Positions 1 through 41,251 of a stretch of DNA of 41,251 nt are shown here, piece by piece. Under the pieces are notes generated by a model. The model did not search any database. It was not told the origin of the DNA and was given only the letters and a program-made list of their open reading frames with translations. Within the stretch, counting starts at the first letter, position 1, and every line of letters begins with the position of its first letter. This DNA comes from Acidobacteriota bacterium (GTDB taxonomy: Bacteria; Acidobacteriota; Terriglobia; Terriglobales; Acidobacteriaceae). Location of the stretch: contig QIAB01000065.1 of the NCBI GenBank assembly GCA_003225455.1, forward strand, positions 6,239 to 47,489. The letters run 5' to 3'. A program made the translations under genes and the position numbers.

Positions 1-669
1 GTCGCATCCGGATTGGCCGCTCTGATCATTGCCGTCACGCCTTTGTGGTTCCTGGTGCTCGATTCCTTGCTGCTCGGCGACCATCACATTGCGCCGCGCG
101 GAAAAGCCGGCCTTGGCTTGGGAGTGGTTGGCCTGGTAGTTCTGCTTTGGCCTGACCTAATGGCGACCGGCTCGTTCGGACGCTCGCAGCTATGGGCTTC
201 GCTGAGCTTGATTTTCTCTTCTTTCAGTTGGGCGCTGGGCTCGGTGCTGGCGAAAAAGTGGAAGTCGCCTGAAGTCGACCCGTTTTCCGCCACAGCCTGG
301 CAGATGATTGCCGCTGGAGTGGCCAATCTCCTGTTTGCGGTAGTTCTACGTGATCCCTCGCGCGTGAACTGGACCCCACGCGGGCTGGCGGCAATCGCCT
401 ATCTGGTGGTTTGCGGGTCGTGGATCGGCTACACCGCTTATATCTGGCTTCTCGGCCATGTCCCCACTTCAAAGGTCTCGACGTATGCGTACGTCAATCC
501 AGTGGTCGCCGTTTTTCTGGGATGGCTGATCCTGCGCGAGCCGATCACGCCATATATTCTTGCGGGCAGCGCGGTCGTGGTCGCGTCTGTGGCACTGGTA
601 ACCAGCGCCGAAGTTAAAACCAGATCTTCTACGGAACAGATACCCGCCGTTGAAGCCGCCGGAGATTGA
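1..669 (+). CDS. EamA/DMT-family transporter, C-terminal part (5' end outside window)
   Basis: The reading frame is open from base 1, so the gene starts left of the window and about 222 residues are visible. The protein is very hydrophobic, with about seven membrane segments separated by short loops. The pattern fits the drug/metabolite transporter superfamily: the end of the first EamA repeat, then a second repeat beginning near the SSFSWALGSVLAKKW segment and running to the SAVVVASVALV helix, with the typical 'YVNPVVAVFLGWLILREP' stretch before the last helix. Family members are inner-membrane exporters or permeases for small metabolites. The substrate cannot be told from sequence. The C-terminal tail is short and polar. 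Family assignment is confident; the specific role is unknown. Confidence 0.85.
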   Translation, partial: VASGLAALIIAVTPLWFLVLDSLLLGDHHIAPRGKAGLGLGVVGLVVLLWPDLMATGSFGRSQLWASLSLIFSSFSWALGSVLAKKWKSPEVDPFSATAWQMIAAGVANLLFAVVLRDPSRVNWTPRGLAAIAYLVVCGSWIGYTAYIWLLGHVPTSKVSTYAYVNPVVAVFLGWLILREPITPYILAGSAVVVASVALVTSAEVKTRSSTEQIPAVEAAGD

Positions 670-1059
670 ACTGGCATTCGACCAGGAATGCTTATTACTC
701 GCGTAACAGCGCCTCAGCCGCAAGCTCGGAAACGCCCATGCAGATAAGCGAAGAGCAGGGCTTCAGAGGCTGCGGAAAAACTCACGAAGGCCTGCAGCAC
801 TTGTGGTAGAGCGGCGCAGAAGCGCCGCGCAAGTTGTTTGTTCTCGATCTACGGTGCGGCTGGAAGCCGCACCCTTTCAAATCTCAACCCGGGCTGTCGA
901 GCTTTTCCACGGTCTGTGAAGCCGCGCCCTTCCAGATTTCTTCCGCCTTCGTCAAGCCCTCGTAATGAATGATGCAGCCTGAGCTTGCTGCTTCTATATT
1001 GTGAACCCACTTCTCGTGACCGACCACATCAAGTTGTCCGAGCGCGATCCCGCCCATCT
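670..1059. other. intergenic stretch with two short palindromes, no convincing gene
   Basis: This stretch between the EamA gene and the convergent secreted-protein gene carries two perfect small hairpins, at 811-828 (gcggcgcagaagcgccgc) and 853-873 (7-8 bp stem around a TGGAA loop). Both are of the 'GGCT-GAA-GCC' type seen in other gaps of this window. A 64-codon minus-strand frame at 884-1078 overlaps the 3' end of the next gene. It has no recognisable similarity and I did not call it. Confidence 0.5.
811..873. repeat. pair of short GC-rich hairpin repeats
   Basis: Two perfect palindromes sit 24 bp apart: 811-828, with arms gcggcgc and gcgccgc, and 853-873, with arms ggtgcggct and agccgcacc. 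The second has the same layout (…GGCT GAAA GCC…) as the palindromes at 11415-11431 and 36069-36088. They lie downstream of the EamA gene. There is no T-run, so they look like dispersed extragenic palindromes rather than terminators. Confidence 0.55.
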
Positions 1060-1800
1060 TTACTTCGCTTCCATCCACGCATCCGATCCCGTCACCTTAA
1101 CCGCCACATCCGAGATCCAAAGGCGTAGGGGCTTGCCGTCAGCGTTGCCGCGGTGCTCGGTTGAGACCACAAGAGGACCAGCCTTCTTGTAACCCGTCCA
1201 CGTCGCGGTAACCAGTTTCGGTTTCTTGTCCCCGCCGCGGTGATAGACAAATTGCACAACGCGGTTATCTTTGCCGACGTAGAGGTCCCAAGTATCGCCG
1301 GGCGTATAACCGCCGGCTTCCGCGGGATACTTCACCGAAACCAGCGTGGCCGAGCCGGCGCCTATGGGCAGCTTCTTTGTACCTTCATTGGTGATCGTGG
1401 CGCTCTTGTCCCAATAAGCATGGAACGGGAATATAAGCCAGTAATTATCGTTGACGAAAGCCGGTTCGACTTCGTTCTTTACCTGGTCGGGCTGGCTGTT
1501 GAGCTGAGAGCTGTCGTAGCTCACCTTCACGGGCTTGCCCTCTTTATCGGTACTCTCAAAGGAAATTTTGCCGGTCTTCGGCTCCCATTCCCATTTGTGT
1601 GTGGCTTTAAACAATCCAGGAATGTCTATATTCCATGTGTAGCGGATCGCTTCAATCTTGTCATAAGAATCAAGGCCATAAGCTTTGGCGATCTTTTCGA
1701 TGATTGGATCGCGTTGTTGCGCCCAGGAAAAAGACGTTGCAGCAAGAATCACTACCACGGAACCCAGAAGACAAATCAGCTTTGCGCGGATATTTGTCAT
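1060..1800 (-). CDS. secreted protein of unknown function, about 246 aa
   Basis: The protein begins with a Sec signal peptide: positively charged MTNIRAK, a hydrophobic core over residues 7-24, then an AWAQ-like cleavage region near SFSWAQQ. The mature part is beta-rich, with many Trp and Tyr residues and repeated short strands (for example YTWNIDI, HKWEWEPK, YWLIFPFHAYWD, DTWDLYVGKDNRVVQFVYHRGG). It resembles the beta-barrel or lipocalin-like secreted 'outer-membrane lipoprotein-sorting' type fold that binds or carries hydrophobic molecules, but I cannot name a family. ATG at 1800 gives the signal peptide directly and is the natural start. The gene is monocistronic, convergent with the EamA gene and divergent from the dioxygenase gene. 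Confidence 0.75.
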   Translation of the reverse strand: MTNIRAKLICLLGSVVVILAATSFSWAQQRDPIIEKIAKAYGLDSYDKIEAIRYTWNIDIPGLFKATHKWEWEPKTGKISFESTDKEGKPVKVSYDSSQLNSQPDQVKNEVEPAFVNDNYWLIFPFHAYWDKSATITNEGTKKLPIGAGSATLVSVKYPAEAGGYTPGDTWDLYVGKDNRVVQFVYHRGGDKKPKLVTATWTGYKKAGPLVVSTEHRGNADGKPLRLWISDVAVKVTGSDAWMEAK

Positions 1801-2005
1801 GGCGGTCGCTCCTCAGTGAATTTGAATTGACCCAGTGTAGATGATGCGCAAAGATTTGCGGATACAGAATTGCGGTGGGCGCAGTACACTACGCTACCAC
1901 TGACCCCATAAATATCCCATCTGGCCATCAATTAAATGGGATCAACAGCGGGAGACTGGGAAATTGCGTCGTCATATAATTCTGAAGTCCTTGTCAGGAG
2001 AAATC

Positions 2006-2086
2006 ATGAGTCATGAATCAAGACAGCTTTATTCCGGTCGAAATGAATGCCAGGTCTCGAAACGACCTGGTCGAGCGCGGGTTTAG
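2006..2086 (+). other. short upstream ORF (26 codons) with the best-placed Shine-Dalgarno
   Basis: An AGGAG at 1996-2000 sits 5 nt before an ATG at 2006, an ideal distance. That ATG opens a 26-codon frame ending at TAG 2084-2086, in a different frame from the dioxygenase, whose ATG at 2013 is 12 nt from the same motif. The short frame overlaps the dioxygenase start and contains a 7-bp hairpin (2050-2056 with 2064-2070). It could be a leader peptide that tunes translation, or an accident of sequence. Confidence 0.3.
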
Positions 2087-2768
2087 TCGTCAGCCGCTCA
2101 GAGTGGACGTAGAGATAGCGCGCACACTCGAAGCGTTATCTCATGCTGCCTGGTCCGTTCCGAGAGACAAATACTATGCTGGTGGCGACAGGTATCGTTC
2201 CTTAAATCGTCTGCGGGCGGAAATTGTTGAGGGCGGGGCAAAAGTTTGGCCCACCGATGAGAGCGCGCCTTATGTCCAACTGGAAAAATACAACACCACA
2301 CTGGGCGGCCAGCCGCGAGAGTACGCTCCGCTGCCCCAGGCGATCACCGGCGACACTAATATCGACATAGGCATTCGCAAGCTGATTGCCTACCATCTGC
2401 GATACCTGCCGCTCTCGAAGGTGGGTACGAAGTATCTGGTCAACCTGCATGTAATCCGATTCACGGCCACGCCGGGCCGCCCCTGTGACACCAGCCCTCC
2501 GGGTCTGCACAAAGACGGAGAAAAGTACATCGCCACGCATCTGCTAAGCCGGTGCGGCGTTCAGGGCGGCGAAGTCATCATCACCGACAATGACAAATGC
2601 GAAATAGATCGCTTCACCATGCGCGAATTGGGTGAGTGCTACATCTTCGACGATGAGCGCATCTGGCATATGCTGACGCCCGTGGCAGTACTGGAAGGCA
2701 ATGAGTACGCTTACCGTGACACGCTGGCATTCGATATGTTGCCCGAGGGTTGGGAGCCGAGAAAGTGA
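2013..2768 (+). CDS. 2OG-Fe(II) dioxygenase family protein (PF10014 type)
   Basis: This 251-aa protein has the iron-binding facial triad of the PF10014 dioxygenases: HxD at His166/Asp168 in PGLHKDGEKY and the distal His219 in DDERIWHM. Arg235 in AYRDTLAFDM is well placed to bind the 2-oxoglutarate carboxylate. Characterised members such as the Bacillus L-isoleucine 4-hydroxylase hydroxylate free aliphatic amino acids using 2-oxoglutarate and O2, giving succinate and CO2. The length matches the family. It is cytoplasmic, with no signal peptide. The start is not certain: ATG 2013 is 12 nt from the AGGAG at 1996, while an overlapping 26-codon frame uses that site better. Met11 (2043) is an alternative. 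It stands alone, so neighbours give no substrate hint. Confidence 0.85.
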   Translation: MNQDSFIPVEMNARSRNDLVERGFSRQPLRVDVEIARTLEALSHAAWSVPRDKYYAGGDRYRSLNRLRAEIVEGGAKVWPTDESAPYVQLEKYNTTLGGQPREYAPLPQAITGDTNIDIGIRKLIAYHLRYLPLSKVGTKYLVNLHVIRFTATPGRPCDTSPPGLHKDGEKYIATHLLSRCGVQGGEVIITDNDKCEIDRFTMRELGECYIFDDERIWHMLTPVAVLEGNEYAYRDTLAFDMLPEGWEPRK

Positions 2769-2870
2769 TCTGGGAAGCTATGGCGGAGGCTGGGGCCCTC
2801 AGCCCCGATTTGTTAATGAGTTCAATAGCGGTGCGGGTAAGAAAGGTCTCCTGATCTCGGCAACGGGAAT

Positions 2871-2901
2871 GCCCACGCTTCGAACACCGCGAAGCGTGGG
2901 C
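2871..2901. repeat. perfect 12-bp-stem hairpin repeat
   Basis: Arms gcccacgcttcg (2871-2882) and cgaagcgtgggc (2890-2901) are perfectly complementary around a 7-nt loop. It lies between the convergent dioxygenase and epoxide hydrolase genes. It has no T-run on either side, so it is more like the dispersed palindromes of this genome than a rho-independent terminator. It shares the 'gggtgg/cccacgc' flavour with the elements at 11.3-11.6 kb. Confidence 0.6.
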
Positions 2902-2958
2902 CAGCCTCATTCGTGGTGATCGGCGGCAAAGCTGGGCCAGCCCGCCCTCGGCTGCATC

Positions 2959-2995
2959 GGAAAAGAAAAGTGCGGAGTCCATCCAACTCCGCACT
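2959..2995 (-). terminator. rho-independent terminator of the epoxide hydrolase gene
   Basis: Read on the minus strand, a perfect 10-bp stem (2995-2986 with 2978-2969, arms AGTGCGGAGT and ACTCCGCACT, 7-nt loop) is followed at once by the T-rich run TTTTCTTTTCC. It starts about 20 bp after the stop codon of the epoxide hydrolase gene. This is the clearest intrinsic terminator in the window. Confidence 0.85.
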
Positions 2996-3014
2996 AGCTT
3001 AATCGGTTTGCGCG

Positions 3015-4268
3015 CTAAGCTGCGACTTCGCTGCTCTTGCTTACTTCCCGAAGTGATCTGAAACCCGCGCGAACTTCTTCTGAAAGGAGTTGCGGCTGTT
3101 CCCAGGCGGCAAAGTGTCCGCCTTTCTCAACTTTGTTGTAATGGATGAGTTTGGGAAACGCACGTTCAGCCCAACTCCGCGGGGCCGGGTAGAGCTCGTC
3201 AGGAAATACGCTCACGGCTACAGGGATGGAGACGCCTTTGGCATCGAAATACCCTTTGCCCCAATATTCCCAGTAGAGGCGTGCGCCAGAAAGCGCCGTG
3301 TTCGTCAACCAGGTGATCGTGATGTTGTCGAGGATATCGTCTCGCGTTAGGCCTTCGGGGTGTCCGTTAAACACACGCGCGATCAGCTCGTAGCTGCGCG
3401 CGTCGTGGTCAAGAAAATAGGCTGCCAGACCCACGGGAGAATCCGCCAACCCAGCCAGCGTTTGCGGGCGCAACCCCATCTGGAATCCGTAGGCGATGCC
3501 CTTCGAATATACAAATTGCAGCCGCTCGTAAGCGATTTTCTCTTCGGCTGAGAGACTGGACGGCGCCGGCGCTCCGGAAAACGCCGCGGCGTCAATGTCG
3601 GCTGGAAACACGCCTGGCATGTTGGTGTGAATGCCGATCAATTCCAGATGCCCCTGCGTCGCCATCACTTCAGTGATGACCGCGCCCCAATCGCCGCCTT
3701 GCGCCGCAAATTTCGTGTATCCGAAACGTTTCATCAGCACCACCCAGGCGCGCGCGATGCGGTCGGGGCCCCAGCCGGTGGTTGTAGGCTTGCCTGAAAA
3801 GCCGTAGCCCGGGATCGAGGGGATCACGACATCGAAAGCGTCCGACGCGCTCCCGCCGTGTGCCGTGGGATTGGTGAGCGGATCGACGATCTTGAGCTGC
3901 TCGACGACAGAGCCCGGCCAGCCGTGCGTGACGATGAGCGGCAACGCATTTTCATGTTTCGAACGAACGTGAATGAAATGGATGTCGAGCCCATCAATCT
4001 CGGTGATGAATTGCGGTAAGGCGTTCAGTCTTGCCTCGCACTTGCGCCAATCGTATTCCGTTCCCCAATAGCGCGCCAGCGCCTGAATCGTCGCGAGCTG
4101 CACGCCTTGCGATTGATCCGTGACCGTTTCCCGTTCGGGCCACCTTGTTGCGTTGATGCGCCTGCGCAATTCTGTGAGTTCCGCTTCCGGAAAATTCACT
4201 TGAAACGGACGAATCGCATTGTCGGCTGCCTGCTCGTTGCTCTGTTGTGTCGCACTGGTTTGTGTCAT
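3015..4268 (-). CDS. epoxide hydrolase, alpha/beta-hydrolase fold with EHN N-terminal domain
   Basis: 417 aa. Residues about 18-125 form the epoxide-hydrolase N-terminal region (IRPFQVNFPEAELTELRRRI, then a WRKCEARLN segment). The alpha/beta-hydrolase core follows, with the oxyanion-hole motif HGWPGS at 115-120, nucleophile Asp193 in GGDWGA and catalytic His385 in KGGHFAAWEQP. This is the microsomal-type (EphX1-like) arrangement that hydrolyses epoxides to vicinal diols through an alkyl-enzyme ester. There is no signal peptide, so it is cytoplasmic. ATG 4268 is preceded by AAGGA at 8-nt spacing. The gene stands alone and ends in a strong terminator. Likely a detoxification or xenobiotic-type enzyme; the substrate is unknown. 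Confidence 0.9.
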   Translation of the reverse strand: MTQTSATQQSNEQAADNAIRPFQVNFPEAELTELRRRINATRWPERETVTDQSQGVQLATIQALARYWGTEYDWRKCEARLNALPQFITEIDGLDIHFIHVRSKHENALPLIVTHGWPGSVVEQLKIVDPLTNPTAHGGSASDAFDVVIPSIPGYGFSGKPTTTGWGPDRIARAWVVLMKRFGYTKFAAQGGDWGAVITEVMATQGHLELIGIHTNMPGVFPADIDAAAFSGAPAPSSLSAEEKIAYERLQFVYSKGIAYGFQMGLRPQTLAGLADSPVGLAAYFLDHDARSYELIARVFNGHPEGLTRDDILDNITITWLTNTALSGARLYWEYWGKGYFDAKGVSIPVAVSVFPDELYPAPRSWAERAFPKLIHYNKVEKGGHFAAWEQPQLLSEEVRAGFRSLREVSKSSEVAA

Positions 4269-4450
4269 TGGGGTCTTCCTTTCGAGAAGTTTCGGACGTT
4301 GCGGTTTGAGTTCGAAGAAATTCGGCGTGGACGTGCGGTCGTGTTGCGCAATGCCGCTATTCGAGGTGCAGCTATTGTACTGCCAACTTCGTAAGTTTGT
4401 TAACGGGCGATAAAACTCAGAACCGGGTCAATGAGTGGAGCCCTTCTTCA

Positions 4451-5383
4451 TCATGCTTTGCCCTTCTTCTCTCGCTTCTTTATCAACCGATCGCTGGCAA
4501 AGAACGAATGCAAGTTCTTCATTGCCGTCTTAACCCGCTTGTAAGAGATGACGATGAACATCGACGGCGTGTGCGTCGCAAATTCGCTCATAAAGATATT
4601 AAAGCTGTAGTTTCGGGTCTGCGCGAAGAGGCCCTTGAGTTCGGTCTGTTTTTGTGTGCTAAACGCTTCCTGGAATCGTTCTCTCGTGTCCCTCTCATTC
4701 AAGTTATCCGGCTTCTGAAGGAGCACCAAGACATCGTGAGGATCAGCCACCGTGGTGATCTCCTCGGCTCCCCGAATATCTTCAACGGTCATTCCGACTT
4801 TCAGCCTCCACAACTCAGCCGTCGTAACGATGACGGGGATAATCACATGCATCGGGGTTGTGTCGCCCCACGGAATTAACTGCCACTCAATCGCGTCTAT
4901 AGCCTTGGCGACCACAGCGTACCGGAGCTGCTGCACCGCCTGCTCGATAGTCTTGGGGTTCGCGTCCTCGGGGAGCAGTTCGATGCCCCTTGCGCATAGC
5001 GGGTAAGTGTTCTCGAACTTCTCTAAGACACTTCGATCCAACTCCCTATCCACACAACACTGATCCATAGTCACAAAAAGTTTGGCAAAGCTGGGTCCGC
5101 TCATGAATATCTCGCCGTACTCCCGCGGCATGAAAACCCATTTTGTTCCATCATGACGGTACTTGCACTCGACAAGACACTCGATATGCAGGTCTCGCTT
5201 AGGATCGACCTTTTTCGCGTGGACGTCGACGGAAAAGACCTGCGACAAACCATCAGATGTCTTCCGCTCGTAGCTATACTCGCCCGGATCACGAATCCCT
5301 AGCTCTTCAAATATCCGAATGACGGAGTACTCAAGAGGGAGTCCTGAGGAGAGAAGATGGTCCTTCCATGTCTTCTTGGACAT
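4451..5383 (-). CDS. orphan PD-(D/E)xK nuclease-fold-like protein
   Basis: 310 aa from ATG 5383, or 320 aa if the GTG at 5413 is used; neither has a good Shine-Dalgarno. The N-terminal domain starts with WKDHLLSSGLPLEYSVIRIF, a helix like those opening restriction-endonuclease-fold domains. It continues to FSVDVHAKK and LHIECLVECKYR. In the 320-aa numbering Asp63, Glu82 and Lys84 make the D…ExK pattern of PD-(D/E)xK enzymes. The C-terminal half is mixed alpha/beta without a known motif, ending in a very basic tail (RLIKKREKKGKA). No methyltransferase, helicase or specificity subunit is next to it. I infer a nuclease-like or DNA-binding role, possibly repair or defence; the sequence alone does not prove activity. 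Confidence 0.65.
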   Translation of the reverse strand: MSKKTWKDHLLSSGLPLEYSVIRIFEELGIRDPGEYSYERKTSDGLSQVFSVDVHAKKVDPKRDLHIECLVECKYRHDGTKWVFMPREYGEIFMSGPSFAKLFVTMDQCCVDRELDRSVLEKFENTYPLCARGIELLPEDANPKTIEQAVQQLRYAVVAKAIDAIEWQLIPWGDTTPMHVIIPVIVTTAELWRLKVGMTVEDIRGAEEITTVADPHDVLVLLQKPDNLNERDTRERFQEAFSTQKQTELKGLFAQTRNYSFNIFMSEFATHTPSMFIVISYKRVKTAMKNLHSFFASDRLIKKREKKGKA

Positions 5384-5433
5384 GGGTTGGATGATACTAC
5401 CGTCGGGAAACACCTATGGCATCACGCGTAAAG

Positions 5434-5541
5434 CGGCGCAACCAGATGATCACACCGGCGATTGCCACGCATCCGGATTCCAGCAGCATTACCCAAAACG
5501 GAAGCGTCTCCCACGGGCGCCCAACTGTGCGCAAGTGCCAC
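5434..5541 (-). pseudogene. relic copy of the 3' end of the GT-C glycosyltransferase gene
   Basis: Bases 5434-5541 align without gaps to 9152-9259, the 3' end of the glycosyltransferase gene at 9136-10476. I count 14 mismatches in the 101 bases 5441-5541, about 86% identity. In translation both give WHLRT-GRPW-LP-WVMLLE-GCV--AG-IIWLRR. The rest of the gene is missing: upstream the similarity stops and the frame encodes unrelated residues. It is best read as a broken duplicate or the tail of a lost paralogue. The open frame around it (5397-5597) is therefore unlikely to be a working gene. Confidence 0.65.
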
Positions 5542-5636
5542 AGCAGCCCCCTGAATCGCACCCGCCAAGAACGCATCAGACGGTTCATCCCCCGCACGCC
5601 GAGTAAAAGCGTTGCCTGGCCCTGCCTTTATATACC

Positions 5637-5667
5637 TTGACACGCATATGCTCTGTGGAGTATATAA
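5637..5667 (+). promoter_or_regulatory. sigma-70-type promoter of the arsR-like operon
   Basis: A consensus -35 box TTGACA (5637-5642) and a TATATA -10 box (5661-5666) are 18 bp apart. The predicted transcription start, about 7 nt downstream, falls at or next to the GTG at 5673 chosen as start of the ArsR gene. The message may thus be leaderless or nearly so. The palindromic flavour of the AT-rich stretch could also host the ArsR protein for autoregulation, but no clear operator is visible. Confidence 0.6.
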
Positions 5668-5672
5668 AGAGA

Positions 5673-6050
5673 GTGGAATCTGTCTTCGAAATCATTGCGG
5701 AGCCGAACCGCCGCGCGATATTGAGCCTCCTGGTCTCGTCACACCAGTCGGTTGGAGAGATCGAGCGTCAACTTCGTATGCCGCAGCCGACCGTGTCAAA
5801 GCACCTGCGCGTGCTGCGCGATGCCGGTTTCGTGGAATCCACGGTGGACGCACAGCGCCGTCTCTACCGGCTGAAACCTGAACCACTTCAGGAGCTGGAT
5901 GCCTGGCTGGCTCAGTTCCGCCGGTTCTGGTCCGCGCACCTAGATGCTCTCGAACGCCACCTCAACCACATGGAACGAGATCAATCAACATCAGATCAGT
6001 CAACACCAACGAAAAAGAAGACGAAAGCAAAGAGAAGGAATAGAAAATGA
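5673..6050 (+). CDS. ArsR-family winged-helix transcriptional regulator
   Basis: 125 aa from GTG 5673. The family core begins VESVFEIIAEPNRRAILSLL and continues through the recognition helix region MPQPTVSKHLRVLRDAGFVE and the wing (VDAQRRLYRLKPEPLQELDAWL), the standard ArsR/SmtB fold. No Cys-rich metal site (such as ELCVCDL) is present, so a metal sensor is unlikely. This is the type usually paired with an SRPBCC/AHSA1 protein. An upstream in-frame TTG (5637) is part of the -35 box and so cannot be the start. The C-terminus is Lys/Arg-rich (KKKTKAKRRNRK). Its stop overlaps the next start (ATGATGA), so the two are translationally coupled. Probably a repressor of its own operon. Confidence 0.88.
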   Translation: MESVFEIIAEPNRRAILSLLVSSHQSVGEIERQLRMPQPTVSKHLRVLRDAGFVESTVDAQRRLYRLKPEPLQELDAWLAQFRRFWSAHLDALERHLNHMERDQSTSDQSTPTKKKTKAKRRNRK

Positions 6051-6607
6051 TGACCGAACGCGAGCAGTACACACCGGGTCCGGCCAGCGGGGCGCAGGTA
6101 CGAAAGGACCGAGAGAAAGACAAGTGGACGCTCATTCTCGTCCGGGAACTGCGCCACTCGCCGGAAAAAGTCTGGCAGGCGCTTACCGACCCGGCACATC
6201 TGCGCGAGTGGGCGCCCTTCGACACCGATGGGAACCTGGGTACGGCTGGAACGGTGAAGCTCATCTGGGTTGGAATGCCCACGCCGATCGAAACAAAAGT
6301 GACGCGAGCCGACGCTCCCCAGCTGCTTGAGTACAACGATACCCGGTGGGAACTCGAAGCCTTTGGTGGCGGCACGCGCCTGACGCTGTGGCATAACATC
6401 GATCGCCGCTTCGTCTCGTGGGGCGCCGCGGGCTGGCACATTGCTTTCGATGTTCTGGATCGGCTTCTCAGCGGAACTCCCATCGGCCGCATCGTCGGCG
6501 CCGATGCCATGAAGTTCGGCGGCTGGCAGCGATTGAACGCCGAGTACGCCAAGCAGTTCGGCGTTGAAACGCCCAACTGGCTGCCTAAGTCGGCTCAAGA
6601 ATCATGA
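6047..6607 (+). CDS. SRPBCC (AHSA1-like/START-fold) protein
   Basis: 186 aa. The core has the classical pattern RELRHSPEKVWQALTDPAHLREWAPF near the N-terminus, then beta-strands (TVKLIWVG, LLEYNDTRWELEAFGGGTRLTLWHNI) and the long C-terminal helix (GWHIAFDVLDRLL … WQRLNAEYAKQF). The fold makes a deep hydrophobic cavity for a small ligand. Members next to ArsR regulators are of unknown ligand and have been suggested to serve in stress or toxic-compound response. The start overlaps the ArsR stop by 4 nt. No membrane segment or signal peptide is seen. Confidence 0.85.
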   Translation: MMTEREQYTPGPASGAQVRKDREKDKWTLILVRELRHSPEKVWQALTDPAHLREWAPFDTDGNLGTAGTVKLIWVGMPTPIETKVTRADAPQLLEYNDTRWELEAFGGGTRLTLWHNIDRRFVSWGAAGWHIAFDVLDRLLSGTPIGRIVGADAMKFGGWQRLNAEYAKQFGVETPNWLPKSAQES

Positions 6608-6622
6608 ATAAAGGAGGTCCCA

Positions 6623-6841
6623 ATGAACTGGAGCAAATGGGTTCGGCAGACCCACCGCTGGCTGTCCATGGCCTTTACGGTGGCGGTCATCGTCAACATC
6701 GTTGCCATAGCAGAGAAGAAGTACACGGCCTCCGTGGGCCTGTTGGCGGTGATCCCGCTCGCGTTTCAGTTTTTCACCGGTCTGTACTTGTTCGTGCTGC
6801 CGTATGTCACAAAGTGGCGCAGCGGGCAACGCACCAACTGA
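6623..6841 (+). CDS. small two-span inner-membrane protein
   Basis: 72 aa, third gene of the ArsR operon, 15 nt after the SRPBCC stop and preceded by a perfect AAAGGAGGT Shine-Dalgarno at 6610-6618. Two hydrophobic segments (about residues 14-32 and 39-62) connect a Trp-rich basic N-terminus (MNWSKWVRQTHRW) and a basic tail (VTKWRSGQRTN). The N-terminal WVRQTHRWLSMAF resembles the first helix of PepSY-type or small 'transmembrane oxidoreductase-like' proteins, but no function can be given. Co-transcription suggests that it works with the SRPBCC protein. Confidence 0.8.
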   Translation: MNWSKWVRQTHRWLSMAFTVAVIVNIVAIAEKKYTASVGLLAVIPLAFQFFTGLYLFVLPYVTKWRSGQRTN

Positions 6842-6938
6842 ACGGGCGGCCCAGCCGCACAACGAAAGGCCATGTCCTTCGACGACTTATTTCGGAACGA
6901 TCGGCCTAACACGATACAGCAACAAAAAGGAAGCCAGA

Positions 6939-7511
6939 ATGAAAGGCCTTAGAACAAAAAAGGAGTTGTCACCAGAACAACGCGAAGAACTACTCAGAGT
7001 ATTGAAAGCCCGGTTTGAGAAAAACATGAACCGCCATGAAGGTCTCGAATGGGCTCAAGTAAAAGCAAAGCTGCAAGCTCATCACGAAAAACTGTGGTCC
7101 CTCAGTGAAATGGAAAGAACTGGCGGTGAACCGGACGTGGTTGGTTATGATAAAAAGACGGGCGAATACATTTTTTATGATTGTTCAGCGGAAAGTCCAA
7201 AAGGCCGCAGAAGTGTTTGCTACGATCGTGAAGCACTGGATTCCAGGAAAGAACATAAGCCGAAAAATAATGCTATTGAAATGGCAGCTGCCATGGGCAT
7301 CGAGCTTTTGACGGAAGAACAATATCGAGAGCTGCAGAAGCTTGGAAATTTCGATACGAAGACGTCGAGCTGGGTGAAAACACATTCTGATATCAGAAAA
7401 CTCGGCGGCGCCCTCTTTTGTGATCGCCGCTACGACACTATTTTCGTGTATCACAACGGTGCGGAATCTTACTATGCCGCCAGGGCGTTCCGTGGCTCGC
7501 TAAGGGTCTAA
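6939..7511 (+). CDS. DUF4256 family protein
   Basis: 190 aa from ATG 6939, which follows AAGGA (6927-6931) at 7-nt spacing and precedes the conserved start KKELSPEQREELLRVLKARFEKNMNRH. The sequence shows the strongly conserved DUF4256 features: LEWAQVKAKL, MERTGGEPDVVGYD, YIFYDCSAESPKGRRSVCYDREAL, MAAAMGIELLTEEQYRELQ and a GGALFCDRRYDTIFVYHNGA segment near the C-terminus. No biochemical function is known for the family. It has no signal peptide or membrane segment. The frame upstream of 6939 merely overlaps the preceding gene. It is 97 nt after that gene and may be a separate unit. Confidence 0.88.
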   Translation: MKGLRTKKELSPEQREELLRVLKARFEKNMNRHEGLEWAQVKAKLQAHHEKLWSLSEMERTGGEPDVVGYDKKTGEYIFYDCSAESPKGRRSVCYDREALDSRKEHKPKNNAIEMAAAMGIELLTEEQYRELQKLGNFDTKTSSWVKTHSDIRKLGGALFCDRRYDTIFVYHNGAESYYAARAFRGSLRV

Positions 7512-7607
7512 ATTTGGACTGTGAGTTTTTTCAGCCGCTGGCCCAGTCTTGCTGTTTTTGAAATTGTATGATGAAGAAGAAGTGGACCAGCCGCCGCATG
7601 TAAACCC

Positions 7608-8507
7608 ATGCCAATGAAATCGTCCTCTATCGCACTTAAGCCAATCGGACTCTGGACGGGTGCTTTCGAGCAACAACCCGCCGCTAAGGTGCAAGAGGCT
7701 GTCGGGGAATTAGAACGGCTCGGGTTCGGGGCCGTCTGGTTTAGCGAGGGACTCGGCCGTGAAGCCTTCACACAGGCGAGCCTGCTTCTCTCCGCAACGT
7801 CCCGCATCGTGATCGCCACTGGAATTGCGAATATCTATGCGCGCGATCCCTTCAGCATGGCTGCTGGGCAAAAGACATTATCAGAGTCTTATCCCAGCCG
7901 CTTTCTCCTTGGTCTCGGCGTGAGCCACATTCCGTTGGTTGAACAATTGCGCGGTCATCGTTATGAGAAGCCCGTCGCCAAGATGCGTGCATACCTGGAT
8001 TCCATGGACGCCGCTCGGTATCAGAGTGTGACCCCTGCCTCGACCACTCGTGTGCTGGCAGCGCTCGGTCCCAAGATGCTGAAACTGGCTGCTGAGCGCG
8101 CGGATGGCGCTCATCCTTACAACGTCACGCCCGAGCATACGGCCAAGGCGCGCGAATTGCTGGGGCCGAAACCGCTGCTATGCCCGGAGCAGGCCGTCGT
8201 TTTGGAAACAAATCCCACCAAGGCACGAGAAACCGCACGTTCGTTCCTTGCTCTCTATCTCACGTTGCCGAACTATACGAACAATTTTCTGAGAGAGGGA
8301 TTTGAAGAGGCGGATTGCAAGAATGGCGGAAGCGACCGGCTGATTGATGCCATCGTCGCCTGGGGGGATCTCGATAAAGTCTGCAAGCGAATTCGTGACC
8401 ATCAGGCGGCCGGTGCTAATCACGTCTGTATCCAGGCGCTGTCTGCGGACCCGAAAGCACTGCCGTCGCGAGAATGGCGTGAGCTCGCTTCCGCATTAAT
8501 TGGCTGA
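7608..8507 (+). CDS. LLM-class (F420-dependent-type) oxidoreductase
   Basis: 299 aa, a TIM-barrel flavin/F420 enzyme of the luciferase-like superfamily. Visible landmarks: GLWTGAFEQQPAAKVQEAVGELERLGFGAVWFSEG (beta1-alpha1), SRIVIATGIANIYARDPFSMA (beta3 with the conserved cis-peptide-like region), YPSRFLLGLGVSHIPLVE and ALGPKMLKLAAERADGAHPYNVTPEHT. These match the mycobacterial-type TIGR03620 subfamily that is expected to use F420 or FMN, substrate unknown. ATG 7608 begins a short polar tail; Met3 is also possible. No flanking F420 biosynthesis gene is in the window. No signal peptide; cytoplasmic. Confidence 0.85.
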   Translation: MPMKSSSIALKPIGLWTGAFEQQPAAKVQEAVGELERLGFGAVWFSEGLGREAFTQASLLLSATSRIVIATGIANIYARDPFSMAAGQKTLSESYPSRFLLGLGVSHIPLVEQLRGHRYEKPVAKMRAYLDSMDAARYQSVTPASTTRVLAALGPKMLKLAAERADGAHPYNVTPEHTAKARELLGPKPLLCPEQAVVLETNPTKARETARSFLALYLTLPNYTNNFLREGFEEADCKNGGSDRLIDAIVAWGDLDKVCKRIRDHQAAGANHVCIQALSADPKALPSREWRELASALIG

Positions 8508-8713
8508 GTTTGGAGGTTCCCGGCCGGGTGCCCATCCTAAACGCCGCGTTTTTTGATCCTCGAGTTTATGCGCTTGATAATCTCTCTTTTGAATCAGCAC
8601 CTGGTCCGGCAGTCCGGCGTCGGGCGCGGATTCGGGCTTGGGCAAAATGTAAGCGGCCCACGCGAGGATCTCTGACCAGGATTCTTCGTCATGTTTCCCA
8701 AGACCCCGGGGAA

Positions 8714-8905
8714 TTTAATGCTCGGGTAATGCTCGACCCTTCAGGTCTATTCAACTCCAGCCTCGACGGGAATGTCAGGCGCGCCATCGACATCCACGAA
8801 GGCGACAAGATTGATGAAGCGGCCTTGAAGGATCTCATCCGCGCTGCAGTGGCGCTCAATCTCAAGGGCAAAAACAAGCTGAAGCGTCGGCGAAGCCCAC
8901 TCTAA
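8714..8905 (+). pseudogene. truncated DUF1801-domain remnant
   Basis: The frame ending at 8905 encodes FNARVMLDPSGLFNSSLDGN, then VRRAIDIHEGDKIDEAALKDLIRAAVALN. This is the usual C-terminal third of DUF1801 proteins (a YdhG-like fold of about 120-140 aa). The N-terminal two thirds, including the conserved first helix and Trp/Tyr-rich strands, are absent: upstream residues in the frame show no similarity. I read it as a gene fragment left by deletion. A short functional peptide cannot be excluded. Confidence 0.55.
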
Positions 8906-8931
8906 ATTTCGCAAAGAACGCGAAATTTAGA
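8901..8931. repeat. perfect 12-bp-stem hairpin at the DUF1801 relic stop
   Basis: Arms tctaaatttcgc (8901-8912) and gcgaaatttaga (8920-8931) pair perfectly around aaagaac. The TAA stop of the relic lies inside the first arm. It is AT-richer than the other hairpins of the window and has no T-run, so it may be a symmetrical bidirectional stop or RNA-stabilising element. Confidence 0.55.
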
Positions 8932-9135
8932 ATGGGGCACCCAGCTACAAGCGGGCTTCCACCCCGGCTTGAATGGGCACCCGCCGATTAGCTTCATCAC
9001 AGGTCCGGCCATATCTCCTCCCATAGGGGAAGCGTTTCGTTACCTGCCTCATACGCCAAGCGGTTCGGCGTCATACGGGCGATTAGGCTAACGGGCATTT
9101 AAAAAACAGCTTCTACTCCAAGAGCGTCGGCATAC

Positions 9136-10476
9136 TCAAGCTCGTCTGATCCGACGCAACCAGATGATTGCACCTGCCATTGTCACGCACCCGTATTCCA
9201 GCAGCATTACCCAAACCGGAAGCGCGCCCCAAGGACGCCCAAGTGTGCGCAAGTGCCACATGATGTAAGTGGGGACAATGCTCACAGTCCAGAGGATGAT
9301 CAGCAGCGTCGAGGCCGTCGTTGGAATTAGAAATGGCAGCAGCCAGAGAAGATACCAGGGAAATACGACGGGTGCGCAGAGAAGAGATGCTGCCATGGGC
9401 CAGGCAAACTTTTCCCAGGAAAACATGGGCCAGACAAATGCGTCTGCTCGCTGCGCTCGATGGACAGCCGGGGCGGCTGTCCCCACGTGAGTTGTGGAAT
9501 TTCTTCTCAGCCATACTGCTGCAAGAAAGCCGGCGAGCACTGCCAGCCCAGCTAGCAAGTGCGGGGGCACCACGTGATGGAGTATCCCAAACACGGGACC
9601 ATTAAAGCGGAAACCCATCACATATGTCCCAAGCGAGCCGATCGGAATGCGGTCGTGATTAAGAAATGGCAGGTACAAGAGCCCGACCACGGCTGCCGCC
9701 AGCGCAGCGTCGCGAATGCGAACCCGCTTCCAGTAGAGCGGCAGCAATACAATCGGCAGGAATTTCACCGCGACAGCTAGCCCAAACATCATGGCTGCGA
9801 TCGCACGCCAACTGCGCGCGAGCGCGGCGACAGATATCACCAACAGCAGCGCGCCAACAATATCAATGTGACCGCTCCCCGCCACCTCAATGGCCAACAG
9901 CGGGTTCCAGGCATACGCCAAAACCAAGTGCGCGCCTCGTCCGCTGGTTCGCAAGAGATCGAGCAACACAAACACAATTGCAAAATCGCAAACTACGAAT
10001 GCTACTTTGAACGCAAAAACAGATTCGTGAATGGCGGTTACCGTGCGGAAGAACAGCTGCGCTCCTGCTGGATATGGGCTCGGCAGATCCGGGTTGTTCA
10101 AGGTGCGGGTTTCCGGGGTATGCAGCGCCTTAACGGCAGGATCGCTGGGAACGACAATGTAGGGGTTGTAGCCGAGCCTCTGCAGACGGCCATCCCAAAC
10201 ATAGCGATGAATGTCGTCATCGTCACCTGGAGGAAGTCGAAGAAATTCAACGTGCCACACAGCTGCCAGGATGAGCCCAATGACGACAACGCGTTGGGGA
10301 AATTCTGGCGTGGCGAAGAACTCACGGACGGCTAAGAGGTACGCAATGCCCGCAAGCGCTAAAGACGCCATGAAGTACGGTCCGCCTCTATCGCTGAAGT
10401 TGCGTGAGCAGATGGCTAGCGCCGCGAGTAAGATGGCGCCGAGAATGTGCAGTTTCCACTCGGAGGTGGCCTTCAC
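9136..10476 (-). CDS. GT-C type membrane glycosyltransferase (GT87/mannosyltransferase-like)
   Basis: 446 aa from GTG 10476, whose first bases overlap the TGA of the upstream gene (GTGA), a standard coupled start. A GTG at 10521 would add 15 residues. The protein has about ten or more hydrophobic helices. After the first three lies a periplasmic-loop signature LRLPPGDDDDIHRYVWDGRLQRLGYNPY, the acidic motif near the first big loop of GT-C polyprenyl-phosphate-sugar transferases. Further on are YAWNPLLAIEVAGSGHIDIVGALL and RIRDAALAAAVVGLLYLPF, typical of GT87/DUF2029 proteins. It probably transfers a lipid-linked sugar at the inner membrane, acceptor unknown. Oddity: about 20 residues (THVGTAAPAVHRAQRADAF) are encoded by a dispersed palindromic repeat sitting in frame. 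Confidence 0.82.
   Translation of the reverse strand: MKATSEWKLHILGAILLAALAICSRNFSDRGGPYFMASLALAGIAYLLAVREFFATPEFPQRVVVIGLILAAVWHVEFLRLPPGDDDDIHRYVWDGRLQRLGYNPYIVVPSDPAVKALHTPETRTLNNPDLPSPYPAGAQLFFRTVTAIHESVFAFKVAFVVCDFAIVFVLLDLLRTSGRGAHLVLAYAWNPLLAIEVAGSGHIDIVGALLLVISVAALARSWRAIAAMMFGLAVAVKFLPIVLLPLYWKRVRIRDAALAAAVVGLLYLPFLNHDRIPIGSLGTYVMGFRFNGPVFGILHHVVPPHLLAGLAVLAGFLAAVWLRRNSTTHVGTAAPAVHRAQRADAFVWPMFSWEKFAWPMAASLLCAPVVFPWYLLWLLPFLIPTTASTLLIILWTVSIVPTYIMWHLRTLGRPWGALPVWVMLLEYGCVTMAGAIIWLRRIRRA
9455..9490. repeat. dispersed palindromic repeat inside the GT-C gene
   Basis: The block reading gctcgatggacagcc… …cggctgtccccacgtga matches the intergenic copy at 13633-13670 in 33-34 positions, in the same orientation. 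Here it lies inside coding sequence and keeps the frame, adding a hydrophilic stretch between two membrane helices. Confidence 0.7.
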
Positions 10477-11204
10477 GGTTTTCCCGTGCCCGTCCGTAAT
10501 CCTGCCGCCACGAGCTCCCACTTTTTAAGCCACTCCGCCGTGCGTGGCGCCCTTGCCGGGTCCAGACGCAACTCCTCCAACAGCCGAGTCAGGTCGTCGG
10601 CTACATCAATATCGTAAAAAGAAGGTGCGAAACCTACGGAAAGCTCGAGAGCTCGTGCGCGGGACAGGAGTCTCTCGAGCGCGCCACTGGTGCCCATTCC
10701 GTCGCCTGCGAAAAGCGTAGGATGAGAGGCCTTTGCCCCGACCAGATAGTAGCCTCCGTCGTGCGTTGGTCCAACGACTACGTCATGTGCGGCCAGGGTT
10801 TCGAACGCGTCTTCGAGAACAGAACGCGGCAGGTGTGGGCTGTCGCTGTTAAAGGCAATAGTGCGTTGATGATCACCTCCTGCGAAGTGCGCAAACACCG
10901 AAGTGAGGCCCGCGACAAGACCTTCACCCTTCTGCGCAACTACGGTTGTGTTGTTCCCCGCTAACTGCGCCAGCTCGTTTACGTCCGACTCCGGGCACAT
11001 GATGGCAACTTCCACATCGCTCAAGGACCGCGCCAGCGCGAGTGTGTCTTCTAGAAGACAGCAGTAGAAATCAGTGACGGCCTCAGGAGAAAGGCTGGAA
11101 GCCAGCCGAGTCTTGACCGCGCCCGGCCTCGGTGCTTTCGCCATGATTACCAGAACGCGGTCACGGCCTGAGGAACGCACTGCCGTCTCGCTTGAAGATT
11201 TCAT
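10473..11204 (-). CDS. DUF2064/TIGR04282-type glycosyltransferase-like protein
   Basis: 243 aa with a GT-A/nucleotidyltransferase-like Rossmann fold. Landmarks: VLVIMAKAPRPGAVKTRLASSLSPEA at residues 17-42, the acidic site FNSDSPHLPRSVLEDAFETL, and VVVGPTHDGGYYLVGAK, all classic for DUF2064. In the TIGR04282 subfamily these proteins are annotated as arsenosugar-biosynthesis glycosyltransferases, but no arsenic genes are present here. The gene is coupled by a GTGA overlap to the GT-C transferase, which suggests the pair acts on one lipid-linked or nucleotide sugar. Cytoplasmic, no membrane segment. Confidence 0.85.
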   Translation of the reverse strand: MKSSSETAVRSSGRDRVLVIMAKAPRPGAVKTRLASSLSPEAVTDFYCCLLEDTLALARSLSDVEVAIMCPESDVNELAQLAGNNTTVVAQKGEGLVAGLTSVFAHFAGGDHQRTIAFNSDSPHLPRSVLEDAFETLAAHDVVVGPTHDGGYYLVGAKASHPTLFAGDGMGTSGALERLLSRARALELSVGFAPSFYDIDVADDLTRLLEELRLDPARAPRTAEWLKKWELVAAGLRTGTGKP

Positions 11205-11689
11205 AAGGTTGACGCGGACCTACGCTGGCTCATTTTTTCCTTGGACACTATGAACCTACCACGGCTGAGGGTGCCCCATCCTTCCCCGGTTTTGGGAAAG
11301 GTGGGATTCCACGCAGTTCGATCTTTAGTCTATGGGAGAGCACTCCACTGGAAGGAAAAATCTCATCCGTGGTTCCCACCCTTCGAAAATCGAGGCTGTT
11401 ACGAAACCTGTGCCGTCGGCTGAAAGCCGACTCTGATTTTCCACTTTCGCTTTCCCGGCACTCGCGTGCCGGGCTTTCTTATGCCGCCGCTTCGCGGCTG
11501 ACGCGCGTCTTGTCCCACCGCTCAGCATTGCGGCGGGGTTTCGTAACAGCCTCAAACCGCGAAGGGTGGGGCACTCTCATTTTGGGGTGATTTTGGGATG
11601 GGGCAGCCCGCCACCGATAAAAAGTAGCGGGTGAGATGGCCTGATAACAGCCAACCATGCCCGCCATGCATGGAACTGGTTTACGGAGA
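11205..11689. other. repeat-filled intergenic stretch
   Basis: No credible gene is present in these 485 bases. They contain a 'gggtgcccca…ggtggga' imperfect hairpin at 11269-11306, the inverted-repeat cassette at 11375-11570 and its inner palindromes. The stretch separates the RraB-like gene from the DUF2064 gene on the same strand. Confidence 0.55.
11375..11570. repeat. MITE-like cassette with 34-bp imperfect terminal inverted repeats
   Basis: The left arm 11375-11408 and right arm 11537-11570 are inverted copies. They share an 11-bp outer block CCCACCCTTCG and a perfect 17-bp inner block GAGGCTGTTACGAAACC, with six differing bases between them: 28 of 34 positions match. The 128-bp interior holds palindromes at 11415-11431 (gtcggctgaaagccgac), 11454-11473 (cccggcactcgcgtgccggg) and around 11481-11499. 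There is no open reading frame of note. It could be a non-autonomous mobile element or a composite of extragenic palindromes. Confidence 0.6.
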
Positions 11690-12037
11690 TCACTTCACCA
11701 CTTGGGTTCCCCACCCGTCATATTCACCACTCACTGAAGCCGCAAGCGTCATAAAGTCGTGGCGAATCCTCTGAAGGTCCGATAACTCCGGAATCATTGT
11801 TTTCGTGGCGAAGCACAGCCAAGTTTCGCCCTGCGCAGCTTTCTTCACTTCGACCTCGAACCCAGAACTTCGGATGGAGGTTCCGGCCTTGTCCGCGACG
11901 GACTGCGTTGGAAAATATAGAAAGAACTCTATGTTGTGCGGCTTCAAGAGGTCCGAACCCGACCTTCGAAGTTGTACAAGTACGGACCGGTCAAGGTCAG
12001 GTTTTTCCTTGGAGCGAAACAAATCGAAGATGCCCAT
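11690..12037 (-). CDS. RraB-like (regulator of ribonuclease E activity B) domain protein
   Basis: 115 aa from ATG 12037, preceded by GGAGG at 8-nt spacing; the longer frame to 12103 adds 22 residues without support. The whole protein after MGIFDLFRSKEKPDLD is one RraB/PF06877 domain: DRSVLVQLRRSGSDL, KPHNIEFFLYFP, GFEVEVKKA, WLCFATKTMIPELSDL and the ending GEYDGWGTQV. In enterobacteria RraB binds RNase E and alters degradosome composition. In this lineage the domain is usually a stand-alone protein of unknown partner, so only the fold is claimed. Likely cytoplasmic. Same strand as the GT2 gene, 117 nt downstream of it. Confidence 0.82.
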   Translation of the reverse strand: MGIFDLFRSKEKPDLDRSVLVQLRRSGSDLLKPHNIEFFLYFPTQSVADKAGTSIRSSGFEVEVKKAAQGETWLCFATKTMIPELSDLQRIRHDFMTLAASVSGEYDGWGTQVVK

Positions 12038-12154
12038 GAATTGTGCCTCCAACAAAAGCGGGAATATAGCCAATCGCGGTGCAAACTGGAATCGCTGTCG
12101 CAAGATCCTATTGCGCTCACTGAGGCTAATTTATGGAACGGGTGTTGTACACCT

Positions 12155-12862
12155 TCACGCGGACCGCGGCGCGCCAGCCGTTCGCCGCCGGAAATAATAG
12201 CGCACTATTAAGCTGAGAATGAACCAACCCGCGCCGAGCGTGCCCTTCAGCGTACCGCCGATCTTCGATTTCCCGATTCGCGGGTGATAGCTCACCGGGA
12301 CTTCGACAATGCGGAAACCAGCCAGGGCGCCTTTGAGAATCATCTCAACTGCCCAGCCATAGGTGGTCTCTTCGAGGGCGAGAGCGCGTATCACATCGGC
12401 GCGGCCAGCGCGAAACGGGCCGAGATCAGTGATCTTTACTCCGTACAAAAGCCTGATCAGACTCGCAGCGAGACGATTACCAAACACCTGATGCCACGGC
12501 AACGCACCAGCAGAACGCCGCTCCTGCAGGCGGGAACCGAGCGTAATGTCGGCGCGCCCCTCAATGATTGGCGCTAATAGAATCGGCAGTTCAGAGGGCC
12601 GATCGCTGTAGTCGCCGTCGAGAAACACAACCACGTCAGGGGAATTTGCCGTGGCCAGGCCCGTCAGGCACGCTCGCCCGTATCCGCGGCGCGGTTCCTT
12701 AACGACGCGGGCTCCCATCTTGGCCGCGATCTCGGGCGTTCCATCCGTCGAATTGCTGTCAACAACGATGACTTCAGTGACGAGATCGGCAGGAATATCG
12801 GCGAGTACACGTCCAATCGCCTGCGCTTCGTTATGGGTAGGGATGATGACGGACACTCGCAC
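12155..12862 (-). CDS. GT2 family glycosyltransferase (DPM1-like)
   Basis: About 235 aa. The catalytic domain begins RVSVIIPTHNEAQAIGRVL and has the GT-A signatures EVIVVDSNSTDGTPEIA and FLDGDYSDRPSELPILLAPI (DxD-type metal/nucleotide site), then the ADITLGSR and FRAGRADVIRAL segments of polyprenyl-phosphate sugar synthases, and a C-terminal hydrophobic TLGAGWFILSLIVRYYF segment that may touch the membrane. It probably makes a polyprenyl-phosphate sugar that could feed the GT-C transferase downstream. The frame runs back to a TTG at 12934, directly after the DoxX stop, but the extra residues (MPVWRGRPRPRGVL…) are encoded by a palindromic repeat. I prefer a GTG at 12862 or 12856; no clear Shine-Dalgarno decides. 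Confidence 0.85.
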   Translation of the reverse strand: MRVSVIIPTHNEAQAIGRVLADIPADLVTEVIVVDSNSTDGTPEIAAKMGARVVKEPRRGYGRACLTGLATANSPDVVVFLDGDYSDRPSELPILLAPIIEGRADITLGSRLQERRSAGALPWHQVFGNRLAASLIRLLYGVKITDLGPFRAGRADVIRALALEETTYGWAVEMILKGALAGFRIVEVPVSYHPRIGKSKIGGTLKGTLGAGWFILSLIVRYYFRRRTAGAPRSA

Positions 12863-12903
12863 TGGATGTTGGCTCAGAAGTATGGAGCGGGCGAGAACAC
12901 CCC

Positions 12904-12921
12904 GCGGGCGAGGGCGCCCGC
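12904..12921. repeat. palindromic repeat at the start of the GT2 frame
   Basis: gcgggcg/cgcccgc arms flank aggg, followed by the 'cgccacacgg' tail typical of a dispersed element. It sits between the DoxX stop and the first conserved GT2 residues, which argues against translation from the upstream TTG. Confidence 0.5.
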
Positions 12922-12934
12922 GCCACACGGGCAA

Positions 12935-13441
12935 TCACCACCACGGAGAGGACGGCCGGCGTTGCGCTAGCAACGCATCGACGCCCCAGGTTCGACCTGC
13001 GCGTCCCACCGCGACTCCGAGCGATGCGAGCACCGGAACCAGCAGTTCCCAGATCCACGAGGTGCCCCACTCCGAAATCCAAAGGCTCCCGAGATACAGA
13101 AAAGCCACGAAAGCGGCCGGACGCGTGAGCAGACCGATGACCAGGAGGACGCCGAGCGAGATTTCGGTCAAAGCCTGTATGGGAGCCGCCATCGCGGCAT
13201 GGCTTGCCGCCAGCGCCATGACCGACTTCCACACGGCCGGCGAATGACCATGCGTGATGTAGTAGTTGACGAGGCCAGCGTAGCCCGCAGGGGTGTACAG
13301 GCCTTTTCCCAAGTTCTCGAAGAAGACCCACACCAACATTGCCCCGATCGTCACGCGAACGATTGCCAGACCGTTTCCTGCTTGCGGTTGATGGGCGACT
13401 GTGGTTACCTCATTTCTCACTGAGGTTGCGCTCGTTGTCAT
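12935..13441 (-). CDS. DoxX-family membrane protein
   Basis: 168 aa with four hydrophobic helices (about residues 25-42, 70-90, 95-115 and 125-145). The second and third are separated by the DoxX-type segment QALTEISLGVLLVIGLLTRPAAFVAFLYLGSLW, typical of the DoxX/SURF4-like fold. The N-terminal 25 residues are polar. DoxX proteins are inner-membrane proteins, some linked to thiosulfate or quinone redox chemistry or to oxidative stress; the role here is unknown. ATG 13441 fits. It is the first gene of the minus-strand group and is directly followed by the GT2 frame. Confidence 0.85.
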   Translation of the reverse strand: MTTSATSVRNEVTTVAHQPQAGNGLAIVRVTIGAMLVWVFFENLGKGLYTPAGYAGLVNYYITHGHSPAVWKSVMALAASHAAMAAPIQALTEISLGVLLVIGLLTRPAAFVAFLYLGSLWISEWGTSWIWELLVPVLASLGVAVGRAGRTWGVDALLAQRRPSSPWW

Positions 13442-13632
13442 GGTGAACCTCGTAACGACTGGATGCTATACCAGAATGGAAATATTCGACAGGCTCAAAT
13501 CCTGTCTCGGCCCAAGAAATGAAAATCTGGGTTGAAGAGCGGACACTTATGTTTGCCCTGAGCGCAGCCGAAGGGACCGCGCAGAGGCGGGTTGAAATGA
13601 TTGCGAGTTGCGAACCGAAGCCATCGAGCTTC

Positions 13633-13670
13633 GCTCGACAGGACAGCCGAGGGCGGCTGTCCCCACGTGA
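13633..13670. repeat. dispersed palindromic repeat, intergenic copy
   Basis: The palindromic core is gacagccg…cggctgtc, followed by the conserved tail cccacgtga. The same unit occurs within the GT-C gene at 9455-9490, differing by a short indel and one or two substitutions. Confidence 0.7.
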
Positions 13671-13720
13671 TTTTGTCCGCTGCAGGCCCTAAGGGCGGAT
13701 TCTGCGGAGCGAATCTCTAC

Positions 13721-13738
13721 GCGGCTCTCAAGAGCCGC
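13721..13738. repeat. perfect hairpin gcggctctcaagagccgc
   Basis: The 18-nt sequence has perfectly complementary 8-bp arms and lies 90 bp upstream of the transglutaminase gene. It belongs to the same broad class of short extragenic palindromes. Confidence 0.5.
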
Positions 13739-13829
13739 TCTTCCACAGTGGCGCGTGCTAAGCCTTTAACAAAATCTCGTCGGCTGCTGGTAAAATCTCG
13801 ATCTATCCGCCGATTAAGGAGTATCCCCC

Positions 13830-14846
13830 ATGAAGCTGCGAATCCTTCCGTCGTCGCTGCTGTTTTTTTCAGCATGCTTGTTGGCTGCCCAAAACACTTC
13901 GAGCACCGAGAAATTCAGCCCGCCAACTCGCACCTTTCACTTCACTTACAACTTCACCGTGAAGGATGTTCCCCGGGTAGCCAAACGAGTGCGCGTCTGG
14001 GTTCCGGTGCCGCAGACTGACCAGCATCAGACTGTGCGCGTTCTGGCGGTCAAGGCTCCGGTTAAAACGCGGATGACGCAGGACCCCGAGTACGGCAATC
14101 GGATGATGTATGCCGAGATCGAGAATTCTGCTCCGGGCGAAGCAGAGTTCACTCTCGAGTATCAGGTCACGCGCAAGGAATACTCGCGCGGGGATTACGC
14201 GCAACTGGAACGCAAAGACCAGAAGCCTCAGGTCGTATTAGCGTCGATGAACCGGCTGGTTGCACCTGACAATTTGATTCCTACCGACGGCAGGATCAAG
14301 GCCCTGGCGATCGAGGTAACCGGATCAAAGACCGGCACGGTCGCAAAATCCAAGGCGGCCTACGACTATCTCTTCACCAATATGCGCTACGACAAGACAG
14401 GCTCTGGCTGGGGACGCGGTGACGCAATATGGGCCTGCGATTCAAAGCGCGGCAACTGCACGGATTTCCACTCTCCGTTCATTGGCATGCTGCGGGCTGA
14501 CGGGATTCCGGCGCGCTTCGACATCGGCTTCCCTCTGCCCGAGAACAAAGACAAGGGAGATATTGCCGGTTATCACTGCTGGGCCGAATTCTATGCGCGC
14601 AAAACCGGCTGGATCCCCGTTGACATCTCGGAGGCGTGGAAAGCGAAGCAGAAGGAAGACTATTTCTTCGGCACCGTTGACGCCAATCGCGTGCAGTTCT
14701 CCACCGGCCGCGACATCACACTCTCTCCTAAGCAGGATGGTCCGGCGCTAAACTACTTCGTCTATCCTTATGTCGAGGTCGACGGCAAACCCCACGAAAA
14801 GCTCGATAAGAAGTTCAGTTTTGAGGAAGTAAAACATGCGGAATGA
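13830..14846 (+). CDS. secreted transglutaminase-like (papain-fold) protein
   Basis: 338 aa, start ATG 13830 after AAGGAG (13817-13822). The first 21 residues are a signal peptide ending near SACLLAAQ; the Cys in LLFFSAC could instead be a lipobox cysteine. Residues about 35-150 form a beta-sandwich-like N-terminal domain (VRVWVPVPQTDQHQTV). The transglutaminase core follows, with catalytic Cys210 (RGNCTDFHS), His249 (GYHCWAEF) and Asp265 (WIPVDISEAW), the full triad in the usual order. Such bacterial proteins may hydrolyse or cross-link peptides in the periplasm; the substrate is unknown. It is followed by a gap, so it is probably monocistronic. Confidence 0.88.
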   Translation: MKLRILPSSLLFFSACLLAAQNTSSTEKFSPPTRTFHFTYNFTVKDVPRVAKRVRVWVPVPQTDQHQTVRVLAVKAPVKTRMTQDPEYGNRMMYAEIENSAPGEAEFTLEYQVTRKEYSRGDYAQLERKDQKPQVVLASMNRLVAPDNLIPTDGRIKALAIEVTGSKTGTVAKSKAAYDYLFTNMRYDKTGSGWGRGDAIWACDSKRGNCTDFHSPFIGMLRADGIPARFDIGFPLPENKDKGDIAGYHCWAEFYARKTGWIPVDISEAWKAKQKEDYFFGTVDANRVQFSTGRDITLSPKQDGPALNYFVYPYVEVDGKPHEKLDKKFSFEEVKHAE

Positions 14847-15263
14847 AAGCCTCCTGTCGAAGCGCTCAGGGTTCGCGTTCATGCTCTGACAGCGCTCGGA
14901 AGTAAGTCATAGAGACGGCAAAGTCTGTCCCTTGGCGAAACAGTCTGGACTGTTGCTGCTGGCTAAAATTGATGTCCTAAAATTGTAATCGGGACGCCAA
15001 TTCCGATCTCGTCATCGGGAGCGGGACCTGGCGGTCACAGCTGCTGGGGCCGCGGAAATGATTGGATAGGTATCAGTACTGAGAAACGCGCTTCTGGTGA
15101 CCGATCTTGACATGACTCCCGAAGGCTCGGCGAACCGCAAATCATAAAGGCTTCCAGACAAACACGTTCATGGGCGAATCCTTTTCGTCCTTGGAACGTA
15201 TCCCGGAATACTAGGGGAGTACTAGGCTGCGACCGCGACGGTAACCGGTTGATACCAACTTAC
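14847..15263. other. intergenic stretch, nothing recognised
   Basis: These 417 bases between the transglutaminase gene and tRNA-Leu contain no convincing open frame, RNA or strong hairpin. A short direct duplication 'actagggg-agtactagg' lies near 15211-15227. Confidence 0.4.
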
Positions 15264-15352
15264 TGGTGCCGGGAGGGGGAGTTGAACCCCCACGAGGGGT
15301 GAACCTCGGCGGATTTTGAGTCCGCTGCGTCTGCCAGTTCCGCCATCCCGGC
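15264..15352 (-). tRNA. tRNA-Leu (anticodon CAA)
   Basis: On the minus strand the gene starts GCCGGGATGGCGGAACTGG at 15352. It has the 7-bp acceptor stem GCCGGGA/TCCCGGC, a D-arm, and an anticodon stem GCGGA/TCCGC around the loop CTCAAAA (CAA reads UUG codons). A long class II variable arm (CGAGGTTCACCCCTCG region) is followed by a T-arm with GGTTCAACTCC. The discriminator is A, and CCA is encoded at 15266-15264. The long variable arm and A73 are as expected for leucine tRNA. Confidence 0.95.
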
Positions 15353-15478
15353 TTGAGACCGAAGCTGATTGATTTTCTAGCTTAATTGATCTGCGGAGGG
15401 CTCGCAATCGTGCTTCAACGACGGAAGAGCCTACTCCATCGTATTCCCGCGTGCTTCTTGGATTATTGCTGGAACGAC

Positions 15479-17494
<2,016 letters not shown>

Positions 17495-17672
17495 GTACGT
17501 AGCCGTCAGATTTCAGTCATTTGAGCAACGCAAGAACGCACAGAAGCGAATCTAGCCTGCTGGATATCTCTCGATTATAACGCGATGATGCGAACGCCTT
17601 TTCGGGATGGAGCGCCAAGATGATTTTGCTTAAGACGGCAGAAGATCAACTGATCCGAGCTATTCGGAGTTC

Positions 17673-19307
17673 CTATGGCAGCTTGAAATTAACTGTGATC
17701 TGGGTCTGGATTTCGACCGGTTCGCCGTTCAGGAAGTAGGGTTTGTATTTCCATTGGCGCACGGCATCGATGGCTGCGCGTCCAAGGATAGCGTCTCCGC
17801 TGAGCTGTTTCACGCTGCTGATTCGGCCGTCTTTCGTGATGCTGGCCATGAGCTGCACCGTTCCTTCAAGGCGCATCTGCTTTGCTGACGAAGGATAGAC
17901 AGGCTGAACGCGCTTGATGAGCATTCCCTGTGATACGCCCTGCGAAACTTTCAGTGTTTGTGTTTCTCGAACAGGGTTGGGAACATGAACCGGAGTGTTC
18001 ACGATGCTGGCGACAGTGTTGGTGTCCGGAGCTGAAGGAATGCTCGGCGGAACCGGCGGGAGCATGGCCGCCTCACTTTTTGGCGCGGAGAAGTCATCCT
18101 TGACCATGTTCTTCTTGACGATGATCGGCGCGGGTTTGACCTGTGTGGCTTCTTTGCTGGCTGGAGGCGTCTTTACAACCACCGGCGTAGGCTTTGCAGG
18201 TGCTGGCTTGGCATTCGGCTCGAGGGAGATTTCTTCGGGCTGCTGCGCCGGCGCCTCCCTCGTCTGTTGAGCGGGAGTTGAAGCAGCAGGCTGCTGCTCC
18301 GGCATTGCGCGCGCGGGAGGCGTTACAACGACAGTGGGTTGGGACGGCACAGACTCTTTTTGGATCGCAACTGGGTTGTCACCCGCGTGCATCTTGGTCC
18401 AGCCGAAGTATCCAGCGATGACGAGTACTGCCGCGATCAGAATGAAGACAAATTTCTTGGCCGCGCCTCCGGCACTGGATGGCTCGTAGGCTTCCGGACT
18501 TGTGAGAGAGGAGAATACCGGCGGTTCTATGCGCGCTGGTGCAGGCGCCGATTTGGCTTCAAATGGAACGATCTCCGGATCCGCAACTTCTTTTGCAGGT
18601 GCTGCAGCAGCCGCAGCTCTAGTAACAGATAGCGGCACGCTCGACTTTGAAACTGGTTCCCAGGGAAACTCTTTTGCGGCTATGCTCAACGGTGCTGGCG
18701 TCGCCGGAGCAACTGGAACCTTTGGCATATATTCAAGCAGAGTCGCTTCCGCCGCATCAGGCTTTACATCCAGTTCCGCTTCTAATTCAAAAGCCGAGGC
18801 GCTCGCCACTGGAACAGGAGCTTGGGGTGGCTGCACAGGAATTGTCGCGGTAGACGACGACTGCACGGTGCTGGATTCTGCAAGTCGTGCCGCCGGATCA
18901 GACGCGGCGGGAATAGGCTTGGTCGCCTCCGCCTTCCGCAGTAATCCGCGGGCAACGCGCAGCGTGCCTTTTGACTGCTCGATGTTAATCGGCTTGGTGA
19001 GAACCAGGTTGGCGCCGATGCGAAACGCTTTGGCAACGCCGTCCTGCCCTTCGACTACGGCAACGGAGAGAGAGCTCGAACTTGAGGCAGAATTGCGGGC
19101 GCTCTTGAACAGCAAAGTCGCGTTCTGCTCGTTCTCGCAGTCGACGACGATTGCGTCGAAGTGCTGTGCCATCAGTTTCTTGACGGTAGCGAATGGCTCA
19201 TTGCAGCGCTCAACCTGAAATTCCAATTCACTCAGGACTTGCGTCACTACACGCGCAGTCTTGTCGTCCGGGCAGAATAAGAGTGCCTGATAATGCATAA
19301 TGGCCAT
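17673..19307 (-). CDS. receiver-like domain - TM - TonB C-terminal domain fusion protein
   Basis: About 544 aa from ATG 19307 (MAIMHYQALLF); Met at 19298 or the ORF start at 19334 are alternatives. In 553-aa numbering, residues 14-135 resemble a CheY receiver: acidic pair in CPDDKT, Asp65 in DAIVVDCEN at the phospho-site, Lys114 in LVLTKPIN. The usual Thr/Ser strand reads VAVVEG. Residues about 140-290 are Ala/Pro-rich linker, followed by one membrane helix at 295-312 (KFVFILIAAVLVIAGYFGW). A Pro/Gln-rich periplasmic linker leads to the TonB C-terminal domain at about 458-553 (IKRVQPVYPSSAKQMRLEGTVQLMASI…AIDAVRQWKYKPYFLNGEPV). TonB passes proton-motive-force energy to outer-membrane receptors; no ExbB/ExbD is nearby. 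The fusion suggests signal-tuned energy transduction or envelope contact. Confidence 0.8.
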   Translation of the reverse strand: MAIMHYQALLFCPDDKTARVVTQVLSELEFQVERCNEPFATVKKLMAQHFDAIVVDCENEQNATLLFKSARNSASSSSSLSVAVVEGQDGVAKAFRIGANLVLTKPINIEQSKGTLRVARGLLRKAEATKPIPAASDPAARLAESSTVQSSSTATIPVQPPQAPVPVASASAFELEAELDVKPDAAEATLLEYMPKVPVAPATPAPLSIAAKEFPWEPVSKSSVPLSVTRAAAAAAPAKEVADPEIVPFEAKSAPAPARIEPPVFSSLTSPEAYEPSSAGGAAKKFVFILIAAVLVIAGYFGWTKMHAGDNPVAIQKESVPSQPTVVVTPPARAMPEQQPAASTPAQQTREAPAQQPEEISLEPNAKPAPAKPTPVVVKTPPASKEATQVKPAPIIVKKNMVKDDFSAPKSEAAMLPPVPPSIPSAPDTNTVASIVNTPVHVPNPVRETQTLKVSQGVSQGMLIKRVQPVYPSSAKQMRLEGTVQLMASITKDGRISSVKQLSGDAILGRAAIDAVRQWKYKPYFLNGEPVEIQTQITVNFKLP

Positions 19308-19402
19308 CGTAGGTATGCTCGTCAGCAGCAGCAAGTTACGTAGGTAATTCTGCGTTACACGAAGAAGGGTGCTGGCCGGTTTTGTAATAGGCAGAGCATA
19401 AA

Positions 19403-20074
19403 ATGGCAGGCATGCGCCTGCCGTTATGGCTCAAGATCTCATGGACGATTTGGGTGATCGTCTGGATCCCTCTCTACTGGAGGCAATACGGCGCGCAAAA
19501 TTTTCTGTATTTTTGCGATCTGGGAAATTTATTGATTGCCTTTGGCCTCTGGCTGGAAAGCCCTCTGATTTTTTCCTGGCAAGCAACTGGCCTGCTTCTG
19601 TTTCAAACCCTCTTCGCGATTGATCTTACGGGCGCGTTCCTAACCGGCAAACACTGCATCGGGGGCACAGAATTTATGTTCAACCCACATTTGCCGCTCG
19701 CGCTGCGCCTGCTCAGTTTGTTTCATGTGGTCACGCCACCACTGCTGCTTTTGGCCATTTGGCGCCTGGGTTATGACAAACGTGGATGGAAGCTCCAGAC
19801 GCTCACAACCTGGATGGTCGTCCCGATCAATTATTTCTGGCGGCCAGAGGAGGACGTGAATTGGGCGCGCGGGCTTTTCTTCCACGAGCAGCATGTGATG
19901 CCAGGCTGGAGTTACTTGCTGCTGTATCTGATTGCAGTGCCGGCGCTGATCTACTGGCCGACGCATTTTCTAATCTTGGCCAGGCTCGCCAGACCGCACG
20001 AGCGCGGACGCTCGCGCTTACATCGCAGAATTGCATTAACGGAACGTCTAATCTCGGGGCCAGGTTTGATCTGA
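19403..20074 (+). CDS. multi-span membrane protein of unknown function
   Basis: 223 aa with about six hydrophobic helices (for example ISWTIWVIVWIPLYW, LLIAFGLWLESPLIF, LLLFQTLFAIDLTGAFLTG, LLSLFHVVTPPLLLLAIW, TWMVVPINYFW, YLLLYLIAVPALIYW). Histidines and charged residues in the loops (GKHCIGGTEFMFNPHLP; FFHEQHVMPGW) could bind metal or substrate, but no family is recognised. ATG 19403 is chosen; Met4 (19412) also fits. The last 27 residues after LARPHERGRSRLHRR are encoded by a dispersed repeat and are probably a non-native tail, so the original stop has been displaced. Confidence 0.65.
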   Translation: MAGMRLPLWLKISWTIWVIVWIPLYWRQYGAQNFLYFCDLGNLLIAFGLWLESPLIFSWQATGLLLFQTLFAIDLTGAFLTGKHCIGGTEFMFNPHLPLALRLLSLFHVVTPPLLLLAIWRLGYDKRGWKLQTLTTWMVVPINYFWRPEEDVNWARGLFFHEQHVMPGWSYLLLYLIAVPALIYWPTHFLILARLARPHERGRSRLHRRIALTERLISGPGLI

Positions 20075-20146
20075 CTCGCACGAGCGGGACGCTCGCGCCT
20101 ACATCGTGATCTGACCAGCACGAGCGAGACGCTCGCGCCTACATCG
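19996..20146. repeat. three copies of a 29-30 bp palindromic repeat
   Basis: The copies at 19996-20025, 20078-20106 and 20118-20146 follow the pattern gcacgagcgNgacgctcgcg(c/t)(c/t)tacatcg. Copies 2 and 3 form a 40-bp tandem (unit also including 'atctgac'). The arms gagcg/cgctc make a hairpin. The first copy lies inside the 3' end of the upstream membrane-protein frame, the others between the convergent genes. Confidence 0.8.
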
Positions 20147-20150
20147 CCGA

Positions 20151-22247
20151 TTACTGGATTTGCGCCAGAGCTCGTTTTGTTGCTTCAAGCAGGGCATCCG
20201 GGCCCACTGGCTTGCCGGTTGCGTTTTCCATCCATAGGTCGGGTGTTACGTCGCCCATCTTGGCCATGCGTTCGAACTCAGGGCCGATTGTGCCCGCTTT
20301 CTTCATCTGCTGTTCGATTTGCGCCGCGATCATATGGCCAATGGAGTAATCCGGCAAATAGAGAAAAGAATCGATCATGTGCGAATACACGGCCAGCAGC
20401 ACGACATCTTTCTGATTGAAGACTGGAGCGTAGTAGCGGTTCCAAATATCTTTTGCGATTTGAAGTGTCGCCGCGTTAAGCTGGCTGGGCGTGGCTTGCG
20501 GATGGTCGTACATCCAGTGCCAGACGGCGGTATCGACCAGACCGACGCCTGCAATTTCGTAAGTAGTCCAGAAGTCGTTCAGCGTCATCTCCGCCTCGCT
20601 TCTTGCGTCAGGCGCGGGCAGATCGAGCAATTGAAGGTCCCGGGCCTGAAAAACAAACGCCAGCGCTTCCGTGAATGCTGTATTGGGCACGCCTTTCAGC
20701 AGAGTGTGATCCACGTCATTTAATGAGAACGTCTGCTCGACGTTGTGCCCCATCTCGTGCACAGCGATGTTGAAGCCTTTGTAATTCATTCCTGGTTTTT
20801 CGACGCGGGTGCGAAGGTGGGCTTTTTCGGCGCGCATTTCGGCGCCCATGGCGTGACCGGAGCCGCGGGCAGGCTCGATGACAATATGCTGCGCCACATA
20901 CTGTGCGCGCTCAGGCGAGAAGCCGAGCTTCATCAGGAGATTGGGGATGTCTTTCTGATATGCCTCAGCTGCCGGATATTTTTTTGCGACGATGGCATCG
21001 AGCTCACTCTCGCTGTATTTGCTACTGGGGCGAAACCCGTTGTACCAGATATCAAACGGCTCCAGCGGACGCCCAAGGCGAGCTTGAATTACCCTTGCGA
21101 TTTGCGGAACCAGCGGCGAAGTCAGCACTTGTTCGAGCATTGCTTTCACCCGCACTTCGGGGATCTCGCGATCTTCATCAAAGCGGCGAGTGATCAGAGT
21201 TGGCGCCGTGGGAGAATACGGATCGGCCCTTTTTGAGGCTAAGAAATCTTTTTGCAGGATTGCGTAACGGGTATCAGGCTCGCGCGCGTCGGTGACATTC
21301 GCGTTGGCAGGCGAAGAGAGATCCGAGTCAGTTACCGCCGCCGGCTTCACTTCGTTTGTAAATGGGTTCCAATCGACTCCCGGATTGTTGACGACAACCG
21401 CCGGAATTGTCTGGGTGACGATTCGTTCCATGACTTGCTGAATCATGCGCTGCCTGGCGAGACCGTTCTGTTTGGCGGCATAATCGGCTTTGATCTCGTC
21501 GCGAAGGTTCCAGTGGCTCAGCAGTCGCAGCTTCGGGGGAAAGAGTCGTTGGCCATCTTGATCGACCAAGTGATGCATCCAGATGTTGTAATCGGCGACA
21601 TAGCGCGCGGCAGCCGCCTCGGCCTGGCCAACGGCCAGATTCACATCCGCGGGAATGCGCTTGGAAAATCGCTGAGCGAGCCGTGATTCAGCCCATTGAC
21701 GTCGTGTCCAGCCCGGGCCTGCCTTCAGGCGCTCATCGAGAGTTGTCAGCGGAAAATTCAGCAGCACTACAAACGCGAGCTTGTTTTGAAAGAAATCGTC
21801 GATGATATGCGCCGAGGGATCGTAGCCGCCGAACATTTCATCGAATGGGAGCACCGGGCCGAGATCGAGATCTATTTGCTGGCGGAATTCGCGGCTGATT
21901 TCGTGCATGTGTCCGCCGAGCTGCTCGAGAAGATGCTCGAACCGGTTAAACAACGTGTCGAGCGCCGCTTGATCGCCGGCGAAATTTGTGCGGACGAACT
22001 CCTCGAATGCGACGGCATCACCGTCTTCCGGCCGCCAGAACTCGGATACTTGGCGCAGGCCACGCTTGAGGCGGTCACGTTGAGCCTCACCGTATTTCGT
22101 GATTAGTTCCCGTTCGAGCTTCGCGCTGGACGCGGTCATCCAGGAGAGTTGCGGGCTCGTAGCAGTCGAGTTAGGCATGGAGTTCTCCTGCGCGTTGACT
22201 GAGACTAAGGCGATGGTCATTAAAACCCAGGCACATATCAGGCGCAT
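20151..22247 (-). CDS. secreted zinc metallopeptidase, gluzincin type (HEMGH)
   Basis: 698 aa from ATG 22247, with AAGGA 7 nt upstream; the longer frame to 22343 is not supported. Residues 1-19 (MRLICAWVLMTIALVSVNA) are a signal peptide. The body is helical. The zinc site is HEMGH at His497-Glu498-His501 in FNIAVHEMGHNVEQTF, with a third ligand Glu527 in NTAFTEALAF. The 26-residue spacing fits M2/M3-like (thimet oligopeptidase) gluzincins. I cannot assign a known MEROPS family by eye. Periplasmic protein or peptide hydrolysis is likely. It is 55 nt downstream of lpdA on the same strand and may be read through from the PDH operon; no functional link is obvious. Confidence 0.75.
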   Translation of the reverse strand: MRLICAWVLMTIALVSVNAQENSMPNSTATSPQLSWMTASSAKLERELITKYGEAQRDRLKRGLRQVSEFWRPEDGDAVAFEEFVRTNFAGDQAALDTLFNRFEHLLEQLGGHMHEISREFRQQIDLDLGPVLPFDEMFGGYDPSAHIIDDFFQNKLAFVVLLNFPLTTLDERLKAGPGWTRRQWAESRLAQRFSKRIPADVNLAVGQAEAAAARYVADYNIWMHHLVDQDGQRLFPPKLRLLSHWNLRDEIKADYAAKQNGLARQRMIQQVMERIVTQTIPAVVVNNPGVDWNPFTNEVKPAAVTDSDLSSPANANVTDAREPDTRYAILQKDFLASKRADPYSPTAPTLITRRFDEDREIPEVRVKAMLEQVLTSPLVPQIARVIQARLGRPLEPFDIWYNGFRPSSKYSESELDAIVAKKYPAAEAYQKDIPNLLMKLGFSPERAQYVAQHIVIEPARGSGHAMGAEMRAEKAHLRTRVEKPGMNYKGFNIAVHEMGHNVEQTFSLNDVDHTLLKGVPNTAFTEALAFVFQARDLQLLDLPAPDARSEAEMTLNDFWTTYEIAGVGLVDTAVWHWMYDHPQATPSQLNAATLQIAKDIWNRYYAPVFNQKDVVLLAVYSHMIDSFLYLPDYSIGHMIAAQIEQQMKKAGTIGPEFERMAKMGDVTPDLWMENATGKPVGPDALLEATKRALAQIQ

Positions 22248-22302
22248 GGGATTTTCCTTGAAAGTCGGCTTCGTGCGGCTTCCTTCGCGGAGCAATAAAG
22301 GG

Positions 22303-23724
22303 CTATGCCCGCTTTGGCCGATAAATGTCGGTGCTGGTTCCAAAAAATACTTCTGCTGATTCCATGAGCGTCTCCGAAAGCGTCGGATGCGGATGAATAG
22401 TTAGCGCGAGATCTTTCGCCAGCGCCCCCATTTCGATTGCAAGGACGCCCTCCGAAATCAGTTCTCCTGCGCCAGCGCCGACAATCCCTACACCCAGGAT
22501 GCGCTCGCTGTGCGGATCGAGAATAAGCTTGGTCATTCCTTCCGTGCGGTCGAGAGTCATGGCGCGTCCAGAGGCCGCCCATGGAAATTTCGCAACCTTG
22601 ATCTCGCGATTTTGTTTTTGCGCGTCCGTCTCAGTCAGGCCGCACCAGGCAATTTCCGGATCGGTGAACACAACGGCCGGAATCGCATTCGGTTCAAACG
22701 CGACTTTATGGCCGGCGATAGCTTCGACAGCAGTGCGCCCTTCATGCGTAGCCTTGTGCGCCAGCATCGGCTCGCCGGTCACGTCACCGATGGCGTAAAT
22801 CAGGGGATCATCCGTCTGCAGTTGCTTATTCACCTGAATAAATCCGCGCTGGCTGACCTGTATCCGAGTTTTTTCGAGGCCGGGAATCTCGGAATTCGGC
22901 TTGCGTCCCACAGAGACGAGAACCTTGTCGAAAATTTTTTCTTGCTGTTTAACCTCAGAGCCATCGAAGGTGACGCGGATTCCTCCATCCTCGTCTTTCA
23001 TCGACGCAACGGTCGTGTTCAAGAGAATCGAATCGAAAATCTTTTCGATGCGTTTGTGTAAAGGAAGCACGAGATCGCGGTCGGCGCCGGGAAGCAGTCC
23101 GGGCAGCATCTCAACCACCGACACTTTGCTGCCGAGGGCTGCATAAACTGTGCCCAGTTCCAGACCGATGTAGCCGCCGCCAATCACCAGCATAGTCTCT
23201 GGAACTTCTGCTAAATCCAGTGCGGAAGTGGAATCCAGCACGCGCGGGGAATCCAGCTTTAAAGCAGGAATAATCGCGGGACGCGATCCCGTAGCCACAA
23301 TGATGCGGTCGAACGAAAGAGTTTGATCGCCGCCGTTTGCCTTTGTTACTCGCAGCGTTGTGGAATTTTCAAATGCAGCGCGGCCTTGAACATATTGCAC
23401 TTTACGCTGTTTCGAGAGAACCCCCAGACCACCAGTCAGTTTCTTAACCACGTCTTCTTTCCAGGAACGCAGCCGGGCCAAATCGATTCTCGGATTTTCA
23501 AACCCGATTCCCCAATTTCTTGCATGCTGAGATTCGCCGATCAGCTTGGCGACGTGCAACAACGCTTTCGACGGAATGCAGCCTCGGTACAGGCAAACGC
23601 CGCCCGGATTCAACTCCGGGTCGATGAGCGTAACCTTCATTCCCAGGTCGGCAGCGAGAAACGCGGCAGCGTAGCCTCCTGGCCCGGCGCCTACAACGGC
23701 AATCTGCAAGTTAGTATCAGCCAT
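22303..23724 (-). CDS. lpdA: dihydrolipoyl dehydrogenase (E3)
   Basis: 473 aa, normal length. E3 reoxidises dihydrolipoyl groups of the pyruvate dehydrogenase E2 with FAD and NAD+. Visible: N-terminal FAD motif VGAGPGGY at 11-18, the redox-active disulfide Cys44/Cys49 in GGVCLYRGCIPSK, the NAD-binding GGGYIGLELG segment near 186-195, a GDV-type FAD site (YAIGDVTGEPMLAHKATHEG) and the C-terminal dimer-interface active-site motif HPHPTLSETLMES. ATG 23724 begins MADTNLQIAVVGAG. It is the last gene of aceE-aceF-lpdA, 105 nt after aceF, with an inverted repeat in that gap. Confidence 0.95.
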   Translation of the reverse strand: MADTNLQIAVVGAGPGGYAAAFLAADLGMKVTLIDPELNPGGVCLYRGCIPSKALLHVAKLIGESQHARNWGIGFENPRIDLARLRSWKEDVVKKLTGGLGVLSKQRKVQYVQGRAAFENSTTLRVTKANGGDQTLSFDRIIVATGSRPAIIPALKLDSPRVLDSTSALDLAEVPETMLVIGGGYIGLELGTVYAALGSKVSVVEMLPGLLPGADRDLVLPLHKRIEKIFDSILLNTTVASMKDEDGGIRVTFDGSEVKQQEKIFDKVLVSVGRKPNSEIPGLEKTRIQVSQRGFIQVNKQLQTDDPLIYAIGDVTGEPMLAHKATHEGRTAVEAIAGHKVAFEPNAIPAVVFTDPEIAWCGLTETDAQKQNREIKVAKFPWAASGRAMTLDRTEGMTKLILDPHSERILGVGIVGAGAGELISEGVLAIEMGALAKDLALTIHPHPTLSETLMESAEVFFGTSTDIYRPKRA

Positions 23725-23734
23725 TAATTCTTAT

Positions 23735-23820
23735 AACCACGAAGGACACGAAGGTACACGAAGAATCGTAAAGAGCGATATCCCTTTTCCTTCGCGTGTG
23801 GCTTCGTGCTTTTCGTGGTT
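23735..23820. repeat. inverted 'accacgaagg' repeat between aceF and lpdA
   Basis: A left arm aaccacgaaggacacgaagg… (23735-23763) and a right arm (23790-23820) are inverted imperfect copies. The right arm in reverse complement reads aaccacgaaaagcacgaagc…. A related direct unit is at 25587-25617. The pair could form a long hairpin between two co-transcribed genes. Confidence 0.65.
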
Positions 23821-23828
23821 CTTGATTT

Positions 23829-25550
23829 TCATCCCTGAACGGACAGCAGGAAAGGTTGTTCGAATGCCTCCGCGATCCAGCGGAGAAATCGGGCCGCATC
23901 AGCGCCATCGATCAAGCGATGGTCATAAGACAAGGACAGCGGCAGCACCAGCCGAGGCTCAAATTTCCCGTTAATCCAAACTGGTTCCATGCTTGAACGC
24001 GACAGGCCAAGAATCGCTACTTCGGGATGATTCACGATTGGCGAAAATCCTGTGCCACCGATTCCGCCCAGGTTAGTAATGGTGAACGTGCCGCCTTCCA
24101 TTTCTTGCGGCGTTAGTTTCTTGTCGCGAGCTTTTTTTGAGAGTTGGGTGAGTTCGGCGGCTAACTCGACGATATTTTTCTTGTCCACATCGCGAATTAC
24201 CGGCACAAGCAGTCCACGATCGGTGTCCACCGCCACGCCAATATGGATGTACTGCTTGTAAATGATCTCCTCTTTCGACATGTCGATGCTGGCATTGAAC
24301 TGGGGAAAGACTTTCAATGCGGAGGCGCAGACCTTCAGCGTGATTGCGGTTACTGTCATTTTCCCGCCGGCTTCTTCGGCTCGGGGTGCGAAGCGCGCCC
24401 GCAACTGCTCAAGCTCAGTGATGTCGGCTTTATCGTGCTGAGTGACGTGCGGAATGCTGCTCCACGCTTCCCACAGGTGCTCGGCCGTTTTTCGCCGGAT
24501 ACCTCGCATAGAGACGCGCTCGATGTTGCCCCACTTCGAGAAATCTGGAAGCGCCGGCTCGGCCACGTGTGTGCGAGGCACCTGTGCCGCAGCGCTGACT
24601 GAGGCAAGCAGTGACTTGGAGTACGCCTTGACGTCATCTTTGCTGATGCGTCCGCCAGGACCGGTGCCTTTGACAGCTTGAATGTCCACGCCTAATTCGC
24701 GAGCGAGCCGGCGAACGTGCGGCGCGGCAGGAACCGGCTCGCGATATTCAGTGCCGGCGACTTTGCCAAGTTGTGCCGGCATGGTGAAATCCGGAGTCAC
24801 GGGACGTGGCTGATCGACTGGCAGCGCCTGCTCTTCGGTCTTGCCCTCAGCTTTTATTGCAGCTTGAAATGCAAGCCGCGCGCCATGCTGGCCCGATACG
24901 TGTTCGACGGGAGCGTGTTTTACCGGCTCGGGCGGTGGCGTCGCGCCGCCCTCAAGCGTGAAGATGACCTGTCCGACTTTGACCTTTTCGCCTTGCTTAA
25001 CTCGAATTTCCTTGACTACTCCAGTCACGGAGGATGGAACCTCGACGACAGCTTTGTCAGTTTCGAGCTCCATCACTGGCTGGCCGTCAGAGACTTTGGT
25101 GCCCGGCGAAATCATCAGCCGCACGAGGTCGCCTTGTTCGATGTTCTCGCCAAGTTCTGGCAGCCTGAATTCCGTGGGAGCAGGAGAAGGCGAAGAAGAT
25201 TTGCGGCGCTCGATCTGGGGCTCAGGAGGCTCTGCCGTTTTCTGTTGCGATGTCTTAAGTTGCGTTGGCTCAGGTCCAGTAACTTTCGTCTCCGGAGCCT
25301 TAGCTCTTGCCCCGGTTCCGTTCTCAACCGTGAAGATAACTTGGCCGACTTTAACTTTTTCTCCTTCTTTGACGCGAATGTCTTTTACAGTGCCGCTCAC
25401 GGACGAGGGAACCTCGACCACCGCTTTGTCGGTTTCTAGCTCCATCACTGGCTGGCCTTCGGCGATGCTTGCGCCGGGCGCGATCATGAGCCGCACGAGA
25501 TCGCCCTGCTCGATGTTTTCGCCGAGTTCGGGAAGCTTGAATTCGATCAC
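23829..25550 (-). CDS. aceF: pyruvate dehydrogenase E2, dihydrolipoamide acetyltransferase, two lipoyl domains
   Basis: 573 aa from GTG 25550 with AAGGA 7 nt upstream, opening the lipoyl fold at MIEFKLPELGENIEQGD; the longer frame to 25613 is repeat-derived. E2 moves the acetyl group to CoA. Domains: lipoyl 1 (1-77, lipoyl-Lys42 in ETDKAVVEV), Pro-rich linker, lipoyl 2 (127-201, Lys166), Ala/Pro linker, E3-binding domain (276-310, HVRRLARELGVDIQAVKGTG…RISKDDV), then the catalytic acetyltransferase domain to the end with the H544xxxD548G motif (DHRLIDGADAARF). The two lipoyl domains differ at about 14 of 77 residues (82% identical), but the DNA differs at many third positions. The frame lies 75 nt after the aceE stop, with a repeat in between. 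Confidence 0.95.
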   Translation of the reverse strand: MIEFKLPELGENIEQGDLVRLMIAPGASIAEGQPVMELETDKAVVEVPSSVSGTVKDIRVKEGEKVKVGQVIFTVENGTGARAKAPETKVTGPEPTQLKTSQQKTAEPPEPQIERRKSSSPSPAPTEFRLPELGENIEQGDLVRLMISPGTKVSDGQPVMELETDKAVVEVPSSVTGVVKEIRVKQGEKVKVGQVIFTLEGGATPPPEPVKHAPVEHVSGQHGARLAFQAAIKAEGKTEEQALPVDQPRPVTPDFTMPAQLGKVAGTEYREPVPAAPHVRRLARELGVDIQAVKGTGPGGRISKDDVKAYSKSLLASVSAAAQVPRTHVAEPALPDFSKWGNIERVSMRGIRRKTAEHLWEAWSSIPHVTQHDKADITELEQLRARFAPRAEEAGGKMTVTAITLKVCASALKVFPQFNASIDMSKEEIIYKQYIHIGVAVDTDRGLLVPVIRDVDKKNIVELAAELTQLSKKARDKKLTPQEMEGGTFTITNLGGIGGTGFSPIVNHPEVAILGLSRSSMEPVWINGKFEPRLVLPLSLSYDHRLIDGADAARFLRWIAEAFEQPFLLSVQG

Positions 25551-25586
25551 GATAATTCCTTGCCTTGTTCTGGATCCTCCGGTTTT

Positions 25587-25617
25587 AACCACCGAGGGCA
25601 CAGAGGAGCACAAAGGT
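25587..25617. repeat. 'aaccaccgaggg cacagagg' repeat between aceE and aceF
   Basis: The stretch aaccaccgagggcacagagg, followed by agcacaaagg, belongs to the same general class of CACGAAGG/CACAGAGG dispersed repeats as the copies at 23735 and 23790. It fills most of the short aceE-aceF gap and encodes no peptide of interest. Confidence 0.5.
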
Positions 25618-25625
25618 AGTCACTT

Positions 25626-28346
25626 TTAACTGATTGCTGGGTTCGCTTTCTCCGGATTGATTCCAAGATCTTTTACAGCTTGTTGGACCTGCTTGATTTC
25701 GATCTGCTTTTCACGCGCCAGCGCATGCAAGGTTGCCAGCACAATGTGTTTGGCATTGACTTCGAAGAAGTCTCGAAGTGACGCACGGTTCTCGCTGCGC
25801 CCAAAGCCATCGGTGCCCAGCGCTACGAGTGGACGCGGAACCCACTGAGCGATCGACTCCGGAAGAACTTTCATGTAATCCGATGCCGCCACGAATACTC
25901 CCGGCGCATCTTTCAAGCATTGCGTCACGTACGGCACGCGAGAAGTCTGGCCGGGATGCAGCATGTTCCAGCGCTCGCAATCGTTGGCGTCACGGTACAA
26001 GCATTTGTAGCTGGTCACGCTCCAAACATCGGTGGCCACGTTGTATTTTTCCTCTAGAATCTGCTGTGCTTTCAGAACTTCATACAGGATAGTGCCGCTG
26101 CCGAAAAGTTGGGCACGCAGTTTGGCATCTTTGTTCGCGGAGGCTTTGAACCGATACATTCCCTTCAGAATTCCCTCTCGCACCTCTTTGCCGTCGGGCA
26201 TTGCGGGCATCGGCACCGGTTCGTTTGTGACCGTCAAATAATAGAAGATCGATTCCTGATCCACGTACATCCGCTTGATGCCATCCTGAATAATCACGGC
26301 AATCTCGTAAGCGAATGCGGGATCGTAAGCCAGCAGATTGGGCACAGAGAGCGCCAGCACATGGCTGTGGCCATCCTGGTGTTGCAGGCCCTCGCCGGCG
26401 AGCGTGGTTCGGCCGGCCGTGCCGCCCAGCAAGAATCCACGAGTGCGCATGTCGGCAGCCGCCCAGATCAGATCCCCGATACGCTGAAATCCAAACATCG
26501 AGTAATAAATAAAAAACGGGATCGTGTTGATCCCGTGATTGGCGTAGGCGGTGCCGGCAGCGATAAACGAGCACATCGATCCGGCTTCGGTAATGCCTTC
26601 TTCTAAAATCTGGCCGTCCTTTGCCTCTTTGTAATAAAGCAGCGTATCCATGTCGACCGGTTCGTAGAGCTGGCCGACACTTGAGTAAATTCCCACCTGC
26701 CGGAAGAGCGCCTCCATGCCGAAGGTGCGCGCTTCGTCAGGGATGATGGGAACGATCAGCTTGCCGATTTCAGGATCGCGCAACAGCTTGGCCAGCAGGC
26801 GCACGAAAACCATGGTGGTGGAAACTTCGCGGCCCTCGGTTCCTTTGTAAAACTCTTCAAAGTGCGATTCTGCCGGAGGCTGAATTGGTTTGGCCCGAAC
26901 TTTGCGCTCAGGCAAATATCCGCCAAGTTGATTGCGGCGCTCCTGCATGTAGCGGACTTCCGGGCTGTCGTCTGCCGGACGATAGAAGGGAGCGTCATGC
27001 AGTTCTTCATCCGGAATCGGGATGCCGAAGCGCGAACGGAACATGCTCAACTCTTCATCGTTCAGCTTTTTTTGCTGATGCGTGATGTTCTTGCCTTCGC
27101 CGGCTTCGCCGAGGCCGTAGCCCTTGATCGTCTTGGCCAGAATGATGGTCGGTGATCCCGTATGCTCGAACGCCGCTTTGTAGGCAGCATGCACTTTGAT
27201 TGGGTCATGTCCGCCGAGCCGCATACGCGATAACTGCTCGTCGGAGAGGTGCTCAACCATCTTCAGCAACCGCGGATCCGTTCCGAAGAAGCTCTGCCTG
27301 AAATAGGCTCCGCTCTCAACAAAATATTTTTGATACTGGCCGTCGGTGATTTCGCCCATGCGCCGCACCAGCAGGCCGTCGCGATCGTGTTGGATCAAAC
27401 TGTCCCAATCGCTCCCCCAGATCACTTTGATCACGTTCCAGCCGGCGCCGCGGAAAATGGCCTCCAATTCCTGAATGATTTTTCCGTTACCGCGAACCGG
27501 TCCGTCGAGCCGCTGCAAATTGCAGTTCACCACGAAGATCAAATTGTCGAGACGCTCACGCGAGGCCAGCGTGATCGAGCCAAGCGATTCCGGCTCATCC
27601 ATCTCGCCATCGCCCAGAAATGCCCAGACCTTGCCGCCCACGGCCTGCTTCAAGCCGCGATTTTCGAGATATTTGATGAAGCGTGCCTGATAGATTGCCT
27701 GGATTGGCCCCAGACCCATCGAAACGGTGGGGAATTCCCAGAAATCCGGCATCAACCAAGGGTGAGGATAAGAAGAGAGACCGCCTCCCGGTTTCAGCTC
27801 GCGGCGGAAGTTCTCTAATTTCTGGCGCGGGATGCGGCCTTCAAGATAGGCTCGCGCATACATTCCGGGAGCAGCGTGGCCCTGAAAATAGACAATATCG
27901 CGATCGCCGCTTTCGGTTTTCGCGCGAAGAAAATGATTGAAGGCAACTTCACATAGCGTCGCCGAGGAAGCAAAGGTCGAGATGTGGCCGCCGATGCCGT
28001 CCTGCATCTTGTTGGCTTTGACAACCATCGCCAGCGCGTTCCAGCGCACCAGGCTTTTAATTCGCCTCTCCATTTCCTGGCTACCGGGAAATGGCGCCTG
28101 CTGGCCCGAAGGGATTGTGTTCTGATAGGGGGTGGTCGCCGTGAAGGGCAGGTTGACCCCGGCCTTGCGCCGGGCATGAAGGGAAAGCTGCTGCAGCAAG
28201 CGGCCGGCGCGGTCGGGTCCGCCCTTATACAGCACATAATCGAGCGAATCCAACCATTCTCGTGTTTCCAGAACTTCCAATCCGTCGGTCTGAGTCTCAG
28301 GCACGGCAGCTCGTCTCCCGATTGTCGATGCGGAACCTTCAATCAT
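25626..28346 (-). CDS. aceE: pyruvate dehydrogenase E1 component, homodimeric type
   Basis: 906 aa, close to the 880-890 aa of E. coli AceE. It decarboxylates pyruvate with thiamine diphosphate and reductively acetylates the E2 lipoyl group. Visible: His158 in FQGHAAPG, the ThDP motif GDGEMDEPESLGS at about 245-257 followed by NCNLQRLDGPVRGN (274-287), the pyrimidine-binding region around ITEAGSMCSFIAAGTAYANHG, the TAGRTTLAGEGLQHQDGHSH segment typical of homodimeric E1s, and the C-terminal domain with GTDGFGRSENRASLRDFFEV. This is the proteobacterial homodimeric form, not the alpha/beta form. ATG 28346 fits. First gene of aceE-aceF-lpdA; its promoter lies in the 194-bp gap shared with the divergent dps gene. 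Confidence 0.96.
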   Translation of the reverse strand: MIEGSASTIGRRAAVPETQTDGLEVLETREWLDSLDYVLYKGGPDRAGRLLQQLSLHARRKAGVNLPFTATTPYQNTIPSGQQAPFPGSQEMERRIKSLVRWNALAMVVKANKMQDGIGGHISTFASSATLCEVAFNHFLRAKTESGDRDIVYFQGHAAPGMYARAYLEGRIPRQKLENFRRELKPGGGLSSYPHPWLMPDFWEFPTVSMGLGPIQAIYQARFIKYLENRGLKQAVGGKVWAFLGDGEMDEPESLGSITLASRERLDNLIFVVNCNLQRLDGPVRGNGKIIQELEAIFRGAGWNVIKVIWGSDWDSLIQHDRDGLLVRRMGEITDGQYQKYFVESGAYFRQSFFGTDPRLLKMVEHLSDEQLSRMRLGGHDPIKVHAAYKAAFEHTGSPTIILAKTIKGYGLGEAGEGKNITHQQKKLNDEELSMFRSRFGIPIPDEELHDAPFYRPADDSPEVRYMQERRNQLGGYLPERKVRAKPIQPPAESHFEEFYKGTEGREVSTTMVFVRLLAKLLRDPEIGKLIVPIIPDEARTFGMEALFRQVGIYSSVGQLYEPVDMDTLLYYKEAKDGQILEEGITEAGSMCSFIAAGTAYANHGINTIPFFIYYSMFGFQRIGDLIWAAADMRTRGFLLGGTAGRTTLAGEGLQHQDGHSHVLALSVPNLLAYDPAFAYEIAVIIQDGIKRMYVDQESIFYYLTVTNEPVPMPAMPDGKEVREGILKGMYRFKASANKDAKLRAQLFGSGTILYEVLKAQQILEEKYNVATDVWSVTSYKCLYRDANDCERWNMLHPGQTSRVPYVTQCLKDAPGVFVAASDYMKVLPESIAQWVPRPLVALGTDGFGRSENRASLRDFFEVNAKHIVLATLHALAREKQIEIKQVQQAVKDLGINPEKANPAIS

Positions 28347-28540
28347 AGTAAATCGTGCGGAATTTTGCTGGCACTTAGGTCGAGGCTAAAAAAGAGGAAG
28401 ATCGGCGGAATCCATTAAACGCATCGGCTCAACCACCGAAATCATCCAAACGGAGTAGGCTATTTAGGTCCGTCCACCGACGATAAATAGAATTAGATCC
28501 GAGGGCCAGATCGGAAAATTCATCATTTAGGAGACTTCCC

Positions 28541-29158
28541 ATGCCAAAGAAAGTGTTTTCCGGCAATCACGGCAAAGTGAGCGCTCAACCACGCTTTCAC
28601 CAACGTGCAAGCGAAATTCAGGAGTACGGCACGGTCAACCATGCGCTGCCTCTGGAGTTGGAAGAGCCCGTCAGACTGGAGATGACCGAGCAGCTCAACC
28701 AGCTTCTTGCCGACACCATGACCATGCGTGATCTGTATAAGAAATCCCATTGGCAGGTCGCCGGCCCGACGTTTTACCAGCTACATTTGTTATTCGATAA
28801 ACACTATGACGAGCAGGTTGAACTTGTGGATACGATTGCCGAGCGCATTCAGATTCTGGGCGGAGTGAGCCTCGCCATGGCCGCCGATGTGGCCGAGACA
28901 ACCCAGATCGACCGGCCGCCGCGCGGCCGGGAAGAAGTCCCGGTGCAGCTCTCAAGGCTTCTGGATGCTCACCAGATCGTCATCCGGCATTGCCGCAAAC
29001 TGGCAAGGCGCGCCTCAGAACTCGGGGACGATGGCACCAACGATATGATCATCAGCGACGTCCTGCGAGGTAATGAAATGCAGGTCTGGTTCCTGAGCGA
29101 GCACCTGGTAAATGTTCCTCTTGTGGAAGCAAGGGAAGTATTGTCAAAGGCGGGGTAA
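28541..29158 (+). CDS. dps: Dps-family ferritin-like protein
   Basis: 205 aa. Dps forms a 12-mer that stores iron and protects DNA, using H2O2 to oxidise Fe(II). The ferroxidase ligands keep the family spacing: His70 and His82 (KSHWQVAGPTFYQLH), Asp86 (LFDKHYDE), and Asp97/Glu101 (VDTIAERIQ). Residues 1-45 form a longer-than-usual N-terminal tail with basic residues (MPKKVFSGNHGK), as in Dps proteins that bind DNA through the tail. It starts at ATG 28541 after GGAG. It is transcribed away from aceE. Downstream there is no T-run on its own strand, but a minus-strand terminator of the facing regulator lies just after it. Confidence 0.9.
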   Translation: MPKKVFSGNHGKVSAQPRFHQRASEIQEYGTVNHALPLELEEPVRLEMTEQLNQLLADTMTMRDLYKKSHWQVAGPTFYQLHLLFDKHYDEQVELVDTIAERIQILGGVSLAMAADVAETTQIDRPPRGREEVPVQLSRLLDAHQIVIRHCRKLARRASELGDDGTNDMIISDVLRGNEMQVWFLSEHLVNVPLVEAREVLSKAG

Positions 29159-29161
29159 GGC

Positions 29162-29211
29162 AAAAAAATCGGGGCTGGCAGCGGTGACCCTAATCTCCAC
29201 TCCCAACCCCG
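29162..29211 (-). terminator. terminator of the LuxR-type regulator gene
   Basis: On the minus strand, arms CGGGGTTGG (29211-29203) and CCAGCCCCG (one G-U pair) flank a 23-nt loop and are followed by ATTTTTTTG. The run lies about 108 nt after the regulator stop; a smaller hairpin (29271-29297) lies between. The dps stop is only 3 nt beyond it on the other strand, so the same structure may serve both genes. Confidence 0.6.
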
Positions 29212-29318
29212 TCTCCCAGGTTCTGTGGTAGGTGAAGCGAGTATGGGCCAGGGCTTTGCAAGCGGCAAGATTACTTAGGGTCATTGTCCTTAAGTAACGC
29301 CTTACTTCAAGCAGTGCC

Positions 29319-29984
29319 TTACTTTGCCGAGACTAACGAGTGCGTGATCGCGTGGACCGAGAGCGCGATCCGGTTCTGTACTCCAACTTTGCGCATCAGC
29401 TTGGCAACGTGCGCTTTCACCGTGCGTTCTTCGATTCCCAGCGCAGCGCCAATTTCTTTATTGGAGCGGCCCGCCACCAGCATCTCCAGCACTTCCTTCT
29501 CGCGATCGGTGAAGCTCACACGTCCGGCGGGGAAAATGCGGCCTGGAGCTGCGCTCACTCGCTCAATGAACATCGAGAGCACGCGGCGGGGCGCCCATAC
29601 TGAGCCTTGATTCACCACACGGATCGCTTGCACGAATTCGGTCGGCGAAGCGGCTTCGTCGAGATAACCTTTGGCGCCCGAGGCGATGGCCTTCAGAATC
29701 GTTTCTTCATCCATGCCCGAGCCAGTGACGATAATGCGCAAATCGGGGCGCGTCGCCTTCAGGCTTGCCATCAGGTCGAAGAGGTTCTGGCCGTTGCGAT
29801 TACCAAGCAGAATGAGCTCAACGTTGGCCAGCGTGCCTATGTCGGACATCGAAGCGGAGATCAGTTCGAAATCTGGCTCGGAGTCGAACAGGGCGCGAAA
29901 ACCAACGAAGCGTAATGGATCGCTTTCCACTACAGCGATGCGGATTGGTGTTTTTTTAGCTGGCGCGACTGCGGTTGATTTCAT
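29319..29984 (-). CDS. LuxR/NarL-type response regulator with a degenerate receiver
   Basis: 221 aa from ATG 29984 (MKSTAVAP), preceded by a GGGA-like motif; the ORF also opens at 30002. Residues about 15-130 form a receiver-like fold. The acidic pair (VESDPL) is present, but the phospho-acceptor strand reads VELILLGNRNG, so Gly stands where Asp belongs, and the usual GYLLK lysine is replaced (KGYLDEAAS). The C-terminal 70 residues are a LuxR/GerE HTH: FTDREKEVLEMLVAGRSNKEIGAALGIEERTVKAHVAKLMRKVGVQNRIALSVHA. No histidine kinase is adjacent. Probably a phosphorylation-independent DNA-binding regulator. Confidence 0.88.
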   Translation of the reverse strand: MKSTAVAPAKKTPIRIAVVESDPLRFVGFRALFDSEPDFELISASMSDIGTLANVELILLGNRNGQNLFDLMASLKATRPDLRIIVTGSGMDEETILKAIASGAKGYLDEAASPTEFVQAIRVVNQGSVWAPRRVLSMFIERVSAAPGRIFPAGRVSFTDREKEVLEMLVAGRSNKEIGAALGIEERTVKAHVAKLMRKVGVQNRIALSVHAITHSLVSAK

Positions 29985-30110
29985 AGCTTTCCCGTTTCTC
30001 ATGAACTGCGGCTAGCATAGCTGCAAACGTTGTCAATGCAAAGAGTTGGTAACGGAAGGGAATTACCGGGGTAACATAGGGTGCATCTTAGAGAAAAAGG
30101 GCAAGAATCC

Positions 30111-30545
30111 ATGAATCTACGGTACGGACGGGCTGCGCAGTGGATTGCGGCGGTCATGCTGGCGGGCGGAATCGTGGCGGCACAGACAGCTTATACCCCT
30201 AAATTTCCCGGCGATCCGGCGCGTTCGGATTCAGAGGCTGCGGCGCTGGGTTACATGCGGACGGTGCTGCGGGCTGAGAAACTCTACAAAAGGAAAAATA
30301 ATCACTTCGCGACATCGCTTGCCGAGCTAGTGCACACGGGATCGTTTACCCGGCGCATGGTGAATCCAGATCGTGGAGATTACACGGTCGGCTTTCGCGC
30401 TCATAAGGATAAAGACACGTTCGAGCTGACCATGACGCCTAAACAGGAAGATCCTCAGCATCGCTCGTTCTATGCCGACGAGGATGGAGTAATTCACGCG
30501 AACGAGGAGGGTCCGGCGGACGAAAAGTCGCCTGTGGTGAAGTGA
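30111..30545 (+). CDS. exported protein with type IV pilin-like/pseudopilin-like features
   Basis: 144 aa from ATG 30111; the frame starts at 30081 but the shorter form gives a clean signal peptide (MNLRYGRAAQWIAAVMLAGGIVAAQ). The mature part (EAAALGYMRTVLRAEKLYKRKNNHFATSLAELV) is the helix and loop seen in many exported proteins related to type IV pilin or pseudopilin major domains (the N-methylation signal is absent), followed by beta-strands (DYTVGFRAHKDKDTFELTM). Likely periplasmic or outer-membrane-associated; function unknown. Monocistronic, divergent from the regulator gene. Confidence 0.65.
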   Translation: MNLRYGRAAQWIAAVMLAGGIVAAQTAYTPKFPGDPARSDSEAAALGYMRTVLRAEKLYKRKNNHFATSLAELVHTGSFTRRMVNPDRGDYTVGFRAHKDKDTFELTMTPKQEDPQHRSFYADEDGVIHANEEGPADEKSPVVK

Positions 30546-30579
30546 GTTGCCGCCATGCTTGACCTTGATCAGGCCGGCA

Positions 30580-31314
30580 TTACGATCTCGGTCCCGGTGT
30601 TATTTCGGAAGCTTTTCCGTTCCGGTAAGTGATCGTCAGCGGATTCCCGCCGTTTGGGTAATTGACGGTTTTTACTGCTGGGTCATCTGCGCGCTGCGGC
30701 ATGCCCATGCCGATCGCGAAGTCGGCTTGCAATTCGTTCATCCCGAGCTTGACTTCGTGCTTCTCGATGGCTTCCCAAACCTCCGCGGGCCAGTGTTTGT
30801 AGAGTTCATGCGGATCCTGGATGTACAGCATATCGTCAGAATAGATTTGATAATTCCCTGCCCGCACGGAGCCAATCGGGAATGCGTAGTTCCTTCCGTC
30901 TTTTTCGAACACAGCCATGAGCTGACGCTGATCGGGTGAGCCGGGGGAAAGATCGGTGACTACGTCTTTGATCTGTAACTTTTCAATTGGCAACAACTGC
31001 CCGGCTTCATGGGAGAAATCAGCATGATGGCGTGAGGCATCATAGGGATAGAACGTATGTCGGTATCCCTCCCTTACCCAAACAGGCTGTTGGGTGAGCT
31101 GGCGCGATGACTTCAGATCGTAGGGATGCAGTTTTTTGGGCGTAACGTAGTAATCGGGATTGAGTGGCGGCGCAAGCTGTTTCTTCGCTTGCTCGATGTT
31201 TTCGGAATGCCGCTGATAGAGAATGTATCCGCTTCGCACCGCAGCCAACGCGATTGCCGCAAACAGGAAAAGCTGAATTTTCCGCTTCGCTTCGGGAGTA
31301 ATTTGCATCGCCAT
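30580..31314 (-). CDS. membrane-anchored protein of unknown function
   Basis: 244 aa from ATG 31314 (MAMQITPEAKRK); the longer frame starts with TTG 31389 and lacks support. A single hydrophobic segment (KIQLFLFAAIALAAVRSGYILY, about residues 12-33) would be a signal anchor after a basic N-terminus. The remaining ~210 residues are polar, with Tyr/His-rich stretches (REGYRHTFYPYDASRHHADF) and a C-terminal region (DDMLYIQDPHELYKHWPAEVWEAIEKHEVKLGMNELQADFAIGMG). No known family is recognised. Convergent with the pilin-like gene, with 34 nt between. Confidence 0.7.
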   Translation of the reverse strand: MAMQITPEAKRKIQLFLFAAIALAAVRSGYILYQRHSENIEQAKKQLAPPLNPDYYVTPKKLHPYDLKSSRQLTQQPVWVREGYRHTFYPYDASRHHADFSHEAGQLLPIEKLQIKDVVTDLSPGSPDQRQLMAVFEKDGRNYAFPIGSVRAGNYQIYSDDMLYIQDPHELYKHWPAEVWEAIEKHEVKLGMNELQADFAIGMGMPQRADDPAVKTVNYPNGGNPLTITYRNGKASEITPGPRS

Positions 31315-31432
31315 AAGCTTACGAGGCTTAGAAATTTCCCTCACGAACTTAACGTCCTCACCAGTGAAGAACGACGGATTTCGCGACAAATCTGTATCGA
31401 TCCGCGTCGATCACAGGGAAAGAAGCGCCAGA

Positions 31433-31714
31433 CTAGCCGCGCAGCAGGGCTTCGTACCAAGCTAAGCTGCGGCTCTCGGAGGCCTCCGCGATACGCTCTC
31501 CGACGCGGGTGACCACATCCAGGAAATGGGTCCCGCGTTCTACGTAGTCCGGAAGCTTCTCGCGGAAATCAGCAAATTCATCGGGATACTCCGATGCCAG
31601 CGTCGCCAGGCTAATTCCGCCGAAAAGAATGCCTGCTGCCCTCTTTCCTTTCAGTAACAGAATGACGCTTGCTCCGGCCGAACCTGCCAGCAGCGCCCGT
31701 TTCCAGTTTTCCAT
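31433..31714 (-). CDS. small membrane-associated protein, 93 aa
   Basis: Starts at ATG 31714 with an ideal GGAGG five nt before; the longer in-frame TTG is therefore wrong. The N-terminal half contains two hydrophobic segments (ALLAGSAGASVILLLKG and AAGILFGGISLATLASEY). The C-terminal half is an acidic amphipathic helix (FADFREKLPDYVERGTHFLDVVTRVGERIAEA). The type is common in this kind of genome and unnamed. Divergent from the P1 peptidase gene. Confidence 0.75.
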   Translation of the reverse strand: MENWKRALLAGSAGASVILLLKGKRAAGILFGGISLATLASEYPDEFADFREKLPDYVERGTHFLDVVTRVGERIAEASESRSLAWYEALLRG

Positions 31715-31794
31715 TCGTTCCTCCAATCACCGAATTGTAATCGAGTGCATAAGGACTGCGCTTTATACTGCGGAACTCACTCCGGAGGACTTTG

Positions 31795-32946
31795 ATGCTG
31801 AAATTTCACCTGAGAGCGTGGGTTTCCGTTGTGTTTTTTGCAGTTCTCGCTGCGCCACAGACCAAGCCGCGCGCACGCGATCTGGAAGTTCCGTTTGACG
31901 GCACTCCCGGAGCGGTTAATGCCATCACAGATGTAAAGGGCGTTGAGGTCGGACATACCACTCTGATTTCCGGGGACGGCATCCTGAAAGTGGGCGAAGG
32001 GCCCATTCGAACCGGAGTTACCGCCGTTCTGCCTCGCGGAAAAGAATCCAAAGATGCGGTTTTCGCCGCCTGGTTTACTGAAAATGGCAACGGCGAGATG
32101 ACCGGCACAACATGGGTGGAGGACTCTGGCTTTCTCGACGGGCCGGTGATGATCACGAATACGCATAGTGTCGGTGTGGTTCGCGATGCCGTAATTGCGT
32201 GGAAAGTAAAGCACGGCCATCCTGACATGGAGGGCTACTGGTGGTCACTTCCCGTGGTCGCCGAAACCTGGGACGGATGGCTGAATGACATTAACGGTTT
32301 CCATGTTAAGCCTGAGCACGTGTTCCATGCGCTCGACTCGGCACACGGCGGCCCGGTGGAGGAAGGCAGCGCCGGCGGCGGGACAGGAATGGTGTGCAAC
32401 GAATTCAAGGGCGGGATTGGAACTGCTTCCCGCGTGCTTAGTGCGAAAAACGGCGGCTACACCGTCGGAGTGCTGGTGCAATGCAATTATGGCGATCGCG
32501 AACAGTTGCGGGTTGCCGGTGTGCCAGTTGGCAAGGAGATACCGGAAAATCCGGCATACGGCCGCGATCAGGGATCGATCATCGTGGTTGTTGCGACGGA
32601 TGCGCCGTTGATCCCGACCCAGTTGAAGCGTGTCGCCCGGCGCGTCACTCTGGGCCTCGGGCGGGACGGCAGCTATTCGGGCGACGGCTCAGGAGACATC
32701 TTCATTGCGTTTTCGACTGCTAATGAACGAGCGATTGGCTCGAAGGAAAAACATCAAATCACGATGCTACCGAATGAGCAGCTCGATCCGATATTTTTAG
32801 CCACAGTGCAGGCCACCGAGGAAGCTGTAATTAACGCCATGGTCGCGGCAGAGACAATGACTGGGATCAACAACCACAAGGTAATCGGATTGCCGCATGA
32901 ACGGCTGAGAGAAGTGCTGAGAAAGTACAATCGACTGGAAAAATAG
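31795..32946 (+). CDS. P1/DmpA-family aminopeptidase (peptidase S58), secreted
   Basis: 383 aa from ATG 31795 with GGAGG seven nt upstream. The first ~22 residues (MLKFHLRAWVSVVFFAVLA) are a signal peptide. DmpA-type enzymes are N-terminal nucleophile aminopeptidases that cleave themselves just before a catalytic Ser. Here the site is GQGSIIVVVATDAP, so cleavage between Gly260 and Ser261 is predicted. Other family marks are DVKGVEVGHTTL near the N-terminus, RTGVTAVLPRG, THSVGVVRDAVIAW, GGTGMVCNEFKGGIGTASRV and the ending GDGSGDIFIAFSTAN. Members remove N-terminal amino acids, including D-residues or beta-amino acids. It is exported, which suggests peptide scavenging or cell-wall peptide processing. 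Confidence 0.9.
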   Translation: MLKFHLRAWVSVVFFAVLAAPQTKPRARDLEVPFDGTPGAVNAITDVKGVEVGHTTLISGDGILKVGEGPIRTGVTAVLPRGKESKDAVFAAWFTENGNGEMTGTTWVEDSGFLDGPVMITNTHSVGVVRDAVIAWKVKHGHPDMEGYWWSLPVVAETWDGWLNDINGFHVKPEHVFHALDSAHGGPVEEGSAGGGTGMVCNEFKGGIGTASRVLSAKNGGYTVGVLVQCNYGDREQLRVAGVPVGKEIPENPAYGRDQGSIIVVVATDAPLIPTQLKRVARRVTLGLGRDGSYSGDGSGDIFIAFSTANERAIGSKEKHQITMLPNEQLDPIFLATVQATEEAVINAMVAAETMTGINNHKVIGLPHERLREVLRKYNRLEK

Positions 32947-32962
32947 TCTGCGGGAGTGCTAG

Positions 32963-33313
32963 ATGCGGAAGTGTTTGCTGATCGAAGCGGAACTGTCATT
33001 CAACCCAAAGCTGCGTCGAATTACTTGGGATTGGCGCGGTGACGCGATCACCGAGGGCAGCACCCTGTATTACGGTGTTCACTTCGTCTCGGCTCCCGCC
33101 ACAATTAATCCTGGAGACCGAATCGTCGCAGAGTTATTGCTCCGCGCATATCCTGAGGATTCATGTGAGTCCTTCCAAGTAGGCGAGAGAATCTGGCTGA
33201 AAGAAGGTCCGCTAACCAGGGCAGAAGGCACGATTATCCACAGGTCGGAGCACGAGATTCCGAATGACAGTGCACTTGGTATCCTTGGACAGCTGAGAAA
33301 AGGATTACGCTAA
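32963..33313 (+). CDS. hypothetical protein, 116 aa
   Basis: It follows the P1 peptidase by 16 nt and starts ATG 32963. It is short and mostly beta, with GDRIVAELLLRAYP and FQVGERIWLKEGPLTRAEGTIIHRS, a pattern reminiscent of the EF-Tu domain III-like barrel in translation factors, but too short to be one. No catalytic motif is visible. It may be in one transcription unit with the peptidase. Its stop overlaps the convergent methyltransferase stop by 4 nt. Confidence 0.6.
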   Translation: MRKCLLIEAELSFNPKLRRITWDWRGDAITEGSTLYYGVHFVSAPATINPGDRIVAELLLRAYPEDSCESFQVGERIWLKEGPLTRAEGTIIHRSEHEIPNDSALGILGQLRKGLR

Positions 33314-34059
33314 TAAATCGTGTAGCCCGGCGCAGGGGTCCGCAGATCAGGCTTTGATGCCATCAGCAGCAACGCGCCGGTTTTCTTAAACGCGCGCAGA
33401 TCATCCAAGTTGCGGAACGATTTCGTTTCGTAATCATCGGGCGTGGGCGTGTCGTCGGGAATCTGGCGAGCCTCCACATTTTCGAACGCATGCTTCTTGA
33501 GAAGCTCGACATATTCCACTGACGAGCGAACATGGACAGGCACTTTCAATTTGTCCACCCATTGCAGCGAGTAAGGATTGTCTTTATATAAATTAATCAG
33601 GATGAACATTCGGCCGCGTGGCGCGAGCACGCGAAACAACTCCGCCAACGCGCGATCCTGATCGGGATAGTAGTAGAACGACTCGACCGAAAGAACTTTG
33701 TCAAAAAAATTCTCTTCCCACGGAATCTGCTGCGCCGATCCCCAAACGTACAGAATATTTTCGAAATCTTTTGAAGCCGCGCGCGCTTGACGAATCATTT
33801 CGTCGGAAACATCCACGCCTACGACTTGGCCGAAGCCCTCTGGACCATCCGCTACCAACCGTGCCAGCAGCCGCGTAGCCCAACCCGAGCCGCAACCCAG
33901 ATCAAGCACGCGCTCACCCGGGCGGAGGTCCATCAGCCGAATAGTCTTCTCGGTGATGTTGAGATGATGGCGCTCCATCTTCTCGCCTTCACCCTCTTGC
34001 GCCCAGCGATTGAATTCGTGTTGCAGCTTCTCGTCGGGAGTTTGGGATTTCTCTGGCAA
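33310..34059 (-). CDS. class I SAM-dependent methyltransferase
   Basis: 249 aa from TTG 34059, supported by AAGGGA seven nt upstream. It has the Rossmann-fold SAM motif I VLDLGCGSGWATRLLARL, motif II GVDVSDEMIRQARAA, and post-motif ENILYVWGSAQQIPWEENFFDKVLSVESFYYYPD (the ubiquinone/menaquinone-type UbiE group), with GRMFILINLYKDN further on. UbiE-like enzymes methylate quinone precursors or small metabolites; the substrate cannot be told here. The N-terminal 45 residues contain the lid-like segment. Convergent with the 116-aa gene and divergent from the zinc-ribbon gene. Confidence 0.88.
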   Translation of the reverse strand: MPEKSQTPDEKLQHEFNRWAQEGEGEKMERHHLNITEKTIRLMDLRPGERVLDLGCGSGWATRLLARLVADGPEGFGQVVGVDVSDEMIRQARAASKDFENILYVWGSAQQIPWEENFFDKVLSVESFYYYPDQDRALAELFRVLAPRGRMFILINLYKDNPYSLQWVDKLKVPVHVRSSVEYVELLKKHAFENVEARQIPDDTPTPDDYETKSFRNLDDLRAFKKTGALLLMASKPDLRTPAPGYTIY

Positions 34060-34193
34060 CTTGATTTCCCTTGATGTCGCTTGAGTGCTCTTGGTGGTTG
34101 TCCTTCGATTTTATAACTACGCACGACATTCTTTCGACTGCGCCTCTCAGTGGAGTTTCGCGCTTCTGATTCTGTGCTAAAGTTTTCATCCTC

Positions 34194-34352
34194 ATGAATG
34201 ACCCGCAACCCAAGCCTGATCCAGAGTCGCTTTATTGTCCGCGGTGCGCTGTTGAAGTTACGGACCCGTTGAGCTGCGGAGATTGCGGCGCGGTCATCTG
34301 CCGACGCTGTGGCACGCCGCTGGAATCGCCCGATGAATTGGGGATCGGGTGA
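34194..34352 (+). CDS. small zinc-ribbon protein, 52 aa
   Basis: ATG 34194 to TGA 34350-34352. Residues CPRC (15-18), CGDC (28-31) and CRRC (36-39) make three CxxC pairs within 25 residues: MNDPQPKPDPESLYCPRC, then AVEVTDPLSCGDCGAVICRR, then CGTPLESPDELGIG. Pairs of CxxC motifs form a zinc-ribbon/rubredoxin-like knuckle. The remainder is acidic and polar. The even frame, sensible codons and repeated Cys pairs argue that it is a real gene, possibly a protein- or nucleic-acid-binding accessory. The upstream gene is the divergent methyltransferase; no strong Shine-Dalgarno was seen. Confidence 0.7.
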   Translation: MNDPQPKPDPESLYCPRCAVEVTDPLSCGDCGAVICRRCGTPLESPDELGIG

Positions 34353-34428
34353 CTGGAAACACGGTGAAGCAAGAAACCGTGGTGGAGTAGCAGATGTTTG
34401 AGCGGTATACAGAGAAGGCAAGGCGGTG

Positions 34429-35625
34429 TCACACTGGCACTACCGTCTTCCTAGCCGGGCTGAAGAACGGCACCTTCACAACTTCTGCAGTCACATTCTG
34501 CCGCATGGCTTCGATCGTGATTTCCATTTGCAGCTTGTTGCCGAGCTGTGAGTGCGCGCTTTCGATGCTGGCCAGCGCGATCATCTTTTTTAGAACTGGA
34601 GACCACGTGGTCGTGGTGGCTTTGCCAACCTGCTTTTCATCCAGGTAAACCGGAACCGCTACCCGCGAGGCCTGGCTGGGCGCAGCCGGAGTCAGCCCGA
34701 ATTTGTCGTAGCGCGCTTCCACTTCTGTCCAATCAAGCTCCAGTCCGACCAGTTGCCGGGGGACTCCGTGCTTGTGATCGCGCTCGAGCGCTGCCTTGCC
34801 CACGAAATTCTCTTTCTCGAGGTGAACCATCTTGGCGAAGCCGAGTTCGTAGGGCGAGTACTTCTGCGAGGGGATTAACGCCTTCTTGCTGCTGGTGTAA
34901 TCCACTTCGATCAACAGCAGCCCCGCCTCGACGCGCGCGACATCGAGCGCCAGCATACCTGCTGCGTGAATATCGAACTGCTTGCCTTTGTCCATCAACG
35001 CATCCCAAACTTTGACGGCATCATTCCAGGGCACCCAGATTTCGTATCCCAGATCGCCGGTGTAGCCGGTGCGCGAAATATCGACAGGAACGCCGGCAAT
35101 TTTGCCGCTCGTCATGCGGAAATATTTCAAATTGGTGATTTCCGCCTCGGCGACCGACTTCAGCAGCTTGCCTGAGGTCGGCCCCTGCAGCGCTAGCGCG
35201 GCAGTTTTCTCTGAGATGTCCTCGATTTGAACGTCCATGTTCAGGCCGTTCTGGCGAAACCAGCGCAGGCTGGGATCGGCGGCGGTCCAACGATATTTGT
35301 TTTCTTCGAGACGAGTGAGGGTGCCGTCGTCAATGACTTTGCCCTGCTCGTCACACCAGCAGCAGTAGATGACCTGGCCGACGGTGACTTTGTTGATGTC
35401 GCGCGTGATCACGCGATTGACGAGCTTGGTGGCGTCTTTGCCAGTGACCAGATACTTGTAGAGCGGCGTGATGTCGATGAGCGCACAAGCGTTGCGGATG
35501 GCGTTGTACTCGTGCTCGTGGTGCACTTCGTACACGCTGACCGTGTAGTATCCAGACCACTCGCGGTAGTTGAGGCTCTGGCAGAGGGCAAGGGTTCTTT
35601 CGTGAAAAGCGGTTCCGACGGGCAT
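34429..35625 (-). CDS. GcvT-family (aminomethyltransferase-like) THF-dependent enzyme
   Basis: 398 aa from ATG 35625 (MPVGTAFHERTLALCQSLNYREWSGYY); the frame opens further upstream at 35745, without support, and no Shine-Dalgarno is seen. GcvT folds take a methyl/methylene group from a substrate onto tetrahydrofolate. Visible marks: NACALIDITPLYKYLVTGKDA (N-terminal), ISRTGYTGDLGYEIWVPW, and LALDVARVEAGLLLIEVDY. The family includes glycine-cleavage T protein, DmdA demethylase and several N-demethylases. No glycine-cleavage H or P gene is present, so this is not the normal glycine-cleavage T protein. Neighbours (two FAD enzymes and PurU on the other strand) suggest a demethylation/one-carbon role. 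Confidence 0.8.
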   Translation of the reverse strand: MPVGTAFHERTLALCQSLNYREWSGYYTVSVYEVHHEHEYNAIRNACALIDITPLYKYLVTGKDATKLVNRVITRDINKVTVGQVIYCCWCDEQGKVIDDGTLTRLEENKYRWTAADPSLRWFRQNGLNMDVQIEDISEKTAALALQGPTSGKLLKSVAEAEITNLKYFRMTSGKIAGVPVDISRTGYTGDLGYEIWVPWNDAVKVWDALMDKGKQFDIHAAGMLALDVARVEAGLLLIEVDYTSSKKALIPSQKYSPYELGFAKMVHLEKENFVGKAALERDHKHGVPRQLVGLELDWTEVEARYDKFGLTPAAPSQASRVAVPVYLDEKQVGKATTTTWSPVLKKMIALASIESAHSQLGNKLQMEITIEAMRQNVTAEVVKVPFFSPARKTVVPV

Positions 35626-36132
35626 AAAGGGTTTTTTGTTCGACAGAATGTGAAATCGGATTATATGTGTCTGACAGTATGAGGGTAAAGAGTCCGGGAA
35701 CAATAACGACGGATCAGAAGTCGATGTCATAACAATAATGGACACCGGCGATCAGCTCCGCCCGTGTGCGTCGGACACTCTTGTCCGACAATACCTGACG
35801 GATGCGCCGCTGCCATCAGTATCCGATCCACATTGCGTTCTGCCTGATCTCTGTCTTCTCTGTGGTGGAAAGCCTTTTTGCGGCTGACACAACCGCATTC
35901 TCTTCAGGTACAATGGGCCCTGATCCGGTCATGCACCGCCTCATCCAATGGATCGTCCTTCCGAGCGGACTCTGATCCACTCCCGCCGAAGAGCGCCGTT
36001 CGCGAGTATCATTCTCTATTCGCAATAGAAGCCAGCGGCTAAAGCCAGCACTCGATTGAACGCTTTGCGGCACGTCTGAAGACGTGCCCTGACACGAACC
36101 TTAAGAGCTAAAACTTTAGGAGCTAAACGCCA
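35626..36132. other. divergent intergenic region of the C1 module
   Basis: It separates the GcvT-like gene (leftward) from the FAD oxidoreductase pair (rightward), so promoters for both should lie here. It holds two perfect hairpins, 35770-35789 (gtcggacactcttgtccgac) and 36069-36088 (ggcacgtctgaagacgtgcc), and 'gcggctaaagcc' at about 36035-36046. An 85-codon minus frame at 35816-36073 is not credible. Confidence 0.5.
35770..36088. repeat. two extragenic palindromes in the divergent gap
   Basis: 35770-35789 and 36069-36088 are perfect hairpins with 8-bp arms. Both have the 'XXXX-ctg/ctc-XXXX' layout of the other palindromes in this window, and the second ends only 45 bp before the FAD oxidoreductase start. 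Confidence 0.5.
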
Positions 36133-37708
36133 GTGGCAGTTTCATACGACGTGATCGTGATCGGCGGAGGCCATAACGGACTCACCAATGCGGCTTATCT
36201 GGCTCGTGCCGGCAAGAAAGTTCTGGTGCTGGAGCGGCGCCATGTGCTCGGCGGAGCGGCGGTGACCGAAGAAGTTTTTCCTGGCTTCAAGTTCTCGGTC
36301 TGTTCTTACGTGGTTTCTCTGCTGCGACCGGAAATCATTCGCGATCTGGACCTCCCGCGCCACGGCCTGGAAATTCTTCCGCTCGACGGAACTTTCACGC
36401 CCATGCCAAACGGCGATTATCTGTGGCGCGTCAACGATCACGGCAAGACGCATCGCGAGATTGCGCGCCACTCCAAGCTGGATGCCGAAGCTTACGACGA
36501 GTTTGGCAAGGCGATGCAGGCCATGTGCCGTTTCGTGAAGCCGATACTCGGAATGGTGCCGCCCGATCCCGCCACGCTCGATCCCCGCGAACTAGTGAAG
36601 CTGCTGTTTATCGGCCGCCGCTTTCAGGGTCTAACCAGCGAGGACAAATATAACCAGGTGCAGTTGATGACGATGTCGGCTGTCGATTTTCTCGATCAGT
36701 GGTTTGAGACCGACGTGCTCAAGGCCACGATGTCCGCGTCAGGAATTATCGGCACTTTTCTCGGCGTGCGCTCGCCTGGGACCGCCTATGTTCTGCTGCA
36801 CCACTACATGGGGGAGATCGACGGTGCGTTCCGTTCCTGGGGATTTGCGCGCGGCGGCACCGGCGCGATCTCCAACGCAATTGCCGAAGCGGCACGCGAA
36901 ACCGGCGCGGAAATCCGCACGCAAGCGGGAATCTCAAAGATCATTGTAAAAAACGGCCGCGCGCGAGGCGTGGTGCTCTCCAACGGCGATGAAATTTATT
37001 CCAACGTGATTTCATCCAGCATTGACCCTCGCCAGACGTTTGTTAATTTGCTGGAAGATGGCAATCTGTCAAATGATTTTCTAGACGAAGTTCGGCGTTA
37101 TAAATTCCGTGGGTCGTCAGGCAAAGTAAACCTCGCGCTCGATGCGCTGCCAAATTTCAAATGCATGCCGGGACCGGGAGCGCATCTTCGCGGCGCAATT
37201 TCAATTTCGCCCAGCGTCGAATATATGGAAAAGGCGTATGACGATGCTAAGTACGGCAATTTCTCCCGCCGTCCGTACGTCGACATGGTGATCCCCACGC
37301 TGACCGATCCGTCGGTTGCTCCGCCGGGCAAGCACATTCTCTCTTGCTTCGTGCAATACGCGCCCTACAAGCTGCGTCCCGGTTTGAACTGGGATGATCA
37401 GAAGGAAGCATTCGGAAACAATGTGATCGATACGATTTCCCAAAGACATAATTCTGCACAAGCAAGTTATCACCCCGCTCGATCTGGAACGCGAGTGGGG
37501 CCTGAGCGAAGGCAATATTTTTCAGGGAGAACTTTCGCTGGAGCAGCTTTTCTTTTTGCGGCCCGTGCCGGGCTGGGCGCAATTCCGCACGCCGATTAAG
37601 AACCTTTATATGTGCGGATCAGCCACTCACCCGGGAGGCGGAATCATGGGCGCGCCGGGGAGGTTGGCAGCGCTGGAGATTCTCAAACATTTCCGAGGGG
37701 CGGCTTAG
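36133..37708 (+). pseudogene. PYROXD2-like FAD-dependent oxidoreductase, frameshifted
   Basis: From GTG 36133 the product begins with an FAD/NAD(P)-type Rossmann motif (DVIVIGGGHNGLTNAAYLARAGKKVLVLERR) and matches the next gene throughout (IIGTFLGVRSPGTAYVLLHHYMGEIDGAFRSWGFARGG…; SPSVEYMEKAYDDAKYGNFSRRPYVDMVIPTLTDPS). At about 37438 the frame switches. The continuation in the +1 frame reads PKDIILHKQVITPLDLEREW, then GLSEGNIFQGELSLEQLFFL, and reaches the C-terminal FAD-contact motif NLYMCGSATHPGGGIMGAPG before stop TAG 37706-37708. Without the shift the frame ends at 37599. The paralogue has AQYAPN at the break, so about 19 bp seem lost. Either a real pseudogene or an assembly error. Confidence 0.8.
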
Positions 37709-39292
37709 GTGGCAGATAGTCGCGATGTCGTCATCATCGGCGGCGGTCACAACGGGCTAATCACCGCTTTTTACCTCGCCAAAGCGGGATTCAAACCCCT
37801 GGTGCTGGAACGCCGCGTGCAGCCCGGCGGCGCGGCGATAACTGATGAATTCCATCCCGGATTTCGTGTTTCCACTCTGGCGCACTCGGCCGGCCCACTA
37901 CGAGCGGACGTCCTCCAAGATATGCAGCTCGAACGGCATGGGCTCAAGCTGATCACACCCGAGGCGAGCGTCGTAGCGCTCTCATCCGATGGACGCGCAC
38001 TAACCCTCTACAACGACGTTCGCAAATCATCGCAGGAGATCGGCAATTTTTCGCAGAAAGATGCCGCGAAATATCCAGCGTTTGAGCAGTCGCTCGGCAA
38101 GATGGGCCGCGTAATCGGCAAAGCTCTGGCTCTCGCGCCGCCAAACATCGACAACCCGACTAAAGGCGATCTCTGGGGCATGCTCCAGACCGGGCGGAGC
38201 ATTCGCAACCTTGGGAAAAAAGATATGTACCGCCTGCTGCGCTGGGGACCTATGGCGGTCGCAGATCTGGCAGCCGAGTATTTTGAAACTGAATTGCTGC
38301 GGGCAACGATCGCCGCGCGCGGAATCTTCGGAACTTTTCTGGGGCCGTGGTCGGCGGGAAGCAGCCTTGTACTTCTGATTCGTGCGGCGGCTGATCCGCG
38401 TCCTGCAGGTACGGCGTGGTTCGCAGCCGGCGGGATGGGATCAGTTACACAGGCGATGGCCGCCGCGGCCAAGCAGGCAGGAGCGGAAATTCGCAGCGGG
38501 GCAGAAGTGATACAAGTCCGCGTGAAAGATGGCACGGCTACTGGCGTCGTGCTCTCCAATGGCGAAGAGATCAGCGCGAAAGCTGTGATCTCGAATGCCG
38601 ATCCTAAGCGCACGCTGCTCCGGCTGGTCGATCCGTCATATCTTTCGCCGGATTTCGTGTTGAAGCTTCAGCATTACCGCATGCCGGGAACGGTCGCGAA
38701 AGTGAATCTTGCGCTATCCGGGTTGCCCAAATTTTCTGCGCTCAACGGTGATGGCGAGGCGCTCAAAGGCCGCATTCACATTGGGCCGGAGATTGATTAT
38801 CTGGAACGCGCATTTGACGAATCCAAATACGGCAATTTTTCCAAGCAGCCATATCTTGAAGTCACGATTCCGTCTCTTACGGATCCGTCGCTCGCACCTG
38901 AAGGCCAGCATGTAATGTCGATTTACATGCAGTACGCTCCGTACAAACTAAAAGACAGCGATTGGGAGTCAGAACGCGTGCCGCTCGGAGATACTGTCGT
39001 TAAAACGCTGGCGCAATATGCGCCGAATTTGCCAGAGCTGATCCTCACGCACCAGATCATCACCCCACAGGATTTGGAGGACACTTATGGCCTAACCGGA
39101 GGGCACATCTTTCACGGTGAGCTGGCGCTTGATCAGTTTTTCACCATGCGTCCGCTGCTGGATTGGGCACGCTATCGCACCCCGATTCGCAACTTGTATT
39201 TGTGTGGATCGGGCACACACCCCGGAGCGGGATTGACAGGTGGATCGGGAGCGAATGCGGCGCGCGAGATTTTGAAAGATCTGAAGAAGTAG
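37709..39292 (+). CDS. PYROXD2-like FAD-dependent oxidoreductase (phytoene-desaturase superfamily)
   Basis: 527 aa from GTG 37709, immediately after the previous gene's stop. FAD motif at the N-terminus: VVIIGGGHNGLITAFYLAKAGFKPLVLERRVQPGGAAITDE. The central substrate-domain region (FGTFLGPWSAGSSLVLLIRAAADPRPAGTAWFAAGGMGSVTQAMAAAAKQAGAEI) and the C-terminal FAD contact NLYLCGSGTHPGAGLTGGSGANAAREIL match the amine-oxidase/phytoene-desaturase-like clan, nearest in pattern to PYROXD2-type proteins. The substrate is unknown. It probably acts with or replaces the frameshifted neighbour. In this setting, oxidation of a methylated amine or of a ring or lipid substrate is possible. Cytoplasmic. Confidence 0.88.
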   Translation: MADSRDVVIIGGGHNGLITAFYLAKAGFKPLVLERRVQPGGAAITDEFHPGFRVSTLAHSAGPLRADVLQDMQLERHGLKLITPEASVVALSSDGRALTLYNDVRKSSQEIGNFSQKDAAKYPAFEQSLGKMGRVIGKALALAPPNIDNPTKGDLWGMLQTGRSIRNLGKKDMYRLLRWGPMAVADLAAEYFETELLRATIAARGIFGTFLGPWSAGSSLVLLIRAAADPRPAGTAWFAAGGMGSVTQAMAAAAKQAGAEIRSGAEVIQVRVKDGTATGVVLSNGEEISAKAVISNADPKRTLLRLVDPSYLSPDFVLKLQHYRMPGTVAKVNLALSGLPKFSALNGDGEALKGRIHIGPEIDYLERAFDESKYGNFSKQPYLEVTIPSLTDPSLAPEGQHVMSIYMQYAPYKLKDSDWESERVPLGDTVVKTLAQYAPNLPELILTHQIITPQDLEDTYGLTGGHIFHGELALDQFFTMRPLLDWARYRTPIRNLYLCGSGTHPGAGLTGGSGANAAREILKDLKK

Positions 39293-39300
39293 CCCTCGTA

Positions 39301-39350
39301 ACGGCGCGCGAGACGCCCGCCCGACAGCCGGCCAGAGGCCGGCGCTACGC
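39301..39350. repeat. palindromic repeat just before purU
   Basis: The 50-bp gap between the FAD enzyme and purU consists of a dispersed element: acggcgcgcgagacgcccgc, then cgacagccggccagaggccggcgctacgc with a perfect gccgg/ccggc hairpin. It ends at 39350, directly before the purU ATG, and leaves no room for a normal Shine-Dalgarno. Confidence 0.6.
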
Positions 39351-40205
39351 ATGAAGAACACAGCTATCTTACTTGTCTCTTGCCCTGATCAAAAAGGCGT
39401 GGTCGCGGCAATTGCGGATTTCATCTACCGTCACAATGGCAACATTCTGCACGCCGACGAACATGGAGATCTGGACAGCGGAATGTTTCAAATGCGGGTG
39501 GAGTTTGATCCGGCAGAATTCCGCATCGACCTCGCCGATTTTGCTCACCATTTCTCACCTATCGCCGACAAGTTTGAAATGACGTGGCGTCTGGCGCAAT
39601 CGAATTACCGGCCGAAAATGGTTATTCTGGTTTCGAAGTACGACCACTGCCTGGTTGATCTGCTGTATCGCCATAAAAGCGGCGAATTGGCCTGCGATAT
39701 TCCGCTAATCATCTCCAATCATCACGATAACCAGCCGATCGCCGAGTTTTATCGTATTCCGTACGTCACGGTTCCTGTGCCGAAAGAAGACAAACGGGTA
39801 GCGGAACAAGAAATTCTAAGCTTGCTCAGAGACCATGCGCCGGATTTCATTGTGCTGGCGCGATACATGCAGATTCTTTCGAACGAGTTCGTCAACCAAT
39901 ATCCACAGCGAATCATTAATATTCACCACTCGTTTCTGCCGGCATTTGTTGGTGCCAAACCGTATCATCAGGCGTTTGCGCGTGGTGTGAAGTTGATCGG
40001 CGCGACCAGTCATTACGTTACGGAAGTCCTCGACGATGGCCCCATCATCGAGCAGGATGTGGTTCGAATTTCCCACCGCGATTCCCTCGATGACTTGCTC
40101 CAGAAAGGCCGCGATCTGGAGAAGGTAGTGCTGTCGCGAGCCGTGCGCTGGCACATTGAGAACCGCGTTCTCCTTTACGGAAACAAGACCGTCGTTTTCG
40201 ATTGA
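39351..40205 (+). CDS. purU: formyltetrahydrofolate deformylase
   Basis: 284 aa, full length. PurU hydrolyses 10-formyl-THF to THF and formate. Residues 1-85 are an ACT domain (LLVSCPDQKGVVAAIADFIYRHNGNILHADEH). Residues about 88-284 are the PurN-like formyltransferase fold: ISNHHDNQPIAEFYRIPYV, then catalytic Asn190-x-His192 in RIINIHHSFLPAFVGAKPYHQAF, and Asp229 in SHYVTEVLDDGPIIEQD. The start ATG 39351 matches the family. It is 58 nt after the FAD enzyme stop, the gap being a repeat, so co-transcription is likely. Together with GcvT-like and FAD enzymes it suggests disposal of C1 units as formate. Confidence 0.93.
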   Translation: MKNTAILLVSCPDQKGVVAAIADFIYRHNGNILHADEHGDLDSGMFQMRVEFDPAEFRIDLADFAHHFSPIADKFEMTWRLAQSNYRPKMVILVSKYDHCLVDLLYRHKSGELACDIPLIISNHHDNQPIAEFYRIPYVTVPVPKEDKRVAEQEILSLLRDHAPDFIVLARYMQILSNEFVNQYPQRIINIHHSFLPAFVGAKPYHQAFARGVKLIGATSHYVTEVLDDGPIIEQDVVRISHRDSLDDLLQKGRDLEKVVLSRAVRWHIENRVLLYGNKTVVFD

Positions 40206-40444
40206 TAACAGTCTCCAACCGATTTCCCCGGGCTCTTCGTGCTCGTTGCTAGAGCTTTTAACAGCGGAGCTCGCTGAGGCGGCGCGGAGTTTCGCTGAGA
40301 AAGCGGTTTCAGAGCCAGCTGATGGCTCGCCGTCTGCTCTTTGTGACTTTGGTGACCTCTCCCCCCGAACATGCTTGTGCTGGAATACTGGTTAGGTTCT
40401 ACTAACTGAAACGATTTACCTTTCTAGAGACCCGGGGGTTGGGC
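40206..40444. other. intergenic stretch with CGCTGAGG-type repeat fragments
   Basis: Around 40262-40305 are the fragments gcggagctcgctgaggcggc and gcggagtttcgctgagaaag, an imperfect direct duplication of the dispersed repeat class. No gene was found before the next frame. Confidence 0.4.
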
Positions 40445-41251
40445 TTGGTTGAAGATCCGAAGTGGGAGCTTGCGATCCTTGCCACCGTCCAGGGCTTCTA
40501 CGAGAAGCTCTTACAGGACGCTGTCGGAGGCGAAGTTCCCGTACCAACGGGGCTGGAGGCAGTCTCTCTCCAACAGGCCGATGGCGACGTGAACCTGACA
40601 CTTGCGGCTATGCGCCGATGGCTGCGGCTGCTTGACATGGCGATCACGCCGGCCATGTTGCGGCGCGCATTTACATCCGAAACCGATCCCGAAATCGCCG
40701 AGGCAATGCTGCGCTATTTCGTGCGCAAGAAAGACATCAGCGATGTTCACCGCGATAAGACCGACCTGGTTGCAACGTTTCTATATCGCCATCCACGCGT
40801 CCCGGGGCAATGGGAACGCCGGGGATATGGACTGGATGGGTCGCTTCCGCTCTCGCCCTTTGAAATTGCGTTGATCGAGATCCTCGCTGACACCGATGTG
40901 CCTGAACTGCCCGAGGAGCATGTGCAACTTCTGCGCCGCTTCGATCCATTGCAAGAAGAGGCGAAGAATTTCCATGATCTGAATGCTTTGCTGGATTCTG
41001 AGATCATTGCCCGTGTGCGCGAGCTTAAGCAGTCGCTCGATGCCTCTTTCTATCATCCCGGCGTGCTGGCCACGATTGCTCCGTACAATGCCGCATTTGG
41101 CATGAAATTTGATGAACTCTTTCGCGCTGCCGCAGCCGAGATCAAGAGCTTCGCCGAAGCGCTGCAGGAACACGGCGGCAGCATATTGGGCAATGTGGAT
41201 GGGGTGGACGTAACCGTGGATCACATTGCCGCGCTTGAAGAAAACGAACTG
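40445..41251 (+). CDS. unidentified protein, 3' end outside the window
   Basis: The frame is open from 40406 to the window's right edge, at least 268 codons; TTG 40445 (after GGGGG at 6-nt spacing) or TTG 40439 are candidate starts, and no ATG or good Shine-Dalgarno exists near them. The product is helical and charged: WELAILATVQGFYEKLLQDA, LAAMRRWLRLLDMAITPAMLRRAF, AMLRYFVRKKDISDVHRDKTDLVATFLYRH and FHDLNALLDSEIIARVREL. There is no membrane helix or signal peptide. Pattern and charge suggest a cytoplasmic scaffold or coiled-coil protein; I recognise no family. Codon use (G/C at third position) looks like that of neighbours, so it is probably real. Confidence 0.55.
   Translation, partial: MVEDPKWELAILATVQGFYEKLLQDAVGGEVPVPTGLEAVSLQQADGDVNLTLAAMRRWLRLLDMAITPAMLRRAFTSETDPEIAEAMLRYFVRKKDISDVHRDKTDLVATFLYRHPRVPGQWERRGYGLDGSLPLSPFEIALIEILADTDVPELPEEHVQLLRRFDPLQEEAKNFHDLNALLDSEIIARVRELKQSLDASFYHPGVLATIAPYNAAFGMKFDELFRAAAAEIKSFAEALQEHGGSILGNVDGVDVTVDHIAALEENEL

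Follow-up and report, generated by a model that had tools for sequence, protein, structure and literature searches.

A receiver-like domain joined through one membrane helix to a TonB C-terminal domain in Acidobacteriota, a candidate trans-envelope adaptor

The C-terminal domain of TonB normally touches outer-membrane transporters, and textbooks present TonB as a motor arm that hardly extends into the cell interior. FrzS of Myxococcus xanthus carries an atypical receiver that serves as an interaction module, in a protein that is not membrane-bound and is without a TonB domain, and PilZ is typically a c-di-GMP-binding domain. On the motor side, passages of PMC12215075 describe contacts of E. 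coli TonB Ser16 and His20 with ExbB near the cytoplasmic side and cite His20 as essential, and passages of PMC12204202 describe the SHLS motif of TonB as motor-binding. Pseudo-receivers are defined in passages of Bourret et al. 2025 (PMC12632262) as receiver-like domains without any one of five catalytic residues; the main text of that source mentions neither TonB nor PilZ. According to passages of PMC8316039, PixA of M. xanthus combines PilZ and receiver domains in one protein, but with PilZ first and the receiver second, with phosphorylation residues reported as conserved, and with no TonB part. Among the literature matches listed (open-access, supplements excluded), there was no fusion of a receiver, PilZ or GAF domain to TonB.

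The protein described here, REC-TonB, is encoded in a window of 41,251 nucleotides, the whole stretch of DNA that was analysed, which belongs to contig C158 of an Acidobacteriaceae genome that is 95% complete in 195 contigs (G000). It resembles the TonB energy transducer of E. coli in its TonB C-terminal domain (TonB_C), its single helix and the long Pro-rich linker after that helix, but has approximately 280 residues before the helix instead of a short cytoplasmic tail, a helix without the Ser-x3-His/Gln pattern, and a gene that is not beside exbD. With the pseudo-receivers described in passages of PMC12632262 it shares a receiver fold in which at least one of the five catalytic residues is missing, and it differs from them, as far as those passages go, in keeping Asp and Lys while losing Thr and at least one acid, and in having a membrane helix and TonB_C as its output. 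We lean towards reading REC-TonB as a phosphorylation-independent trans-envelope adaptor or regulator, and not as a classical ExbB/ExbD-driven arm.

The interval 17673-19307, given for this gene by a preceding sequence-only reading, is correct, and the gene lies on the minus strand, running from an ATG at 19307 to a stop at 17673 (544 aa); the plus-strand frame over the same interval holds many stops. An upstream TTG at 19334 would give a 553-aa frame. Orthologue starts align with Met4 of the window protein (window position 19298), so that 541 aa is the likelier length. The architecture claimed by the sequence-only reading (receiver-like domain, linker, one helix, linker, TonB_C) is borne out by Pfam, a family profile and AlphaFold2 models, and is common to 30 other complete orthologues, all from acidobacterial relatives. 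The full-length AlphaFold2 model, built from 26 sequences, is poor (mean pLDDT 55.2, pTM 0.27) and was used solely to place folded and disordered parts in sequence; it predicts receiver, disorder, one helix, disorder and TonB_C fold. A PHROGs search gave one match, of unknown function. The parts of the gene are as follows.

17673..19307, minus strand: complete coding sequence (pseudo-receiver, linker, transmembrane helix, linker, TonB_C), 544 aa from the ATG at 19307 or 541 aa from Met4
18930..19298, minus strand: pseudo-receiver domain, residues 4-126, from Pfam, family profile, AlphaFold2 and fold searches; the most conserved part
18462..18929, minus strand: linker 1, Ala/Pro-rich, residues 127-282, predicted disordered and probably cytoplasmic
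18723..18740, minus strand: motif LLEYMP in linker 1, with [LF]LEx[MI]P in 7 of 31 orthologues
18588..18602, minus strand: motif APAKE in linker 1, with APA[KR]E in 22 of 31 orthologues
18390..18461, minus strand: single membrane helix, residues 283-306 (model residues 280-303), without the Ser-x3-His/Gln pattern
17907..18389, minus strand: linker 2, Pro-rich, residues 307-467, predicted disordered and probably periplasmic
17679..17906, minus strand: TonB C-terminal domain, residues 468-543 (PF03544, E 4.2e-20; TIGR01352, E 1.9e-13; pLDDT approximately 85-90)

Similarity to Response_reg (PF00072), on which the receiver call of the sequence-only reading depended, was found over residues 16-111 at E 3.5e-4, a match that stays below the gathering cut-off (21.2 bits for the whole protein and 25.4 bits for the domain alone, against 30.2), and a PF00072 match at E ≤ 0.01 was obtained for 42 of 47 family members. 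Searched against the PDB, the receiver-family profile matched 101 sequences at E ≤ 0.01 (best E 2.4e-8), and the best 60 of these 101 were almost all receivers. An AlphaFold2 model of residues 4-133 (47 sequences, mean pLDDT 89.5) predicts the expected (beta-alpha)5 receiver fold of five strands and five helices at the N-terminus. Compared by Foldseek, this model had response-regulator or kinase receiver domains in all 50 matches listed (best E 1.4e-6), among them the FrzS receiver (PDB 2i6f), which shares the receiver fold; with VIA, the best match was NtrC1 (1ny5; Z 18.0, rmsd 2.0 over 125 residues), and the 50 matches listed were again all receiver-domain proteins. The family profile, the AlphaFold2 model and the fold search thus rule out that the receiver call is an artefact of a weak score. 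Matches to PF23198 (PDE8A_N) and AmiR_N fall below cut-off for the window protein and were taken as receiver-fold cross-hits.

Catalytic positions were compared over 54 aligned copies, comprising 39 of the window type (window included), 6 tandem second copies, 8 PilZ-linked copies and 1 outlier (L068). The residues that had earlier been named as Asp65 and Lys114 are indeed present, as Asp56 and Lys105 when counted from the ATG; the older numbers fit the frame from the TTG at 19334. The positions concerned are these.

19140..19142, minus strand: Asp56, equivalent of the phospho-acceptor Asp (earlier Asp65), kept in 54 of 54 copies
18993..18995, minus strand: Lys105, equivalent of the catalytic Lys (earlier Lys114), Lys in 52 of 54 copies and Arg in 2 of 54
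19059..19061, minus strand: Ala83 at the catalytic Thr/Ser position, with Ser or Thr in 0 of 54 copies
19266..19274, minus strand: Cys12-Pro13-Asp14, where receivers have the acidic pair; it is ambiguous which two of the three correspond to it

All 54 copies have Ala, Gly or Val at the Thr/Ser site, and none has an aromatic switch residue at K-3. For the acidic pair two mappings were obtained. In the ungapped one (hhalign), the first position is Cys or Ser in 54/54 and the second acidic in 1/54; in the one-gap mapping, from MAFFT with real receivers and from HMMER against NtrC1, the first is acidic in 1/54 and the second, Asp14, is Asp or Glu in 54/54, such that at least one acid is lost under either. 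The sequence-only reading had overlooked these losses. Since Thr/Ser is missing in all 54 copies, the published definition holds under both mappings: judged by its sequence, the window receiver is a pseudo-receiver in the sense given in passages of PMC12632262. From the same residues, the domain is probably unable to be phosphorylated. Asp and Lys, kept almost without exception although a pure docking domain would not need them, may be structural.

The REC-TonB protein is under strong selection. Mean majority-residue conservation across 31 orthologues (window included) reaches 0.88 in the receiver and 0.75 in TonB_C, with 0.56 in the helix region and 0.34-0.36 in the linkers. Against four orthologues the receiver shows a dN of 0.07-0.10 and TonB_C one of 0.17-0.19, in comparisons where dS was saturated, and uncomputable in 3 of 8. 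Residue conservation and low dN together rule out a chance or wrong-frame origin. As the receiver is both the most conserved part and the part with the lower dN, it does have some function.

The best hydrophobic stretch after the receiver falls at the single helix in the 31 orthologues (mean hydropathy 1.50-2.73, against 0.83-1.51 for the next best anywhere in the protein), and N-in topology is inferred from the prediction and from the known side of TonB_C. Linker 2 is 21% Pro, and its last residues, VSQGVSQGMLIK, resemble VSQGVTQGLLIK of the short TonB L002. We sought the motor-contact pattern [ST]xxx[HQN] in a span reaching from six residues ahead of the best hydrophobic stretch to its 16th residue. 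Among 30 distinct short TonB-family proteins from relatives, 23 have it, 19 as SFxxQ; of 42 REC-TonBs, 3 have it, in each case within the polar flank that precedes the helix; inside the hydrophobic part of the helix it was not found in the 42 REC-TonBs examined. PilZ-TonB proteins have it in 2 of 8 cases, likewise in the flank before the helix, and 7 of 31 orthologues, the window protein among them, carry a His at the distal end of the helix. A helix without the motor-contact pattern makes REC-TonB doubtful as an energised TonB. Absence of the pattern does not prove that ExbB coupling is missing: 7 of the 30 short TonBs are without it and those that have it carry Gln or Asn and in no case His, so that a role of the pattern in this lineage is itself only presumed.

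The TonB C-terminal domain is intact. Its PF03544 and TIGR01352 matches lie far above the curated cut-offs, and it is 59% identical to the TonB_C of L002, which sits approximately 1 kb from two exbD genes on contig C37. The genome has four ExbD matches, on contigs C7, C37 (two) and C75, and 12 matches to the receptor plug domain. On the window's own contig C158 neither ExbD nor the receptor plug gave a match at E ≤ 0.001, in keeping with the earlier remark that no ExbD is adjacent, and an operon with exbD or a receptor gene was set aside, no such gene having been found in the window and contig scans.

Elsewhere in the genome, the window protein matched the receiver module at nine further places and TonB_C at 16 further ones (E ≤ 0.001). 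All nine of the other receivers are followed by PilZ, above the Pfam cut-off. These siblings belong to the same receiver family and the same tree as REC-TonB, their receivers being 28-38% identical to that of REC-TonB with the same catalytic residues lost, but they differ in that PilZ comes directly after the receiver and that TonB_C is lacking; the window protein, for its part, had no Pfam match to PilZ. Both RxxxR and [DN]x[SG]xxG, which we take to be the PilZ c-di-GMP motif patterns, are present in 38 of 43 PilZ siblings. One REC-PilZ gene of the genome (L014:1043-1840) has a co-oriented gene for a single-pass TonB_C protein (L014:2822-3688) approximately 1 kb away.

At the 16 other places, too, TonB_C is in part joined to other domains. 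A Pfam scan of 13 of these 16 proteins (L020, L021 and L024 lay outside the scan) gave GAF in two, PilZ in one, a YfiR-like domain in one and no other domain above cut-off in nine, one of these nine (L006) being cut by a contig end. The GAF proteins (L005:148-1794 and L007:1-1803) hold GAF, one helix and TonB_C in a single protein, and L019:641-1519 joins a YfiR/HmsC-like domain (DUF4154) to TonB_C. PilZ, one helix and TonB_C are likewise found in a single protein at L018:1091-2098, with relatives at L154-L158, L160 and L161. Frames of this PilZ type were found in 8 of 61 genomes searched, with both c-di-GMP motif patterns in seven (three of the BLAST matches cross a stop), and 7 of the 8 genomes (all but G011) also carry REC-TonB. 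Because these seven genomes are all close relatives, the joint occurrence of the two genes may reflect common descent.

A receiver tree was built from 90 distinct rows (at least 115 residues, no X, E < 1e-8) drawn from 152 loci, with 39 rows TonB-linked, 41 PilZ-linked and 10 without either. Eight of the ten unlinked rows are incomplete members of the window type, truncated at a contig end or broken at masked letters; the other two are L008, a cut copy of the PilZ sibling L014, and L144, in which a frame break is followed by a TonB_C frame. Together with nine fragments, the 39 TonB-linked rows make up a single group of 48 that is nested among the PilZ-linked ones. Tree support for the branch of this group is weak (95/22); the TonB version likely arose by a single domain swap from the PilZ-linked family. 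A third REC-TonB branch lies elsewhere in the genome, at L139:1798-3903 and at L144:638-2008 with L144:139-801, the latter with a frame break before TonB_C.

At six distinct sites a second, diverged REC-TonB gene, absent from the window, stands directly upstream of the orthologue, three of the sites being seen in two loci each. Such adjacency suggests that the two genes act together. The second genes are the following.

L058:6876-8393, tandem second REC-TonB gene
L063:6482-8233, tandem second REC-TonB gene
L065:8924-10369, tandem second REC-TonB gene
L069:3369-4880, tandem second REC-TonB gene
L073:2691-4202, tandem second REC-TonB gene
L093:4989-6557, tandem second REC-TonB gene

In the window, REC-TonB is followed downstream by uvrB and preceded upstream by a divergent gene for a 223-aa protein, by one for a 730-aa protein that belongs to no known family, and by lpd, aceF and aceE. 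The same side holds aceF/lpd in 6 of 11 loci (10 genomes) and uvrB in 4 of 11; this conservation of pyruvate dehydrogenase genes and uvrB says little on function, and the neighbourhood was set aside as a functional clue. The 223-aa protein (19403-20074, plus strand) has no family match and is also found near REC-TonB in four other loci, and the 730-aa protein (20151-22343, minus strand) has no Pfam or NCBIfam match above cut-off, is 67-73% identical in two other loci and, read from its TTG, overlaps the end of lpd. Other genomes have an MscS-like channel between lpd and REC-TonB, at L058:4919-6823 and L061:11213-13066 (called by Pfam) and at L059:3514-5229 and L065:12443-14239 (called by BLAST); none was seen at that place in the window. 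Just past REC-TonB in L058, on the opposite strand, is a Ser/Thr protein kinase with PEGA repeats (L058:10847-13291, minus strand; Pfam), with relatives at 42-57% BLAST identity in L063:10537-13134 and L067:2039-4531, both on the minus strand.

There are several possible explanations for what such a protein does. As an adaptor, REC-TonB would be a single-pass inner-membrane TonB-family protein with a degenerate receiver as its cytoplasmic part. The pseudo-receiver would be a docking platform for a cytoplasmic partner, with no phosphorylation needed, and the TonB domain would span the periplasm to an outer-membrane or cell-wall target, tying the partner to that target without classical energisation. 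The likeliest partners would be proteins of the same module, either the second REC-TonB in genomes with a tandem pair or the PilZ-linked siblings. A TonB hand domain here bears a conserved signalling-type domain across the helix, without the motor-contact pattern, hinting at a link between cell interior and outer membrane that bypasses the usual motor contact; if the docking reading is true, cytoplasmic partners could be connected to outer-membrane contact with neither phosphorylation nor the usual motor involved. Against the adaptor stands the observation that in one of the two alignments an acid of the pair, Asp14, appears to be kept as well. One quite unlikely proposal, which overlaps the adaptor reading, is a layer of c-di-GMP control over the outer membrane, in which pseudo-receivers would pair PilZ receptors with REC-TonB and so set a non-motor TonB hold without phosphorylation. 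This idea comes from the triangle of fusions REC-PilZ, REC-TonB and PilZ-TonB, with PilZ itself fused to a transmembrane helix and TonB_C in seven REC-TonB-carrying genomes. Within the receiver family, one module with two outputs among siblings, PilZ or TonB, makes a clean case for studying how pseudo-receivers work.

The sequence-only reading had preferred a phospho-receiver that gates TonB, which is not supported, and had offered an inactive pseudo-receiver used for docking as its alternative; this is the better of the two, with the pseudo-receiver signature found and docking a matter of inference. We regard phospho-gating, in which a histidine kinase would phosphorylate Asp56 and the receiver would toggle TonB, as very improbable: the predicted receiver fold, the invariant Asp56 and the nearly invariant Lys105 speak for it, but the Ser/Thr site and the K-3 aromatic are lost throughout, the acidic pair is lost wholly or partly, no histidine kinase domain was found among the ten window proteins scanned, and the kinase beyond REC-TonB in L058 (related genes lie in L063 and L067) is a Ser/Thr kinase, not one for receivers. 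Unlikely, to a lesser degree, is an energised TonB paralogue, coupled to ExbB/ExbD through a divergent helix to power a transporter, with the pseudo-receiver merely placing or stabilising it. The intact TonB_C, close to that of an exbD-linked short TonB, the ExbD and plug matches in the genome, and the long Pro-rich periplasmic linker all fit this idea; set against it are the contact pattern missing from the hydrophobic part of the helix, the lack of an exbD or plug match on the window's contig, and synteny with pyruvate dehydrogenase genes and uvrB and not with uptake genes. A single-pass layout with a conserved cytoplasmic domain would also fit an outside-in sensor, whose TonB domain would read transporter occupancy and signal to the cytoplasmic pseudo-receiver, by analogy somewhat like FecR-type cell-surface signalling, and other TonB_C proteins of the genome do have GAF or PilZ before the helix. 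However, a helix flanked by long disordered linkers would be poor at passing a conformational signal and no sigma factor was found among the ten window proteins scanned, and we hold such a sensor to be distinctly improbable.

The combination of PF00072 and PF03544 was surveyed in samples of the host's own phylum and in one keyed genome_contigs scan, and the counts are lower bounds, as scoring covered just a fraction of the candidates for many of the genomes. In the family sample, at least 94 of 200 genomes have a receiver of this kind at E ≤ 1e-30, and at least 48 of 200 (49 rows) reach E ≤ 1e-52 by receiver score, a line that was set after the list was seen and that misses tandem copies and diverged REC-TonBs such as that of G004. 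Ten of these 48 genomes were read, giving eight complete REC-TonB genes, one cut by a contig end (G005) and one broken at masked letters (G024); an open frame of at least 409 aa is found for 44 of the 49 rows and a shorter one for 5, the architecture of rows beyond those fetched being presumed. Receiver matches at E ≤ 1e-12 were found in at least 19 of 121 genomes of the class sample, and matches at E ≤ 1e-10 in at least 11 of 199 genomes of the phylum sample, where only four, from the host's own family, fall below 1e-20. The genome_contigs scan, keyed on short peptides of the window protein, returned 36 loci, all with acidobacterial record titles, including Terriglobia, Terriglobales, Acidobacteriaceae, Candidatus Sulfotelmatobacter and others.
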